Below are positions 1 through 64,000 of a stretch of DNA of 64,000 nucleotides, piece by piece. The position numbers and the translations under genes were made by a program. The stretch is from Pelagibius sp. Alg239-R121 (GTDB lineage: Bacteria; Pseudomonadota; Alphaproteobacteria; Kiloniellales; Kiloniellaceae): positions 124,001-188,000 of the forward strand of contig NZ_CAMZOF010000005.1 in assembly GCF_947331435.1 (NCBI RefSeq). Reading direction: 5' to 3'. How positions within the stretch are numbered: the stretch's first letter is position 1; each line of letters opens with the position of its first letter. The notes under the pieces are model-generated. The model searched no databases and had not been told where the DNA came from. It saw nothing but the letters and a program-made list of their open reading frames with translations.

Positions 1-2
1 AG

Positions 3-569
3 CTTGCGATCCTGCATAAGAAGCTCGAACGCACGATGGTCTACGTCACCCATGATCAGATCGAAGCGATGACCATGGCCGACCGGATCGTGATTATGAA
101 GGACGGCATTATTCAGCAAATCGGCAGCCCGCGCGAAGTCTATACAGCGCCCGCCAATCTTTTCGTTGCCGGCTTCATCGGCTCGCCTTCCATGAATCTG
201 GTCGACGCGGAGCTGACACGCAACGAAGGCGCTTTGTCGGTGAAGGGGCAGGGTTTCGAACTGCCGGTTCCCGGCCGCTTGCAGGAACGCGCGACTGCCG
301 CGACATCTCGGGACATTACGCTGGGTCTGCGGCCTGAGCACTTCTCTGCGGCTGACCGCGGCAACGGGGCATTTGCGCCTATCGAGCTCGCCGTTGATGT
401 CGCGGAATACATCGGCTCGAGTCAGTTCCTGGCTGCGTCCGTTGGCGGCAAGCACTTCACGGCTGCGGTCGAGGTGGGGCCCGACGCCTCGCCGATGGAA
501 TCCGGCACCTACTATTTCGATACCGACAGACTTTACCTGTTTGACCGCGAAAGCGGACAGGCACTTTAA
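3..569 (+). CDS. ABC importer ATP-binding subunit, MalK/UgpC type (5' end outside window)
   Basis: C-terminal part of the ATPase that powers a carbohydrate-type ABC importer at the cytoplasmic side of the inner membrane. The frame is open from base 3. Visible are the switch/H-loop ([19 protein letters not shown]), then the D/G-rich stretch typical of MalK ([21 protein letters not shown]), and a C-terminal OB-like regulatory (TOBE) domain with the LGLRPEH motif. Walker A, Walker B and the LSGGQ signature would lie upstream of the window. It is followed after 83 bases by the binding protein and two permeases in the same direction, so it is part of one importer operon. The substrate cannot be read from this subunit. 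Family assignment is firm; 5' truncation is due to the window edge. Confidence 0.93.
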
Positions 570-652
570 CCGGCTTCCTACAGAGGGCCGCATCGTTACG
601 TAAGTCGTTACAAACCAGAAGCATGGACAAACAGGGTCATGGGAGGAAAACA

Positions 653-2005
653 ATGAAACAGTGGTTTGGAAAAGCAACCGTGTTGGGTACGGCGACAGCC
701 GTCGCCTTGTCGGCGCTGGCCGGTTCGGCATTCGCCAATCCTTATGAAAAATACAAGGGGACGACCATCGTTGTCAGCTGGCCTGCGCTCAGCCATTTCA
801 AGGCGGCCGAAACCTTGGTTGAGGAATTCACCGAGGAAACCGGTATCGAGGTCGAAATCGATGCACTGCAGTACCTCAAGCTGCGTGATCGGCAGATCCT
901 CGAGATGTCTAAGGACGAAGGCGAGTACGATATCGTTTCCTGGGTTGTCATGTGGAAGGGTGAGTATGTCTCCAAGGGCCTCCTGACACCTTTGAGCCAG
1001 TTCTTCACCAACGGCGCGCTGGTGGATCCGGAATATGACATCAATGATATCGCCGACGCCTATCTGCAGAACGGCGGCGTCGTTGGTGGTACCAAGGGCT
1101 ACATGCCCGGCAAATCGGGTGCGCTTTACGGCGTTCCCTTCGGCGCAGAGACCTCGATCCTGGCTTATCGGAAGGACGTCTTCGAGGAACTCGGTCTTGA
1201 GCCGCCGGAGACCTACGACGAACTGATCGCCGCGGCCCAAATGATCAAGGACAAAAAGGGTATGGGCGCCCTGACCTCACGCGGCAAGACCGGTCACCAG
1301 GTGACTGCGGCCTGGTTGCTTCACCTGGCGCCACTCGGCGGTAAGATCTTTGACGATCAGTGGAATCCGGTGATCAACAGTCCCGAGGCAGTCAAGGCGG
1401 CCGAGGTTCTGCGCACAATCTCCAACACCGGCCCGACAGGCATTCCCTCTTATGGTTTCTCGGAGATGTCCGCTGCCTTCCTGCAGGGCGATGCGGCCAT
1501 GTACATCGACAGCCTGAAGATCGCCGCCATGTCGCGGAACCCGAAACTCTCCAAGGTCGATGGCAAAGTTGGCTTTGCGCTTCACCCAGTCGGCTCGCGT
1601 TGCGGGTCCGAGACGGGCGGCTTCGCCATGGGCATCCCTGCGAACTCCCTCAACAAGGAAGCCGCGTTTCTCTTCGCCCAGTATATGACATCCAAAGCCG
1701 GCGATAAGCGGATGGTAGAACTGGGGGGCGATCCGGTCCGGATATCGACCTTGAACAATCCCGAATTCGTGAAACAGTTTCCGGAATATCCAGTGGTGGC
1801 CGAACAGCTTCCCTGTGCCGACCCGGATTGGCGTCCCCTGATCCCCGAGTGGAATGAGCTCAACATCGACGTGCTCGGCCAGGCGCTGACCAAGGTCATC
1901 ACCACCGACGACCCGATCCAACCGATCATGGATGAGGCCAACGAAAAGGCCCGCGCGATCATGGAACGGGAAGGCTATTACGCTTGGGCCAAGTACCGGC
2001 AGTAA
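653..2005 (+). CDS. extracellular solute-binding protein of carbohydrate ABC importer (family 1)
   Basis: Periplasmic binding protein of 450 residues that would capture the substrate and deliver it to the permeases encoded next. I chose ATG 653 because GGGAGG sits 8 bases before it; an upstream in-frame ATG at 623 has no comparable site. The N terminus is a classic Sec signal peptide: basic start (MKQWFGKAT), hydrophobic Ala/Val/Leu core and cleavage near AFA-NP. The body has the layout of maltose-type binding proteins: an early VVSWPALSHFKAAETLVEEF segment, a mid-protein GVPFGAET stretch, and a C-terminal AKYR end after helical repeats. Length is usual for the family. The position between ATPase and permeases supports the role; the ligand is unknown. 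Confidence 0.93.
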   Translation: MKQWFGKATVLGTATAVALSALAGSAFANPYEKYKGTTIVVSWPALSHFKAAETLVEEFTEETGIEVEIDALQYLKLRDRQILEMSKDEGEYDIVSWVVMWKGEYVSKGLLTPLSQFFTNGALVDPEYDINDIADAYLQNGGVVGGTKGYMPGKSGALYGVPFGAETSILAYRKDVFEELGLEPPETYDELIAAAQMIKDKKGMGALTSRGKTGHQVTAAWLLHLAPLGGKIFDDQWNPVINSPEAVKAAEVLRTISNTGPTGIPSYGFSEMSAAFLQGDAAMYIDSLKIAAMSRNPKLSKVDGKVGFALHPVGSRCGSETGGFAMGIPANSLNKEAAFLFAQYMTSKAGDKRMVELGGDPVRISTLNNPEFVKQFPEYPVVAEQLPCADPDWRPLIPEWNELNIDVLGQALTKVITTDDPIQPIMDEANEKARAIMEREGYYAWAKYRQ

Positions 2006-2107
2006 GCCTGGCGTCTCATCATTCCTCCTGGCCGGTCGGCGTGAGGCAGCGTCCTTGCGTCGACCTGGTCCAGGTAAACTACGATATAGAATTTCTCGGA
2101 GTCATTG

Positions 2108-3028
2108 GTGGCGGAGGAAACGGACATAGCGGTACCCAAACCGCGTCCCGGCGGCAGGACACTGACGCCGTACTTCTTCGTCTTGCCGGCAGCCATCGTT
2201 ATGATTGCGGGATTGATGTATCCCGTCGCCGATGCCTTCTACCTCAGTTTCTTCGATTGGAAGATCGGAACCAAATTCGCGAAAGCGGATAATGTCGGCT
2301 TTGATAACTACATTCGGTTACTGAGCGACCCAGATGTCCGTGAATCCATCTGGGTGACCTTTCGCTTTGGTTTCTGGACCATCCTGATCGAAATGGTCAT
2401 TGGCGTCTCGCTCGCACTGCTTCTGGAAAAGCCGATCCGGGGAGCCAGCATCTTTAGAACCATCTTTATCCTGCCGTTGATGGTCTCTCCCGTGGTGGTC
2501 GGTCTGATCTGGCGCTATCTCTTCGACGCCCGGGTCGGCTGGATCAACTACTACCTCGGCTTTATCGGCATTGAGCCACAGGTCTGGCTGGGCGATGCAG
2601 AACTTGCGTTCTTCGCCATTGTTTTCACCGACATCTGGCAGTGGACACCCTTCATCTTCATCATCGTGATCGCGGGCCTGCAGGCTCTACCTTCGGAGGT
2701 GCTGGAGGCCAGCCGTATCGACGGGGCCAACTGGTGGCAGCAGATCTTTCTGGTCAAGCTCCCCATGATCCGCTCGATCCTCTTGATCGCCCTCCTGATG
2801 CGTCTGATTGATGTCTTCCGGGCGATGGAGGTCATGTACATCCTGACTGGCGGCGGGCCGGGGCGCGCGACGGAGCTGTTGTCGCTGCACATCTATAACC
2901 GGGCCTTCGATGCACAGCTTTTGGGCTATGCCTCGGCCATCTCGGTTCTTTTGATCCTCATCGTGTTTATCCTGAGCCTCGGGATCCTCGTCGTCGGCAA
3001 TCCCATGAAGGACAAATCCGACATATGA
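2108..3028 (+). CDS. carbohydrate ABC importer permease 1 (MalF/UgpA type)
   Basis: Inner-membrane permease of about 306 residues with six hydrophobic segments. The cytoplasmic EAA loop that docks on the ATPase is clear: LEASRIDGANWWQQIFLVKL, followed by a PMIRSILL helix. The first helix (TPYFFVLPAAIVMIAGLMYP) and the GGGPGRATELLSLHIYN segment near the end are typical of MalF/UgpA-like subunits. The start is uncertain: GTG 2108 has GGAG six bases upstream, while TTG 2105 is in the same frame but too close to that site. The gap of about 100 bases after the binding protein shows no clear terminator. It forms the transmembrane pair with the next gene. Confidence 0.92.
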   Translation: MAEETDIAVPKPRPGGRTLTPYFFVLPAAIVMIAGLMYPVADAFYLSFFDWKIGTKFAKADNVGFDNYIRLLSDPDVRESIWVTFRFGFWTILIEMVIGVSLALLLEKPIRGASIFRTIFILPLMVSPVVVGLIWRYLFDARVGWINYYLGFIGIEPQVWLGDAELAFFAIVFTDIWQWTPFIFIIVIAGLQALPSEVLEASRIDGANWWQQIFLVKLPMIRSILLIALLMRLIDVFRAMEVMYILTGGGPGRATELLSLHIYNRAFDAQLLGYASAISVLLILIVFILSLGILVVGNPMKDKSDI

Positions 3029-3050
3029 GTTTGTTCCGGCATATGAAAGC

Positions 3051-3893
3051 GTGACCAGCATGCAGCGCATCGACAGTCCTTCGAGAGTTTGGAGCCATTA
3101 TGCAGGTTTGGTGATTCTCGCCATCATCTGCCTGACACCGATCTGGGTCATGATCTCGACTTCGTTCAAGAACGAAGTCCTGATTTTCGATGCAAAGCCG
3201 GTCTGGTTTTTCTTTTTCCCAACCATGGAGAACTACGATTACATCCTGACCCGGGGAAAGTTCGACCGTTACTTTATCAACTCGGTCATCGTGGCGACGA
3301 TCTCGACCTTTCTGACGCTCTTTCTCGGTGGTCTCTGTGCCTATGCTCTCGCGCGTCTTGAATTCAAGGGCCGCCGTTTCGTCGCTAATGCAACTCTGCT
3401 GGTGCGCATGGTACCGCCTGCCGTGCTGGCGGTGCCGGCGTTCGCCATGGTGGTGACGCTTAGTCTGAACGCCGATCTGGCAGTCCTGATTTTCTTTTAT
3501 ACGGCGCTTAATCTTCCCTTTGCGATTTGGCTTCTCTTCGGATTCTACAAACAGATCCCGGTCGAATTGGAGGAGGCAGCGGTTGTCGATGGCGCGTCAC
3601 CTCTGCAGGTCTTCTTCAAAGTTCTGTTTCCCATGATGAAGTCGGGTTACGCGGTCGCCGGAATATTTACGTTCCGTATCGCCTGGAACGAATTCATCCT
3701 GGCGCTTTTGCTGACGGGCCGGAAAACGCGGACTCTCCCTGTTGGCGCTGCGGGTTTTATCACCGACACCGGTGTGGAGTGGGGGCGCATCATGGCTATG
3801 GGCACCTTGATCGTCATTCCACCTTTGCTCTTCACCTTTTTCGCCGCACGTCAGATCATCAGCGGCTTGACGGCCGGCTCGGTCAAGGGTTGA
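3051..3893 (+). CDS. carbohydrate ABC importer permease 2 (MalG/UgpE type)
   Basis: Second inner-membrane permease, 280 residues. The N-terminal helix is followed by TPIWVMISTSFKNE, a hallmark of MalG-type subunits, and the EAA loop reads ELEEAAVVDGASPLQVFFKV with PMMKSGYAVAG after it. The C terminus (FAARQIISGLTAGSVKG) matches the conserved end of this family. GTG 3051 is used as start, 22 bases after the previous stop; ATG 3060 is an in-frame alternative and neither has a strong ribosome site. It is translated as part of the same operon and should pair with permease 1 to form the channel. Confidence 0.92.
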   Translation: MTSMQRIDSPSRVWSHYAGLVILAIICLTPIWVMISTSFKNEVLIFDAKPVWFFFFPTMENYDYILTRGKFDRYFINSVIVATISTFLTLFLGGLCAYALARLEFKGRRFVANATLLVRMVPPAVLAVPAFAMVVTLSLNADLAVLIFFYTALNLPFAIWLLFGFYKQIPVELEEAAVVDGASPLQVFFKVLFPMMKSGYAVAGIFTFRIAWNEFILALLLTGRKTRTLPVGAAGFITDTGVEWGRIMAMGTLIVIPPLLFTFFAARQIISGLTAGSVKG

Positions 3894-3905
3894 GGGGGCA
3901 ATGCC

Positions 3906-5057
3906 GTGAACAGTAATGACAGGATCCTAACAACCCATGTCGGCTCTCTTCCTCGTCCCGATCATGTCTGCGACCTGCTTCTTGCGAAAGAACGCGGCGA
4001 GATCGTGCGTCTTGAGGAATTCAATCAAGCGGTCGCGAAGGCCGTGGATGCGGTGGTTGGACGGCAGGTCGCCTGTGGTGTTGACGTCGTTTCGGATGGT
4101 GAATTTTCGAAAATCGGGTATGCCAACTACATCAAGGACCGCCTGACCGGATTCTCGGGAGACAGCGAGCGTATCCCGGGCGCGGACCTTGCTGAATTCC
4201 CAGGTTTCGCCAAGATGCTTGGCGAATGGCGCAAGAATGCTCTGCCCTTGCCGCGGCCCTGCTGTACAGGCGAAATTGCGGTCAAAGACCGTGAGCCACT
4301 CAAGGCCGACCTCTCTGCCTTTAAGAGTGCAGTGGATTCTCACAGGCCGATTGGGGCTTTCATGAACGCAGCATCGCCGGGTGTGATCGCGGTGTTTCAG
4401 CCTGATCGTTTCTACGGAAATCATCAAAGTTATCTGGAAGCTCTGGCCGCTGCCATGCGCGAAGAATACACCGCCATCGTGGAGGCGGGATTCATGCTGC
4501 AGATTGACTGTCCCGATCTTGCTATGGGCCGTCACACGATCTTTCAAAAGGAAGACGATGCGACCTTCCTGAAACATGCAGAAGAACAGATCGAGGCGCT
4601 GAATCATGCGCTCGAAGGCTTGCCGCCTGAGCGATTGCGCATGCACCTCTGCTGGGGAAATTACGAGGGGCCGCATCACAAGGATATCCCTTTGGAAAAG
4701 ATTATCCATGTCGTGCTGAAGGCACGGCCGCAAACACTTCTGTTCGAAGCCTCCAACCCGCGCCATGCCCATGAATGGACCGTTTTCCGGGATGTAAAGA
4801 TTCCCGAGGAAAAGATACTTGCTCCGGGCTGTATCGATTCGACCTCGAATTTTATTGAGCACCCCGAACTGGTCGCGCAGCGCATCGAAACCTTTGCCGC
4901 CATCGTTGGCCGGGACCGGGTCATTGCAGGTTCGGATTGCGGCTTCTCGACTTTTGCCGGCGATGGATTGGTTGATGCTGACGTTGCTTTTGCCAAGCTG
5001 AAGTCGCTTGCGCAGGGCGCAGAGATTGCGTCTGAACGCCTATGGTCCGCGCGGTGA
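3906..5057 (+). CDS. cobalamin-independent methionine synthase-like protein (MetE C-terminal domain, standalone)
   Basis: A 383-residue protein equivalent to the catalytic C-terminal half of MetE. The N-terminal signature ILTTHVGSLPRP is present. Candidate zinc ligands are His247 and Cys249 (MHLCWGNYEGPHH), a Glu near 281 (LLFEASNPRHAHEW) and Cys345 (AGSDCGFSTF), so the metal site looks intact. The N-terminal folate-binding half of full MetE is absent, as in archaeal-type and other short homologues whose methyl donor differs. GTG 3906 has a G-rich ribosome site (GAGGGGG) upstream. Its place directly after an importer and before a hydrolase-cupin gene suggests a catabolic or demethylating role rather than bulk methionine synthesis; that is inference. 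The last 16 bases overlap the next gene. Confidence 0.85.
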   Translation: MNSNDRILTTHVGSLPRPDHVCDLLLAKERGEIVRLEEFNQAVAKAVDAVVGRQVACGVDVVSDGEFSKIGYANYIKDRLTGFSGDSERIPGADLAEFPGFAKMLGEWRKNALPLPRPCCTGEIAVKDREPLKADLSAFKSAVDSHRPIGAFMNAASPGVIAVFQPDRFYGNHQSYLEALAAAMREEYTAIVEAGFMLQIDCPDLAMGRHTIFQKEDDATFLKHAEEQIEALNHALEGLPPERLRMHLCWGNYEGPHHKDIPLEKIIHVVLKARPQTLLFEASNPRHAHEWTVFRDVKIPEEKILAPGCIDSTSNFIEHPELVAQRIETFAAIVGRDRVIAGSDCGFSTFAGDGLVDADVAFAKLKSLAQGAEIASERLWSAR

Positions 5058-6334
5058 CACTGCCGGCACAAGATTTTGTTCTCGTGCATGGCGCCTGGCA
5101 TGGTGGCTGGTGCTGGTCGGAAGTCGTAAACGCTTTGGAATCAGCCGGCCACAGGGCATTTGCGCCAACCCTTTCGGGCCTGGGCGCAGGGGCTGAAGAT
5201 CTCACGCGTGCGACCGGCTTGGCCGATCATGTTGCCGATATCGAAGGCTTGTTGAGGGATGAGGACCTTCGAGATGTTGTGCTGGTGCTGCACTCCTATG
5301 GCGGTATGATCGGCCGGGTGCTGGAAGGTCGTTGTGCAGCGCGGCTTGCAGGTGTTGTCTACATCGAAGCTGTTGTGCCAGAGGATGGTGAAGCCTTATT
5401 GGACCTTATTCCGGCGTTAGCGCGCGATAACTTCCTGTCCGCGGCCAGGGAGCGCGGCGAGGGTTGGCGCATTCCACCTCCCGACCCGGCACAATTCGCT
5501 ATTCGAGACCGCAATACGATCGACTATCTTTCCAGGCGGCTCACGGACCAGCCGCTCAAGGCCTTTACGGACAAGGTGACATTGGAGGCGTCGGGCTTTG
5601 CCGGGCCGAAGCTTTACCTCTACGCCAGTGACCGCCAACCACAGCCTTATCAAATTTTTGTCGACCGTTTTTTCGATGATGACGCTTGGTGCGTGACGGC
5701 GCTCACCGGTGGACATGAAATGATGCTCACCAATCCAGATGGTCTGGTTGAGACTTTGTTGCAATTTTCGATGGATGTGAAAGGTAAGGAAGAAGCGATG
5801 AGACTGGAACGAGACGTCGAGTATGATGAAAAGGTTGGTGCCTACTTTGGAAAAACCCGACCCATGGCGCAGGAAGACATGCTCGGACGGGTTTTTCGTT
5901 TCAATGAACTTCCGCACTCGGATATCGCCTTCATCGATGCGGTCGTGCCGGGGCATAGCCGGATTTTGATGGGGGCGTTAGGCGGCGGGACGTCTGACGA
6001 GAACCTGAGTTCCCAGGTCGAGCAGGCGGAGAACTATCACATCGATTTCATTCGTGCCAATCCCGGTAATGGTGCGGCCCTGCATTCGCACGACAGCGAG
6101 GAAACCTTCGTTTGCCTGACAGGACGCTGGAAGGTGTTCTGGGGTGACCAGGGCGAAGAAAGCGTTGAGCTTGGATACCTCGACGGTATCTGCTGTCCGT
6201 CCGGCGTGATGCGGGCATTTGAAAATATATCCGATAACGAAGCGCTGATGATGTCGATTCTGGGCGGCAAGGAGCCGGGTCACGTTGTCTGGGCCGATTC
6301 CATCCGGGGTAAATTAGCCGCAGCGAAGGAATAG
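5042..6334 (+). CDS. alpha/beta hydrolase fused in frame to a C-terminal cupin domain
   Basis: One uninterrupted frame of 430 residues carries two domains. Residues 1 to about 245 are an alpha/beta hydrolase of the esterase/hydroxynitrile-lyase-like type: oxyanion-loop motif LVHGAWHGGWCW, nucleophile elbow LHSYGG with Ser85, and catalytic-His motif GGHEMML. Residues about 255-430 form a cupin: motif 1 is GNGAALHSHDSEE (His348, His350, Glu354) and motif 2 is PSGVMRAFEN, where the usual metal-binding His is Arg391. An ATG at 5798, preceded by AAGGTAAGGAAG, lies exactly at the junction, so the cupin could also be made separately. The gene starts inside the MetE-like gene (ATG 5042; GTG 5054 is possible). 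It is the last gene of the importer cluster; substrate unknown. Confidence 0.82.
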   Translation: MVRAVTLPAQDFVLVHGAWHGGWCWSEVVNALESAGHRAFAPTLSGLGAGAEDLTRATGLADHVADIEGLLRDEDLRDVVLVLHSYGGMIGRVLEGRCAARLAGVVYIEAVVPEDGEALLDLIPALARDNFLSAARERGEGWRIPPPDPAQFAIRDRNTIDYLSRRLTDQPLKAFTDKVTLEASGFAGPKLYLYASDRQPQPYQIFVDRFFDDDAWCVTALTGGHEMMLTNPDGLVETLLQFSMDVKGKEEAMRLERDVEYDEKVGAYFGKTRPMAQEDMLGRVFRFNELPHSDIAFIDAVVPGHSRILMGALGGGTSDENLSSQVEQAENYHIDFIRANPGNGAALHSHDSEETFVCLTGRWKVFWGDQGEESVELGYLDGICCPSGVMRAFENISDNEALMMSILGGKEPGHVVWADSIRGKLAAAKE

Positions 6335-6381
6335 CCGGACCGAGACCGCGAGTTACAACGCTCGGCTAAACCAGATCTACT

Positions 6382-7659
6382 CTAGCCTCGCTTTATCTCA
6401 CGCCAACCGATATCACGTCTGCAAAAGCCGCCGGGCCAGTCAATACGATCGACGGCGGCGTAGGCGCGGCCTTGCGCCGCAGCAATAGCCGGCGCCTTGG
6501 CCGTGACGTTGAGGACGCGTCCGCCGTTGGCAAGAACCGCGCCGTCTTCTCCTATTTTCGTCCCCGCGTGAAAAACCACCACACCTTCTTCAGATCCGGC
6601 AGCGGACAGGCCGCCAATCGCATCGCCCTTGGCGTAGCTGCCGGGATAGCCTTGTGCTGCCATGACAACTGTCAGCGCTGTTTCGTCGTGCCACTGAAGC
6701 TTCACTTGATCGATGTTGCCGTCACAGGCTGCGATTAAAGCAGGCAGAAGGTCCGACTGGAGCCGCAGCATCAGCACCTGACATTCGGGATCTCCGAAAC
6801 GGACGTTGTATTCGATCAGTTTGGGGCCCTCGGCGGTGAGCATCAGCCCAGCGAAGAGCACCCCGCGGAAAGGTTTGCCTTCGGAATGCAGTCCATCGAT
6901 GGTCGGCTGGACGATTTCTTCCAGAACCCGTTGTTCCATCTCGGCGGTCAGCACCGGCGCGGGGGAATAGGCGCCCATGCCGCCGGTGTTAAGACCGGTA
7001 TCGCCTTCGCCCACGCGCTTATGATCTTGGGCGGAGGCCAGAGCCAGCGCCGAGACGCCGTCGGTCAGGACGAAAAAGCTGGCCTCCTCGCCGGTCATGA
7101 ATTCCTCAATCACCAATTCGGCGCCGGCTTCGCCGAAAACCGCATCGGTCATGGCAGCATCGACAGCCTGCTCTGCTTCCTCAATCGTCTCCGCGATGAT
7201 CACACCCTTGCCGGCGGCCAGCCCGTCGGTCTTGACGACGATGGGCGCGCCTTGAGTACGGATAAAATCCTTGGCCGATGCGGGATCGCGAAAGCGGCCG
7301 TAGGCAGCGGTCGGTATGCCGTACTTGGCACAGATATCCTTCATGAAGCCTTTGGAGCCTTCGAGCGCGGCTGCAGCCGCCGAGGGGCCAAAGGTTTTTA
7401 CACCAAGCGCAGTCAGGCGGTCGACCAGGCCTAAAACCAGTGGTCCTTCCGGGCCGACAACAACAAAATCGATCTTGTTTTCGCCACAATAATTGGCGAT
7501 AGCCTCTAAGTCGTCAGCGCCGATCGCTACGCAGGTCGCAACCGAAGCGATCCCTGCATTGCCCGGCGCGCAATACAACTCGCTGCAGAGCGGCGACTTC
7601 GCAAGAGACCAACAAAGTGCGTGTTCACGCCCGCCGGAACCGATTACAAGAACTTTCAT
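6382..7659 (-). CDS. purD: phosphoribosylamine-glycine ligase (GARS)
   Basis: Second step of purine synthesis: ATP-dependent ligation of glycine to 5-phosphoribosylamine in the cytoplasm. The 425-residue protein starts with [17 protein letters not shown], the PurD N-terminal signature, and contains the ATP-grasp segments [13 protein letters not shown] and the family pattern [12 protein letters not shown] that binds metal and ATP. The C terminus RRDIGWREI is also typical. ATG 7659 is chosen; a TTG one codon upstream is in frame but unlikely. It is transcribed away from xseA, whose start is about 70 bases off, so the two share a divergent promoter region. Length matches the family. Confidence 0.97.
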
Positions 7660-7729
7660 CAAAAAACTTCCCTCTTAGCCCGAGTCGTCCTTCACCGGGC
7701 GCGGCTTTTTAGCATAGGATGCCGACGCA

Positions 7730-9307
7730 ATGAGCGACTTTTCTACAGACGGCGGCGGGCGGGTTCCAGGAGAACCACCCGGACCGGGCAACCTGCCGGA
7801 GTTTTCGGTCTCCGAAATCTCCCAGGCAGTAAAGCGGACCCTGGAGACCAGCTTCGAGCGGGTCCGGGTGCGCGGGGAAATCTCCGGCTTCAAACGGGCG
7901 GCGTCAGGCCATCTTTACATGGCATTGAAAGACGAATCGGCGGTGCTGGACGGAGTCTGCTGGCGCGGTGTTGCCGGCCGCCTGGGTATGCAGCCCGAAG
8001 ACGGGATGGAGGTTATCGCCACGGGGCGACTGACCAGCTATCCCGGGCGCTCCAAATATCAAATCGTCATTGACGGAATGGAGCTGGCGGGCGCGGGCGC
8101 CCTGCTGAAGCTGCTGGAGGACCGCAAACGCAAACTGGCCGCCGAAGGCCTGTTCGACGCTGAACGCAAACGCAAACTACCCTTTCTGCCCAAGGTCATC
8201 GGCGTGGTTACTTCGCCGACCGGGGCCGTTATTCGCGACATCATGCACCGCCTGTCGGACCGGTTTCCGCGACGGGTACTGGTTTGGCCGGTTGTCGTGC
8301 AGGGCGATACGGCGGCGGAACAGGTCGCTGCGGCTATCCGCGGCTTCAACGGCTTTCCCCTGGAGGGCGCTGTCCCACGGCCCGATGTGCTGATTGTCGC
8401 GCGCGGAGGTGGAAGCCTGGAAGACCTTTGGGCTTTCAACGAAGAAGTGGTGGTCCGTGCTGCCGCGGAGTCCCAGATCCCTCTGATCTCGGCAGTCGGA
8501 CATGAAACCGACACGACCCTGATCGATTTTGCGTCGGATCGCCGTGCGCCAACTCCGACGGCCGCAGCGGAAATCGCCGTGCCCGTGCGGGCCGAGCTGA
8601 CGGCACAGACCCTTGATCTGGAGCGGCGTCTGCTGAGTGGTGCCGGCCGGTTTCTTGCCGAGCGCCGCATGGCGGTCGAAGGTCTGGGGCGCGGCTTGCC
8701 GGACCCGAAACGACTGCTCGAAGAAAAAGCGCAGCGCCTGGACGATTCGGCGGAACGTCTCTCCAATGCGATGGGCAATCTGGTCGCATACCGGCGCGGC
8801 GCTCTGGTGGAGCTGGCGGCACAACTCCCCCATCCGCGTCAGCAAATCCGCCTGTCACGCCAGCAGCTTACTGCCCAGAGCGAGCGGCTGCAGTCCCTTC
8901 GCCCGCGTCTGGTCGAGCCCTTTCGCCAGGCTTTCCAGCGGGTCGACGCCGCGCGGCGCCTTGGCGATTCCGGGCGCGATCTGATCCTGGAGCGGCGGCG
9001 CGCCGTTACCGAACTCAACCGCGTGCTCGAGAGTGTTTCCTATAAGAATGTGTTACAGCGCGGCTTTGCCGTGGTGCGAGGCAGCGTCGGCGCCGTGATG
9101 CGCGCAGCTGAAGTTTCCGACGGCATGAAGCTGGATATCGAGTTTCATGACGGTCAGGTTTCGACGTTCGCAGGCAAACCTTCCACTGCGGATTCTTCGG
9201 GGACGGGGCCTGCCGCGGGCAAGGGCTCCGATGCCGCAAAGGCCAAGCGGACTAAGCCTCAGGACAACAACCCGGTAAAAGACGACCCTCAAGGATCTTT
9301 GTTATGA
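7730..9307 (+). CDS. xseA: exodeoxyribonuclease VII large subunit
   Basis: Large subunit of the single-strand-specific exonuclease VII (acts with XseB), 525 residues. The N-terminal OB-fold (about 25-125) begins with the motif [15 protein letters not shown] and includes [16 protein letters not shown]. The catalytic region contains [38 protein letters not shown] and [20 protein letters not shown], all diagnostic. A long coiled-coil region follows. The C-terminal tail of about 45 residues is rich in Ser, Ala, Lys and Asp and looks disordered. ATG 7730 is the start. The stop overlaps the next gene's ATG (ATGA), showing translational coupling with the M23 peptidase. No xseB is visible in the window. 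Confidence 0.96.
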
Positions 9308-10143
9308 ATTGGACAAAGTTGAGTAATAGCATTCTGGCGTTTGTGCTGATGTTGGCATTTTCCGGCCCCGCCTCTGCTGCGGGGGATCTGGTTCTTGATG
9401 GCGACCTCGTTCAGGGTGGCTTGATCATCGGGAGCGTGCCTCCGGGGGCGGAAGTGCGGATCGGTGATCGGACATTGCGGGTCTCGGACAACGGGCGCTT
9501 TATCGTCGGATTCGGCCGAGACGCGGAGGCCGAGATCGAACTCAACGTCACCTATCCGGACGGCTCCAAAGAAGCCCGCCTGTTGCCCGTCAAGGCACGG
9601 ACCTATGACATCCAACGTATCGACGGAGTGGCGAAGAAGTATGTCTCGCCGCCGCAAGAGGTGCTGGAACGGATCAAAAAGGAAAATGCCGAGATCGCCC
9701 GCGTCCGCGCCATCGATCACCCGGAGCCTCTGTTCGAAACCGGGTTCGTCTGGCCGGCGATCGGCCGGATCTCAGGCGTGTATGGCAGCCAGCGAATTTT
9801 CAACGGCGAACCGAAGCGGCCGCACTTCGGCGTCGATATCGCGGCGCCCAGGGGAACGCCGATTGCCGCGCCGGCAGATGGTGTGGTCACCCTCGCCGAG
9901 AAGGACCTCTATTACAGTGGCGGCACCGTCATTCTTGATCACGGGCATGGGCTGACCTCCGCCTTCCTTCATATGGACGCGGTTTCCGTCGAGGTCGGTC
10001 AGGAAATCAAACAAGGCACTGAAATCGGCAAGCTGGGCAGCACCGGCCGTTCAAGCGGCCCTCACCTGGACTGGCGGATCAATTGGTTTGACGAGCGCAT
10101 CGACCCGCAGCTCCTGGTCGGACCCATGCCTGCCACGAACTAG
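9304..10143 (+). CDS. secreted M23 (LytM-type) peptidase
   Basis: Periplasmic metallopeptidase or amidase-activator of the LytM family, 279 residues. A signal peptide ([20 protein letters not shown]) directs export. Residues about 30-110 form a beta-rich segment; the C-terminal LytM domain has the zinc ligands in [16 protein letters not shown] and [15 protein letters not shown], followed by [15 protein letters not shown]. All catalytic positions (H..D, HxH) appear present, so it is likely an active endopeptidase on peptidoglycan rather than an inactive regulator. Its start overlaps the xseA stop by four bases. Convergent with the LpxL-like gene 18 bases downstream. Confidence 0.92.
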
Positions 10144-10161
10144 CCCTGTTGTGCCGGCTAT

Positions 10162-11091
10162 TCAGCTTTCAGGGCTCATGGAGTCGTAGGTTTTCTGTGG
10201 CCAGCGACGGTGCAGCCAAAGCCAATCCTCAGGCTTTTCCGCGATCCAGGTCTCGAGGCTTCTGTTGAGACTCTCCATTGCCGATGAAATGTCTTCCTTC
10301 CGGTTACCGCTGTCCGGATGCTCAATCGGCGGGTAACAGGTCATTCTAAACCGCCCCGCGCCGAGACGTTCTGTACGGACCGGGATAATGTTGCAGCCGA
10401 ACCTGAGGCCCAGCTGCGCGGGTGCTGCCGGAGTCATGGCGGTATGGCCGAAAAAGGAGACCGGAATACCGTCGTTCATTTTCTGATCGAAAAGAATGCC
10501 CAGTACACCGCCGCGCTTTAAGAGCTGCAGCGCCTGGCGCGCGCCGTCGGATCCCTTGGAAATCCGCTTTCCGCCGGATGATCCGCGCAGCCGGTCGACG
10601 GCAGGCTGTACATAGGGATTGTTCGGCTCCCGGACGATGATCGTAAGGTCTACGCCATGCTGACCGGCGACGAAGGCCATGACTTCCCAGTTTGCCAGGT
10701 GTCCGGCCGCCAGGATCGAGCCGCGATCCGACTCTGCTGCCCCGTAGACATGGTCGGCTCCGACAACCTCGACCCGTCCGGCTTCGCGTGCCGTGATCTG
10801 ATCGAGATGGGGATATTCAAACAGCACCCGGCCCAGATTGTCCCACATCCCGGCGACGATCTTTTCGATCTCCAGAGGCGTCTTGTCGGGAAAGGCAAGC
10901 CGCAGATTTCTGCGCGCACGCCGTGAAATCCCCAGGCGCGGCCCCACCATGCGCCCGAGCCAGCCGCCAAAATTCGATGCGACATCGACCGGGAACAGGC
11001 GGAACAGGCCGAGCGTCACGAAAAGGCCGGCAGCTTCGAAGGGGTGTTTGACGAACTTCTGGAACCGCTTGTTCGATCGCAATTTAGCCAC
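10162..11091 (-). CDS. lipid A acyltransferase, LpxL/HtrB family
   Basis: Inner-membrane acyltransferase of 309 residues that would add a secondary acyl chain to lipid A or its precursor. The family's catalytic H-x4-E motif is visible as AGHLANWEVMAF, followed by VREPNNPYV and the RGGVLGILFDQKMNDGIPV segment with the FFG motif; the end DWLWLHRRWP is the usual C-terminal signature. A hydrophobic segment lies near the N terminus (AAGLFVTLGLFRLFPVD). Start GTG 11091 overlaps the lpxK stop (GTGGCTAA), so it is coupled to lpxK. Which acyl position it modifies cannot be told from sequence alone. Confidence 0.9.
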   Translation of the reverse strand: MAKLRSNKRFQKFVKHPFEAAGLFVTLGLFRLFPVDVASNFGGWLGRMVGPRLGISRRARRNLRLAFPDKTPLEIEKIVAGMWDNLGRVLFEYPHLDQITAREAGRVEVVGADHVYGAAESDRGSILAAGHLANWEVMAFVAGQHGVDLTIIVREPNNPYVQPAVDRLRGSSGGKRISKGSDGARQALQLLKRGGVLGILFDQKMNDGIPVSFFGHTAMTPAAPAQLGLRFGCNIIPVRTERLGAGRFRMTCYPPIEHPDSGNRKEDISSAMESLNRSLETWIAEKPEDWLWLHRRWPQKTYDSMSPES

Positions 11092-12076
11092 TGACGGAGG
11101 ATCCCTTTACAAATGGCCCGATCAGCACGTCAACGTCGCTCGAATTCTGCCAGGAGATTTCGATGGGCAGGGTTGCGATCCTGGAACGGTATTGAGGTGA
11201 AAGGCGCACGGTGTCCTTTTCCGTGGTAATTGCGATGGCGTTCAACGCGGCTGCCCGTTCGAGCAGTTCGTCGATCTCGCTGTCGGTATAAGGGTGATGG
11301 TCGGGAAAGTCTCGTGTTTCTAAGACCTCCAGTGATAAATCCCGCAGAGTTGCGTAAAACTTCTCCGGACGCCCAATCCCGGCAAAGGCGAAAACCGCCT
11401 GCTTTGCCCGATTTTCAGCGCTGGCTTTGGGCGCCAGCCCAGCCTGCAGCAGCGGGCGGTCAAATTCTTCAGTAAGTTTTTGTTGTAATGCTGCATTTTC
11501 GTTGCCAAGCAGGATGACGGCATCGGCCCGTGCCAGACCACGCTTCGCCGGTTCACGCAGGGGTCCGGCCGGCATCACGCGGCCGTTTCCCAGGCCGAAC
11601 CCACTGTCGATCACGACCAATGAAAGATCTTTTTCCAAAGAAGGGTTTTGGAAACCGTCGTCCATGACGATGATGTCGGCACCGTCAGCTGCCGCAGCCT
11701 TAGCGCCTGAGGGCCGGTCGGCGGAGACCCATGTGGTTGCTTTTTCAGCAAGGAGCAAAGCCTCGTCTCCCACGTCTGCTGCGCTGTGACGGCCCAGTGC
11801 GACCTTTGTCGGACCTTTTTCGGTCCCGCCGTATCCGCGTGTCAGCGCGTGAACACACAGGCCACGCGACCGCAGGCGGCTGATCACGTCGAGAGCAACC
11901 GGTGTCTTGCCGGCACCGCCGGCGACAAGATTGCCGATACAGATGACGGGTATGCTCGATTTCTGCGGTGTTGTGAAACGGTTCCGCAACGCACCGCCTA
12001 ATGCATAGAGAAAGGCCAGCGGTGACAGGAGGCGAGAAAGGAGTCCGTCCTCTGCCCAGAATTCAGGGGCGCGCAT
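11084..12076 (-). CDS. lpxK: tetraacyldisaccharide 4'-kinase
   Basis: Phosphorylates the 4' position of the lipid A disaccharide on the inner membrane. The 330-residue protein starts MRAPEFWAEDGLLSRLLSPL, the usual LpxK opening with a membrane-associated helix. The P-loop is GNLVAGGAGKTPVALDV, followed by TRGYGG, the Walker-B-like VMDDGFQNP and HHPYTDSEI near the C terminus. I prefer ATG 12076 over an in-frame codon at 12103 because family members begin at this point; the start then lies 14 bases inside the upstream acyltransferase gene. Part of a minus-strand envelope operon. The usual Kdo-transferase gene is not next to it. Confidence 0.95.
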   Translation of the reverse strand: MRAPEFWAEDGLLSRLLSPLAFLYALGGALRNRFTTPQKSSIPVICIGNLVAGGAGKTPVALDVISRLRSRGLCVHALTRGYGGTEKGPTKVALGRHSAADVGDEALLLAEKATTWVSADRPSGAKAAAADGADIIVMDDGFQNPSLEKDLSLVVIDSGFGLGNGRVMPAGPLREPAKRGLARADAVILLGNENAALQQKLTEEFDRPLLQAGLAPKASAENRAKQAVFAFAGIGRPEKFYATLRDLSLEVLETRDFPDHHPYTDSEIDELLERAAALNAIAITTEKDTVRLSPQYRSRIATLPIEISWQNSSDVDVLIGPFVKGSSVSG

Positions 12077-12767
12077 CGGCGGGCTCGATCGTGATCTGGC
12101 CAAAATGCCGGTCGGCTTCGGCGGTCAGCCTGTTCAGGCTTTCTTCCAGGTTTTGCCGGCAGCTTTCCAATTCCGTGTCATCGGCGTTTGAAGTGAGCGT
12201 TATGGGATCGCCGACCATTATGACGCCGCGGGCGAAGGGCAGGGGCAGGCAGAAACGGTCCCAGGATTTGAAGATCCTTCTTCGCGAGGTGTTACCGGTG
12301 ATGGGTAGAATGGGCATGCCCGACAGCTGTGCCAGTTTGATGGACCCGGATTTCGCGCGCATTCTCGGTCCCCGGGGGCCGTCCGGGGTAATCCCAACAA
12401 TGTCGCCCTGTTCCAGTATCCGCTGCATTGCCCGTAAAGCCGACATACCGCCCTTTTTGCTTGAGCCTTTGATGGTCGAAACGCCCAATCGTGCAATCGC
12501 CCGCGAGATCAGGACACCATCGCTGTGCGCCGAGATCAGCACATGGCACGGCCGCTCGCGGTTCCATGCACGGCGCAGGTACAGCATCCTGCCGTGCCAG
12601 AAGCAGGCGATAAAGGGTTGATTGCCCAAGCGAAGGGCTTTGGATACTTCAGACTCCTGAACCGTCCAGCGTACGGTCCGGGTGACCAACGTCACATAGC
12701 CGGCGGCGAGTGCCGCAATAAGAGCCTGGACTGTGCTGGATTTGAAAAATCGCTTGGAGAGGCGCAT
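12063..12767 (-). CDS. lysophospholipid acyltransferase family protein (DUF374)
   Basis: A 234-residue membrane-associated protein of the DUF374 group, distantly related to glycerolipid acyltransferases. It has a hydrophobic N-terminal segment, the catalytic-type motif ISAHSDGVLISRAIARLG, and GITPDGPRGPRMRAKSGSI, all conserved in this family. In many alphaproteobacteria this gene sits beside waaA and lpxK and is presumed to work in lipid A or Kdo assembly, but the exact reaction is not established here. It overlaps lpxK by 14 bases and follows msbA with a 21-base gap, so the four genes read as one operon. Confidence 0.88.
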   Translation of the reverse strand: MRLSKRFFKSSTVQALIAALAAGYVTLVTRTVRWTVQESEVSKALRLGNQPFIACFWHGRMLYLRRAWNRERPCHVLISAHSDGVLISRAIARLGVSTIKGSSKKGGMSALRAMQRILEQGDIVGITPDGPRGPRMRAKSGSIKLAQLSGMPILPITGNTSRRRIFKSWDRFCLPLPFARGVIMVGDPITLTSNADDTELESCRQNLEESLNRLTAEADRHFGQITIEPADARP

Positions 12768-12788
12768 AACGGCGAATAAACAATCCTG

Positions 12789-14639
12789 CTAAGCTTGGAT
12801 TCTCAGCTCGCCGGAGTCGTCGGGCTCCTCGCTCTGTTCAGCGAACTGCAGGGCGTAGAGCTTTGCATAGGCGCCACCTTTGGCCAACAGTTCCGCATGT
12901 CCGCCGCTTTCGATCACCCGGCCGCCGTCCATGACGTAGATGATGTCCGCTTCGACCACCGTCGAGAGCCGGTGCGCGATCACCACTGTGGTCTTTCCCG
13001 ACATCAGTGTACTGAGCGCCGACTGCACCTTGCGCTCGGATTCGCTGTCGAGGGCTGAGGTGGCCTCATCCAACAGCAAAATGGATGCATCCCGAACCAT
13101 CGCCCGGGCGATGGCGATGCGTTGACGCTGCCCTCCGGAGAGTTTGCTGCCCCGCGGTCCGACGTCGGTGGCATATCCGTCGGGCAACTCCTCGATAAAG
13201 TCATGAGCACCGGCATGCCGGGCGGCAGCAATGATCTCCTCGTCACTTGCCTCGGGCCGTCCATAGGCAATGTTGGCGCGCACCGTGTCATCGAACAGCA
13301 GCACTTCCTGGCTGACCAGGGCGATGGAGTTGCGCAGGCTGCGGAGGGTGACATCGCATATGTCTTGGCCGTCGATTGTCACCTGCCCGTTGTTCACGTC
13401 GTAGAACCGCGGAATGAGGTTGAGTAGGGTCGATTTGCCGGCACCCGAGGGTCCAACCAGGGCAACGGTCTTGCCCGCGGGCACCCTCAGGGACAGCTCG
13501 TGCAGCGCTGGCGCTTCGGGGTCGTAGCTGAAATCGACTTTGTCGAAGACAATTTCGCCGCCGGAAAGAACGAGCGCTTTCGCATTCGGCTGCTCAACGA
13601 TGGTTTCTTCCTCGTCCAGCAGCGAAAACAGCCGTTGCGCGGCGGCCATGCCTTCCTGGAGGTTCACGTGCAGCCTGGCCAGTTTCTTGACCGGTTCATA
13701 GGCCAGTAGAAGCGCGAAAACAAAAGCAAAGAACGACCCTGGGTCCCGTACATCGTCAATAACCTGATTGCCGCCGTACAGCAGCACGGCGACGATCGCG
13801 AGACCGGAGAGAATTTCCATGACTGGGCGCAGGGTGGCGCGGGTTCGTGCGGCCTTGAGGTTCAGGGAAAAGACCTCGTCGATGGTGTTGCCGGCGCGCC
13901 GGGTTTCGTAGGTCTCCATGCAGTAGGCTTTAACGTAGCGGATCCCCTGGAAAGCCTCGTCCAATACGGTGGTCAGGTTGCCGACTTGGACCTGCGTATT
14001 GCCGGCAACCTTGCGCATCCGGCGTCCGACCCGGAGGATCGGCAGGATCGCGGTCGGAAAGGCAAACAGAGCCAGCGCCGATAGCTGCCAATCCTCGTAG
14101 AACATCACCGATGTCAGGCCGATCAGTGTCAGGCTGTCTTTGCCGATTGATGTCAGAGAGGTGGAGACAGCGGAGCGCAACAGATTGGCATCGTTGATAA
14201 AACGCGCGATCAGAACACCTGGTGCGACGCTGTGAAAGAAGGCCAAGGGTGCATCGATCAAGCGCTTGAAAAGCTGGGTCTGTATGTCGGCCACGATTCG
14301 GTGCCCGACGAAACTCATCAGCACGGTTTGGGCATAGTCCGCGATGCCTTTGGCCGCGAACACCACAAGACAGGCAATGGCGATGGGAATCAGCGCATCT
14401 TCGTTCTTACTGACGAAAATCTCGTTGATGATCGGCTTAATAAGCTGCGGGAACGCGGCTGTGCAGGCGGCGACGATGGCCATGCAAATCACGGCCATGA
14501 CAATCCGCGAAACCTGCGGCTTTACATATACACGGATCAGACGCCCCAAAAGCACCTTGGTGGTCGCATCCAGTGCCAGCTTGACTTTCGCCGGTTTGTC
14601 GGCCGCTAAAGATGTTTCGGTCAAAGTTCGCCTGTTCAA
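12789..14639 (-). CDS. msbA: lipid A flippase-type ABC exporter (MsbA family)
   Basis: Half-transporter of 616 residues: about six transmembrane helices (residues 50-330) fused to an ATPase domain. Walker A is GPSGAGKST, the signature is LSGGQRQRIAIARAM, Walker B is ILLLDEATSALD and the H-loop IAHRLSTV. It fits MsbA-type exporters that flip lipid A-core across the inner membrane, and the following genes (DUF374, lpxK, LpxL-like) support this. The start is uncertain: the longest frame begins with TTG 14639 and lacks a strong ribosome site; an internal TTG is possible. Other type I exporters of lipids cannot be excluded. Confidence 0.87.
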   Translation of the reverse strand: MNRRTLTETSLAADKPAKVKLALDATTKVLLGRLIRVYVKPQVSRIVMAVICMAIVAACTAAFPQLIKPIINEIFVSKNEDALIPIAIACLVVFAAKGIADYAQTVLMSFVGHRIVADIQTQLFKRLIDAPLAFFHSVAPGVLIARFINDANLLRSAVSTSLTSIGKDSLTLIGLTSVMFYEDWQLSALALFAFPTAILPILRVGRRMRKVAGNTQVQVGNLTTVLDEAFQGIRYVKAYCMETYETRRAGNTIDEVFSLNLKAARTRATLRPVMEILSGLAIVAVLLYGGNQVIDDVRDPGSFFAFVFALLLAYEPVKKLARLHVNLQEGMAAAQRLFSLLDEEETIVEQPNAKALVLSGGEIVFDKVDFSYDPEAPALHELSLRVPAGKTVALVGPSGAGKSTLLNLIPRFYDVNNGQVTIDGQDICDVTLRSLRNSIALVSQEVLLFDDTVRANIAYGRPEASDEEIIAAARHAGAHDFIEELPDGYATDVGPRGSKLSGGQRQRIAIARAMVRDASILLLDEATSALDSESERKVQSALSTLMSGKTTVVIAHRLSTVVEADIIYVMDGGRVIESGGHAELLAKGGAYAKLYALQFAEQSEEPDDSGELRIQA

Positions 14640-14683
14640 GATAAATGTCGCGCGGACCTTACCATGCGCCGCAAGCGCAGCAC

Positions 14684-14733
14684 TAGAGTCTGATCGTTTT
14701 TTACTGTTTTAGTATAAACGTAAATCAGACTCT
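14684..14733. repeat. inverted repeat with TAGAGTCTGAT arms
   Basis: AGAGTCTGAT (14685-14694) is answered by ATCAGACTCT (14724-14733), a perfect 10-base inverted repeat around an AT-rich loop with several T runs. It lies upstream of msbA (minus strand). The left arm recurs near 31384 and, with one change, at 53664, so this is a dispersed intergenic element rather than an operator unique to msbA. Confidence 0.6.
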
Positions 14734-14759
14734 TCTTCTTATGGTTAGAGGGCGATTGA

Positions 14760-14786
14760 CGTTCTTAATCGTTTTAATCAAGAACG
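14760..14786. repeat. short inverted repeat between msbA and the DMT exporter
   Basis: CGTTCTT (14760-14766) pairs with AAGAACG (14780-14786) around a 13-base AT-rich loop. It sits just downstream of the DMT exporter stop (minus strand) and could be a weak terminator or part of the same repeat element next to it. No clear T tract follows on either strand. Confidence 0.35.
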
Positions 14787-14805
14787 ATCGCATTCTGGCG
14801 CGCTG

Positions 14806-15711
14806 TTAAGTGACTGTTGCTTTGACTTTACGTTCACGGAAAGACACGTAAACCCCGCTCGCGATCACGATGGCAACGCCGGCCCAGGTCCAGGAGTCGG
14901 GAAAATCACCGAAAGCCAAAAATCCGACGGCGGTCGCCATGACAATCTCTGAATAGCCATAAGGCGCAAGCAGGGACGCGGGCGCCATGTCGAACGCCTT
15001 GATAACCAGCAGATGCCCGGTTGCCGCAATTATGCCTAACGCAGCGATCAGAAAGATCTGCTCCAGGTTTGGTGTGATCCAGGTGAAGGGAACGACGAAA
15101 GAAAGCACCACGGCCCCAACAAGTGCTGTGTAGAAAAGGGTGATTGAAGGGGGCGCGCTGCCGGCCAGACGTCGTGTCGAGATGAGATAGAAGGCATAGC
15201 AGACTCCGGCTGCGAGTGCGAAGGGTGCGCCGCTGCCGAACATTTCGGGACCAGGGCGGATAATGATGCAGGCACCGAGAAAGCCGACCAGCACCGCACT
15301 CCAGCGGCGCAGACCCACCGTTTCGCCCAGCAACCAAGGAGAGAGTGCGGTGACCACGAGCGGCGAGACAAAGATGATGGCCAGTGCATCGGCCAGGGGC
15401 ATAAGTGAAATTGCCCAGAAAAAACAAACGGTCGAGATCAGAAGAAGCGCGCCCCGCACCACTTGAAGAAGCGGCCGCCTGGGCAATAGCGCTTTGGGTT
15501 TGTGTTTGATCAGAACGATTGGCAGCAGGATCGCAAAGTGAGCGAAGTATCTTGCCCAACTAACCTGCAGGACTGACATCTCCGTACTCAGGTGCTTGGC
15601 GATACCGTCCATGAAGGGCACGATTGCCATCGCCAGAACATAGAGGATGATACCCTTGAGCGCCGACGATCTGACGATTTCCTGTTGTATTGGGATGGCT
15701 TGTGGCGTCAT
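14806..15711 (-). CDS. DMT-superfamily transporter (EamA type)
   Basis: Inner-membrane protein of 301 residues with about ten hydrophobic segments in two five-helix halves, the pattern of EamA/RhaT-type metabolite exporters. Recognisable stretches are the first half's GALLLISTVCFFWAISLMPL and second half's ALGIIAATGHLLVIKAFDMA, which correspond in the internal repeat, and APYGYSEIVMATAVGFLAFG. Basic residues end the protein on the cytoplasmic side. Substrate cannot be inferred. The start ATG 15711 leaves 288 bases to the next gene, in which I see no convincing gene. It is probably its own transcription unit, upstream of the msbA cluster. Confidence 0.88.
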   Translation of the reverse strand: MTPQAIPIQQEIVRSSALKGIILYVLAMAIVPFMDGIAKHLSTEMSVLQVSWARYFAHFAILLPIVLIKHKPKALLPRRPLLQVVRGALLLISTVCFFWAISLMPLADALAIIFVSPLVVTALSPWLLGETVGLRRWSAVLVGFLGACIIIRPGPEMFGSGAPFALAAGVCYAFYLISTRRLAGSAPPSITLFYTALVGAVVLSFVVPFTWITPNLEQIFLIAALGIIAATGHLLVIKAFDMAPASLLAPYGYSEIVMATAVGFLAFGDFPDSWTWAGVAIVIASGVYVSFRERKVKATVT

Positions 15712-15999
15712 GACTGATCCATTATCCGGCAGCGCCGGGTCGGTTGTTGTTTCATACTGACGGAATTAAAGGGCGTGTCCGTTTTCCTTGCGGACCGACA
15801 CCAGCCTGCAGGGGCAATCGTTTTTGGTGACCGGCTTCCCGAAAGACGTTCTGCAGGCAGTATTCGATGGTGGAAAGCACTTAAAGAAACAGGTGTCTTG
15901 CGCCCGAGGTCCCCGAACAATTAAACCTTCGAAAAATCGGACCTCTCTGCTTTTCAGACCCTTTTTTCTTCAGGTTTCGGCGCTTCGGGCTTGACCTGC

Positions 16000-17343
16000 T
16001 CAAGCCCCCGCGATGGTCATACCTTCGATCCGCAGGGTTGGCGCATTGGTTCCATAGCGAAAGACGAGGTCGTTTGCAGGGGTCAAGTTCAGGAACATGT
16101 CCTTCAGATTACCTGCAATGGTCGCCTCCGAGACGGCGTGGGTGATAACGCCGTTCTCGATCCAAAAGCCAGCTGCACCGCGGCTGTAATCGCCGGTGAC
16201 ACCGTTCACGCCCATGCCCATGAGTTCTGTGACATAGATGCCGCTGGAGATATCGGCGATCAGTTCGTCGGGCGACTGAGATCCGGCCTCCATGTGCAGG
16301 TTGGTGGTGGACGGACTTGGCGGGCTTGAGGTGCCGCGCGACGCATGGCCGGTGGTGGCGAGGCCCAGTTGCCGGGAAGAACGTAAGTCCATAATCCAGG
16401 TCGTGAGGCGGCCGTTTTCCACAATGGAGCGGCGTTTGTTGGCGACTCCTTCGCCGTCGAAGGGCTTGGAACTCAGCCCGCGCGGTCGGTGCGGATCGTC
16501 GACAATCGTAATCCCTTCAGCGAAGATCTGGGCATCGAGCTTGTCTTTCAAAAAGCTGGTTCCGCGCGCGATGCCTGCACCATTGATGGCGCCCGCAAGA
16601 TGGCGGAGCAGCCCGCCCGAAGTCCGAGGATCGAAAACCACACTTGCGTGGCCCGTTGCGGGTTTTTGCGGGTTCAGTCTCCGAACCGCCTTTTCACCGG
16701 CTTTTCGACCGATCGCGTCTGAGGCTTCCAGGTCCGATCCATAGACCGCGCTGGAGAAATCGTAATCTCGTTCCATTCCGCTGCCTTCGCCGGCGAGGAC
16801 GGCGATGCCAACCGAATGACCGGAAGAGGCATAGCTGGCGGCGAAGCCTGTGCTTGTGGCAAGTGCGACATGGGTCGAACCCCATCCCGCCTCGGCGCCT
16901 TCCGAATTAGTGACGCCTGAAACCGCCATGGCCGCTTCCTCGCAAAGGCGCGCTCGTTCGATCAGGGTCTCGGGTGTGGGCTCTTCCGCGTCGTAGAGAT
17001 CGATCTCCGGGATAGTGGTGGCCAGAAGTTCTGGATCAGCCAAGCCACAGTATTCGTCTTCCGGAACCTGGCCGGCCATCGCGACGGCACGCTCTGCAAG
17101 TGCCGAAAGAGTTTCATCCGCCATATCGGTCGAGGACACCATGGCCTGCCGTTGTCCTTTGAACACGCGCAAACCCAGGTCCCTGCTTTCTTCCCGTTCC
17201 ATTCGTTCGGTTTGACCGAGGCGTTGAGAGTGGGAAAGAGCAGCCGATTCGAACACCAGTGCATCTGCGGCGTCTGCGCCGAGAGCTTTGGCCTTTTTGA
17301 TCAGGTCTTCGAGCAGATTGAGGGCTTCGCTATCGGTGGTCAT
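16000..17343 (-). CDS. pmbA: TldE/PmbA-type subunit of the TldD-TldE protease
   Basis: Partner subunit of the TldD/TldE peptidase complex, which matures or degrades small peptides in the cytoplasm. The 447-residue protein has the early segment LGADAADALVFESAALSHSQ and LRVFKGQRQAMVSSTD, and the C-terminal ending NAPTLRIEGMTIAG, typical of PmbA/TldE. The HExxxH zinc motif seen in TldD is absent, as expected for this subunit. The matching TldD is encoded at 31604-33037, some 14 kb away, so the complex is likely made from two loci. Start ATG 17343. No peptide substrate gene of bacteriocin type is evident nearby. Confidence 0.92.
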   Translation of the reverse strand: MTTDSEALNLLEDLIKKAKALGADAADALVFESAALSHSQRLGQTERMEREESRDLGLRVFKGQRQAMVSSTDMADETLSALAERAVAMAGQVPEDEYCGLADPELLATTIPEIDLYDAEEPTPETLIERARLCEEAAMAVSGVTNSEGAEAGWGSTHVALATSTGFAASYASSGHSVGIAVLAGEGSGMERDYDFSSAVYGSDLEASDAIGRKAGEKAVRRLNPQKPATGHASVVFDPRTSGGLLRHLAGAINGAGIARGTSFLKDKLDAQIFAEGITIVDDPHRPRGLSSKPFDGEGVANKRRSIVENGRLTTWIMDLRSSRQLGLATTGHASRGTSSPPSPSTTNLHMEAGSQSPDELIADISSGIYVTELMGMGVNGVTGDYSRGAAGFWIENGVITHAVSEATIAGNLKDMFLNLTPANDLVFRYGTNAPTLRIEGMTIAGA

Positions 17344-17476
17344 GAAAGAGATCCTGAACTGGAAGGGCGGTGGCGTGTAGTTAGTCTTGACTGCTCATAT
17401 ATGTGCAACGGTCGCTACAACGCAATCTATTCGGTGTTATGGATTTGCATAAAGCGCTGCGACTTCGAGGCGTGCC

Positions 17477-17998
17477 TTAGCAGTTGTGCAGGCGCTTCTC
17501 GTAGCGATAGACGGCATCCTGGCCCCGCAGCGTCGGGAAGTTTCTGTCGAAAACACCCTTGTGATCATAGCCGGCTTTGCTCAACACACGCTGAGAGGCG
17601 TGATTGCTGACAAAGGTTTCGGCGGCCAATCGATCAATTCCAAGCGCTTCGGCGACACTTTCGATCGCTTTGACGGCTTCCGTGGCATAGCCGTGAGACC
17701 AGTAGGGGCGGCCGACCCAGTAACCCAGTTCGGGCACCGATTCATCGGTATTGAGCCCGATGACGCCGAGAAAGTCTTTATCGCTTTTTCTAACGATCCC
17801 GAAAGTGCAGGAACCTGGTGCCGAGTGGTCTGCTATCCAGTTTTTGGCGGATTGCGGTGTGCAGGGATGCGGCATCCGGACCATCATCGAGATCGATTTT
17901 CGGTCGCCGCCCAGGAGCAGGGCAAAATTCCGGGCGTCTTCATAGGTGAGAGGGTGAAGACATATACGGGGTGTGTCGCTCTTTAGAGTTTGCTCCAT
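17477..17998 (-). CDS. GNAT-family N-acetyltransferase (RimJ/RimL-like)
   Basis: A 173-residue acetyltransferase. The layout matches the RimJ/RimL branch: ICLHPLTYEDARNFALLL at the start, FLGVIGLNTDESVPELGYWV as strand-turn-strand, then YWSHGYATEAVKAIESVAEA (acetyl-CoA binding helix) and the ASQRVLSKAGYDHKG motif. ATG 17998 is chosen over an in-frame extension to 18121 because AGGA lies at proper distance and the extension does not look like this family. The acceptor (protein N terminus, antibiotic or small molecule) is unknown. It is 133 bases downstream of pmbA's divergent or tandem start region, same strand. Confidence 0.85.
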   Translation of the reverse strand: MEQTLKSDTPRICLHPLTYEDARNFALLLGGDRKSISMMVRMPHPCTPQSAKNWIADHSAPGSCTFGIVRKSDKDFLGVIGLNTDESVPELGYWVGRPYWSHGYATEAVKAIESVAEALGIDRLAAETFVSNHASQRVLSKAGYDHKGVFDRNFPTLRGQDAVYRYEKRLHNC

Positions 17999-18142
17999 AC
18001 TATCCTGTAGCTTTTTTCGCCAGAGCATGTTCCGAAGGGACGAGCTTATAGTGAGGCGATCCGAATTTGAAGCAAGAGTGCTAAACACTGCCCTTGCGCT
18101 CAATAACCAGAATACGTGCAATGACGTCTCTATGAGTCATTA

Positions 18143-18292
18143 TCAACGCTCCTTGGTATCAGCTTCATCGGTCCAATGGAGCCGGACGGTCGCACCATCG
18201 ATTTCGGCGACCGCCCAGGCATCCCAGCCACATTTTTCCGGTAAAAGCTGCCGCGGTGAGAAACTCCATTTGCCTTGCTCCCCGCTGTTCAG
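18143..18292 (-). CDS. possible 49-residue ORF directly after leuA
   Basis: Between the leuA stop and the GNAT gene there is a frame that reads like protein and ends with TGA at 18145-18143. It includes GKWSFSPRQLLPEKCGWDAW and VAEIDGATVRLHWTDEADTK. The frame is closed upstream by TAG 21 bases after the leuA stop and has no ATG; CTG 18292 is the only near-start I can offer. It could be a short gene with an unusual start or the 3' remnant of a decayed gene. Function unknown. Confidence 0.3.
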   Translation of the reverse strand: MNSGEQGKWSFSPRQLLPEKCGWDAWAVAEIDGATVRLHWTDEADTKER

Positions 18293-18313
18293 CCTTTGCT
18301 AGAGCCCAGTCGG

Positions 18314-20533
<2,220 letters not shown>

Positions 20534-21130
20534 TCAGAGGTCTTCGACGGATCGCCTGAAGAAATCGATGACGACAAACAGCATGTTGACTGTGACTCCA
20601 TCGGCAGAAAGCGGCATCAAAATGTCTTCCGAGACCGCAAAATCCTTGTTCCTGCCTGTATAAGGGATTTCAGTGGTCATTGGGATTTTCTGTTTCGATA
20701 CGGTCTCGCAGCTGGACCAGATGGTGCTCGGTGGCTTCTGGTGCGGAATCTCCGACATCCATTTTCCGGTGTGGTCGTTGTTGAGCTGGGACACGATTTT
20801 CGTACCGATCAGCCGATATCGGAAGTCCAGAGGATCATTTGCGACGTCAAGGAGCACGACATTCGGCAGAAGGTCCCGAATGTCGAGCGGGTCAAGGTCC
20901 GCACGGGACGGCATTGGACGTGAGTCCCTTATCTTGATCCAATAATCCAACGCTTGCCGATTAATGCTCGAGCGAAGCGCCAGCGTAGCGGCTACGGATG
21001 GCGTGCAGTTCGCGATACGGGTCTCGGCAATACCCGGCTTTGCGACCAAAAAGCTTTCGGTGGCTGTTTCGCTCTCAGGGCGATCGGATTTCGTTTTATC
21101 AGAACCGTTTGGAGACAAAGTTTTGAACAT
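20534..21130 (-). CDS. PAS_5-like sensory domain protein
   Basis: A 198-residue soluble protein. The N-terminal 50 residues are polar and probably disordered. From about residue 58 it follows the PAS_5 family: ALDYWIKIRDSRPMPSRADL, then LDIRDLLPNVVLLDVANDPL and DFRYRLIGTKIVSQLNNDHT, ending with strands VNMLFVVIDFF. This group is common in alphaproteobacteria, mostly as single-domain proteins of unknown ligand; no kinase, cyclase or HTH domain is attached. It is probably a single gene, with ubiD 93 bases beyond its start on the same strand. Role unknown. Confidence 0.75.
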   Translation of the reverse strand: MFKTLSPNGSDKTKSDRPESETATESFLVAKPGIAETRIANCTPSVAATLALRSSINRQALDYWIKIRDSRPMPSRADLDPLDIRDLLPNVVLLDVANDPLDFRYRLIGTKIVSQLNNDHTGKWMSEIPHQKPPSTIWSSCETVSKQKIPMTTEIPYTGRNKDFAVSEDILMPLSADGVTVNMLFVVIDFFRRSVEDL

Positions 21131-21223
21131 TCTAACAAGTTTGGCCTAAGCCGAAGTGTTGAAGCCCCAACCCTCCAACGCGCCAAATACTCGCTTTTTG
21201 ATTAACTTGATGCAAACGTATTT

Positions 21224-22732
21224 TTATTTCCAGATTGATTTCCCCGAGCCGGGAAGACCATATTCGGACCAGCGATGGTTGACTTTGTCGACTACTTTTT
21301 CGGACATAAGTATTTGTGTTCCCCATTCCCGCTTTGTCTCTGGCGGCCATTTGTCGGTCGCGTCCAAGCCGATTTTGGATCCCAGTCCGCTTTCCGGTGA
21401 GGCGAAGTCTAGGTAATCGATAGGGGTGTTTTCGATAACGGTGATATCGCGCGCCGGATCCATGCGGGTTGAGACGGCCCAGATCACGTCTTTCCAGTCC
21501 CGGGCATCGATATCGTGGTCCACGACGATCACCCACTTGGTGTACATGAACTGGCGCAGATAGGACCAAACGCCGAGCATGACCCGCTTGGCATGACCGG
21601 GATAGGCTTTCTTCATGGATACGACAGCGACACGGTAGCTGCAGCCCTCCGGCGGCAGCCAGAAGTCGACGATTTCAGGGAACTGCTGCTGTAGCAGGGG
21701 AATGAAGACCTCGTTCAAAGCCTCTCCCAGTATCGAGGGCTCGTCGGGTGGACGCCCGGTAAAGGTGCTTAGGTAGATCGGCTTACGGCGCATGGTTATG
21801 GCGGTCACGGTAAAGACCGGAAAAGATTCGACCGAATTGTAGTACCCCGTATGGTCGCCGTAGGGGCCTTCGTCACCGTAGTCGTCCAGGCTGACATGAC
21901 CTTCGAGCACGATCTCAGCCTGGGCTGGGACCTTCAGGGGGACGGTTTTGCAGTCCACCAGTTCGACCTTCTGGCCACGCAGCAATCCTGCAAAGTGATA
22001 TTCTGACAGGGTGTCGGGCACCGGGGTTACTGCCGCGATGATGGTTCCAGGATCCGCGCCGATCACCACTGCCGCCGGAAGAGGCTCGGTCTTTTCGCTC
22101 TTCCAGCGCTGATGGTGTTGGGCGCCCCCTCTGTGCTTGAGCCAGCGCATCAAGGTCCGGTTCCGGCCAAGCACCTGCATCCTGTAGATGCCAAGATTGA
22201 AATCGTCGGTTTTGCCCTTGCCCGGACCCTTCGTCACCACCAAGGGCCAGGTGATCAGTGGTGCCGGCTCGCCGGGCCAGCAAGTCTGGATAGGGATCTG
22301 CGAAAGATCAATATCATCTCCCTGAAGCACCACTTCCTGACAAGGCGCAGTGGAGACGGTCTTTGGCTTCATCGCCATAACGGTCTTCAGCAGGGGCAGG
22401 GAATCCCACGCTTCCTTGAGGCTGCCGGGCGGTTCGGGTTGGCGCAGGAACGCAAGGGTATCACCGACCTCGCGCAATTGGTCCGGCTCGCGTTCGATAC
22501 CCCAGGCCACCCGTTCAACCGTCCCAAAGAGGTTTGCCAGAACAGGCATGTCATAGGGAGAACCGTCGGCGCGCTGGACGTTCTCGAACAGGACAGCAGG
22601 GCCGCCTTCGGCCAGCAAGCGGGTCTGGATCTCGGTTATCTCCAGCTCGGCGCAGACAGGGGCCGAGACACGGGTCAGGCGGCCAGTCTCTTCAAGCCGG
22701 TCGATGAAATCGCGGAGCGAATTATATGGCAT
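21224..22732 (-). CDS. ubiD: UbiD-family decarboxylase (3-polyprenyl-4-hydroxybenzoate decarboxylase)
   Basis: Prenylated-FMN-dependent decarboxylase of ubiquinone synthesis, 502 residues. It begins [19 protein letters not shown], a standard UbiD N terminus, and includes YNLGIYRMQ-like [40 protein letters not shown], and the catalytic-region motif [16 protein letters not shown]. The C-terminal [20 protein letters not shown] is also typical. ATG 22732 is preferred over the in-frame codon at 22762. ubiA lies 6 kb away on the same strand. Other UbiD-family aromatic decarboxylases are possible but the length and motifs fit the ubiquinone enzyme. The flavin prenyltransferase ubiX is not in the window. 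Confidence 0.93.
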
Positions 22733-22798
22733 AGAGGTTCGAATCCTTGCGGACAGGTACAATCCGGCGGTACCCGGCGCAGTTTATGGAGGCATGGT

Positions 22799-23242
22799 CT
22801 AGTCGGGCTCGACGAGCAGTACAGTGCCTTCAATGGCCGTGACGCGCACCTTGCTTCCGGCCGGTAGGTCGCCGCCGCGAATTTTCCAGATAACACCGTC
22901 AATCTTCAGCTTGGCATGCCCGTCGACGATGGCGTCATCGATCGTGAAGCTGCGGTCCACGTACTGGGTTCCGCGGCGATTAAGATTGGGGGCGATGGCC
23001 TTGGCGGGATTGCGGCTTCTGTAAATCCGCCAAATTGCGACCGAGGCGACCGACAATACGGCGAAGACCAGGAGCTGATATTCCCAGTCGATACCCGGAA
23101 ACAGCATCAGAACAAAGCCGACGATCGCTGCCGACACACCCATCCAGATAAAGGCGGCACTGGGGGCGAAGACCTCGATGGCCGCAAAAGCGACCGCGGC
23201 GATCCACCAGTGCCAGAATTCGATTTGGTCGAAGCCGATCAT
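22799..23242 (-). CDS. NfeD-family membrane protein
   Basis: A 147-residue protein with three or four N-terminal hydrophobic segments (IAAVAFAAIEVFAPSAAFIW, ISAAIVGFVLMLFPGI-like, LLVFAVLSVASVAIW) and a C-terminal OB-fold (about 80-147) ending GSKVRVTAIEGTVLLVEPD. This is the short NfeD form that pairs with a stomatin-like protein. Its ATG overlaps the stop of the SPFH gene (ATGA), so the two are co-translated, as usual for NfeD-SPFH pairs involved in membrane microdomain organisation or membrane protein quality control. Confidence 0.9.
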   Translation of the reverse strand: MIGFDQIEFWHWWIAAVAFAAIEVFAPSAAFIWMGVSAAIVGFVLMLFPGIDWEYQLLVFAVLSVASVAIWRIYRSRNPAKAIAPNLNRRGTQYVDRSFTIDDAIVDGHAKLKIDGVIWKIRGGDLPAGSKVRVTAIEGTVLLVEPD

Positions 23243-24225
23243 CCTTCACCGCCTTCATTGTCCCACGGGCCGCGGCGGCGTTCTTCCTTCTTGGCTTCTC
23301 GCTCGGCAAGGGAATCTTTAGCGATTTCCGCGATACCGCCGATTGCCCCGATAACTCCGGCCGCGTCGACAGGCAGAAAGAATGTCTTCTGGTTGGGCGA
23401 ATTGGCGAACTGCCCCAGAGCGTCGACATAGCGCTGCGCCACGAAGTAGTTGATGGCATTGACATCGCCCTCGGCGATCGCGGAAGAAACCACTTCCGTC
23501 GCCTTGGCTTCCGCCTCGGCCTCACGCTCTCTGGCTTCCGCATCCTTGAAAGCGGCCTCCCGGCGGCCTTCGGCTTCCAGAACCGCGGCTTGCTTGGCAC
23601 CCTCGGCCTTGAGGATCTGGCCTTGCCGCTCGCCTTCGGCTTCCAGGATTGTCGCGCGCTTTTCACGCTCAGCCTTCATCTGGCGCGCCATGGAATCCAC
23701 CAGATCGCTGGGCGGCGTGATGTCCTTGATCTCGATTCTGGTAACCTTGACCCCCCAGGGTTCGGTCGCGTCGTCGACTACGGTCAACAGCTCCGCATTG
23801 ATTTTGTCGCGCTTTGAGAGCAGTTCGTCGAGGTCCATGGACCCCATGACGGTTCTGACGTTGGTCATGGTCAGATTGAGGATCGCGCGCTCGAGGTTCC
23901 GTACCTGATAGGCCGCATTTGCCGCATCCAGGACCTGATAGAAGACGACGCCGTCAACCTGGACCACCGCATTGTCTTTGGTGATGACTTCCTGGGACGG
24001 GACGTCCATGACCGTTTCCATCATGTTCAGTTCAGCACCGACTTTGTCGATAACCGGAACGATGAGATTAAGCCCGGGCGTGAGGGTCTTGGTATAGCGG
24101 CCAAAGCGCTCGACGGTGTACTCCATGCCCTGCGGAACGGATTTGACCCCCATGAAAATGAGGATGAGCGCGAAAACCACGACAACGATGACGAAGATGG
24201 AAAAGGCCGGGATATCAAACGGCAT
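23239..24225 (-). CDS. SPFH/Band-7 (stomatin-like, QmcA-type) membrane protein
   Basis: A 328-residue protein with one N-terminal membrane helix (FSIFVIVVVVFALILIFMGV), a Band-7 domain (VERFGRYTKTLTPGLNLIVP, EVITKDNAVVQVDGVVFYQV) and a long Ala/Glu/Lys-rich coiled coil (about 190-270) with repeated AEGERQGQILKAEG-like units. It ends in a charged tail. Proteins of this kind form large membrane-bound oligomers, often with FtsH or NfeD partners; the NfeD partner follows directly. Start ATG 24225 has GAGAGAG upstream; a GTG at 24231 is in frame. The name QmcA is suggested by similarity but not proven. Confidence 0.9.
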   Translation of the reverse strand: MPFDIPAFSIFVIVVVVFALILIFMGVKSVPQGMEYTVERFGRYTKTLTPGLNLIVPVIDKVGAELNMMETVMDVPSQEVITKDNAVVQVDGVVFYQVLDAANAAYQVRNLERAILNLTMTNVRTVMGSMDLDELLSKRDKINAELLTVVDDATEPWGVKVTRIEIKDITPPSDLVDSMARQMKAEREKRATILEAEGERQGQILKAEGAKQAAVLEAEGRREAAFKDAEAREREAEAEAKATEVVSSAIAEGDVNAINYFVAQRYVDALGQFANSPNQKTFFLPVDAAGVIGAIGGIAEIAKDSLAEREAKKEERRRGPWDNEGGEG

Positions 24226-24794
24226 ATGCACTCTCTCTAGATACGGCCCAGGAAGACGGGCTGTGGAAATTCACTTCATGTGCCGCTTTCGGCGGTACCA
24301 TTGCAGGCGGGATATTACCGGCATCCGTGCGTGCGCGAAAGCGTTTGACTGAGAAGGGATTGCTGTCAGGGGCGGCTCGGACGCGGAAGAGTTGAGTTTA
24401 AGTCGCTATTTTCACTCGGTTTTTGCCCAAAATCCGCCGTATTTCCGCCCTCATTACGCCTAAAGAAGAGCTGAAATAATAATGGTAAAGTCCGGGATGA
24501 GCACTAGCGCCGGGCGATAAATTACCCGTCAACTCAGGGTCGTGCCGTAAGCTTTTGACTTATGGGGATTTTGCCCTGGCGAAATTTTTCGGCTACGGGG
24601 GCAATCTACAGAAGAAAGCAATAATCGAGGTATGTTTTTTTTTCAAGGCAGAAAGGTTCATGAAGGGTTTATTTGTTACTATTACAAATATGTGAATTGG
24701 AATAAGATTCCATGAGGTTATGGTGAGAGACGACGGTTTACGTCGGCTAGACCGTGCCGGACCAAATAGGCGAAGCAACGTCTGAGAAGAAGAC
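24226..24794. other. intergenic region between the SPFH gene and DUF4170
   Basis: About 570 bases between divergent genes, so both promoters should lie here. Base composition is clearly more AT-rich than the surroundings between 24600 and 24720, with a run of nine T at 24635-24643. I see no convincing gene, tRNA or stable hairpin. A CGACG/CGTCG short inverted repeat lies near 24728-24744 close to the DUF4170 start. Confidence 0.4.
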
Positions 24795-25007
24795 ATGGCG
24801 CAATTTTACGTAGTTGGTGGCGAGTACGTCGATACCCGGTTTCAGGATGCAGTGGGTGGCGACGAACAGTGGATCGGGCCGTTTGGGAATTACGAAGCGG
24901 CAAAGGAAGAGTGGGCGAAACGAGCGTGGCTGACGGTTGACGACTGTGCGACCCGCTATCGTATCGAACGCATCGACCCCGACGCACCGCCGCTCTGCAC
25001 CGACTGA
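24795..25007 (+). CDS. DUF4170 protein
   Basis: A 70-residue soluble protein starting MAQFYVVGGEYVDTRF and containing GPFGNYEAAKEEWAKRAWLT and YRIERID, which I recognise as the DUF4170 family found in alphaproteobacteria. GAAGAAG precedes the ATG at suitable distance. In many relatives DUF4170 is encoded next to the DUF374 acyltransferase, waaA and lpxK genes; here it stands 12 kb away from them. The fold may be a small alpha/beta sandwich, but no function is known to me. Confidence 0.85.
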   Translation: MAQFYVVGGEYVDTRFQDAVGGDEQWIGPFGNYEAAKEEWAKRAWLTVDDCATRYRIERIDPDAPPLCTD

Positions 25008-25023
25008 ACATTAGATCCTGATT

Positions 25024-25833
25024 TTGCCTTGGCCTTTACCAAGCGGTAAGGCTGCGCGGCTCGAACTCGCGAAGGGTTACCCCTACGCAGCGCCGTCGTC
25101 GTCCTATCTGTTCCGCCGCGGCGCTGCTGAACTGTCGCCCCCACTCCATTGGCCGGAAAATTCCTTTGAAGGCCGCACTCCTGTTATCGCTCACGGCTCG
25201 AACCGCGCCCCCGAACAGCTGGCGCGCAAGTACACAGGGCTATCCGGTTCTCAAGAAACCGCGACTCCTTCGTCGGCATCCGGTGTCGAGGAAATCCCCG
25301 TTACACTCACCCGGCTGCACGACTATGAAGTGGTTTATTCGGCACATATGACCCGCTACGGCGCGGTTGCGGCCAATCTACAGCACGCACCGGGGGCGGT
25401 CGTCGAGATCTTCATCACCTGGCTGAACGAACCTCAGTTGCAGCGTATGCACGACACCGAGCTGGGAGGTGAAATTTACCGTTTCGGCCGCCTGCGGGCT
25501 GTAAAACTGGAACAGCCCGCTGGACCTTTGCCGCCCTTGGAGAGTGTTTTCGTTTATTTGAGCAGTGCCGGTTGCCTGCGGGTGCAAAACCTGCCGGCCG
25601 GAATCGCCGCGATACCGGCTGCGGCACGGCGTTTTCCTGCTCTGAGCCAGCTTGATGCCCTCGAATCCGTCCGGAGCCGTTTATACCCCGATCGTGCGCT
25701 TGATGATGTCATCCTGGACGTCATCGCCGATCCGCAATTTCGCCGCTCGACCATCGATGCCCTACGCGCTGATGCGGTTCCGCTCGAGGCGCCTCATTTC
25801 GAATTTCTGGATCCGCGACCCTCTGACAGCTAG
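25024..25833 (+). CDS. conserved-looking protein with gamma-glutamylcyclotransferase-like layout
   Basis: A 269-residue soluble protein. I do not recognise a named family, but the middle resembles the gamma-glutamylcyclotransferase fold: VIAHGSNRAPEQLARKYTG near residue 55 is like the YGSN phosphate-binding-type turn, and YGAVAANLQHAPGAVVEIFI, LNEPQLQRMHDTE and GEIYRFGRL follow in the order expected (G-x-A, V-x-G-like strand, helix, acidic residue, Y). The N-terminal 50 residues and the C-terminal Arg/Asp-rich helices are outside that fold. The start is TTG 25024 without a clear ribosome site, 16 bases after DUF4170; a later start is possible. Activity is unproven. Confidence 0.6.
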   Translation: MPWPLPSGKAARLELAKGYPYAAPSSSYLFRRGAAELSPPLHWPENSFEGRTPVIAHGSNRAPEQLARKYTGLSGSQETATPSSASGVEEIPVTLTRLHDYEVVYSAHMTRYGAVAANLQHAPGAVVEIFITWLNEPQLQRMHDTELGGEIYRFGRLRAVKLEQPAGPLPPLESVFVYLSSAGCLRVQNLPAGIAAIPAAARRFPALSQLDALESVRSRLYPDRALDDVILDVIADPQFRRSTIDALRADAVPLEAPHFEFLDPRPSDS

Positions 25834-26051
25834 ATTCCTTTCTGTCGACGGAGGGTTAGAATTTGAGGCTCAAGGCCTCGAGTTCACCGGCAGGCGTGAG
25901 TATTTCCGCCAACAATGACCTCAGCCTGCTCTGATTGCATGGATGGCATGCGGGTGAGCGCAAAGAATTTGATTGCTTTTCGCCGCAGCTCTCTCTATAT
26001 CCGCCGCTCCTGGCATTGCCTGGGTCATCTACTGGTTGGGGAGGACGGACT

Positions 26052-26558
26052 ATGTCCAATGTACACGCCCTCTTCCAATTGGGGATGGACTTGGACGACG
26101 TTTCAAGCACCACCCAAACGGAAGACTTAACTTTCGAGTGCCAGGCATTGCCTGATACACACGCTCAAAACGACAATGAAGACCGCAAGGACTTCTTTAT
26201 CGAACGCGATGGCGAACGCTTCGCGGGAACGCACCTGATTATCGACCTGATGCAGGCCGAGCGCCTCGACGACCTCGAATACGTCGAAGAGACGCTGCGT
26301 GAATGCGTGACGGCCGCCGGTGCGACCCTGCTGCATATCCACCTGCATCATTTCACGCCCAATGGCGGCGTGTCGGGTGTCGCGGTTCTCGCCGAATCCC
26401 ATATCTCCATCCACAGCTGGCCGGAGTGCGGCTACGCGGCGCTGGACGTCTTCATGTGCGGTGACGCACAACCGCACAAGGCGGTGGAAGTCCTGCGCAA
26501 GGCGTTTCAGCCTGATCGGGTCAAGGTGGAGGAGCACCGCCGGGGCCGCGAGGTATGA
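26052..26558 (+). CDS. speD: S-adenosylmethionine decarboxylase proenzyme
   Basis: Makes decarboxylated AdoMet, the aminopropyl donor for spermidine. The 168-residue proenzyme self-cleaves to create a pyruvoyl group; the cleavage site is the Glu-Ser pair in LAESHISIHSWPE, with Ser116 as the pyruvoyl precursor. THLIIDLMQAERLDD and the LDVFMCGDA segment with the conserved Cys are also present. ATG 26052 is chosen because GGGGAGGACGG precedes it; the frame extends upstream without family similarity. An N-terminal extension of about 50 acidic residues precedes the conserved core. Its stop overlaps speE by four bases. Confidence 0.95.
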   Translation: MSNVHALFQLGMDLDDVSSTTQTEDLTFECQALPDTHAQNDNEDRKDFFIERDGERFAGTHLIIDLMQAERLDDLEYVEETLRECVTAAGATLLHIHLHHFTPNGGVSGVAVLAESHISIHSWPECGYAALDVFMCGDAQPHKAVEVLRKAFQPDRVKVEEHRRGREV

Positions 26559-27403
26559 GCGGCTGGGTTGAAGAAACCCTGCACGACGATCTGCACGTCA
26601 AACTGAAGATCGACAGGATTCTCTTCGACAGCCAGACCGAACATCAGCATTTGGTGATCTTCGAGAACGAGACCTTCGGGCGGGTCATGGCGCTGGACGG
26701 CGTCATGCAGACGACCGAGAAAGACGAGTTCATCTATCACGAGATGTTAACGCATCTGCCGATCTATGCCCACGGCGCTGTCCGAAAGGTGCTGATCATC
26801 GGCGGCGGCGACGGCGGAATGCTGGAAGAGGCGCTTAAGCACTCTGCGATCGAAAAAGTCACCATGGTGGAGATCGACCGCAGTGTCGTCGATCTCTGCA
26901 CGACTCACCTGCCTTCGATTTCAAACGGTGCCTTCGATGATCCCAGGACCGATCTGGTGATTGCCGACGGGCGCGACTTCGTGGCGAACTGCGAAGAGCG
27001 CTACGATCTGGTGATCATAGATTCCACGGATCCCATCGGTCCGGGCGCGGTCCTCTTTACCGAAACCTTCTATCGAGACTGCCGCGGCTGTCTCACCGAA
27101 GGCGGTATCCTGGTGACACAGAATGGCGTTCCCTTCATGCAGGGTGAGGAGCTGACTTCGTCAGTCTCGTTTTTCCGGGGACTGTTCGACGACGCCACCT
27201 GCTACCTGGCGACCGTCCCGACCTATGTCGGTGGACCTATGGCGTTCGGCTGGGCGACGGATAATCCGGACTTGCGGACAACCGCGCTGACCGAGCTCGA
27301 GTCTCGGTTCAAATCCGATCCCGTGGAAGCACGATACTATTCGCCGGAGGTTCATCAGGGGGCTTTTGCTCTTCCGCCTTACGTATCCGAACTGATCCGC
27401 TGA
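26555..27403 (+). CDS. speE: spermidine synthase (polyamine aminopropyltransferase)
   Basis: Transfers the aminopropyl group from decarboxylated AdoMet to putrescine. The 282-residue protein shows the family's AdoMet-binding motif IIGGGDGGMLEEALKH, the acidic MVEIDRSVVDLC turn and the catalytic DLVIIDSTDPIGPGAVLFT loop, with FYRDC and QNGVPFMQ following. An N-terminal beta hairpin domain (EHQHLVIFENETFGRVMALD) is present. Translational coupling with speD (ATGA) makes the two genes one operon, giving the last steps of spermidine synthesis; the ornithine decarboxylase is not in the window. Confidence 0.97.
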   Translation: MSGWVEETLHDDLHVKLKIDRILFDSQTEHQHLVIFENETFGRVMALDGVMQTTEKDEFIYHEMLTHLPIYAHGAVRKVLIIGGGDGGMLEEALKHSAIEKVTMVEIDRSVVDLCTTHLPSISNGAFDDPRTDLVIADGRDFVANCEERYDLVIIDSTDPIGPGAVLFTETFYRDCRGCLTEGGILVTQNGVPFMQGEELTSSVSFFRGLFDDATCYLATVPTYVGGPMAFGWATDNPDLRTTALTELESRFKSDPVEARYYSPEVHQGAFALPPYVSELIR

Positions 27404-27414
27404 CCCAAACTCAG

Positions 27415-28080
27415 TCAGGCCTCAGCTGACACCTGCCAAACTATGGCATTGCGGACATCTGTGTCCTCGAGTTCACGGGTGGTTTTCACTGCGTAGGAAA
27501 TCACCCGTTCCAGGCCGGATTTGGGCAGATAACTCCGGCTCGGATCGCCCAGAAGCACTGTGGCGCCGCTTGCGGCCAGCATCCTAAGCCAGGTGATTGT
27601 CCGGCTCGCCATGGGTTCCTCGTAGCAAACGTCACCGGCAAGAACGAGATCCCAACCGGCATTTTCGCGTCCGATATAGTCTTCAAGGGCGACGTCGATT
27701 TTTACACCGTTCTCTTTGGCGTTCAGACAAAGGGCGGCAACCGCAAAGCGATCGATGTCGACGGCCTCAACGCGGCTTGCGCCGGACTGCATGGCTGCGA
27801 TGGCTTGAAGGCCTGAACCAGAGGCAAAATCCAGGACGCGTTTTCCTGAAACTTTCGCCGGGTGATCCAACAGGTATCTTGCCAGGGCCTGACCACCCGC
27901 CCAGGCAAATGCCCAAAAGGGCGGTGGCAGATTCTTTGCGGCGAGCTCTTCTTCTGTTGCCTGCCAGATGGGCGAGATCTCGCTCGCGAGAAAAAGACGG
28001 ATTTCCGGGATCAGCGGTGCGGTCAGGAGCGCCGTGTTCGCACGCACGAACTGCGTTTCTTTGGTAAGATCGGGCAGCAT
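27415..28080 (-). CDS. class I SAM-dependent methyltransferase (lysine-methyltransferase-like)
   Basis: A 221-residue Rossmann-fold methyltransferase. Motif I is VLDFASGSGLQAIAAMQSGA, the acidic motif II is VEAVDIDRFAV, and DLVLAGDVCYEEP is the post-motif loop characteristic of the METTL16/nicotinamide-N-methyltransferase-like group that includes ETFB lysine methyltransferases. PPFWAFAWAGGQALARYLLD before motif I also fits. The substrate is probably a protein lysine, by family resemblance only. It lies 25 bases downstream of ubiA on the same strand, so it may be co-transcribed with it; it converges with speE. Confidence 0.8.
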   Translation of the reverse strand: MLPDLTKETQFVRANTALLTAPLIPEIRLFLASEISPIWQATEEELAAKNLPPPFWAFAWAGGQALARYLLDHPAKVSGKRVLDFASGSGLQAIAAMQSGASRVEAVDIDRFAVAALCLNAKENGVKIDVALEDYIGRENAGWDLVLAGDVCYEEPMASRTITWLRMLAASGATVLLGDPSRSYLPKSGLERVISYAVKTTRELEDTDVRNAIVWQVSAEA

Positions 28081-28105
28081 ACCGATTTTCTGTCCGCTGC
28101 CGGAT

Positions 28106-29062
28106 CTAAATGCCGTTGGAAACGAGCAGGCCGACGAACAGGATCCATCCCACCTGCCTGTTTGACTTAAACTTGCTTAGGCAATCATGCGGGTCATCCA
28201 TATCCAGGGTCACGATCTGCCAGCAAAAATGTGCGCTGACGGCTGCCAGTGCGAGCCAGTAGGGCCAGGGAAGTTCCAGGCTGGTCCCGGCTGCGGCCAA
28301 CATTAAGCTGGTAAGCGCATAAAACAGCCAAAGCCATGGTTTGGTCGCGTTGCCGAACTTGAGCGCGGTGGACTTCACACCGATCAGCGCATCGTCTTCC
28401 TTGTCCTGGTGGGCGTAGATAGTATCGTAACCCAGAGTCCAGGCGATTCCGGCCGCATAAAGGATCAGGGCTGGCCAGTCCAGCCCGGCTTGAACGACGG
28501 CCCAACCAACCAGCGCGCCCCAATTGAAGGTCAGTCCCAGCCAGGCCTGCGGCCAATAGGTGATCCGCTTCATGAACGGATAGGTGAAGACCAGCAGCAG
28601 TGACGCCACGCCGACGGCCACCGCGTAGAAATTGAACTGAAGCAGGATGATCAGGCCGATAAACAGCTGCAGGCCCAGGAACGCAATGGCCTGTCGTGTC
28701 GTGACCTGACCGCTGGGGATGGGGCGGTCGGACGTGCGTGCGACCTTGATGTCGAAGTCACGGTCCACGATATCGTTAAAGGTGCAGCCCGCGCCGCGCA
28801 TAACCAGGGCGCCGGCACCGAACAGCAACAGCAGCCACAGGAACGTTCCGTAGGGCAGGTCGGTGCCCGGCACCGAGACCGCCATGGCAAGGCTCCACCA
28901 GCAGGGAAACAGCAAAAGCCAGACACCGATCGGCCGGTCGAGCCGGGCGAGCTTGATGTAGGGCCAGACGGATTTGGGTGTCAGGCGCAAGGTCCAGTGG
29001 CTTCGGACGATATCGCTTTTGATCGTCGTGTCATTCACCGTTGCGTTTCCTGTGCTGCGCAT
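28106..29062 (-). CDS. ubiA: 4-hydroxybenzoate polyprenyltransferase
   Basis: Integral membrane prenyltransferase (318 residues, about nine hydrophobic segments) that attaches the polyprenyl tail to 4-hydroxybenzoate in ubiquinone synthesis. The two Asp-rich metal/diphosphate sites are GCTFNDIVDRDFDIKVARTS and YDTIYAHQDKEDD, both intact. KLARLDRPIGVWLLLFPCWW near the start is the standard UbiA opening. ATG 29062 begins a short hydrophilic N-terminal extension. It is divergent from rsmE, whose start is 60 bases away. With ubiD in the same window, two ubiquinone steps are covered. Confidence 0.95.
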   Translation of the reverse strand: MRSTGNATVNDTTIKSDIVRSHWTLRLTPKSVWPYIKLARLDRPIGVWLLLFPCWWSLAMAVSVPGTDLPYGTFLWLLLLFGAGALVMRGAGCTFNDIVDRDFDIKVARTSDRPIPSGQVTTRQAIAFLGLQLFIGLIILLQFNFYAVAVGVASLLLVFTYPFMKRITYWPQAWLGLTFNWGALVGWAVVQAGLDWPALILYAAGIAWTLGYDTIYAHQDKEDDALIGVKSTALKFGNATKPWLWLFYALTSLMLAAAGTSLELPWPYWLALAAVSAHFCWQIVTLDMDDPHDCLSKFKSNRQVGWILFVGLLVSNGI

Positions 29063-29122
29063 GGCCTATTCTTTACTCCCCCTGCGAGCTCACGAAAAGC
29101 CCATAGGAAAGCCGGTAGTACC

Positions 29123-29905
29123 ATGGCCGCGAAAATTGAGACCAGACTGCATATTGACGCACCACTTGAATCGGGAACGGCTGTCGGGCTTGACCACGCC
29201 GCATCGCACTTTCTGCGTTCGGTCCTGCGCCTGAAGCCTGGGGCGATGCTCGCGGTCTTCAACGGTCGGGATGGCGAATGGTCGGCCCGCATCGATGGCA
29301 TCGGGAAAGGCTGGTGCTCGCTGGAGGTGATCGAATTGCGCCGAAGGCCAGAGCCAGAACCCGATCTCTGGCTGGTATTTGCGCCAATCAAGCGGGCACG
29401 CCTCGACTTTGTCGCTGAAAAAGCTGTCGAGCTCGGCTGTTCGCTCCTACAACCGGTGTTTACCCGCTACACAGACGTCTCCCGGGTCAACAGCGAACGG
29501 CTTGCCGCCAACGCGCGCGAAGCAGCCGAGCAGTGCGAGCGCATGAGCCTGCCGGCGGTTCGAGACGTGATTTCGCTCGACGCACTTATTGATAGCTGGC
29601 CAGCTGATCGGCGGATGCTGCTCTGCGCGGAATCGGGGGTGGCGCAGCCGGTCGCCGACGCCTTGCACGAAGTTCGTGCTGAAGACAGCCAAGCGGGCAG
29701 GGCGCCGTGGGCCGTGATGACCGGTCCTGAGGGAGGCTTTACTAAAGGTGAACTTGACGCCTTAACAAAACTGCCCTTTGTTACGTCTGTCGGCCTTGGA
29801 CCACGTATCCTCAGGGCCGATACCGCTGCCGTAGCGGCGCTTGCCTGTTGGCAGGCTGTGCTTGGCGATTGGGAAAAACGGCCGCCGCATCGAACGGATG
29901 CTTGA
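29123..29905 (+). CDS. rsmE: 16S rRNA (uracil1498-N3)-methyltransferase
   Basis: SPOUT-class methyltransferase of 260 residues that methylates U1498 of 16S rRNA. An N-terminal PUA-like domain (about 1-75, with LDHAASHFLRSVLRLKPG) is followed by the knotted catalytic domain: AEKAVELGCSLLQPVFTRYT, the AdoMet-binding GPEGGFTKGE and LGPRILRADTAAVAALA, which form the trefoil knot. ATG 29123 is chosen because the PUA region begins there; the frame runs further upstream into the ubiA promoter region. gshA follows after 75 bases on the same strand, so the two may share a transcript. Confidence 0.95.
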   Translation: MAAKIETRLHIDAPLESGTAVGLDHAASHFLRSVLRLKPGAMLAVFNGRDGEWSARIDGIGKGWCSLEVIELRRRPEPEPDLWLVFAPIKRARLDFVAEKAVELGCSLLQPVFTRYTDVSRVNSERLAANAREAAEQCERMSLPAVRDVISLDALIDSWPADRRMLLCAESGVAQPVADALHEVRAEDSQAGRAPWAVMTGPEGGFTKGELDALTKLPFVTSVGLGPRILRADTAAVAALACWQAVLGDWEKRPPHRTDA

Positions 29906-29980
29906 TTGACGGCTAAAGCGTAACAATGTGCTGCAGGATCGTGGCTCGGCCGCGAATCGATTTATCAGCTGGGGAAGTTA

Positions 29981-31363
29981 ATGTCCGCGCAACCCGAATC
30001 CGTCGCCACCGGCGCCGATAACCCTCCGATCACCAGTAAGTCTCAGCTGGTCGAGTATCTCGCCGCTGGCTGCAAGCCGCGGAGCAATTGGCGCATTGGG
30101 ACCGAACACGAGAAGTTCGCCTTCAACACACGCGATTTGCGGCCGCTTCCCTATGACGGAGAGGCTGGAATCGGCGCGCTTCTCGAAGGCCTGAGCGATC
30201 GTTTCGGCTGGCAGAAGATTTGCGAAGGCAGCAATCCGGTCGCGCTCACCAAGGATGGCTGCAGCATCACATTGGAACCAGGGGGGCAGTTCGAACTGTC
30301 GGGCGCGCCGCTCGAAAATATCCATCAGACCTGCGATGAGGTTCATACCCATCTGGCGCAGGTCAAAGAGGTGGCTGAACCGCTCGGCGTACATATGCTC
30401 GGTGTGGGCTTTCAGCCCAAATGGGGCCGGAGTGACATCAGCTGGATGCCCAAAGGCCGTTACAAGATCATGGGTTCCTACATGCCGAAGAAGGGTAACC
30501 TTGGTCTCGACATGATGCTGAGAACCTGCACGGTTCAGGTAAATCTGGATTTCGAGTCCGAAGCCGACATGGTCAAGAAGTTCAGAACAAGCCTTGCTCT
30601 TCAGCCGATAGCTACAGCGCTCTTTGCCAACTCGCCCTTTACCGATGGAAAGCCGAATGGCTTCCTGAGCTATCGTAGCCATATCTGGACCGACACCGAT
30701 CCGGATCGCTGTGGCGTGCCCAGCTTCGTGTTTGACGAGGACATGAGCTTCGAGCGTTATGTCGACTATGTTCTCGATGTTCCAATGTACTTCATTTACC
30801 GCAACGGCACCTATGTTGATGTCAGCGGACAGTCGTTCCGCGACTTCATGGCGGGTAATCTTCCCGGGCGGAAGGGTGAGCTGCCGACCATGGGCGATTG
30901 GGCCGATCATCTTACGACCCTGTTCCCGGAAGTCCGACTGAAGAAATTCATCGAAATGCGTGGTGCAGATGGCGGTCCCTGGCGCTCGCTTTGCGGCCTT
31001 CCCGCGCTTTGGGTCGGCTTGCTCTACGACCAGGAAACACTCGACGCAGCCTGGGACATGGTCAAGAACTGGACCATGGAAGATCACGACTACCTTCGCG
31101 CCGAGGTGCCGCGCCAGGCTTTGGCGACGCCGTTCCAAAACTCAAGTGTTCGCGAAGTCGCGCAGCAAATGGTGGCTTTGGCGGAGCAGGGCTTGAGACA
31201 CCGCAATCGGCTCGACAGCAGCTTGCTGGATGAAACGCACTTCGTGGCACCGCTCAAGAAGGTTGCCGAGAGTGGAAAAACGCCCGCGGACGAGCAACTG
31301 GAACAGTTCCATGGCGAGTGGGGCGGGCGAATCGACCCCTTGTTCGAACAGTACGCCTATTAA
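29981..31363 (+). CDS. gshA: glutamate-cysteine ligase (plant/alphaproteobacterial type)
   Basis: First step of glutathione synthesis, 460 residues. The class found in alphaproteobacteria and plants is recognisable from RIGTEHEKFAFNTRDLRPLP, the ALTKDGCSITLEPGGQFELS stretch that binds glutamate and metal, and RYKIMGSYMPKKGNLGLDMM. Other landmarks are RDFMAGNLPG and FIEMRGADGGPWRSLCGLPA. ATG 29981 has GGGGAAG upstream. Two redox-regulating Cys of the plant enzymes cannot be assigned by eye. A strong hairpin follows about 80 bases after the stop. gshB is not in the window. Confidence 0.96.
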   Translation: MSAQPESVATGADNPPITSKSQLVEYLAAGCKPRSNWRIGTEHEKFAFNTRDLRPLPYDGEAGIGALLEGLSDRFGWQKICEGSNPVALTKDGCSITLEPGGQFELSGAPLENIHQTCDEVHTHLAQVKEVAEPLGVHMLGVGFQPKWGRSDISWMPKGRYKIMGSYMPKKGNLGLDMMLRTCTVQVNLDFESEADMVKKFRTSLALQPIATALFANSPFTDGKPNGFLSYRSHIWTDTDPDRCGVPSFVFDEDMSFERYVDYVLDVPMYFIYRNGTYVDVSGQSFRDFMAGNLPGRKGELPTMGDWADHLTTLFPEVRLKKFIEMRGADGGPWRSLCGLPALWVGLLYDQETLDAAWDMVKNWTMEDHDYLRAEVPRQALATPFQNSSVREVAQQMVALAEQGLRHRNRLDSSLLDETHFVAPLKKVAESGKTPADEQLEQFHGEWGGRIDPLFEQYAY

Positions 31364-31381
31364 ACCTTCGCAAACCCGTAC

Positions 31382-31410
31382 CTTAGAGTCTGATTGGTTT
31401 TCACTGAATC
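31382..31410. repeat. copy of the TAGAGTCTGAT dispersed repeat
   Basis: CTTAGAGTCTGATTGGTTTT (31382-31401) lies between gshA and tldD. The first 20 bases match the element at 53662 except for two positions and share TAGAGTCTGAT with 14684. No inverted partner is seen here. It lies in non-coding DNA. Confidence 0.5.
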
Positions 31411-31440
31411 GGTGCAGGGTGCGGTCCGCTCAAAAGGGAA

Positions 31441-31474
31441 AGAGAGCCGCAGTCGGGGGAAACTGCGGCTCTCT
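31441..31474. terminator. 13-base perfect hairpin between convergent gshA and tldD
   Basis: AGAGAGCCGCAGT (31441-31453) and ACTGCGGCTCTCT (31462-31474) form a perfect 13-base stem with the 8-base loop CGGGGGAA. It lies between the convergent gshA and tldD genes and would act on both strands. No U tract follows on the plus strand (ATTAGC), so it may terminate poorly or serve as an RNA 3' end; on the minus strand TTTCCCTTTTG follows, a better terminator tail for tldD. Confidence 0.65.
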
Positions 31475-31603
31475 ATTAGCGAGGGTGTTTAGGAGACTAT
31501 GACTATATCCTGCGTCCCGATGTCTTAAGAAGCCATTAACAGCGGCGCCCAAAAGTAGAATTACTTCTATTTTGGCGAACTGCTCGATCTTGCTTCCGCA
31601 GTG

Positions 31604-33037
31604 TCAGGCCGCGGTCCCGCCGACGGTAATGCCATCGATCAGGATTGATGGCTGGCCGACGCCGACCGGGACGCCTTGCCCTTCCTTACCGCAGGTGCCT
31701 ACGCCGTCATCGAGCGCCAGATCGTTTCCGATCATGGAGATCTTCTTCATGACGTCAGGCCCATTGCCGATCAGCGTCGCGCCTTTCACCGGTGCGCCGA
31801 GTTTTCCGTTTTCGATCATATAAGCTTCGGTGCAGGAGAAGACGAACTTGCCTGAAACGATATCGACCTGCCCACCGCCGAAATTCGCTGCGTAGAGGCC
31901 GTCTTTCACCGATGTCAGGATTTCGCCGGGGTCACGCTCGCCCGCAAGCATGACTGTATTGGTCATGCGTGGCATGGGGATGTGGGCGTAGCTTTGACGG
32001 CGTCCGTTTCCGGTTGGAGTCATGCCCATCAGCCGGGCATTTTGCCGATCCTGCATATAGCCAACCAGGATACCGTCCTCGATCAGGGTGGTGGACTGGG
32101 TTGGTGTGCCTTCGTCGTCGATCGTAAGCGACCCGCGTCGGTCCATCATGGTGCCGTCGTCCACGACGGTGACGCCCGGAGCGGCAACCCGTTCACCGAT
32201 CAGTCCGGAAAAGGCGGAGGTTTTCTTGCGGTTGAAATCCCCTTCGAGGCCATGCCCGACGGCTTCGTGCAACAGAATGCCGGGCCAGCCGGAACCCAGA
32301 ACGACCTGCATTTCACCTGCAGGTGCAGCGACGGATTCGAGATTTACAAGTGCGCGTCGCAAAGCCTCGTCGACACCGCCTTGCCAATAGGAAGGTTCGA
32401 GCAGGCTGTCGTATGCGAAACGTCCGCCGCCGCCGTAGCCGCCACTTTCCATGCGGTCGCCTTCGGCTACCACGACGGAGATGTTCAGGCGCACCAGTGG
32501 ACGGATGTCGGCCATGCGTTCGCCGCCCGTCCGTAAAATCTGAACCGCACTCCACTCACCGGACAACGAGGCGCTAACTTGGACGATCCTCGGGTCCTTA
32601 GCGCGCGCATAAGCGTCGATGTCCGCCAGAAGTTTGACTTTAGCGTCAAAGGCGACCTCGTTCAGCGGATTGATATCGCTGTAGAGCTTGGCGTTGGTGC
32701 CCTGCGGTGCCTCGGCCATGGTACCGCCATGGCCCGCGTTGACCGTTTTGACCGTCTCCGCCGCGCGTTTTATGGCTGCTTCGGACAGCTCGCTGGCGTG
32801 CGCATAACCCGCGGCTTCGCCTGAAATGCCACGCAAACCGAAGCCCTGGGTCGTATCGAAGCTCGCGCTCTTGAGCTTCCCGTCATCAAATGCCAAGCCT
32901 TCGGACTGGCAATATTCAAGATAAAGCTCTCCGTCGTCGGCGCCGGTCAGGGCATCGTCGACGATCGATTCGAGACGGTTACGGTCAAGCCCGGCGCGGG
33001 CGTAAAAGATATCGTCCGTATCGGCAACATGGCTCAT
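31604..33037 (-). CDS. tldD: metallopeptidase subunit TldD
   Basis: Catalytic zinc subunit of the TldD/TldE peptidase, 477 residues. The active-site HExxxH is seen in GILLHEAVGHGLEGDFNRKK, followed by FSGLIGERVAAPGVTVVDDG and the conserved LIEDGILVGYMQDRQNARLM and SYAHIPMPRMTNT. The C-terminal Cys-containing FSCTEAYMIENGKLGAPVKG is also typical. ATG 33037 is used; an in-frame TTG lies one codon upstream. Its partner PmbA is at 16000-17343. It is divergent from the cytochrome oxidase operon, an arrangement found in many alphaproteobacteria. Confidence 0.96.
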   Translation of the reverse strand: MSHVADTDDIFYARAGLDRNRLESIVDDALTGADDGELYLEYCQSEGLAFDDGKLKSASFDTTQGFGLRGISGEAAGYAHASELSEAAIKRAAETVKTVNAGHGGTMAEAPQGTNAKLYSDINPLNEVAFDAKVKLLADIDAYARAKDPRIVQVSASLSGEWSAVQILRTGGERMADIRPLVRLNISVVVAEGDRMESGGYGGGGRFAYDSLLEPSYWQGGVDEALRRALVNLESVAAPAGEMQVVLGSGWPGILLHEAVGHGLEGDFNRKKTSAFSGLIGERVAAPGVTVVDDGTMMDRRGSLTIDDEGTPTQSTTLIEDGILVGYMQDRQNARLMGMTPTGNGRRQSYAHIPMPRMTNTVMLAGERDPGEILTSVKDGLYAANFGGGQVDIVSGKFVFSCTEAYMIENGKLGAPVKGATLIGNGPDVMKKISMIGNDLALDDGVGTCGKEGQGVPVGVGQPSILIDGITVGGTAA

Positions 33038-33040
33038 CAA

Positions 33041-33456
33041 GAAACTCCGTGTTCAAGCTTGGCTGTTGCGTCCCTGAGGCCTTACCAGGCGGGACGCGGA
33101 TCAGCAGCGTGCTAAGTCGTCTATACACCTAGTTATCGAGGGGGCTGAAAGCCAGCGAAAACAGGTGATTTTCGCCCTGTTTCGCCAACAAAATCCTGAG
33201 CACCCCAACTTAGTTTGCGACATTACGTCGCATAGTGCCCAATCCTTAATAAACTGAGTATAAGACCCGCAACCGGAAATACCGAGGTTTCTGCGACTAA
33301 AGACCCGTTTCCGAGGCTTGTCGGGACGGACAGGCTGCGTTAGGTTGCCGCGCAACCAAGCTAGGGGGCACCGGCGAGGGGATTCGATTACTTGGGTGCC
33401 GGGGTTGCCAGATCGATCATGGGTACCTTACCCGATAGAAGACAGGATAGAATTAC
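33041..33456. promoter_or_regulatory. divergent tldD/ctaC control region
   Basis: 416 bases without a gene between tldD (minus) and ctaC (plus); both promoters must lie here. The RegA/PrrA-like palindrome at 33216-33232 (listed separately) is the clearest element. The long leader to ctaC (over 200 bases after that box) has G/C-rich repeats such as GGTTGCCGCGCAACC at 33343-33357, a short hairpin. I cannot place -10/-35 boxes with confidence. Confidence 0.5.
33216..33232. promoter_or_regulatory. RegA/PrrA/ActR-like binding palindrome
   Basis: TGCGAC-ATTAC-GTCGCA is a perfect 6-base inverted repeat with a 5-base spacer. It fits the half-site pattern GCGNC...GNCGC known for the redox response regulator RegA (PrrA, ActR) of alphaproteobacteria, which controls respiratory genes including terminal oxidases. 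It lies 225 bases before ctaC and 179 bases before the tldD start. The regulator itself is not in the window, so binding is inference. Confidence 0.5.
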
Positions 33457-34383
33457 ATGGCGTTTTTGAAGCGTGGAGCTCTCATCGCCGGCGTTTTCGC
33501 CTTGGTTGCGAGCATGGCCGCGATTGTTTCGGGCACAGTGCTCGCTGAACCCGCAGATCTCAACGGCCTGAAAAACTGGGGTTTGGGTTTCCAGAATCCG
33601 ACGTCGCCGAACGCAAATGAGATTGAGCTCTTCCACACTGAGCTGCTGGTCATTATTACCGCGATAACGGTTTTCGTTCTGATCCTTCTTCTTTACGTCA
33701 TGTTCCGTTTCTCGGAAAAGCGTAACCCCAATCCTTCCAAAACGACTCATAACACGCTGATCGAAGTGATCTGGACCGCGGTGCCGGTCATCATCCTGGT
33801 GGTCATCGCGATCCCGTCTTTCCGCCTGCTCTATAACCAGGAAAAAGTCGACGATGCCGAGATGACGATCAAAGCGATCGGAAAGCAGTGGTATTGGTCG
33901 TATGAGTATCCGGACCACGGCAATTTCACCTTTGACGCCTACATGGTGGAAAAAGAGGATCTAGAGGACGGACAGCCGTATTTGCTGCAGACCGATAACG
34001 CGGTCGTTCTTCCGGTCGATACGAAGATCAGGGTTCTGGTTACGGCAGGTGACGTACTTCATGCTTTCGCCATGCCGACCCAACAACGCAAGATCGATGC
34101 GGTTCCGGGCCGGATCAATGAGACGGCCGTCTACTTTGACCGCACCGGCACCTTTTACGGTCAGTGTTCCGAGATCTGTGGCACGCGTCATTCCTACATG
34201 CCGATCATGTTCACGATCGTCTCCAAGGAGGAGTATGCGGCGTGGGTGGAAACGGCTAAGGAAGAATTCGCGAGGGTCGATGGACCGGCGCCGACGGTTC
34301 GTGTAGCCCAGTCCGGGCCCGAGGGCGGTGAGAACGCTGCCGATCCTGTGAACCAGAACATGAACGAAATCGGCGCCCAGTAA
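33457..34383 (+). CDS. ctaC: cytochrome c oxidase subunit II (aa3 type)
   Basis: Subunit II accepts electrons from cytochrome c through the binuclear CuA site in the periplasm. The 308-residue protein has a signal-type helix, two membrane helices (VIITAITVFVLILLLYVMF, AVPVIILVVIAIPSFRLLY) and the cupredoxin domain with GKQWYWSYEYPD. CuA ligands are in QCSEICGTRHSYM: Cys237, Glu239, Cys241, His245 and Met248. A Gly/Asn/Pro-rich C-terminal tail of about 40 residues follows. No heme c motif is attached, so it is an aa3 rather than a caa3 type. ATG 33457 starts the cta operon. Confidence 0.97.
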   Translation: MAFLKRGALIAGVFALVASMAAIVSGTVLAEPADLNGLKNWGLGFQNPTSPNANEIELFHTELLVIITAITVFVLILLLYVMFRFSEKRNPNPSKTTHNTLIEVIWTAVPVIILVVIAIPSFRLLYNQEKVDDAEMTIKAIGKQWYWSYEYPDHGNFTFDAYMVEKEDLEDGQPYLLQTDNAVVLPVDTKIRVLVTAGDVLHAFAMPTQQRKIDAVPGRINETAVYFDRTGTFYGQCSEICGTRHSYMPIMFTIVSKEEYAAWVETAKEEFARVDGPAPTVRVAQSGPEGGENAADPVNQNMNEIGAQ

Positions 34384-36036
<1,653 letters not shown>

Positions 36037-36100
36037 CTCATTCAGTGAACGCCGCTGGCCCGTTGGGCCGGCGGCTTGTGAGAACAGGTAAGTCAGTGCC

Positions 36101-37066
36101 GTGACGGATACGTCGATTGACATCAAGGCTGAGACAACGGGCGTCGTTCTTGCGGACGGTGCCCGTGTCGGTGACTTTATAGCGCTGCTGAAACCGCGCG
36201 TGATGTCTCTCGTGGTCTTCACAGGACTCGCAGGCCTGATTGCGGCACCAGGCCATCTGCATCCGTTTCTTGCGGCGGTCGCGGTGCTTTGCATCGCCGT
36301 CAGTGCAGGTGCCGCGGGTGCCATCAATATGTGGTATGATCGCGATATCGATGCGATCATGGAACGTACCAAATCCCGGCCACTTCCGATGGGCAGAGTA
36401 TCTCCGGACGAGGCACTGAGCTTCGGCGTTACTCTCACCCTGTTCTCAGTGATGCTGATGGGACTTGCCGTCAATTGGACAGCTGCGGTACTCCTTGCCT
36501 TCGCCAGCGGGTTTTACGTCTTTGTCTACACTATGTGGCTGAAACGCAGTACGCCGCATAACATCGTGATCGGTGGCGCTGCTGGCGCCTTTCCGCCGAT
36601 GATCGGCTGGGCGGCAGTGACTGGCTCCGTGGATCTTCAGTCTTCCATTTTGTTTCTGATCATCTTCATGTGGACGCCGCCCCACTTTTGGGCGCTGGCT
36701 TTGTTTCGTGAAGGTGACTATGCCAAGGCCGGTGTGCCGATGCTGCCCGTCGTTGCGGGTATTGCGGCGACCAAACGCCAGATGCTGCTTTATACTCTCG
36801 TGCTGGTGCCGATTACCTTGTTGCCCAGCGTTCTGGGGACAGCGGGAATTGTTTATGGTCTCGCCGCGACACTCCTGGGATTGCGATTCCTCCATCTTGC
36901 CGTGAAGGTCTTGCGCGATGACGGCGTTCGTTACGCCAAACAAATGTTCGGCTTTTCCATCGTCTATCTCTTTGCGCTCTTTGCGCTCCTGATGCTTGAC
37001 CGCGCCCCCGGTGTTCTCTCGAATCTCGGGTTTAATGGAAGCATGCAGATTGGGCTGGGAGGGTGA
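36101..37066 (+). CDS. ctaB: heme o synthase (protoheme IX farnesyltransferase)
   Basis: Membrane prenyltransferase that converts heme b to heme o, the precursor of heme a for the oxidase. 321 residues with about nine hydrophobic segments. UbiA-superfamily Asp motifs are [20 protein letters not shown] and, in the second half, [39 protein letters not shown] near residue 24 is the usual opening, and [20 protein letters not shown] is diagnostic of CyoE/CtaB. Start GTG 36101. The stop overlaps the short next gene's first possible ATG. Confidence 0.96.
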
Positions 37067-37071
37067 TGGCG

Positions 37072-37209
37072 ATGCTTGAGAAAGAGGAACGGAGCGAAGT
37101 GCATCGCCGGCAGAAGGCGAAGAACTGGACTCTTCTTGCGGCACTGGTCGCTTTCATCGTGTTGGTTTACTTCGTGTCGATTGTTCGCATGGGAATGTAC
37201 AGTGGCTGA
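37072..37209 (+). CDS. small single-helix protein of the cta operon (CoxF-like)
   Basis: A 45-residue protein between ctaB and ctaG, too short for usual gene calling. It starts MLEKEERSEVHRRQKAKNW and has one membrane helix (TLLAALVAFIVLVYFVSIV) ending RMGMYSG. GGGAGGG at 37057-37063 is eight bases from ATG 37072, a very strong ribosome site; ATG 37066 is in frame but too close. The stop overlaps the GTG of ctaG (GTGGCTGA). In alphaproteobacterial cta operons a similar small protein (annotated CoxF in some genomes) occupies this place and is presumed to aid oxidase assembly. Confidence 0.8.
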   Translation: MLEKEERSEVHRRQKAKNWTLLAALVAFIVLVYFVSIVRMGMYSG

Positions 37210-37840
37210 CGACAAGCTGCAGACAACAGGTAAAGGGCGCAAGAACGCGCGCACAGCGCTTGTTCTGGGCGGTGTCGTGTTCGGTATGATCGGTTTGTCT
37301 TTTGCGACGGTGCCGCTCTACCGCCTCTTTTGCCAGGTGACGGGCTGGGGGGGAACCACACAGGTCGCCGATGTGGCCCCGGCTGAAGTCAGCGAACGCG
37401 TCATAGCCGTGCGCTTCAATGCGGATGTGAACGACAAGCTGCCCTGGCGCTTTGGTCCGGTGCAGCGGGAAGTGCAGGTTAAGGTTGGTGAAAACCGCCT
37501 TGCCTTCTATCGTGCCAAGAATGTCGGAGGGCGCGCTGTTACCGGAACGGCGACCTTCAATGTTACGCCTTTAAAGGCCGGGCAGTACTTCAGCAAAGTC
37601 GCTTGCTTCTGCTTTACGGAGCAGCGCTTGGAGCCTGGCCAGGAACTGGATATGCCGGTGAGTTTCTTCGTCGATCCCGCTATTCTCGACGACCCGAACT
37701 TGGATGATGTGAATACCATTACCTTGTCGTACACCTTTTTCCGCGATCTTGACGATCTGGACGAGTCGGCGGAAGAAGAACAGAAGACGACGGAAAACAG
37801 GCTTGGAAGCGGATCGGGTTCCGCGACCGAGGTGAATTAG
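37202..37840 (+). CDS. ctaG: cytochrome c oxidase assembly protein CtaG (Cox11 family)
   Basis: Copper chaperone that delivers Cu to the CuB site. The 212-residue protein has one N-terminal membrane helix (TALVLGGVVFGMIGLSFATV) followed by PLYRLFCQVTGWGGTTQVAD, a Cox11 signature. The copper-binding CFCF motif is in FSKVACFCFTEQRLEPGQ, then DMPVSFFVDPAILDD. The start is GTG 37202, in phase with the family N terminus and overlapping the small gene's stop; the frame upstream is a shadow. A C-terminal acidic, Ser-rich tail is variable. ctaE follows after 70 bases. Confidence 0.95.
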   Translation: MADDKLQTTGKGRKNARTALVLGGVVFGMIGLSFATVPLYRLFCQVTGWGGTTQVADVAPAEVSERVIAVRFNADVNDKLPWRFGPVQREVQVKVGENRLAFYRAKNVGGRAVTGTATFNVTPLKAGQYFSKVACFCFTEQRLEPGQELDMPVSFFVDPAILDDPNLDDVNTITLSYTFFRDLDDLDESAEEEQKTTENRLGSGSGSATEVN

Positions 37841-37910
37841 TGAAGGCGAAGCAGTTTTGCTTAACGGACGCCGTATCGTAAGATCGGCGTGAGGTGCTAA
37901 GAGGAAGATC

Positions 37911-38705
37911 ATGAGCGCAGCCCACGAACAGCAACATCCCTACCATCTGGTCGATCCTAGCCCCTGGCCTCTGATCGGCGCTATTTCGGCCGGCATTCTG
38001 GCCGTTGGGCTGGTGCTGCTGATGCACGACATTACGCCGTGGCTTGTCGCCGTCGGCTTCGCAATGGTGCTTGTGACCATGTACGGCTGGTGGGCTCAGG
38101 TGGTCAATGAAGCGACCTTCCAGGGACACCACACTCCGATCGTTCAGATCGGCCTGCGCTACGGCATGATCCTCTTCATCGCTTCTGAAGTGATGTTCTT
38201 TGCCGCATTCTTCTGGGCATACTTCGACGCTTCGCTGTTTCCGAAGGAAGCCACCGGCTTCATGTGGCCTCCCGAAGGTGTCGTAACCTTCGAAGCTTTT
38301 GATCTCCCGTTCCTTAACACCCTGATCCTGCTGCTGTCGGGCTGTACCGTTACCTGGGCACACCACGCATTGCAGGAAGGCGACCGCCGCGGGCTTCTCG
38401 CCGGGCTGGGAATAACGGTCATATTGGGTGTCTTCTTCACCGCTCTGCAGGCATTCGAGTACAGCCACGCTGCCTTCAGCTTTACCGACGGCATCTACCC
38501 CTCGACCTTCTACATGGCGACCGGTTTTCACGGCTTTCACGTGATAATAGGGACTATTTTTCTCGCAGTATGCTGGGTACGTGCAGTGAAAGGCCATTTC
38601 ACGCCAGATCACCACTTCGGTTTCGAAGCTGCTGCATGGTACTGGCATTTCGTCGACGTCGTCTGGCTTTTCCTCTTCGCCTGTGTCTACTGGTGGGGCG
38701 GCTGA
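37911..38705 (+). CDS. ctaE: cytochrome c oxidase subunit III
   Basis: Non-catalytic membrane subunit of 264 residues with seven hydrophobic segments. Motifs are [20 protein letters not shown] at the start, [20 protein letters not shown] (with the conserved Glu), [20 protein letters not shown] and [19 protein letters not shown], ending with [20 protein letters not shown], the standard C terminus. GAGGAAG precedes ATG 37911. It completes the three core subunits of the aa3 oxidase. A terminator-like hairpin follows. Confidence 0.98.
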
Positions 38706-38749
38706 TCCGCGCTACCGGCGCCGAACAAGGGGCTTTTGACGCAATCGGG

Positions 38750-38780
38750 GGGGCGGTCGAAAATTTGCGCCGCCCCTTTT
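38750..38780 (+). terminator. hairpin with T tail after ctaE
   Basis: GGGGCGG (38750-38756) pairs with CCGCCCC (38770-38776), with one further wobble pair inside, and TTTT follows. The G run extends the stem on one side. It fits an intrinsic terminator or partial attenuator that would lower expression of DUF983 and SURF1 relative to the core subunits. Confidence 0.6.
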
Positions 38781-38808
38781 GATTCCTAACTAACCCCGAG
38801 AGTGCTCC

Positions 38809-39192
38809 ATGGCGGACAACAAGGATTATGGATCACCGTCGCCAGTCAAAACCGGGCTGGCCTGCCGCTGTCCCAGGTGCGGCCAGGGTAAGCTGTTCGA
38901 CGGTTTTCTGACTGTGGCGAAGAGCTGTTCGGTTTGCGGAGTGGATCTTGAGAAGTCGGACAGCGGTGATGGCCCCGCTGTCTTTATTATTTTTATTCTC
39001 GGTTTCCTGGTGGTACCGATGGCTCTGCTGCTTGAAGCCAAGGCCGAACCACCCATGTGGGTCCATATGGCAATCTGGCCCGCAGTTATCCTGGGCGGCG
39101 CAATCGGCCTGCTGCGCCCGCTGAAAGGCTTGATGATCGCTTTGCAGTTCAAGCACAAAGCCAGCGATTCCGGCAGTATCGACTACGATTGA
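38809..39192 (+). CDS. DUF983 membrane protein with zinc-ribbon-like motif
   Basis: A 127-residue protein with two central membrane helices (AVFIIFILGFLVVPMALLL and AIWPAVILGGAIGLL). Before them lies a four-cysteine knuckle pair, CRCPRCGQGKLF and CSVCGVDLEK, probably binding zinc. These features define the DUF983 family, which in alphaproteobacteria is encoded regularly in cta operons between ctaE and surf1; a role in oxidase biogenesis is suspected from this context. ATG 38809. The surf1 gene starts only seven bases after its stop. Confidence 0.9.
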   Translation: MADNKDYGSPSPVKTGLACRCPRCGQGKLFDGFLTVAKSCSVCGVDLEKSDSGDGPAVFIIFILGFLVVPMALLLEAKAEPPMWVHMAIWPAVILGGAIGLLRPLKGLMIALQFKHKASDSGSIDYD

Positions 39193-39198
39193 GTTTTC

Positions 39199-39942
39199 AT
39201 GTCAGCACCTGAGAGTTCCTTCGGCGGCAAGCGCCGGTTCCGGCCCAGTTTCTGGGCAACAGCCGTCACAATTCCGGCCCTAATTATTTTGCTCGGTCTG
39301 GGGACCTGGCAGGTCCAGCGATTGCAGTGGAAGCAAGAGCAAATCGAGCTGCGTCAGGAGCGGGCGCATGCGCCCGTTGTTCCCGTTTCCGAAGTCCTCG
39401 ATGTGCCCGCGGAAAAGGAATTCTTTCATGTCGAAGTGACGGGCCGTTTCCTGCACGACAAGGAACTCTACCTCGCGGCCCGCTCTCTGAACGGCAATGT
39501 GGGGCAGCATATCGTTACCCCTTTCCAGATGTCGGATGGGCGCGTCCTGCTGATCGACCGGGGCTGGGTGCCGAGCGAGAAACGCGATCCAGAAACCCGA
39601 AGTGAAGGTCAGATCCAGGGAGATGGCACCGTTGACGGATTGCTTCGTTTGGGCGGCTGGAAGGGCTACGACTTCATTCGACCGGATAACGACCCGGCCA
39701 AAAACTTCTGGTTCTACGTCGATTTCGAAGCCATGGCGGTCGCAACCGGCCTAGAAAATATGATCCAGACGGCTTACTTGGATGCGGGACCGGCGGAAAA
39801 TGCAGGGGGATACCCGATTGGCGGGCAGACCAGAATTACGTTGCGCAACGACCATTTTCAGTACGTGCTGACCTGGTATGCGCTGGCATTGATTCTGGCT
39901 GCTGTCTACTTCGTCTACCATTTCCGGCCGGAAGAAGAGTAA
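39199..39942 (+). CDS. SURF1-family heme a insertion / oxidase assembly protein
   Basis: A 247-residue inner-membrane protein with the SURF1 topology: an N-terminal helix (ATAVTIPALIILLGLGTWQV, followed by QRLQWKQ), a large periplasmic loop and a C-terminal helix (YVLTWYALALILAAVYFVYH). VLLIDRGWVPSEKRDP and the GGQTRITLRNDHFQYVLTW stretch are conserved. SURF1 homologues handle heme a for subunit I assembly. It ends the cta gene group; the M32 peptidase follows after 80 bases, and could be on the same transcript. Confidence 0.94.
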   Translation: MSAPESSFGGKRRFRPSFWATAVTIPALIILLGLGTWQVQRLQWKQEQIELRQERAHAPVVPVSEVLDVPAEKEFFHVEVTGRFLHDKELYLAARSLNGNVGQHIVTPFQMSDGRVLLIDRGWVPSEKRDPETRSEGQIQGDGTVDGLLRLGGWKGYDFIRPDNDPAKNFWFYVDFEAMAVATGLENMIQTAYLDAGPAENAGGYPIGGQTRITLRNDHFQYVLTWYALALILAAVYFVYHFRPEEE

Positions 39943-40022
39943 CCAGCCATGGACACGCTCCGCAGAGCGCCTTCATCTGAGAACACAATGAGATTAACAG
40001 CACCGGGAGCGAGACCTGTTCG

Positions 40023-41531
40023 ATGACCGCGTATGAAACCCTGCAACAGCGTTTTCGCCGTTTGCATGCTCTAAGTGAAGCCGCGGGTATGCTGCACTGG
40101 GATATGGCGACTATGATGCCGGCGGGCGGTGCCCAGGCGCGCACCGAACAGCTGGCTGTTTTGAGCGTGACCTGCCACGAACTTCTGGCCGCTCCTGAAA
40201 TGACCGAGATCTTCGGTGCGGCCGAACAGGAGTTAGACGGACAGGAGCTAGACGGGCAAAAAGATACTTGGCGGCGGGCGAATCTACGCGAGATGCGCCG
40301 GCGCTGGCGCCACGCGACGGCCCTGGATTCGCGGCTGGTCGAAGCCATGACCAAAGCCGGCAAGAATTGCGAGATGGTTTGGCGAGATGCACGGCCGAAG
40401 AGCGACTTTGCCGCCGTCCTGCCGGCGATGACCGAAGTTCTCAATCTTTCCCGGGAAGCGGCTGCTGCCAAGTCGGAAGTTTTTGGCTGCTCTCTCTATG
40501 ATGCTCTGTTGGATCAATACGAGCCCGGTGGTGCCTCTCAGAAAATCGATCTGATCTTCGATGAATTGGCCGCATTCCTGCCGAACTTTCTCTCCGATGT
40601 TCTGGATCGTCAGTCGGATAAGCCACAACCCATCGCGGTCGCTGGTCCCTTCGCCCTGGATGCTCAGGAATCGTTGGCCCGCAAGATGATGCAGGCTGTG
40701 GGCTTCGACTTTGAACATGGCCGGTTAGACGTCAGCCTTCATCCTTTTTGTGGCGGCGTCCCGGACGATGTCCGCATTACCACGCGCTACGACAGCGAAG
40801 ATTTTATGAAGGCCCTGATGGGTGTCTTGCATGAAACCGGGCATGCGCTGTACGAGCGCGGCCTGCCGCAAGACTGGCGGTTGCAGCCCGTGGGTGAGGC
40901 GCGGGGCATGGCTGTTCATGAGAGCCAATCGTTGCTGATCGAGATGCAGGCCTGCCGCAGCTCCGAGTTCATGACCTTTGCCGCTCCGCTAGCGCGCGAC
41001 GCGTTCAGCGGTCAGGGGTCGGCCTGGGAACCGGCCAATCTTCTTGCGATTTACAATCGGGTGAAGCCGGATTTCATTCGAGTCGACGCTGATGAAGTGA
41101 CCTATCCTGCCCATGTGATTTTGCGTTATCGCTTGGAAAAGGCGTTGATTGCGGATGAGATGTCGCTGGCCGATCTGCCCGCGGCGTGGAATGACGGCCT
41201 GCAGGAATTGCTTGGCATCACGCCACCCGACGATCGTCTGGGCTGTCTTCAGGATATTCACTGGTACGATGGCGCATGGGGTTATTTCCCAACCTATACG
41301 CTTGGCGCCATGGCGGCAGCGCAGCTCTTTGCCGCCGCCAAGACGGCTGAACCGGAAATCCCCGCTGACATTGCCAAGGGGGATTTCAGCCGCTTGATGG
41401 CCTGGCTGGGCGAAAACGTTCATGGCAAGGGTTCATTGCTGAGCACGGATGAACTGTTGGAACAGGCGACAGGCAAGGGTCTCGATGCCGAGATCTTCAA
41501 AGCGCATCTGACGAGCCGGTACCTTAACTGA
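40023..41531 (+). CDS. carboxypeptidase Taq (M32 family)
   Basis: Cytoplasmic zinc carboxypeptidase of 502 residues, nearly all helical. The zinc site is LHETGHALYERGL with His270, Glu271 and His274, and the third ligand Glu lies in AVHESQSLLIEMQ. DVRITTRYDSEDFMKALMGV and the Tyr/His-rich IHWYDGAWGYFPTYTLGAM segment are diagnostic of M32. Odd detail: residues about 73-82 contain a back-to-back ELDGQ-ELDGQ, from a near-perfect 15-base tandem duplication (around 40231-40260). Start ATG 40023. It belongs to the group thrC-M16-GNAT on the plus strand. Confidence 0.95.
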   Translation: MTAYETLQQRFRRLHALSEAAGMLHWDMATMMPAGGAQARTEQLAVLSVTCHELLAAPEMTEIFGAAEQELDGQELDGQKDTWRRANLREMRRRWRHATALDSRLVEAMTKAGKNCEMVWRDARPKSDFAAVLPAMTEVLNLSREAAAAKSEVFGCSLYDALLDQYEPGGASQKIDLIFDELAAFLPNFLSDVLDRQSDKPQPIAVAGPFALDAQESLARKMMQAVGFDFEHGRLDVSLHPFCGGVPDDVRITTRYDSEDFMKALMGVLHETGHALYERGLPQDWRLQPVGEARGMAVHESQSLLIEMQACRSSEFMTFAAPLARDAFSGQGSAWEPANLLAIYNRVKPDFIRVDADEVTYPAHVILRYRLEKALIADEMSLADLPAAWNDGLQELLGITPPDDRLGCLQDIHWYDGAWGYFPTYTLGAMAAAQLFAAAKTAEPEIPADIAKGDFSRLMAWLGENVHGKGSLLSTDELLEQATGKGLDAEIFKAHLTSRYLN

Positions 41532-41668
41532 CTGTTATCCCACAAACCCTGGGTCGCTGCCGCGGATCGTCCAGCAGCGGCCGTTACAGTGGGGAATGGG
41601 CGTTGGCCGGGCTTGCTGATGACCCAGCCCGCGTCTAAATTGTTCCTCCATCTTTTGAGTAAACGCCG

Positions 41669-43102
41669 ATGATGTATCGCTCCACGCGGGGAAATGCCCC
41701 GATCCTGAAGTTCGATGATGTGCTGCTTGCCGGATTGGCACGGGACGGTGGTCTGTATCTGCCTGAGAGCTGGCCAAGCTTTTCAGCCAAGGAGATTCGC
41801 TCCTTCGTCGGCATGAATTATCCGGACCTGGCATTTCATATCATCCGTCCTTTTGTCGGCGACAGCATTCCGGAGGATGACCTGAAGGGCCTGATTGACG
41901 ACGCTTATGCGGATTTTGGGCATGCCGCGGTGGCGCCGTTGAAACAGCTTGATTCCGACCTCTGGGTCATGGAGCTGTTTCATGGGCCGACCCTGGCCTT
42001 TAAGGACTTCGCGCTTCAGTTACTCGGGCGTCTGTTTGACTATATTTTAACCCGCCGCGGGGAGCGCGTGACGATTGTCGGCGCGACTTCGGGCGACACC
42101 GGTTCGGCGGCCATCGAAGCCTGCCGTGATCGTTCCCAGATCGACATCTTCATTCTGCATCCCCAAGGCCGGGTTTCGGAAGTTCAGCGCCGCCAGATGA
42201 CGACTGTGCAGGCGGCGAACGTCTACAATATTGCCTTGGATGGTAACTTTGACGACTGCCAAGATGCAGTAAAAGCCATGTTTAACGATGGCGAATTTCG
42301 TGACCGGGTTTCGTTGTCGGCGGTCAATTCAATCAACTGGGCCCGCATCATGGCTCAGATCGTCTATTATTTTGCGGCTGGCGTTGCCCTGGGTGCCCCT
42401 GACCGTCCCATCGGATTTTCTGTGCCGACCGGCAACTTCGGTAATGTTTTTGCGGCCTACGCTGCGGGCCGCATGGGTTTGCCGGTTTCGCAATTGATTG
42501 TGGGTTCGAACCGGAATGATATTCTAACCCGATTCTTCGAGACCGGTACGATGGATATGCTGCCCGTTGAAGCGAGTCTGTCGCCCTCCATGGATATTCA
42601 GGTGTCCAGCAACTTCGAACGCCTGCTATTTGACCTTCTTGATCAGGACGGCGCAGCAGTTACAGAGACCCTGTCCAACTTCCGCTCCACCGGCCGGTTC
42701 GAGTTGGCGTCCGATCGCTTACAACGTGCACAGCGCTTGTTCGACGGTTATCGCCTGGACGATGAAATGACCCTTGCCGAAGTTGCGCGTTTGCATCGCA
42801 CGACAGGTGAGGTGATCGATCCACATTCGGCAATCGGTATTGCTGCCGCCCGCGCCAAACGCCGGGACGACGTTCCGGTCATGGTCGCGATGGCCACTGC
42901 CCATCCTGCGAAGTTTCCCGATGCGGTCGAACGCGCTTGCGGTATCAGGCCGGAACTGCCGGATGGCCTCTCTGATCTTTATGAGCGCGATGAGCGCCTG
43001 ACCAGCCTGCCGAACGATCTGGCTCAACTCATGTCTTTTGTGGAGAGCAATCGCTGGCCGTCCAACCAGGGAGCGGCAGTTTCGTCGGAGAAGTCGGCAT
43101 GA
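41669..43102 (+). CDS. thrC: threonine synthase
   Basis: PLP enzyme that converts O-phosphohomoserine to threonine, 477 residues. It opens MMYRSTRGNAP with ARDGGLYLPESWP, as in the long ThrC class. The PLP lysine is Lys112 in HGPTLAFKDFALQLLGRL; the phosphate-binding loop is GATSGDTGSAAIEACR. SVPTGNFGNVFAAYAAGRMG and DPHSAIGIAA also match. ATG 41669 (or 41672). The homoserine kinase gene thrB lies 11 kb away on the other strand. The stop overlaps the start of the M16 protease (ATGA). Confidence 0.96.
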   Translation: MMYRSTRGNAPILKFDDVLLAGLARDGGLYLPESWPSFSAKEIRSFVGMNYPDLAFHIIRPFVGDSIPEDDLKGLIDDAYADFGHAAVAPLKQLDSDLWVMELFHGPTLAFKDFALQLLGRLFDYILTRRGERVTIVGATSGDTGSAAIEACRDRSQIDIFILHPQGRVSEVQRRQMTTVQAANVYNIALDGNFDDCQDAVKAMFNDGEFRDRVSLSAVNSINWARIMAQIVYYFAAGVALGAPDRPIGFSVPTGNFGNVFAAYAAGRMGLPVSQLIVGSNRNDILTRFFETGTMDMLPVEASLSPSMDIQVSSNFERLLFDLLDQDGAAVTETLSNFRSTGRFELASDRLQRAQRLFDGYRLDDEMTLAEVARLHRTTGEVIDPHSAIGIAAARAKRRDDVPVMVAMATAHPAKFPDAVERACGIRPELPDGLSDLYERDERLTSLPNDLAQLMSFVESNRWPSNQGAAVSSEKSA

Positions 43103-44355
43103 GTATTGAGGTTTCTACGCTTTCCAACGGCTTGCGGGTCGCAACCGATCGGATCGATACGGTGGAGACCGCGTCGCTCGGCGCCTGGGTCGGTGTCGGC
43201 ACACGTCATGAACCGGCGGCGGTGAACGGCGTTGCCCATATGCTCGAACATATGGCCTTCAAAGGCACGAAACGCCGGTCTGCCTATGCGATCGCGGAAG
43301 AGATCGAGGCTGTCGGCGGGCATCTGAACGCCTATACCAGCCGTGAAAACACCGCTTTTTATGCACGGGTCCTGGCTGAAGACGTGCCATTAGCCGTCGA
43401 TATCATCGGCGACATCCTTCAGTCCTCAATTTTCGATCAGGAAGAACTGCAGCGTGAACGGGCGGTGGTCTTGCAGGAGATTGGACAGGCCGCTGATACG
43501 CCGGACGATATTATATTCGACCATTTCCAGGAGACCGCCTATCCGGCGCAAGCCTTGGGGCGCCCGGTCCTCGGCACCAGTGAAATTGTCGGTGGCTTCC
43601 AGCGCGACACCCTGCGCGACTATATGACAAATCATTACGGCGCGGAGAACATGGTGATCGCCGCTGCCGGAAAGGTCGATCACCGAAAGTTCGTTGATCT
43701 GGTCGAAGCACACTTCGGCGGCCTGGGGTCCGGCACTTCCCTGGACGAGGAAAAAGCCGACTATAAGGGCGGAAATTTTCGGGAGAGCCGAGACCTGGAG
43801 CAGGTACACTTCCTGCTGGGATTCCAAGCCGTCGATTATCACGATCCTGACTACTATGCCGCTTTGTTGCTTTCGACGCTTTTCGGCGGTGGCATGTCAT
43901 CACGGCTGTTCCAGGAAATTCGCGAAAAGCGGGGACTTGTGTACTCCATCTACTCCTTTGCTTCGTCTTATCGTGATGACGGGGTTTTCGGAATTTACGC
44001 CGGTACCGGCGAAGCCGAGGCAGCGGAGATGGTGCCGGTAATATGCGACGAACTGCTTAAGCTCTGTGAAGGTGTCGGCGAAGACGAAGTTTCGCGCGCG
44101 GCCGCGCAGCTTAAGGCTTCAATCCTGATGAGCCGGGAGAGCAGCGGTTCCCGCTGCGAGCAGCTTGCGCAGCAACTCCTGGTCTACGGCCGTCCGGTCG
44201 GTGCCGCTGAGATTGTGGAAAAGATTTCGGCAGTCGACAGCACTCGGATCGCTGATTTGGCGCGGCGTATGATAGCATCGGCACCGACTGCAGCAACCAT
44301 GGGGCCGATCGGCGAAGTTATGCCTTTTGATCAAATTGTCAGCCGGCTGAGGTGA
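43099..44355 (+). CDS. M16 zinc protease (processing-peptidase-like)
   Basis: A 418-residue peptidase of the pitrilysin/insulinase superfamily, similar in form to the mitochondrial processing peptidase beta subunit. The inverted zinc motif HxxEH is in VAHMLEHMAFKGTKRRSA with His47, Glu50 and His51, and the third ligand Glu follows in FYARVLAEDVPLAVDI or nearby; SRENTAFYARVL is typical. The second, non-catalytic M16 domain spans about 170-400 with YHDPDYYAALLLSTLFGGGM. The gene is coupled to thrC by a four-base overlap, a neighbour pair seen in many alphaproteobacteria. Substrates are unknown. Confidence 0.94.
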   Translation: MSIEVSTLSNGLRVATDRIDTVETASLGAWVGVGTRHEPAAVNGVAHMLEHMAFKGTKRRSAYAIAEEIEAVGGHLNAYTSRENTAFYARVLAEDVPLAVDIIGDILQSSIFDQEELQRERAVVLQEIGQAADTPDDIIFDHFQETAYPAQALGRPVLGTSEIVGGFQRDTLRDYMTNHYGAENMVIAAAGKVDHRKFVDLVEAHFGGLGSGTSLDEEKADYKGGNFRESRDLEQVHFLLGFQAVDYHDPDYYAALLLSTLFGGGMSSRLFQEIREKRGLVYSIYSFASSYRDDGVFGIYAGTGEAEAAEMVPVICDELLKLCEGVGEDEVSRAAAQLKASILMSRESSGSRCEQLAQQLLVYGRPVGAAEIVEKISAVDSTRIADLARRMIASAPTAATMGPIGEVMPFDQIVSRLR

Positions 44356-44361
44356 AGAGCG

Positions 44362-44979
44362 GTGCTGTTGTCGAACTTCCGTGCCCAGGATGCCAAGTCG
44401 CTACGCCTTATCAATCAACGGGTCTACCTGCGGGCACCGCAATCAAGCGATTGGCGGGCCTGGGCGGATGTGCGGGCTCAGAGCAGGGATTTTTTGACTC
44501 CCTGGGAGCCAACTTGGTCTTATGACGCCCTGACGCGTGGTGCCTTTCGACGCCGTCTGCGTCAGTACGGCAGCGAATGGCGACAAGGCGTGGGATACAG
44601 TTTTTTTGTATTTCGCGGTGAAGATGATGCTCTGCTGGGTGGGATTACGATGTCAAATCTGCGCCGGGGTGTCGCCCAGTGTGCGAGCCTCGGTTACTGG
44701 ATCGGAAGGCGCCATGCACGCCAGGGCTTTATGAGCGAGGCCTTGGTCGCGGTTCTGGATTATGGATTTGACCAGCTTGGGCTTCATCGTTTGGAAGCAG
44801 CTTGCCTACCCATCAATGAAGCCAGTCAGGGCTTGTTACAGAAAGTCGGATTTTCCGAAGAAGGCTACGCACGGCAGTATCTTCGGATCAATGCGCAATG
44901 GCAGGATCATGTGCTTTTCGCGGTTTTGAGGGACGATCAGCGCCAACGCAGTTCCGACCCGGTCGGCTGGACCAGCTAG
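44362..44979 (+). CDS. GNAT acetyltransferase, RimJ-like
   Basis: A 205-residue N-acetyltransferase of the RimJ type. Recognisable are VYLRAPQSSDWRAWADVRAQ with FLTPWEPTWSYDAL, the YSFFVFRGEDDALLGGITMS strands, the acetyl-CoA segment ASLGYWIGRRHARQGFMSEA and INEASQGLLQKVGFSEEGYA, ending in a Glu/Arg-rich tail. It starts with GTG 44362, six bases after the M16 stop, so it is translated in the same operon. RimJ-like proteins acetylate N-terminal Ala of ribosomal protein S5 or unrelated substrates; which applies here is unknown. Confidence 0.88.
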   Translation: MLLSNFRAQDAKSLRLINQRVYLRAPQSSDWRAWADVRAQSRDFLTPWEPTWSYDALTRGAFRRRLRQYGSEWRQGVGYSFFVFRGEDDALLGGITMSNLRRGVAQCASLGYWIGRRHARQGFMSEALVAVLDYGFDQLGLHRLEAACLPINEASQGLLQKVGFSEEGYARQYLRINAQWQDHVLFAVLRDDQRQRSSDPVGWTS

Positions 44980-45052
44980 GAATATGAATCCTCAATCTTG
45001 AGTCCTATTCACTCAATCTCATAAGATTGGAGTGGATCTTGGGGACAAGAGG

Positions 45053-45625
45053 TCAGGCGTGACCTGCTTCGCCGGAAAGCATCGAGACGTCGATGCCAAG
45101 TTTCCCAATTGCCCGTTCCCACTTGTCATCCAGACTGGTGTCAAAGATCAGATCTTCATCGGCGCTGGCATTCAGCCAGCCATTCGCTTGGATTTCTCCA
45201 TCCAGTTGACCAGGTCCCCAACCGGCGTAACCCAGTGCGAGCAGGCTGCGGCGCGGGCCGTTACCATTGGCCATGTCTTGCAGGATGTCGATTGTCGCGG
45301 TCAACGCCACCGCGTCGTCGACCTGGAGACTGGAGTCCTGAATGTACTCACCTGAGTGCAGAACAAAGCCGCGCGCTGATTCGACTGGCCCGCCGAAGTG
45401 CACCTTGATCTCATCGGAAGCATCACCGCGCGCCACGCCAAGCTGTTCCAGCAAATCTGGAAAGGTGATGGCGCCGACCAGCCGGTTGATAACCAGCCCC
45501 ATGGCGCCGTTATCGTTATGCGCGCAAACATATATGACGGTGCGCGTAAATCTCGGGTCCATCATCTGCGGCATGGCAATGAGAAGTTGACCCGTAAGGG
45601 AGGTTTCGTCGCTAGCTTCGCTCAT
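45053..45625 (-). CDS. YqgE/AlgH family protein (DUF179)
   Basis: A 190-residue cytoplasmic protein of the YqgE/AlgH family. It begins with SLTGQLLIAMPQMMDPRFTR and TVIYVCAHNDNGAMGLVIN, then FGGPVESARGFVLHS, and LALGYAGWGPGQLDGEIQAN, all conserved in DUF179. Family members have a role in transcription or alginate regulation in Pseudomonas, but the molecular function is unclear. Start ATG 45625. It converges with the GNAT gene; the gap between them (44980-45052) contains short inverted repeats but no strong terminator. Confidence 0.93.
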   Translation of the reverse strand: MSEASDETSLTGQLLIAMPQMMDPRFTRTVIYVCAHNDNGAMGLVINRLVGAITFPDLLEQLGVARGDASDEIKVHFGGPVESARGFVLHSGEYIQDSSLQVDDAVALTATIDILQDMANGNGPRRSLLALGYAGWGPGQLDGEIQANGWLNASADEDLIFDTSLDDKWERAIGKLGIDVSMLSGEAGHA

Positions 45626-45919
45626 CGGTCCTAAGCGCTCAAAAAAGGTTGAAGCGCAAGTGGTTACTGCCCTGCGCGTCGTTTACTATGGGTGCGGTCG
45701 TTCTCGATTGGAACAATCAAGAATGTAGATCATCCTCCTGCTTGTTAAGCTTGAGACTGACCCACAACTTTCCTTCATTCAAAGAAAACCAATCAGGCTC
45801 TACCCTGCGGCCAAAGCTCGCAGTCGCGAACAAATCATCAACACGATAATGTTACGCGTGCAGAACCTCTATCCACACCTATATTATCTCACATGGTTTC
45901 AATAGGGATGTAAAGAATC

Positions 45920-48094
45920 TTGCCGTTAACGCACCTATACCGGCGATTTGCCCAGTTCTGCGCGATTTTGGCCTTGGCAATTCCCATCGCGATTGCCGAT
46001 TCTGCCGCAGGATTGGCGGCAGCCGGTCCTTGGGCGAAGAACGATCAGGCGTCCGTGCGGTTGCTGTCTTCCGGTGCTACGGCTGGCAGTAGCGGCGAGA
46101 TACAACTAGGCCTTCACTTCAAGCTGGAACCCGGCTGGAAGATTTACTGGCGTTCACCGGGGGATGCCGGCTTCCCACCGATGACCGACTGGTCAGCATC
46201 GGACAACCTGGCAGAGCTTTCGCAGTTTTGGCCGGTCCCGCATCGATTCTCGCTTTTTGGGTTGGAGACCTTCGGCTATGGCGACGAGGTTGTTTTTCCC
46301 ATCACGGCCAAAGTCGAGCGCGCTGGAGAAGCTTTGAAGCTACGCGGACAAATCAACTATCTGGTTTGTGACGAAATCTGCATTCCCCACAATCAAGAAA
46401 TCTCCCTCGACCTGGCAGCGGGACCTGACAGCCGCTCGCCGGAAGGTTTTCTGATCGACAGTTACACCGCGCTCGTTCCTGATGATGGCAGCCGCGCGGG
46501 TTGGACACTCGGCTCAGCATCTTTGGTTGGTGAAATGGATTCGCCGTCACTCGAGGTGATTGCGCGGGCCAATACTCCGTTTTCCCAACCGGATCTCCTG
46601 TTGGAAGGGCCGCCGGGCTTTACGTTCGGCAAGCCCGTTGTTGAGTTAAGCGATGGCGGCAAGACGGTGACGCTGCTGGCCGCGATTGGCAAGACTGCAC
46701 TTGCGGAGGGCGTGATCGAGGGAAAACGCCTGACGGTCACTGTGACCGATGGCAACAGTGGGATGGAGCAGGTGGCCATTGCCCGGTTCCAAAGCATGGC
46801 AGCTGGTGTCGCGGAATTCGACTTTTTAACACTGCTTCCGATCTTAGGTTTCGCTTTTCTCGGCGGCCTGATCCTGAACCTGATGCCATGTGTGCTGCCC
46901 GTCCTCTCCATCAAACTGCTGTCGGTCGTCGAGCAGGGCGGGCGTAGCCGTCGTGACGTAAGGGCTGGCTTCCTTGCCTCCGCCGCCGGCATTATCACGT
47001 CTTTCCTGGTCCTTGCTGCAGTTGCGGTGGCCCTGAAGTCCGGCGGTGCGGCTGTTGGCTGGGGGATTCAGTTTCAGCAGCCGTTGTTTCTCACCGCAAT
47101 TACACTTGTCGTCTCTCTCTTTGCGTTTAACCTGATGGGTTTTTTCGAGATCGGTCTGCCGTCTGCTTTGGCTGATGTTCTCGGACGCCCGGCCCCTCAG
47201 AGCGGTACCGAGCCTTCGGGGTTTCGCAATCTCGCAAACCATTTTGGCAGCGGCGCCTTCGCGACGCTTTTGGCGACCCCTTGTTCGGCGCCCTTTCTGG
47301 GAACCGCTGTCAGCTTTGCCCTGGCACGCGGTGCCTCCGAGATATTCCTGATTTTCACTATGCTCGGCATTGGTCTCGCCGCACCCTTCCTGCTGGTTGC
47401 GACTATGCCTGGCCTGGCCAGCAGTCTGCCCAAACCGGGTGCGTGGATGGTAACGCTGAGACGTGTTCTCGGCCTTGCCCTGCTGGCTACGGCAATCTGG
47501 CTCCTGACGGTACTTGCCAGTCAAATCGGCACGCTCGCGGCAGGGATCGCCGCAGCCCTGCTGGTCATCATGGGCGTGGTGCTGTGGCTTGGACGAGGTC
47601 CGGCGCGGGCTGGTGGTGCGCTGGTATCAATCGCCGCTTTGGCGCTGGCATTCGGTGTATTTGCGTTGCCGCGCAGCTTCGCCGAAGCGCCAAAGGCAGA
47701 GGTGGTGCTGGATAGCTGGCGTCCGCTCGATCAAAGTGCGATTGCGCTCCTCGTCTCGCAAGGCACCCTTGTCTTTGTCGATGTGACAGCCGATTGGTGC
47801 ATTACCTGCCAAGTGAACAAGAAACTCGTGATCGATACTGAAGAGGTTCAAGCGATCTTGGACCAGGAGACGACCGTGGCCATGCGCGGCGACTGGACCC
47901 TGCCCGACGAGTCGATAACCGCTTACCTCGCCAGCTTCGGCCGCTACGGCATCCCCTTCAACGCGATCTATGGTCCGGGCGCGCCCGAAGGTGTTGCTCT
48001 TCCAGAACTTCTGACAATTGAGGCTGTACGCGAAGCCATTGAAAAGGCATCGGGTGAAAGTTCAAAGTTGGCCTCGGGAGAGGTATCGCAGTAG
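45920..48094 (+). CDS. thiol:disulfide interchange protein, DsbD/ScsB type
   Basis: Inner-membrane electron carrier of 724 residues that moves reducing power from cytoplasmic thioredoxin to periplasmic partners. After a signal-type N terminus (CAILALAIPIAIADSAAGLA) come a periplasmic domain with LKLRGQINYLVCDEICIPHN, a membrane CcdA-like domain (LGGLILNLMPCVLPVLSIKL and TPCSAPFLGTAVSFALARGA, holding the two membrane cysteines) and a C-terminal thioredoxin domain with WCITC (Cys627, Cys630) in VDVTADWCITCQVNK. The periplasmic domain is larger and unlike classical DsbD, which points to the ScsB-like branch. The start is TTG 45920, with no clear ribosome site. No oxidoreductase partner is adjacent. 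Confidence 0.88.
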   Translation: MPLTHLYRRFAQFCAILALAIPIAIADSAAGLAAAGPWAKNDQASVRLLSSGATAGSSGEIQLGLHFKLEPGWKIYWRSPGDAGFPPMTDWSASDNLAELSQFWPVPHRFSLFGLETFGYGDEVVFPITAKVERAGEALKLRGQINYLVCDEICIPHNQEISLDLAAGPDSRSPEGFLIDSYTALVPDDGSRAGWTLGSASLVGEMDSPSLEVIARANTPFSQPDLLLEGPPGFTFGKPVVELSDGGKTVTLLAAIGKTALAEGVIEGKRLTVTVTDGNSGMEQVAIARFQSMAAGVAEFDFLTLLPILGFAFLGGLILNLMPCVLPVLSIKLLSVVEQGGRSRRDVRAGFLASAAGIITSFLVLAAVAVALKSGGAAVGWGIQFQQPLFLTAITLVVSLFAFNLMGFFEIGLPSALADVLGRPAPQSGTEPSGFRNLANHFGSGAFATLLATPCSAPFLGTAVSFALARGASEIFLIFTMLGIGLAAPFLLVATMPGLASSLPKPGAWMVTLRRVLGLALLATAIWLLTVLASQIGTLAAGIAAALLVIMGVVLWLGRGPARAGGALVSIAALALAFGVFALPRSFAEAPKAEVVLDSWRPLDQSAIALLVSQGTLVFVDVTADWCITCQVNKKLVIDTEEVQAILDQETTVAMRGDWTLPDESITAYLASFGRYGIPFNAIYGPGAPEGVALPELLTIEAVREAIEKASGESSKLASGEVSQ

Positions 48095-48290
48095 ACCAGT
48101 CGAGGTAACGGTCTCGCTTTCTGCGATATGGTAACACCAGTTGATTCCAAAGGTCGCTTGATTTTACCGGATCAGCAGAATGCGCGAATCCTGTTCTAGT
48201 TATTTTCCCAAAACCCCAGTATAATGTATGCATTATCGGATTCATTGATTGTCATCTAATTGCAATCGACGGAATTCACTAGAGGTCGAT

Positions 48291-48316
48291 CGCTCTTGGA
48301 GAAACAATCAAGAGCG
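48291..48316. repeat. 8-base inverted repeat before the HIBADH-like gene
   Basis: CGCTCTTG (48291-48298) and CAAGAGCG (48309-48316) form a perfect 8-base inverted repeat with a 10-base loop, 48 bases before the GTG start at 48364. It is either an operator in the leader or a 5' hairpin. A second short palindrome, ATAATG-tatg-CATTAT, lies near 48219-48234. I see no matching regulator gene adjacent. Confidence 0.45.
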
Positions 48317-48363
48317 TGAATCAGGCTCTGGTCTCGTTGCGGGAAAAAAGGGGGCGCTCCATC

Positions 48364-49248
48364 GTGATCGAATCAGGCTTCATCGGAGTCGGCGCCATGG
48401 GGTTTCCCATGACAGCTGTACTGGCGAAACACGGCGTGCCCATGACGGTCTGGGATGTAAATCCCGATCAGTCCCGGCGAGCCGCTGAACTGGAAGGCGT
48501 GACGGCTGTTGATAGCGTTTCGGATGTTGTCGCATCGGCCAAGGTCGTTTTTACCTGTCTTCCGAACAATCAGATTGTCGAGGCTGTCTACCTAGAGGAC
48601 GGTGGTATCGTCGATGCGCTGTCAGCCGGCCAGGTGACGGTGGATTGTTCGACGGTGAGCTCCTTCGTTACCAGCAAAATTGCTGCCGCGGCACTGAAAC
48701 GCGAAGCCCACCATATGGATGCCTCGATGCTCGGCTCGATCCCTCAGGCGGAAAGCGGTGAGATCGGTTTCGTTGTTGGTGGCGAATCTGAGGGGCTGGA
48801 GCGGATCCAACCTCTACTCGATCTGCTCGGTCGCTTTACAAAGTATGCCGGTCCTGCCGGTTCGGCCAATCGAATCAAGCTGATACATCAAACACTCGTG
48901 GCCGCCAACGCCGTTGCCGTTGCGGAAGCCGTTGCGCTTTGCAGGGCAACCGATACCGACTTGGATTGCTTTTACGACGTGGTTTGCAACGCAGGTGGAT
49001 TTGCCTATTCGAAATACTTCGAGAAACGAGTGCCGCGCATGCGTGAAGGTGATTTTTCGCCCCTCTTCATGCTCGACCTTATGACCAAGGATGCCGGGTT
49101 GGCACAAGATCTTGCTGCGGATATCGGTATGAGCACGCCGCTTCTCGACCAGGTGATCGATCGTTTCAAAGAAGGTCAGGCGAAGGGTTTCGGCGCCGAA
49201 GATTTTTCTGCTGTTGCCCGTCTTTATCAGGAGAGCAGCGAGACCTGA
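48364..49248 (+). CDS. NAD(P)-dependent dehydrogenase of the 3-hydroxyisobutyrate dehydrogenase family
   Basis: A 294-residue beta-hydroxyacid dehydrogenase. The N-terminal Rossmann dinucleotide motif is GFIGVGAMGFPMTAVLAKHG, the substrate-binding DCSTVSSFVTSKIAAA stretch follows, and the second domain has AGSANRIKLIHQTLVAANAV, which contains the catalytic Lys of this family. The start is GTG 48364 (AAGGGGGCG upstream); the frame extends to 48316 without family similarity. It could act on 3-hydroxyisobutyrate, tartronate semialdehyde or a related acid; neighbours do not say which. No valine-degradation genes are near. Confidence 0.88.
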   Translation: MIESGFIGVGAMGFPMTAVLAKHGVPMTVWDVNPDQSRRAAELEGVTAVDSVSDVVASAKVVFTCLPNNQIVEAVYLEDGGIVDALSAGQVTVDCSTVSSFVTSKIAAAALKREAHHMDASMLGSIPQAESGEIGFVVGGESEGLERIQPLLDLLGRFTKYAGPAGSANRIKLIHQTLVAANAVAVAEAVALCRATDTDLDCFYDVVCNAGGFAYSKYFEKRVPRMREGDFSPLFMLDLMTKDAGLAQDLAADIGMSTPLLDQVIDRFKEGQAKGFGAEDFSAVARLYQESSET

Positions 49249-49423
49249 TTTCCAACCTGGTGCCAGGACACAAAATTCGTTCTCCCACATAGTGAAATTG
49301 TCATAACGACCTGCTTGGAAAAGGCCGCCTGCGGCTTTATCTTTGCTTTCCAACCGATATTCGCGCACATGGGTTCAATCTGTGTGCAGTTGCAAGTGAC
49401 ATTCCAGAGAAGGGAAGAACAAC

Positions 49424-49909
49424 ATGGCTATTCAGGTGGGCGATAGCATTCCGAGCGTAACGCTCAAACATAAGACCGACAGCGGCCTCGACGATATGTC
49501 GACGGACGAGTTGTTCGCCGCTGGCAAGAAGGTTGTCCTTTTTGCTCTTCCCGGCGCTTACACGCCGACCTGTTCGGCATCGCACCTGCCGGGCTTCGTT
49601 TCCAATGCAGATGCGATCAAGGCAAAGGGTGTCGATACCATCGCCTGCCTGTCCGTGAATGATGCCTTTGTCATGGGGTCCTGGGGTAAGGAACATGGTG
49701 CTGATGGTTCGGTGCTTATGCTGGCCGACGGCAATGCCGAATTCTCCAAGGCGATCGGTCTTGATTTCGATGCCAGCGGGTTCGGTATGGGCACGCGTTC
49801 GCAGCGCTATGCCATGATTGTCGAAGACGGCAAAGTCACGACCCTGAACGTTGAGCAGCCCGGTGCCTTCGAAGTCTCAAGCGCAGAAGCAGTTATGGCA
49901 GCTCTCTAA
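49424..49909 (+). CDS. peroxiredoxin (Prx5 type)
   Basis: A 161-residue thiol peroxidase that reduces hydroperoxides. The peroxidatic cysteine is Cys50 in LFALPGAYTPTCSASHLPGF, the Prx5 signature. SVNDAFVMGSWGKEHGADGS and SKAIGLDFDASGFGMGTRSQ with the conserved Arg complete the active site. There is no second Cys in the usual resolving position, so it may use a separate thiol or glutathione; the glutathione pathway gene gshA is present in the window. The 175-base gap before it probably holds its own promoter, and a terminator follows, so it reads as a monocistronic unit. Confidence 0.95.
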   Translation: MAIQVGDSIPSVTLKHKTDSGLDDMSTDELFAAGKKVVLFALPGAYTPTCSASHLPGFVSNADAIKAKGVDTIACLSVNDAFVMGSWGKEHGADGSVLMLADGNAEFSKAIGLDFDASGFGMGTRSQRYAMIVEDGKVTTLNVEQPGAFEVSSAEAVMAAL

Positions 49910-49957
49910 GCCGACTTGCTTTGATGTTGTCAGGCTTTCTGGTCTGACTGCTGATGA

Positions 49958-49990
49958 ACGGCGGTTCCATAGGGAGCCGTCGTTTTTCTT
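49958..49990 (+). terminator. intrinsic terminator after the peroxiredoxin gene
   Basis: An 11-base stem (ACGGCGGTTCC, 49958-49968; GGAGCCGTCGT, 49973-49983) with two wobble pairs and the 4-base loop ATAG is followed by a T-rich run (TTTTTCTTT). It ends the peroxiredoxin transcript and faces the converging reductase gene. Confidence 0.75.
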
Positions 49991-50001
49991 TGCCCAGCCG
50001 C

Positions 50002-51069
50002 TCAACGACCGAGTGTTCGGCTCAGCAGCTTCAGCCCGCGTGTAATCATGCTTGTCGCGGGAGGTTCGATCGCTGCCTGATCGTTCGTGAAAGGGTCGCT
50101 GTAGATGTGTTCGGTCTGGGCACCCAAGGCCAGAGCGGTTCGTGCAACCGCGGAAACCATTGGAGGCGGGCCGGCAGAGTAGACCTGCGCTTGAGATAAA
50201 TCGGTAAAGTCGAGTGAGATTGCTTCGTTTGGGAAACCCGTTCGAAACGCGGTATTGCCATCAGCCTGGTCCGATAAAACGATATGAAGCGACAAGCGAG
50301 AATTTCGTTCAGCCAGTTCGGCCAGAGCAGAAAGTGCGAACAGGTCGGACTCACGCCTGACTCCAAAATATAGATGGAGCGGGCAGGGCATCAGGTTTCG
50401 TGTTGCTTCGCGCGCAATCGCCAGGATCGGGGCGAGACCGCTACCCCCTGCGGCTGCAATGATCACCTTCGTGCAGGAAGACCGCAGATAGGCTGCACCG
50501 TAGGGGCCTTCGATGGCGACAGGATCGCCAATTGAAAGATGCCGGGCCACGTGCGTACTGACTCTGCCGTCAGCAATCTCCCGTATGTAGAACTCAAGAT
50601 GATTGTGTCCCGACAAGCTGGCCATGGAATAGCTCCGGGGCGGCAAGCCGGCGAATCGGAGCTTTACGAACTGGCCCGCTTTAAAAAGCAACGACGAGTC
50701 CTCCTGTGCGAGTACGAGGCGGATGATGTCGTTTGTCAGCCGTTCGCGCCGTTCGACCCTTGCCCGCACTCGGATCGGCACCGGTTCTTCACGTTCCAAC
50801 CTACCTTTGCAATCGATTTTTATATCGGTTTTCGGCCGGGCGCGGCAGGCAAGTACCCAGCCGTTCGATCTCTCGCGTTCACTTAGCGCCTCAGGCAGAT
50901 AGGCGTCATGCTCAATCTCACCCTCGAGCAGTTGGCATTTGCAGCTGCCGCACTGCCCACTGCGGCATTGATAGGGGACCGGTACGCCACCGCTCAAGGC
51001 TGCATCAAGAATTGTCCCTCGGCGAAATTGGACCGGTGTCGGCCAGTCGCGAATGTGCACCACAAGCAT
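50002..51069 (-). CDS. [2Fe-2S] ferredoxin-NAD(P)/FAD reductase
   Basis: Soluble electron-transfer flavoprotein of 355 residues. Residues 1-85 are a plant-type [2Fe-2S] ferredoxin (CRSGQCGSCKC, then ACRARPK, giving four cluster Cys). Residues 100-200 bind FAD (LPPRSYSMASLSGHNHLEFY) and the last third binds NAD(P) (IIAAAGGSGLAPILAIAREA, YSAGPPPMVSAVARTALALG). The arrangement is that of aromatic dioxygenase or monooxygenase reductases. ATG 51069 lies five bases after the cytochrome gene's stop on the same strand with GGAGTAAGG as ribosome site, so both are one operon. It may feed electrons from NAD(P)H to that cytochrome. Confidence 0.9.
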   Translation of the reverse strand: MLVVHIRDWPTPVQFRRGTILDAALSGGVPVPYQCRSGQCGSCKCQLLEGEIEHDAYLPEALSERERSNGWVLACRARPKTDIKIDCKGRLEREEPVPIRVRARVERRERLTNDIIRLVLAQEDSSLLFKAGQFVKLRFAGLPPRSYSMASLSGHNHLEFYIREIADGRVSTHVARHLSIGDPVAIEGPYGAAYLRSSCTKVIIAAAGGSGLAPILAIAREATRNLMPCPLHLYFGVRRESDLFALSALAELAERNSRLSLHIVLSDQADGNTAFRTGFPNEAISLDFTDLSQAQVYSAGPPPMVSAVARTALALGAQTEHIYSDPFTNDQAAIEPPATSMITRGLKLLSRTLGR

Positions 51070-51074
51070 CCGCC

Positions 51075-52730
51075 TTACTCCAGGACAAGTTCAACAGGGT
51101 GGAGATGTTGTGAATGACGGGTCTGAGAGTGATCGAAGGTTGCTACCCAGAGGTAAACCGGCTGTTGCGCAACCAATGCCACGTCATACTTCGAACCGGT
51201 GTCCAACTTGCGCCGAACCTCCATGCGCCACCAGCCGTCCTGCCAGCGTGCAACTGCCTGGACGTCGCCGCGGTCTCCTTCGAACGGCCCAGCGACCAAA
51301 ACCGACGGCATGATGGTACCGACAGGATAAATATCCTGGGCTTCGTCATAGGGTACCGTTTGATCCAGCGGGAGGAAGAGTGACACGTCATCGCCGGCAT
51401 CGGGGTTTCGATCCACGCCTGCGAAACGTTTGAGATAGCCCGGGTCTTTTGGCAGGCGCAGGGGTTGGATCACTCCCTCTTTGAAAGATTCCCAGTTCAT
51501 CTTAAACCCGCCAGCCGACTTTGGATCCTGGGTATAGCCGCCAGTGTAGCGGCGTTTCTTTGGGTTGGGCTCCAGCGGTGGGCCGAAATGATTGTCGTCG
51601 ATTTGATTCATAACGCTCGATCCCGAGCGCACGGACTTCCAATGCCAGACATCGACGATAGAGCCGTCGGTTGTGTAGTGGAGGCCGCGTCCGCCGGCTG
51701 GTCCGGGTTTTCCGGGTAGGGGACGATCGCCCAAATGGGCCGTACCTGCACCGGCCAATTGGGAGCTATAGGCCAACATGACCCCGAACTTATCCTCGTA
51801 GTAGTCATCTTCATCCTGGATTCCAAATTCCCGCTGCAGGACCGTCCAGCCTGCCTGGGTCTTCACGAGAGGCAGGTGTTTGTGGCTGCGTGTGCTGTCG
51901 CGCCATTCGAAGAGAGCGAAGAAGTCGCTCCCGTCGTGTGCAGCGCTGATCGTCACTGGGGTCTCGCCACCAGGCAGGTTCGCTCCCCGCACTGTCATGA
52001 TCTCGACTCTGCCGGCTTGTTCCCACACTGGATCGTCCGGAATGCCGTCGAGCTTTGGTGGTGTGTTGGTCTTAACGACCTTGAGGCTTTGTGCAGTACT
52101 GAGTTCCAGGCCGTAGAAGGCGGCGGCAGTGCCAGCGGCCGCGAATAGAGCGGTCACTGCTGCGGCACCATAAGCGCGGCGCGGGGAGAAAATCTTCAGA
52201 AGTTGATGCAGCCCGCCCATAAGAAACTGCGCGACAAAGTGGACGAAGGAGTAGGCGAGAAGTGTCCAAGCAGCGCCCTGATGAACGCTTGTCACTGTCT
52301 GGTAGGGAAATAGACCCGGCGCCAGATACAGCAGAATACCCGTTAGGCCTGCGAAAAAAATGCTCGCAAATGCGATCCAATAGAGGGCGGTGTTGATCGC
52401 CGACCAGCGTTGCCGCCAATTACCTTGCCGCAAGCTGTGCACCCAGGTTTCACTTAGGATCACGCGTTGGGTGAGGCGGGCCTGAAGGAGAAACAGGATA
52501 TAGCTGGCAGAGAGAGCCAATAGCGCGAATGCTGCTCAGATATGCCAACCGATGATCTCGCCTTGAGGCAACAACCCTGAAATCGCCTGAGCCCAGCTGG
52601 ATTGCTCGGTATCGGCGGCAATGCGAAGCCCAGTCGCCAGACTGACCAACAGAGTCAGCACCAGTAACCAATGCAATAGAAAGGTCGGGGCGTCAATTTT
52701 CTGCGGTATTGCGTTGTTCGGACGTGCCAT
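51075..52730 (-). pseudogene. membrane cytochrome with ethylbenzene-dehydrogenase-type heme domain, interrupted by in-frame TGA
   Basis: A reading frame of 551 codons with one stop, TGA at 52538-52536. The part before it has MARPNNAIPQKIDAPTFLLH and a membrane helix with a His, ending GEIIGWHI; the next codon is TGA, then AAFALLALSASYILFLLQ continues in the same frame as a second membrane helix. Two or three more helices (TALYWIAFASIFFAGLTGIL, SVHQGAAWTLLAYSFVHFVA) follow, then a periplasmic domain of about 330 residues (LDGIPDDPVWEQAGRVEIMT, GVMLAYSSQ) like the heme-binding subunit of ethylbenzene dehydrogenase. A Trp (TGG) is likely at the stop position. Ribosome site GAGGAG precedes ATG 52730. 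It may be a recent pseudogene or an assembly error; the rest of the frame is intact. Confidence 0.8.
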
Positions 52731-52733
52731 CAA

Positions 52734-53144
52734 GCTGTCTCCTCAAATTCCTGCGCTGCGCCACAACGAGCAATAAACCCTTGCAGAGGTGTCAGCCGAG
52801 GGGACAAAGCGCCTAATTCAGGTGTTTAGGAGGTTTGATTGGCTGGAATGAGAGGTTTGTCCGATAGAATTTGAGGGATCGATGCTCTGAATTACATCTC
52901 GAATTGCCACATTCGTGCCACCACGCATGCATCGGCTCGTTAGCAATGAGAAAGCCGTTGGCTTCTAGCGCTTGCGGATGTTGCCCGGCACCGATATGTA
53001 GAGGTTGGGTGTGCCCGGAAAGGCGGGTCTTTTGGTGCTACATCGCTTGTCGCGCGCTTCTACCGGTGTTGGGTCAAAGGCGGCCATTACTGCGTCGCTT
53101 TTTAGCGTTGGACACAAACGAGAGCGGGCTGGAGGAATTGCGAT
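52734..53144. other. divergent control region between the cytochrome and LuxR-type genes
   Basis: About 410 bases between divergent genes, which should hold both promoters. A minus-strand frame at 52965-53087 (40 codons, starting MAAFDPTPVEARDKRC) reads somewhat like protein but lacks a ribosome site and I do not call it a gene. No clear palindrome that could be the LuxR-type operator was found. Confidence 0.35.
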
Positions 53145-53657
53145 TTGCCCCTGAGCAACAACCAAATGCGCACTGCTGTTTTGGCTGTTGCCATCATCGC
53201 ATTCTCGGCTGACCTCTATGAAGAGTTCACAAATTTTCCCGGCCAGTTCGAGATTCACCACATCTTCGAATTTGCCGCAACTTTAGGCTTGGTCTGGCTC
53301 CTCTGGTTGGAAATTCAAGCCGGGGTAGAGCTGCGTCAGGCTTTGCGCCGCGAGCGAGAGCAGGTTGAGCGGCTTTCAGGCGAACTCAGCAAGCATGTTG
53401 AGCAGTGTTTTCGGTCGTGGCAGCTTACGCCTGCGGAGTTTGACGTCGCTTGGCTTCTTCTTAAGGGTTTTTCTTTCGCGGAGATTGGTGCTCTGCGCGA
53501 TGTAAAGGAAAAGACTGTGCGTCATCAGGCGACAAGCATCTACGGCAAGGCCAAGGTAAGCGGCAGGTCAGAGTTGTCGGCCACTTTTTTGGAAGATGTC
53601 TTGACGACGAACTTCGACGAAAAAGCTACCCAAAGAGAAAAATCGTCTGAGGATTGA
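53145..53657 (+). CDS. membrane-anchored LuxR-type transcriptional regulator
   Basis: A 170-residue protein with three parts: one or two N-terminal membrane helices (TAVLAVAIIAFSADLYEEF; FEFAATLGLVWLLWLEI), a coiled coil of about 30 residues (LRREREQVERLSGELSKHVE) and a LuxR/FixJ-type helix-turn-helix (WQLTPAEFDVAWLLLKGFS, FAEIGALRDVKEKTVRHQAT, YGKAKVSGRSEL). TTG 53145 is supported by GGAGGA eight bases upstream; ATG 53166 is an in-frame alternative. A DNA-binding domain tethered to the membrane beside a redox module suggests direct sensing of membrane or redox state, which is inference. No receiver domain is present. Confidence 0.8.
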   Translation: MPLSNNQMRTAVLAVAIIAFSADLYEEFTNFPGQFEIHHIFEFAATLGLVWLLWLEIQAGVELRQALRREREQVERLSGELSKHVEQCFRSWQLTPAEFDVAWLLLKGFSFAEIGALRDVKEKTVRHQATSIYGKAKVSGRSELSATFLEDVLTTNFDEKATQREKSSED

Positions 53658-53661
53658 GTGC

Positions 53662-53704
53662 CTTAGAGTCTTATCGTTTTTCCTAAACCCAAAGACGACG
53701 ATAA
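53662..53704. repeat. third copy of the TAGAGTC repeat, with inverted arms
   Basis: CTTAGAGTCTTATCGTTTTT (53662-53681) resembles the element at 31382. TTATCGT (53671-53677) pairs with ACGATAA (53698-53704), 7 bases, around a 20-base loop. It lies between the convergent LuxR-type gene and rnhA and may act as a weak bidirectional terminator. Confidence 0.5.
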
Positions 53705-53708
53705 CTGT

Positions 53709-54143
53709 TCAGCGGTATTGTTCTACACCTTGTCGTGCAAGTTCATCGGCGCGCTCGTTTTCTGCGTGCCCGGCATGCCCCTTGACCCAATGCCATTCGA
53801 CGTCGTGACGGGCCAGAGCTTCTTCCAGACGCTGCCAGAGATCCATGTTTTTCACCGGCTTCTTGTCGGCGGTTTTCCAGCCGCGCTTCTTCCAGCCGTG
53901 AATCCACTTGGTGATGCCATCTTTCACGTAGCTGCTGTCGGTTGTCAGATCGACTTTCGATGGACGCGTCAATGCTTCCAATGCCGATATGGCGGCCATC
54001 ATTTCCATGCGGTTGTTGGTCGTGTCTCCCTCGCCGCCGAAGATTTCCTTTTCGGTTCCCTTGTAGCGCAGGATGGCACCCCAGCCGCCGGGACCAGGAT
54101 TGCCCGAGCAGGCGCCGTCGGTGAATATCTCCACTCTATCCAT
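53709..54143 (-). CDS. rnhA: ribonuclease HI
   Basis: Cleaves RNA in RNA-DNA hybrids, 144 residues. The four catalytic acids are at [19 protein letters not shown] (Asp), [17 protein letters not shown] (Glu), TDSSYVKDG (Asp) and [17 protein letters not shown] (His and Asp). The basic handle region [20 protein letters not shown] is present. ATG 54143 is chosen as [10 protein letters not shown] is the usual start; an ATG four codons upstream is also in frame. It follows thrB by 26 bases on the same strand, a common alphaproteobacterial pairing. Confidence 0.97.
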
Positions 54144-54169
54144 CTGATGTTTCAAACCTTGGGTTTGGG

Positions 54170-55135
54170 TTACAGGTCGATACCGTAGGCGCCCGGACCG
54201 TTGACCCGTTGGTGAAACTGAAGCTTTTTCCAGTATTCCATTGGATCCTTCGGCTTAACGAACGCGCCTTCCGGATGGTTTAGCCAGTCGTAGAGGCGGG
54301 TGAGCAAAAACCGCATGGCACTGCCGCGCGCAAGGATCGGCAGAGCGTCTACCTCAGCCTTGGTGCAGGGCCGAAGTTCGCGATAGCTCTTTAGCATCAA
54401 CTGGGCTTTGGTGATGTTGAAACTAGTATCAGGCTCGAAGCACCAGGCATTTAGGCAGATGGCCAGGTCATAGGCAAAGGCATCGTTACAGGCGAAATAG
54501 AAGTCAATGACACCCGAGAGATCTTCACCCAGAAAAAAGACATTATCGGTGAAAAGGTCGGCATGGATAACTCCGGCCGGAAGATCGCCGGGCCAGTTCG
54601 CCTCCAGGTGTTCCAGCTCCCGTTCCAGTTCTTCGGCGAGACCCGGATGAACTTCGTGCGCGCGCTCCTTGCTCAGATCGAAAAGGGGGCGCCAGGATGA
54701 AACCGACAAGGTGTTCGGGCGTGCCATTTCGAAGCTGGCACTTGCCAGATGCATGCGTGCCAGACCACCCCCGAGTGCACGGCAATGATAGGGCTGAATC
54801 CGGCGTGGCGACATGCCTTCGAGAAAGGAAATGATAGCTGCCGGCCGGTCGCATAGCCTGCGCAGACTCTCTCCGTCCTTGCCATGAATGGGGAGGGGAC
54901 AGTCGACGCCCTGTTCGCAGAGATGCTCCATCAAGCCAATGAAGTAGGGGAGATCTTTTGGATCAACACGTTTCTCATAGAGCGTCAGAATGTAGCTGCC
55001 GGTTGTTGTGTGCAGCAGGAAATTGGAATTCTCGACGCCTTCCGCGATGCCTTTCAGCGAGAGCATTTCGCCGAGATCGTACTCCGCAAGAAAAGCTTCC
55101 AGGTCTTCGTCCGAAACTTCGGTGTAAACAGCCAT
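54170..55135 (-). CDS. thrB: homoserine kinase (type II, APH-like)
   Basis: Phosphorylates homoserine in threonine synthesis, 321 residues. This is the aminoglycoside-phosphotransferase-like type common in alphaproteobacteria, not the GHMP type. It begins [20 protein letters not shown] with [15 protein letters not shown], the catalytic loop is [14 protein letters not shown] and the metal-binding DFG-like site is [20 protein letters not shown]. It follows ispH by 12 bases on the same strand and precedes rnhA, so ispH-thrB-rnhA form one operon. thrC is at 41669-43102. Confidence 0.95.
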
Positions 55136-55147
55136 TGAGGATCCGGA

Positions 55148-56110
55148 TCAGACTGTTTCGGCGGGATCGAGAAGTGATCTGGGGACCTTGAAGATAACAT
55201 CTTCCTCGGTCACAGAAACCTCTTCGATCGAGACTTCGAAACGCGCCTCGATGGCCTGAATGACTTCATCAACCAGGACTTCCGGTGCCGACGCTCCGGC
55301 TGTAATTCCCAGGCGTTTCACATCGCTTAACTGCGCCCAGTCGATGTCTTCGGCGCGTTGGACCAGCGCAGCCCGTTCGCAGCCATGATTGAAGGCGACT
55401 TCGACAAGGCGGCGCGAATTCGACGAGTTCGGCGCACCGACGACCAGAAGAGCGTCGCAGCTTTGAGCGATTGCCTTGACGGCCTGCTGCCGGTTGGTGG
55501 TGGCGTAGCAGATATCCTCTTTCCGGGGACCCTCGATCTTAGGAAAATGCTGCCGCAGCGAGGTCACGATTTCTGCTGTATCGTCGACGGAAAGCGTGGT
55601 CTGCGTGATGTAGGCCAGGTTCTCGGGATCTTGAACCTCAAGTGCAGCTACGTCCTCGAGCCTTTCAACCAGCAGCATCGACCCTTCGGGGAGCTGCCCC
55701 ATGGTCCCGATCACCTCGGGGTGCCCTGCATGCCCGATCAGGATAATCTGTCGCCCGGCCCTTTGATGTGTCTCGGCCTCGCGGTGTACTTTACTGACCA
55801 GCGGGCAGGTGGCGTCAACGTAGATCATGTTGCGTCGCTGTGCTTCCGCCGGGACCTCCTTGGGGACGCCGTGGGCGGAGAAGATGACGGGGACGTCCTC
55901 TGGGACTTCGTCAAGTTCTTCCACGAAAACGGCGCCTTGAGACTCAAGTGTTTCAACGACATAGCGGTTGTGAACGATTTCATGTCGCACGTAAACCGGC
56001 GCGCCGTACTTCTCGATGGCGCGCTCGACGATGTCGATCGCACGGTCCACTCCGGCGCAAAAACCGCGGGGGTTGGCCAATAGGATATCGAGTGCCGCTC
56101 GCTTCGTCAT
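55148..56110 (-). CDS. ispH: 4-hydroxy-3-methylbut-2-enyl diphosphate reductase
   Basis: Last step of the non-mevalonate isoprenoid pathway; an Fe-S enzyme of 320 residues. The three cluster cysteines are in [28 protein letters not shown] and [38 protein letters not shown] and [15 protein letters not shown], with the Ser-Asn pair that holds the diphosphate, are intact. ATG 56110 is the family start; the frame extends 26 codons upstream without homology. Leads the minus-strand operon with thrB and rnhA. It is divergent from the CDGSH gene about 200 bases away. Confidence 0.97.
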
Positions 56111-56315
56111 TTTTGATCTACACATTCGTCGGGCCGGGCCGGTTCCTTGTCCCGCAAACTCACCGGACGGGGAGTACAGGTAGAACATCGCCCATACCCT
56201 TGTACTTGTCCCAGCGGTTCCCTAAAGTCCAGAAAGATTTCAGGTGGACTCCCCGAAAACTGTCCGGATTCCGACGAATGCTGTTTCGCGAAGTGACTAT
56301 CCGAGAGGAAATTTC

Positions 56316-56555
56316 ATGACTGACCCCGTTCCCGCACAAAAAGCGCCCTACGAAGTCACCGTAGAGGCCGGCCGTACATATTTTTGGTGCGCTTGCGGAT
56401 TGAGCAAAAAACAGCCCTTTTGTGATGGTTCGCATTCCGGAACCGATATCACACCCGTTAAGTTTAAGGCGGAAAAGGCGGACAACGTGTTCTTCTGTGG
56501 CTGCAAGGCAACGGATGGCAAGCCGTTTTGCGACGGCACTCACAACGATCTTTGA
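56316..56555 (+). CDS. double CDGSH-type iron-sulfur protein
   Basis: A 79-residue protein with two CDGSH [2Fe-2S] domains in tandem: CACGLSKKQPFCDGSH and CGCKATDGKPFCDGTH, each with the three Cys and one His that hold the cluster. ATG 56316 follows AGAGGAAA at good distance; the longer upstream frame is spurious. Bacterial double-CDGSH proteins are related to eukaryotic mitoNEET-type proteins and are thought to handle electrons or cluster transfer; their precise role is not settled. It is 22 bases before a lipoprotein gene, so the two may be co-transcribed. Confidence 0.93.
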   Translation: MTDPVPAQKAPYEVTVEAGRTYFWCACGLSKKQPFCDGSHSGTDITPVKFKAEKADNVFFCGCKATDGKPFCDGTHNDL

Positions 56556-56577
56556 TCCAGCTGGTCTGATTGACTCC

Positions 56578-57120
56578 ATGCATTTGAATTTTTCGGCCCT
56601 GCGTGTTGCGGGTTTGCTTCGGATTTCGGCCTTGGCGCTGTTGCCGTTTCTGCTTGCAGCCTGCGCGACTGATGATGAATTGCCGCCGGTCTGTCCTGCG
56701 GCTGTGGTGCTCAAGGACGCCGACCGGTTGGTCAAGTTCCAGGGCAACGGCCGTGATTTGACCGACGTTCTCTTCGAGCTCGATGTCGATGAGGCCCAGC
56801 TTGTCTGTGAGTATGATGACGATCTGATCGAGAGTGCGCTCGGGATCCGTTTCATCGTCGCGCGCGGCCCGGCGGACCGGGAACGGGCGGCATCCTTTCG
56901 CTACTTCGTCGCCGTTGCGACGCGCGACCGCGAAATTTTGGCGCGGGAGGAGTTCGAACTGACGATTCCTTTCGAAGGAAACCGGACCCGGGTGGCCGCC
57001 CTTGAAGAGGTTTTCCCCAATATTCCATTGCGGCCCGGCCGCGACGGAGAAGACTATCTCGTCTATATCGGCATTCGGCTGACTCCGGAAGAGCTGCAAT
57101 ACAATCGGCAAAATCGTTAA
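56578..57120 (+). CDS. predicted lipoprotein of unknown function
   Basis: A 180-residue envelope lipoprotein. The signal sequence is MHLNFSALRVAGLLRISALA with LLPFLLAACA; LAAC is the lipobox, so the mature protein starts with a lipidated Cys at about position 29. The mature domain is beta-rich and hydrophilic (VCPAAVVLKDADRLVKFQGN, LTIPFEGNRTRVAALEEVFP, YLVYIGIRLTPEELQYNRQN) and has no catalytic motif I recognise. It resembles short lipoproteins of alphaproteobacteria known only as hypothetical. ATG 56578; the frame upstream overlaps the CDGSH gene in another phase and is not real. Confidence 0.8.
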   Translation: MHLNFSALRVAGLLRISALALLPFLLAACATDDELPPVCPAAVVLKDADRLVKFQGNGRDLTDVLFELDVDEAQLVCEYDDDLIESALGIRFIVARGPADRERAASFRYFVAVATRDREILAREEFELTIPFEGNRTRVAALEEVFPNIPLRPGRDGEDYLVYIGIRLTPEELQYNRQNR

Positions 57121-57174
57121 AACCGATTGGACAGGTTTGGCGAAGAGCTGCTGCGACCGGCAAGCGCGCCGCGC

Positions 57175-57204
57175 TTGACAACGCTAATTCTCCTTTGTTT
57201 TAAA
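57175..57204 (+). promoter_or_regulatory. sigma-70-type promoter candidate for gcvTHP
   Basis: TTGACA (57175-57180) and TTTAAA (57199-57204) are separated by 18 bases, close to the consensus, about 140 bases before the riboswitch. A second candidate, TTGACA at 57267-57272 with TAGGTT 16 bases downstream, is weaker at the -10 but nearer. Either could drive the glycine-cleavage operon. Confidence 0.45.
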
Positions 57205-57344
57205 GTGGTTGAAGGCGAGCGTAGATGCAGCTTCCAATTAGTCACGGCTTAGTGTTTCGCGCTGAGTTGACATTCCGAATAAAGCCGCTAGGTTGAAGGT
57301 GAGGTAATGACCGGTGCTATGCCGGACAAAGCATTGACCGATTA

Positions 57345-57572
57345 TCCCTAGCGGGAGAGTTCGAACCGTCCCAGATGATGGTATCGACGCCGAAGGAGCA
57401 ACCGCCCCGGAAACTCTCAGGCACAGCGGACCGCTAAGGGAAGGTAACTCTGGAAAGCAGTCTGTCGTTCCGACGACCGTGCTGCACCGAAGGAGTAAAC
57501 TACGACATAGTGTCCAATGATTGCGACCTATGACGTGGTGAATCTCTCAGGTTCTAAGACAGAGGGGGCCAT
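57345..57572 (+). ncRNA. tandem glycine riboswitch
   Basis: Two aptamers in the leader of gcvT. The first (about 57349-57437) has GCGGGAGAG, CCGAAGGAGCAA at 57390-57401 and AAACTCTCAGGCACAGCGGA. The second (about 57443-57572) has CTCTGGAAAGC, CCGAAGGAGTAAAC at 57487-57500 and AATCTCTCAGGTTCTAAGAC with AGAGGG. Both core sets match the known glycine aptamer, and the two are joined by a short linker. Alphaproteobacterial glycine riboswitches usually switch the gcv operon on when glycine is abundant; the mechanism downstream was not resolved. Confidence 0.92.
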
Positions 57573-57626
57573 AGCTGCCGGTTATTGGCGGATATGGACT
57601 GTGGCCCCATGTTGAAGGACCGATCC

Positions 57627-58742
57627 GTGACAGATCAAGACTCCGAAATTAAGAAAACCGCGCTTTATGCGCTTCATGTTGAGCTTGGCGGAAAGATGGT
57701 GCCTTTCGCCGGCTATGCCTTGCCTGTGCAGTATGAAAACCGCGGCATCATCGTTGAGCATCAGCAGGCTCGAGAGTCTGCGGCCTTGTTCGATGTTTCA
57801 CATATGGGCCAGGTCCGCTTGACCGGTGCTGACCGCATAGCTGCGCTTGAGGCGCTGGTACCGACCGACATTACGAATCTCGCCGTCGGCAACACGCGCT
57901 ACAGCTTTTTCACCAACGAAACCGGCGGCATTTTAGACGACCTGATGATTACACAGGCCGAGGATTGCCTGATCCTGGTTATCAATGCCGCCTGTAAGGA
58001 CGCAGATATTGCGCATCTTCGCGCCGGCTTGAAAGGCGACGTTAAGCTCGAGATCCTGGACGGCCTCTCCCTGCTGGCTCTACAGGGGCCGAAATCCGCG
58101 GAGGTGCTCGGTCAATGGGCATCTGAGGCAACCACCATGTCCTTTATGTCGACAATTGACATGACGCTTGCCGGCGTGGACTGCCGGGTCAGCCGTTCGG
58201 GTTACAGTGGTGAAGACGGTTACGAAATCGCCATGGCATCTGATCAGGCGGAGGCCTTTGCCAGAAAGTTGCTGGAACACGACGCCGTTTCGGTTTCCGG
58301 CCTGGGCGCCCGCGATTCGTTGCGCCTGGAGGCCGGTCTTTGTCTCTACGGTAACGATATCGACGCGACGACGAGCCCCATTGAAGCCGGCCTGACCTGG
58401 GCGATCCAAAAGCGCAGGCGAGCCGAAGGCGGTTTCCCGGGCGCCGAAGTCATTCATGGCCAACTTGCCGACGGTGTGTCCCGCAAACGCGTAGGCATAT
58501 TGCCGGAAGGGCGTGCGCCTTGCCGGGAGGGGACGGAACTGACCGATGACAGCGGTCGTGTTATCGGAAAAATTACTTCAGGAGGCTTTGGTCCGACCGC
58601 AGGAGGACCAGTGGCCATGGGTTACCTGGAGACCGCCTTTGCACCGGCTGGAACAGTTGTCCAAGCCATGGTGCGGGGTAAACCGCGACCGTGCGAAGTC
58701 GTGAAAATGCCGATTGTGGCGCACAGCTTTTACCGCGGATAG
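57627..58742 (+). CDS. gcvT: glycine cleavage system T protein (aminomethyltransferase)
   Basis: T protein of the glycine cleavage system, transferring the aminomethyl carbon to tetrahydrofolate and releasing ammonia. The 371-residue protein has [48 protein letters not shown] and the [15 protein letters not shown] signature; [19 protein letters not shown] follows. GTG 57627 is chosen with AAGGA seven bases upstream; ATG 57609 and 57594 are in-frame alternatives inside the leader. Regulated by the tandem glycine riboswitch. First gene of gcvT-gcvH-gcvP. Confidence 0.96.
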
Positions 58743-58776
58743 TTTTGCGGATCGTTTTAAAAAGGGGAATAGATCA

Positions 58777-59154
58777 ATGAGTGAAGTTAAGTTCAGCGAC
58801 GACCACGAATGGGTACGTATCGAGGGGGACGTCGCAACAGTTGGCATTACCACCTTTGCCCAACAGCAGCTCGGTGATGTTGTCTATGTCGAGGTGCCGG
58901 AGGCTGGCACCGCCGTCGAAAAGGGTGGCGAAGTGGCTGTCGTCGAATCGGTCAAGGCAGCGAGCGAATTGTATGCTCCGATCGATGGTGAGGTTGTCGA
59001 AAGCAATGGCGGACTGGCCGATGATCCGGCGGCGGTCAACAGCGATCCAGAGGGCGAAGGCTGGTTCTTCAAGATGAAGATCACCAATGCGGGGCAGCTG
59101 GACGAACTGATGGACGAAGCAGCCTACAAGGCTTTCGTTGAATCCCAGTCGTAG
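58777..59154 (+). CDS. gcvH: glycine cleavage system H protein
   Basis: Lipoyl carrier that shuttles the aminomethyl group between P and T proteins, 125 residues. The lipoylated lysine is Lys60 in [19 protein letters not shown]. The N terminus [20 protein letters not shown] and C-terminal WFFKMKI are standard. ATG 58777 is the family start; the frame runs further upstream without meaning. It lies 34 bases after gcvT. GGGGAA precedes the start. The 165-base gap before gcvP holds short hairpins (such as GGCCG/CGGCC near 59194) that may tune expression of gcvP. Confidence 0.97.
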
Positions 59155-59319
59155 CAATAGTCGTAAAAACTGAACAGACAACCGGGAGCGCGGCCGATTG
59201 ACCGGCCGTCACCCGGCGGGTTCCATCCCGATCGCATCGGCGCCGTTGACCTTGGGAGGTCCGGCCAGATCGGCTGATCGGTGGCATGTCGTTAACAAGA
59301 CGATAGAGGATATAAGCAC

Positions 59320-62214
59320 ATGGCTGATGCGGTAACTTCGCTCGGCGAATTAGAGCAGCAGGACGACTTCCTTCGACGGCATATCGGGCCTGACGACGCC
59401 CAGATCGCTGAGATGCTGACTTATTTGGGTATCGAATCACTGGACGACCTGATCCGGCAGGCGGCTCCCGATACGATTAGGAGCGACGCGCCGCTGGCTT
59501 TGAGCCAAAGTCAGACGGAAACCGCAGTGCTCGCGCGCATTCGGGAGATCGCCGATAAGAACAAGGTCTATAAGTCCTTGATCGGAATGGGTTATCACAA
59601 TTGCCACACGCCAACGGTGATTTTGCGCAACGTTCTGGAAAATCCGGCCTGGTACACCGCCTATACGCCCTACCAGGCAGAGATTTCGCAGGGCAGGCTG
59701 GAGGCCATTCTAAACTTTCAGACCATGATCGCGGATCTGACGGGCATGGAGCTTGCAAATTCTTCATTGCTCGATGAGGCGACGGCCGCAGCAGAGGCCA
59801 TGACCTTCTGCCAACGGGTTGGGAAGAGTAAAAGCAAGCGCTTCCTGGTCGACTCCGACTGTCATCCGCAGACAATCGATGTCATCCGAACCCGTTCTTC
59901 GGCTTTGGAGATTGAGGTTGTAGTCGGCGATCCGCGTGGTGCTGATCGCGATGCCGACGTTTTCGCAGTGCTATTGCAGTATCCGGGAAGTTCCGGCGAG
60001 GTTCATGACGATCGCTCCATCATCGCCGATTTTCAGTCGCGCGGCGCGATGGTTGCCGTCTCTGCGGACCTGCTCAGCCTGACCTTGCTGACACCACCCG
60101 GCGAATTGGGTGCCGACGTCGTGGTCGGAACCTCGCAGCGCTTCGGCGTACCGCTTGGTTTCGGCGGACCGCACGCCGGTTACATGGCGGTGCGTGACAA
60201 ACACAAACGCTCAGTGCCGGGTCGCCTTGTCGGTGTTTCAGTCGATTCGAGTGGCCGGCCGGCACTTCGGCTCGCACTGCAGACCCGTGAACAGCATATC
60301 CGCCGTGAAAAGGCGACGAGTAACATCTGCACTGCGCAGGTGCTGCTTGCGGTAATTGCCGGCATGTACGCGGTCTATCATGGCCCGGAAGGCCTGAAGA
60401 CGATTGCAAAGCGCGTCCATCGCTTGACCGCGATTCTGGCCGCAGGTCTTGGTCAGATCGGTGTTGAAGTGGTGACGAAGCACTTCTTTGACACGATCAC
60501 CCTGAAGGTTCCAGGGCGTGCTGCAGAGATTGCGGCGCAGGCCCGTCAGAATGCAATCAATCTGCGTGAAGTCGATGGCGACACGCTTGGCATCTCGTTG
60601 GATGAGACCACGTCTGCCGTCGACGTGGCGACTCTCTGGCGGGTTTTCGGCGCAGGAGAGGATGGGCCGAGCGTTGCCAGTCTCGACGGCGGGACCCCGG
60701 ATGCCCTGCCAGCCGAACTTCGGCGCACTTCAGCGATCCTGACCCATGAGGTGTTCAACCGCTATCAAGCCGAAACCGAGATGCTGCGATATCTGCGGCT
60801 GTTGGCGGACAAGGACATTGCGCTTGACCGCGCCATGATCCCGCTTGGCTCCTGCACCATGAAGCTCAACGCCACCACCGAGATGATCCCCATCACCTGG
60901 CCGGAGTTTGGAGCCATCCATCCGTTCGTGCCGATGGATCAGGCGACCGGGTATCTCGAGCTGATTAAAGAGCTCGAGGATATGCTCGCTGAAATCACTG
61001 GTTACGATGCGGTTTCTCTGCAACCGAACGCAGGCTCCCAGGGTGAATACTCGGGTCTTCTGGCGATCAAAAAGTACCACGAAAGCCGTGGCGATCCCCA
61101 GCGTGACATCTGCCTGATCCCGTCGTCGGCCCACGGCACCAATCCGGCTAGCGCGGCCATGGCAGGCATGAAGGTGATTGTCACCAACTGCGACAGTGAC
61201 GGCAATGTCGATGTCGAGGATCTGAGAGCCCGGGCCGAGGAGCATTCAGAGCGCCTTGCAGCATTGATGGTGACTTATCCTTCGACCCATGGCGTGTTCG
61301 AAGCTCGTATCACCGAGATCTGCGAGATCATTCATGACAACGGTGGACAGGTTTACCTGGACGGCGCCAATCTCAACGCCATGGTGGGTGTCGCGAAGCC
61401 GGGTAAGTTCGGATCCGATGTTTCCCATCTCAATCTTCACAAGACCTTCTGTATCCCGCATGGCGGTGGCGGTCCGGGTGTCGGCCCGATCGGTGTCGGT
61501 GCGCATCTTGCGCCATTCTTGCCGAACCATTCGCTGGTGGCGGAAGCAGGGCCGGCCGAAGGTGTTGGCGCGGTCTCTGCGGCGCCTTGGGGCTCGGCCG
61601 GGATCTTGCCGATTTCCTGGGCCTACATTGCGCTGATGGGCGCCAACGGTCTTCGCAAAGCCACTGAAGCCGCTATTCTCAGTGCGAACTACATGGCGAA
61701 ACGCCTGGGTGAACATTTCCCGGTTCTCTACAAGGGTGCCAACGGCATGGTTGCTCATGAGTGCATCGTCGATCTGCGCCCCATCAAGGATCAGACCGGA
61801 GTCACCGTCGACGACGTGGCCAAGCGCCTGATCGATTACGGCTTCCATGCACCGACAATGTCGTTCCCGGTTGCGGGGACGCTCATGATCGAGCCGACGG
61901 AATCGGAATCGAAGCATGAGGTCGATCGATTCTGCGACGCGATGCTGGCAATCCGTGCAGAGATTGCCGAGATCGAAAGCGGTAAAGTGGCTCATGAGGA
62001 CAGTGCGCTGGCGCACGCCCCTCATACGGCCGAAGATCTTGTATCAGGCGAATGGAACCGGGCTTACAGCCGTGAAACGGCGGTCTACCCGGTCGAGTCG
62101 CTTCGTACCACCAAGTATTGGCCGCCGGTGGGCCGGGTCGACAACGTCTATGGCGACCGTAACCTTGCCTGCGCCTGTCCGTCGATCGAGAGTTACCGCG
62201 ACGCTGCCGAATAG
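59320..62214 (+). CDS. gcvP: glycine dehydrogenase (decarboxylating), P protein
   Basis: Full-length single-chain P protein of 964 residues, a PLP enzyme that decarboxylates glycine. The first half has [40 protein letters not shown] and the [19 protein letters not shown] signature; the second half begins near [17 protein letters not shown] and carries the PLP lysine, Lys708, in [37 protein letters not shown] also matches. The C terminus [20 protein letters not shown] is typical. Start ATG 59320. The operon ends with a strong terminator 30 bases downstream. The L protein gene is elsewhere. Confidence 0.98.
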
Positions 62215-62244
62215 GCTTCAAAAAACGAGCGACAAGAAAAAACT

Positions 62245-62279
62245 AGGGCCCGCCGGATCAGATCCGGCGGGCCCTTTCG
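62245..62279. terminator. strong terminator after gcvP
   Basis: AGGGCCCGCCGGATC (62245-62259) and GATCCGGCGGGCCCT (62261-62275) form a near-perfect palindrome of 15 base pairs around a minimal loop, followed by TTTCGTT on the plus strand and, read on the other strand, preceded by TTTTTTC-like bases. It can work in both directions and separates gcvP from the convergent cysteine-rich gene. Confidence 0.85.
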
Positions 62280-62295
62280 TTGCACTGAAGCTTTA

Positions 62296-64000
62296 TCAGC
62301 CTCTGGCGCCTATGCAGAAGGTCTTTCTGATCGTATCGGTGTCGTCGTCAGTCAACCCGGTCGTCAAAGCACGCCGCGTCGAGAGTGTCACCGTGTAGGA
62401 ACAGCTCGGCCAACTCGAGATATCCTCGTGATGGGTACCGAAGGCCGTGTTAACACCGCCGCCCCTTGTATCCGTGCCGCTCGGAAGTGGCGGGATGACC
62501 ACGGGTGCTGCCGTGGTGATACCTAAGCTCCAGGCAGCCATCATTTCGTGGTCCGTGGTGTACTCGATGTCCAGATCGCTGAACAGCGGTGAGCAGGCAT
62601 CGCCACCGCCGCTATGGAACTGCAACAGGTCGAGCAGCGTTACCTCGTTCCAATTGTTGATGTGGATACGGCTGAGCTCGTTGCTGTAATCCGGCGGTGA
62701 TATCGGTCCGCCGACGCGTGTTGCCTCGAAGACGATTGCCACATCGACACCGTTCTTGAGATTTGCAGCGGGAACCTGAGTACCAGCCGCAACGCCCGGT
62801 ACCGGGTTACCGTCAGGGAAGGCCGTGTTGGTCCGGAAACCGATCAGGGCCCCGTTAAATCCATCTCCGAGAGCTGCCGGGTCGACTTCGATCCAGCCGT
62901 CCGCGTCAGGTACGACAACGTGAGTCGGCGGTGGTCCCCAAGGTGTGCCCGGCGGTACGGCCGGTGGCGGGGTCGGATCTACGGTCGCACCGGATCCCGA
63001 AATCATCACGGTCTGGAAGGTCTCTTCCAACCCGGTGCCGTTGACGTCCCAGAAAATTGTCCGGCTGCCGACGATCACCGAACACAACAAACTGCCGACC
63101 AGCGGTGTACGGGTGCCGTTGCGCTCGTAAAGGAAGCGGTAACGCATCTGGACACCAGGTGCCGTTGGTGATTCCGCAGGACAGAAACCACGCAGCTCGA
63201 GGCAATTGTGAAAACCGTAGTCCGGGCCACCGTGGCCGAGCACCGCCTTGTTAGTGAGGCCGTTGCCGGCATCGATGTCACCGTAGATATGGAAGTGCCC
63301 AACGTGGGTGAACCATGGCCGCGGCAGGGGTGGCGGGCAGACGCAGAGACAGAAACGCCGGCAGACCAGGGCACAGAGCCAGTAGCAAAGCTGATGGCAG
63401 AAGATCTCAAGGCCAAGCTGCTTTACGAGCTTAGCGTAACTCTCCTCGTCTTCCTTTTCGACGGCGGCAACCAAGCTGGCCAGCAGTTTCGGCCGGCTGC
63501 GCAGTTTTACGACCGCCTGTGCAAAAGCGTGGATCTCAGGGTTCACATCCTTGATCTCAACATGCGGGAAAGGCCGACAGAAGCGGAAACAGATGCGGAC
63601 GCAACGCCAGGTGCAGATCCAAAGGCAGATCCAGTGACACACACCCTGAAGACCGGCACGCTCCAGAATGATGCGGACGCTGTCGCAGTCGCGGGCGAGA
63701 ACGGCCTTTTCTACAGCCGCCACGGCTTCGCGGTTGGCGATCAGGCGCGCGATCGCCCGTCCGGCCTGTTGCAGGGCCGGTACGAGATGCATACAGCCGA
63801 TGATGTAGATGGGCCGATCCGGATTGCAGAGGATCCGGCATACCAGGTCGCAGCGGACCGAGCAGATCCAGTGACAGATGTAATAGCAATAGCGTTCGTA
63901 ACCCAGCTTTTCGATAAGCTTGCGGAAGGAAATTTCGTCGCGCTCGATCACGGCGCCGGCAAGGCGTTCCAGAACGTCTTTGTCGGATGTGATCTTTGTG
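62296..64000 (-). CDS. cysteine-hexad repeat protein of unknown function (N terminus beyond window)
   Basis: The frame has no stop from 62296 to the window end, so at least 567 residues are visible and the true start is outside. The GTG at 63951 lies inside the first repeat and is not the start. Three modules of about 80 residues each have a leading helix (for example LVAAVEKEDEESYAKLVKQL) and a hexad of Cys every fourth residue: CYYICHWICSVRCDLVCRIL (plus C), CHWICLWICTWRCVRICFRF (plus C) and CHQLCYWLCALVCRRFCLCV (plus C). Numbering from GTG 63951, Cys are at 22-42, 105-125 and 185-205. After residue 206 comes a Pro-rich joint and a domain of about 340 residues (HVGHFHIYGDIDAGNGLTNK) with several Cys and no recognised fold. 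No clear membrane helix is seen. Convergent with gcvP. I do not recognise the family. Confidence 0.85.
   Translation of the reverse strand, partial: TKITSDKDVLERLAGAVIERDEISFRKLIEKLGYERYCYYICHWICSVRCDLVCRILCNPDRPIYIIGCMHLVPALQQAGRAIARLIANREAVAAVEKAVLARDCDSVRIILERAGLQGVCHWICLWICTWRCVRICFRFCRPFPHVEIKDVNPEIHAFAQAVVKLRSRPKLLASLVAAVEKEDEESYAKLVKQLGLEIFCHQLCYWLCALVCRRFCLCVCPPPLPRPWFTHVGHFHIYGDIDAGNGLTNKAVLGHGGPDYGFHNCLELRGFCPAESPTAPGVQMRYRFLYERNGTRTPLVGSLLCSVIVGSRTIFWDVNGTGLEETFQTVMISGSGATVDPTPPPAVPPGTPWGPPPTHVVVPDADGWIEVDPAALGDGFNGALIGFRTNTAFPDGNPVPGVAAGTQVPAANLKNGVDVAIVFEATRVGGPISPPDYSNELSRIHINNWNEVTLLDLLQFHSGGGDACSPLFSDLDIEYTTDHEMMAAWSLGITTAAPVVIPPLPSGTDTRGGGVNTAFGTHHEDISSWPSCSYTVTLSTRRALTTGLTDDDTDTIRKTFCIGARG

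What the first reader, a model, noticed from the sequence alone, without database searches (positions are those of the whole stretch)
63337..64000. Tandem modules with perfect C-x3-C-x3-C-x3-C-x3-C-x3-C hexads
Three consecutive repeats, about 83 and 80 residues apart, each carry six Cys spaced exactly every fourth residue, often with Trp, Ile or Leu between (CHWICLWICTWRC). In a helix this places six thiols along one stripe, a possible metal-binding or disulfide-ladder surface. Each hexad is preceded by an amphipathic helix of shared pattern (AV..E..D...KL...LG). The frame continues past the window edge, so more modules may exist. I know of no described family with this arrangement, so it is the best candidate here for an undescribed protein system.
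Basis: partly seen in the sequence, partly recalled or inferred. Interest (0 to 1): 0.9.

Follow-up and report, generated by a model that had tools for sequence, protein, structure and literature searches.

The report
Four-module cysteine-hexad helical protein
A rare, undescribed bacterial protein carries four tandem helical modules that each end in six cysteines spaced exactly every fourth residue; it may be a thiol-rich metal store, but that function has not been shown.

Summary
The minus-strand open frame belongs to one 661-residue protein that runs past the window edge. It has four perfect C-x3-C-x3-C-x3-C-x3-C-x3-C hexads, three in the window, with modules 77, 83 and 80 residues apart, then a C-terminal part of 343 residues. 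None of 20,000 shuffles gave a hexad. Two relatives were found: a Gallionellaceae MAG (71% identical, four perfect hexads, cut by its contig end) and an Alphaproteobacteria MAG (45%, four modules, two hexad Cys lost). Protein-level selection is clear. A same-genus genome keeps only a tail of up to 60 codons at the same site. Pfam, NCBIfam, PHROGs, PADLOC and PDB gave no credible family. AlphaFold predicts four helices per module, the hexad being the longest (pLDDT about 88 over the modules, pTM 0.70). Best guess, inferred only: a thiol-rich helical store for soft metal such as Cu(I), working like Csp copper-storage proteins without being one: a DUF326 protein mixes Cys steps of 3 and 4, here no step is 3. 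On an ideal helix the hexad winds about 200 degrees, so it is not a straight stripe.

The parts
62296..64000 (-). Part of the 661-aa Cys-hexad gene that lies inside the window; the gene continues upstream for 281 more bases (start codon at L003:2282, equal to G000:C5:188281)
   Evidence: purifying selection
63817..64000 (-). Module 2 (cut by the window edge), hexad at 63826-63888
63568..63783 (-). Module 3, hexad at 63577-63639
63328..63543 (-). Module 4, hexad at 63337-63399, with one extra Cys inside (C-x-C-x-C at its end)
62296..63327 (-). C-terminal part (343 aa plus stop codon), no recognised domain, low-confidence model, six Cys
62245..62275 (-). Terminator-like hairpin (14 pairs, 11 G-C) with a T run just after the stop codon
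   Evidence: 2 such sites found in the stretch, 3.0 expected from shuffles, so weak

Best explanation
A folded, helical N-terminal region built from four copies of one module of about 80 residues (three helices, then one long helix carrying six Cys), fused to a C-terminal part of unknown fold. Most likely the four Cys helices pack against each other through their Cys/Ile-Leu-Val ridges, and their 24 thiols (27 Cys in the module region) hold several soft metal ions, Cu(I) being the likeliest, as a cytosolic store or buffer. Shown: the gene, the four modules, their conservation, selection on the protein. Predicted: the helices, with each hexad inside one. Inferred only: that the thiols meet in space, that they bind metal, that the metal is Cu(I), that the protein stays in the cytosol.
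For: All three proteins have exactly four modules with nearly fixed spacing (77/83/80, 77/83/80, 77/79/81). Same-numbered modules are on the whole more alike between proteins (mean 43%, 12 pairs) than different modules (mean 22%, 54 pairs), so the four-module order looks older than the split, as expected of a closed assembly. All 27 module Cys of the window protein are kept in the Gallionellaceae relative although pS is 0.72 over the aligned length, and 24 of 27 in the distant one. The helical model has pLDDT about 88 over the four modules, with each hexad in one long helix. Residues just before each Cys (c+3) are I, V or L in 46 of 60 places while c+1 is polar or charged (H, R, S, E, K, T, D, Q) in 34 of 60, so the Cys lie beside a hydrophobic ridge, i.e. 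probably buried. In Csp3 proteins Cys in CXXXC pairs on bundle helices bind Cu(I) (passages of PMC5171941). No signal peptide is seen by eye in the window protein (no predictor was run).
Against: No coordinates could be measured, so contact between the Cys helices is not shown. Foldseek found no convincing solved or viral relative (best E 0.14 and 0.35). Strict i+4 spacing is not the pattern of the DUF326 protein looked at, and pointing all six to one axis would need an unusually steep right-handed pitch (about 39 degrees at 7 A radius). The adjacent genes are not shared among the three loci, so no metal gene travels with it. No PF03860 match was found in the genome itself. Two hexad Cys are lost in the distant relative. 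Module 2 of the distant relative is no closer to its namesakes (26 and 24%) than to some other modules (up to 30%), so the shared module order is not clear for that one. The C-terminal part has a Gly/Pro/Thr-rich, surface-protein look (impression), which would fit an exported protein better.
Confidence: 0.35

Rival explanations
1. An exported or surface protein in which the hexad helices are cross-linked by disulfides within and between modules, giving a rigid stalk that carries the C-terminal part.
For: Odd, rigidly repeated Cys; the C-terminal part has six further Cys, of which the three inside the stretch held for all three proteins are invariant. Minicollagens, found in the paper search, use a repeated CX3C pattern for disulfide cross-linking (PMC4863159, listing and abstract start only).
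Against: No signal peptide seen by eye and no export gene recognised directly beside it; i and i+4 Cys on one helix are not expected to pair with each other easily (general knowledge); a fixed number of modules would be unusual for a stalk.
Confidence: 0.2
2. The Cys are small, hydrophobic ridge residues used for tight helix-helix packing (i+4 ridges into i+4 grooves) in a helical scaffold, with no metal and no redox role.
For: i+4 ridges with I/V/L next to each Cys; the strict i+4 pattern fits ridge-in-groove packing better than a parallel bundle (recalled from classical helix-packing work).
Against: Ala, Ser or Gly would be expected to replace Cys at least sometimes; of 27 module Cys none changes in the 71% relative, and the two lost hexad Cys in the distant relative became R and Y.
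Confidence: 0.2
3. Each hexad ligates Fe-S clusters or Zn in a multi-centre electron-transfer or regulatory protein.
For: Six Cys per module could serve one cluster with spare ligands.
Against: No Fe-S or zinc-domain profile match in Pfam, NCBIfam or the PDB.
Confidence: 0.1
4. Precursor of a modified Cys-rich peptide or bacteriocin-like product cut from the modules.
For: Module layout helix + Cys-rich segment; a weak NCBIfam match of one module of the Gallionellaceae protein to the halocin C8-like domain (E 0.012, 16.6 bits against a cut-off of 24).
Against: Below cut-off and readily explained by Cys content; no modification, protease or export genes recognised directly beside the window gene; long C-terminal part; neither the window protein nor the alphaproteobacterial one has such a match. 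Note that a possible metallopeptidase gene does lie 92 bases upstream of the Gallionellaceae copy.
Confidence: 0.04

Closest known systems
Csp copper storage proteins (Csp1/Csp3; Pfam DUF326, PF03860)
   Same: Helical, many Cys including CXXXC steps, no export signal seen (like the cytosolic Csp3s), four Cys helices per unit (that they meet is inferred here)
   Different: No sequence match; Cys steps mix 3 and 4 (a DUF326 protein from a same-order genome, L019: eight steps of 4 and five of 3) while here steps within the hexads are 4; Csp is one short chain with 13-19 Cys, this is four modules of about 80 residues plus a long C-terminal part. The Csp His motif was not looked for.
Minicollagen Cys-rich domains of cnidarian stinging capsules
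   Same: Repeated C-x3-C spacing
   Different: Secreted animal collagens with short Cys domains that form disulfides; no helix module known to me (paper listings, and recall; no sequence comparison made)
Halocin C8-like domain (NCBIfam TIGR04449)
   Same: Cys-rich stretch; weak profile score on one module of the Gallionellaceae protein
   Different: Below the curated cut-off; no such score for the window protein or the alphaproteobacterial one

Membership tests
Csp copper storage proteins (DUF326) | Profile match to PF03860 | tested here: not met
   No PF03860 match for the window part of the protein, for the two relatives, or for the 12 modules one by one; PF03860 found nothing in G000, though it rang in the Bacillus subtilis control and in 1 of 58 relatives, G044
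Csp copper storage proteins (DUF326) | Mixed 3/4 spacing of Cys on the helices of one short chain | tested here: not met
   Cys steps in the window protein's module region: 19 of 4, two of 2, none of 3, five long, against 8 of 4 and 5 of 3 in one DUF326 protein
Csp copper storage proteins (DUF326) | Cys-lined four-helix bundle that fills with Cu(I) | not testable with these tools
   Helices predicted but no coordinates given, no metal data
Halocin C8-like domain TIGR04449 | Score above curated cut-off (24 bits) | tested here: not met
   16.6 bits, E 0.012, in one of the three proteins only
Any described solved-structure family | Sequence or fold match in the PDB | tested here: not met
   phmmer none up to E 10; the module profile lists 41 sequences up to E 10, the best a designed binding protein at 0.003 for the whole sequence but 0.81 for its best stretch, the rest designed bundles, ribosomal S15 and scattered others, matching the leading helices and mostly not the Cys; full-length profile best 0.088, designed; Foldseek none at E 0.001

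The most novel reading that the evidence does not exclude
A new class of metal-storage protein in which a thiolate core of 24 Cys is assembled in one chain from four duplicated modules, each lending one hexad helix: an independent, convergent answer to the Csp copper stores, tied to an unknown C-terminal receptor or enzyme part.
Probability: 0.22. Interest if true: 0.8.

Novelty: categorically new. Interest (0 to 1): 0.55.

Why it matters
If the hexads hold metal, this is a second bacterial way to pack two dozen thiols in a folded protein, built by module duplication, and a ready test case for how strict i+4 Cys ridges can form metal cores. If they do not, it is still an undescribed Cys-dense helical family whose cysteines are held under strong selection, which needs a reason.

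Tried and rejected
Looked for a known family in Pfam, NCBIfam, PHROGs, PADLOC and the PDB by sequence (7, 78, 79) and by fold (61), and in predicted viral structures (96): nothing credible. The whole 661-aa protein went only to PHROGs and PADLOC; Pfam and NCBIfam saw the window part (567 aa), and Pfam also module 1 on its own. The sub-threshold Pfam names for single modules (CATASP, TctC, CARD; E 0.056-0.095, one module each of 12) are taken as chance. Profile hits in G530/G718, G549/G734 (each pair the same place, seen in two searches) and G957 (E 1e-4 to 7e-4) lie antisense to genes that I recognise by eye as purB. The hit in G753 is the tail of what I recognise as ribosomal protein S15, read through a stop. 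All are rejected. Heme c attachment (C-x3-C-H) was considered and dropped, because the His is not conserved in the distant relative and no export signal is seen. A Nif11-type leader was considered from memory and dropped, because Pfam listed no such match at E 10 (HMMER's filters drop most matches above 0.1). Relatives in plasmids, phages and viral contigs: none. No metal operator was named upstream: inverted repeats exist but none was tied to a regulator, and no sigma-70 type promoter was found in L003 200-2900. The gene is not compositionally foreign (GC 0.58-0.61, neighbours 0.55-0.59).

Full report
What is there. The minus-strand frame at 62296-64000 is the 3' part of one gene. The window is G000:C5:124001-188000. 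With the next bases of that contig the gene reads as a 661-residue protein from an ATG preceded by AGGAG, inside an open frame of 724 codons. It holds four perfect hexads at residues 55, 132, 215 and 295. Three are in the window and are its only hexads in six frames; 0 of 100 simulated windows and 0 of 20,000 protein shuffles gave one. After the fourth hexad come 343 residues without a recognised domain.

Relatives. A scan of one genome for each of 84,980 species with short exact peptides from the window protein, which reaches close relatives only, gave 15 stretches, of which 2 encode a relative. L004, a Gallionellaceae MAG contig, is 71% identical with four perfect hexads but is cut by the contig end after 440 residues. 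L005, an Alphaproteobacteria MAG contig, is complete, 45% identical, and has four modules; its first and second hexads have each lost one Cys (to R and Y), the third and fourth are perfect. Profile searches of whole genomes with the full-length alignment gave matches in 2 of 58 relatives (the genome itself and a remnant in G002), 1 of 398 drawn from the phylum (itself), 3 of 116 around L005's genome (itself and 2 false), 1 of 120 around L004's genome (itself) and 4 of 385 of the class (the window's genome and 3 false). The module profile gave 1 of 398 (itself), 2 of 220 (itself and 1 false) and 1 of 219 around L004's genome (itself). These sets overlap. The false matches are antisense to purB-like genes or the tail of ribosomal protein S15, both recognised by eye. 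Phage and plasmid records gave nothing, nor did viral contigs. So the family is real but rare in what could be searched; outside the phylum only the close-relative scan and the plasmid, phage and viral collections were looked at.

Loss in a sister genome. In G002, same genus, the same neighbours (VTT-domain gene, short-chain dehydrogenase, then a convergent gcvP; matched by eye) enclose only a 60-codon tail that follows the dehydrogenase stop directly and matches the last 52 profile positions. Most simply, the gene was once at this site there and most of it was deleted; it is dispensable in that lineage. G001 and G003, same genus, had no match.

Selection. Between the window protein and L004, synonymous differences are near saturation (pS 0.72) while pN is 0.18; against L005 they are 0.65 and 0.39. 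All 27 Cys of the module region are kept in L004 and 24 of 27 in L005; of the ten residue types counted only Trp is kept as fully in L004 (6 of 6), and none is in L005. Leaving the hexad Cys columns out, same-numbered modules of different proteins share 25-71% (mean 43, 12 pairs) and different modules 14-32% (mean 22, 54 pairs). Module 2 of L005 is an exception: 26 and 24% to its namesakes, up to 30% to other modules. On the whole the duplication into four looks older than the split of the three lineages, and the number is four in all three.

Structure. AlphaFold on L004's protein with three rows gives a helical region from residue 8 to 319 at pLDDT about 88 on average, pTM 0.70, four helices per module, the hexads in the long last ones (57-80, 134-157, 217-239, 297-319); the C-terminal part is unmodelled, below 50. 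The window part alone, starting inside module 2, gave the same helix pattern at lower confidence (mean pLDDT 43.5 over all, about 72 over the modules, pTM 0.39). The higher score with all four modules is suggestive of a joint fold but is confounded by the different sequence and start. No coordinates were given, so distances between the thiols are unknown. Foldseek found nothing at E 0.001 in the PDB or among viral models.

The hexad helix itself. Positions just before each Cys are I, V or L in 46 of 60 places; the seventh residue of the hexad is Trp in 11 of 12; positions just after each Cys are polar or charged in 34 of 60. On an ideal helix each step of four drifts 40 degrees, about 200 in all. 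Keeping it on one axis would need a right-handed pitch angle of about 39 degrees at 7 A, steep for a bundle. Ridge-in-groove packing at a wide crossing angle would suit it better (inference from recalled packing rules).

Surroundings. The genes upstream (outside the window) are a short-chain dehydrogenase, a VTT-domain protein, a MerA/lipoamide-dehydrogenase-like flavoprotein, a weakly cupredoxin-like protein (E 0.0009, below cut-off), a LysR regulator and a two-component pair whose best matches are copper/silver and heavy-metal types but below the curated cut-offs. This is a metal-flavoured neighbourhood at best: the dehydrogenase and the VTT gene stand in G002 without the Cys gene. No gene next to the Cys gene is shared with L004 or L005 in the 8-9 kb held of each; the nearest thing is a glutathione-reductase-like flavoprotein, by eye, 3.7 kb from the Cys gene of L005, of the same broad superfamily as the MerA-like one. 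In L004 the gene follows, 92 bases on, a 980-residue protein with a HELGGH motif and no family match; the window's genome has no relative of it (in a search without a positive control).

How it most likely works. Committed reading, confidence 0.35: a cytosolic, folded thiol store for soft metal, Cu(I) first, in which the four hexad helices meet. Csp3 proteins show that many Cys on bundle helices, including CXXXC pairs, can be filled with Cu(I) and stay reduced (passages of PMC5171941; abstract and introduction of PMC10155185). Fixed module number, near-complete Cys retention and the hydrophobic ridge beside the Cys favour a buried thiol-rich core; everything about metal is inferred. Rivals are a disulfide-stiffened exported stalk (0.2), mere packing residues (0.2), Fe-S or Zn sites (0.1) and a peptide precursor (0.04).

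Membership. It is not a Csp by the tests made: no PF03860 match, and the Cys spacing differs (19 steps of 4 and none of 3 in the module region, against eight of 4 and five of 3 in the one DUF326 protein looked at, from a same-order genome). Working like a Csp is not excluded by that. Paper searches for the motif written as CX3C or CXXXC repeats listed papers on minicollagens and other cnidarian or myxozoan material, ferredoxins, small plant proteins and one cancer ligand study, seen as listings only. Searches joining copper storage and Cys repeats listed Csp, copper and metallothionein papers or nothing; no listing pointed to this protein.

Verdict. A genuine, conserved and undescribed protein family with an exact and unusual Cys arrangement; function open; interest 0.55. 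'Categorically new' refers to the sequence family and module, for which no known kind was found; if the Csp-like mechanism is right it would be a new variant of thiolate metal storage.

Noticed in passing
L007 1501-1683 (G002:C6:231254-231424): Same-genus genome keeps only a 60-codon tail of the Cys gene, directly after the dehydrogenase stop codon and before the convergent gcvP: a trace of gene loss.
   Followed up: yes
L004 4943-7885: 980-aa protein with a HELGGH motif and a Cys-rich tail, no Pfam, NCBIfam, PHROGs or PADLOC match, 92 bases upstream of the Gallionellaceae copy of the Cys gene, same strand; possibly a metallopeptidase.
   Followed up: partly
L003 3691-9721 (just beyond the window): VTT protein, MerA/lipoamide-dehydrogenase-like flavoprotein, weakly cupredoxin-like protein, LysR regulator and a CopRS/CusRS-like two-component pair in a row upstream of the Cys gene.
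   Followed up: partly
L005 after 2684 and 6339-7787: A DUF1360 match lies just downstream of the alphaproteobacterial copy of the Cys gene, and a glutathione-reductase-like flavoprotein (by eye) lies 3.7 kb away on the other strand.
   Followed up: no
window 63208-64000, + strand: Long open frame antisense to the Cys gene; taken as a GC-rich shadow, since selection is clear in the minus-strand reading; the antisense reading was not tested on its own.
   Followed up: partly
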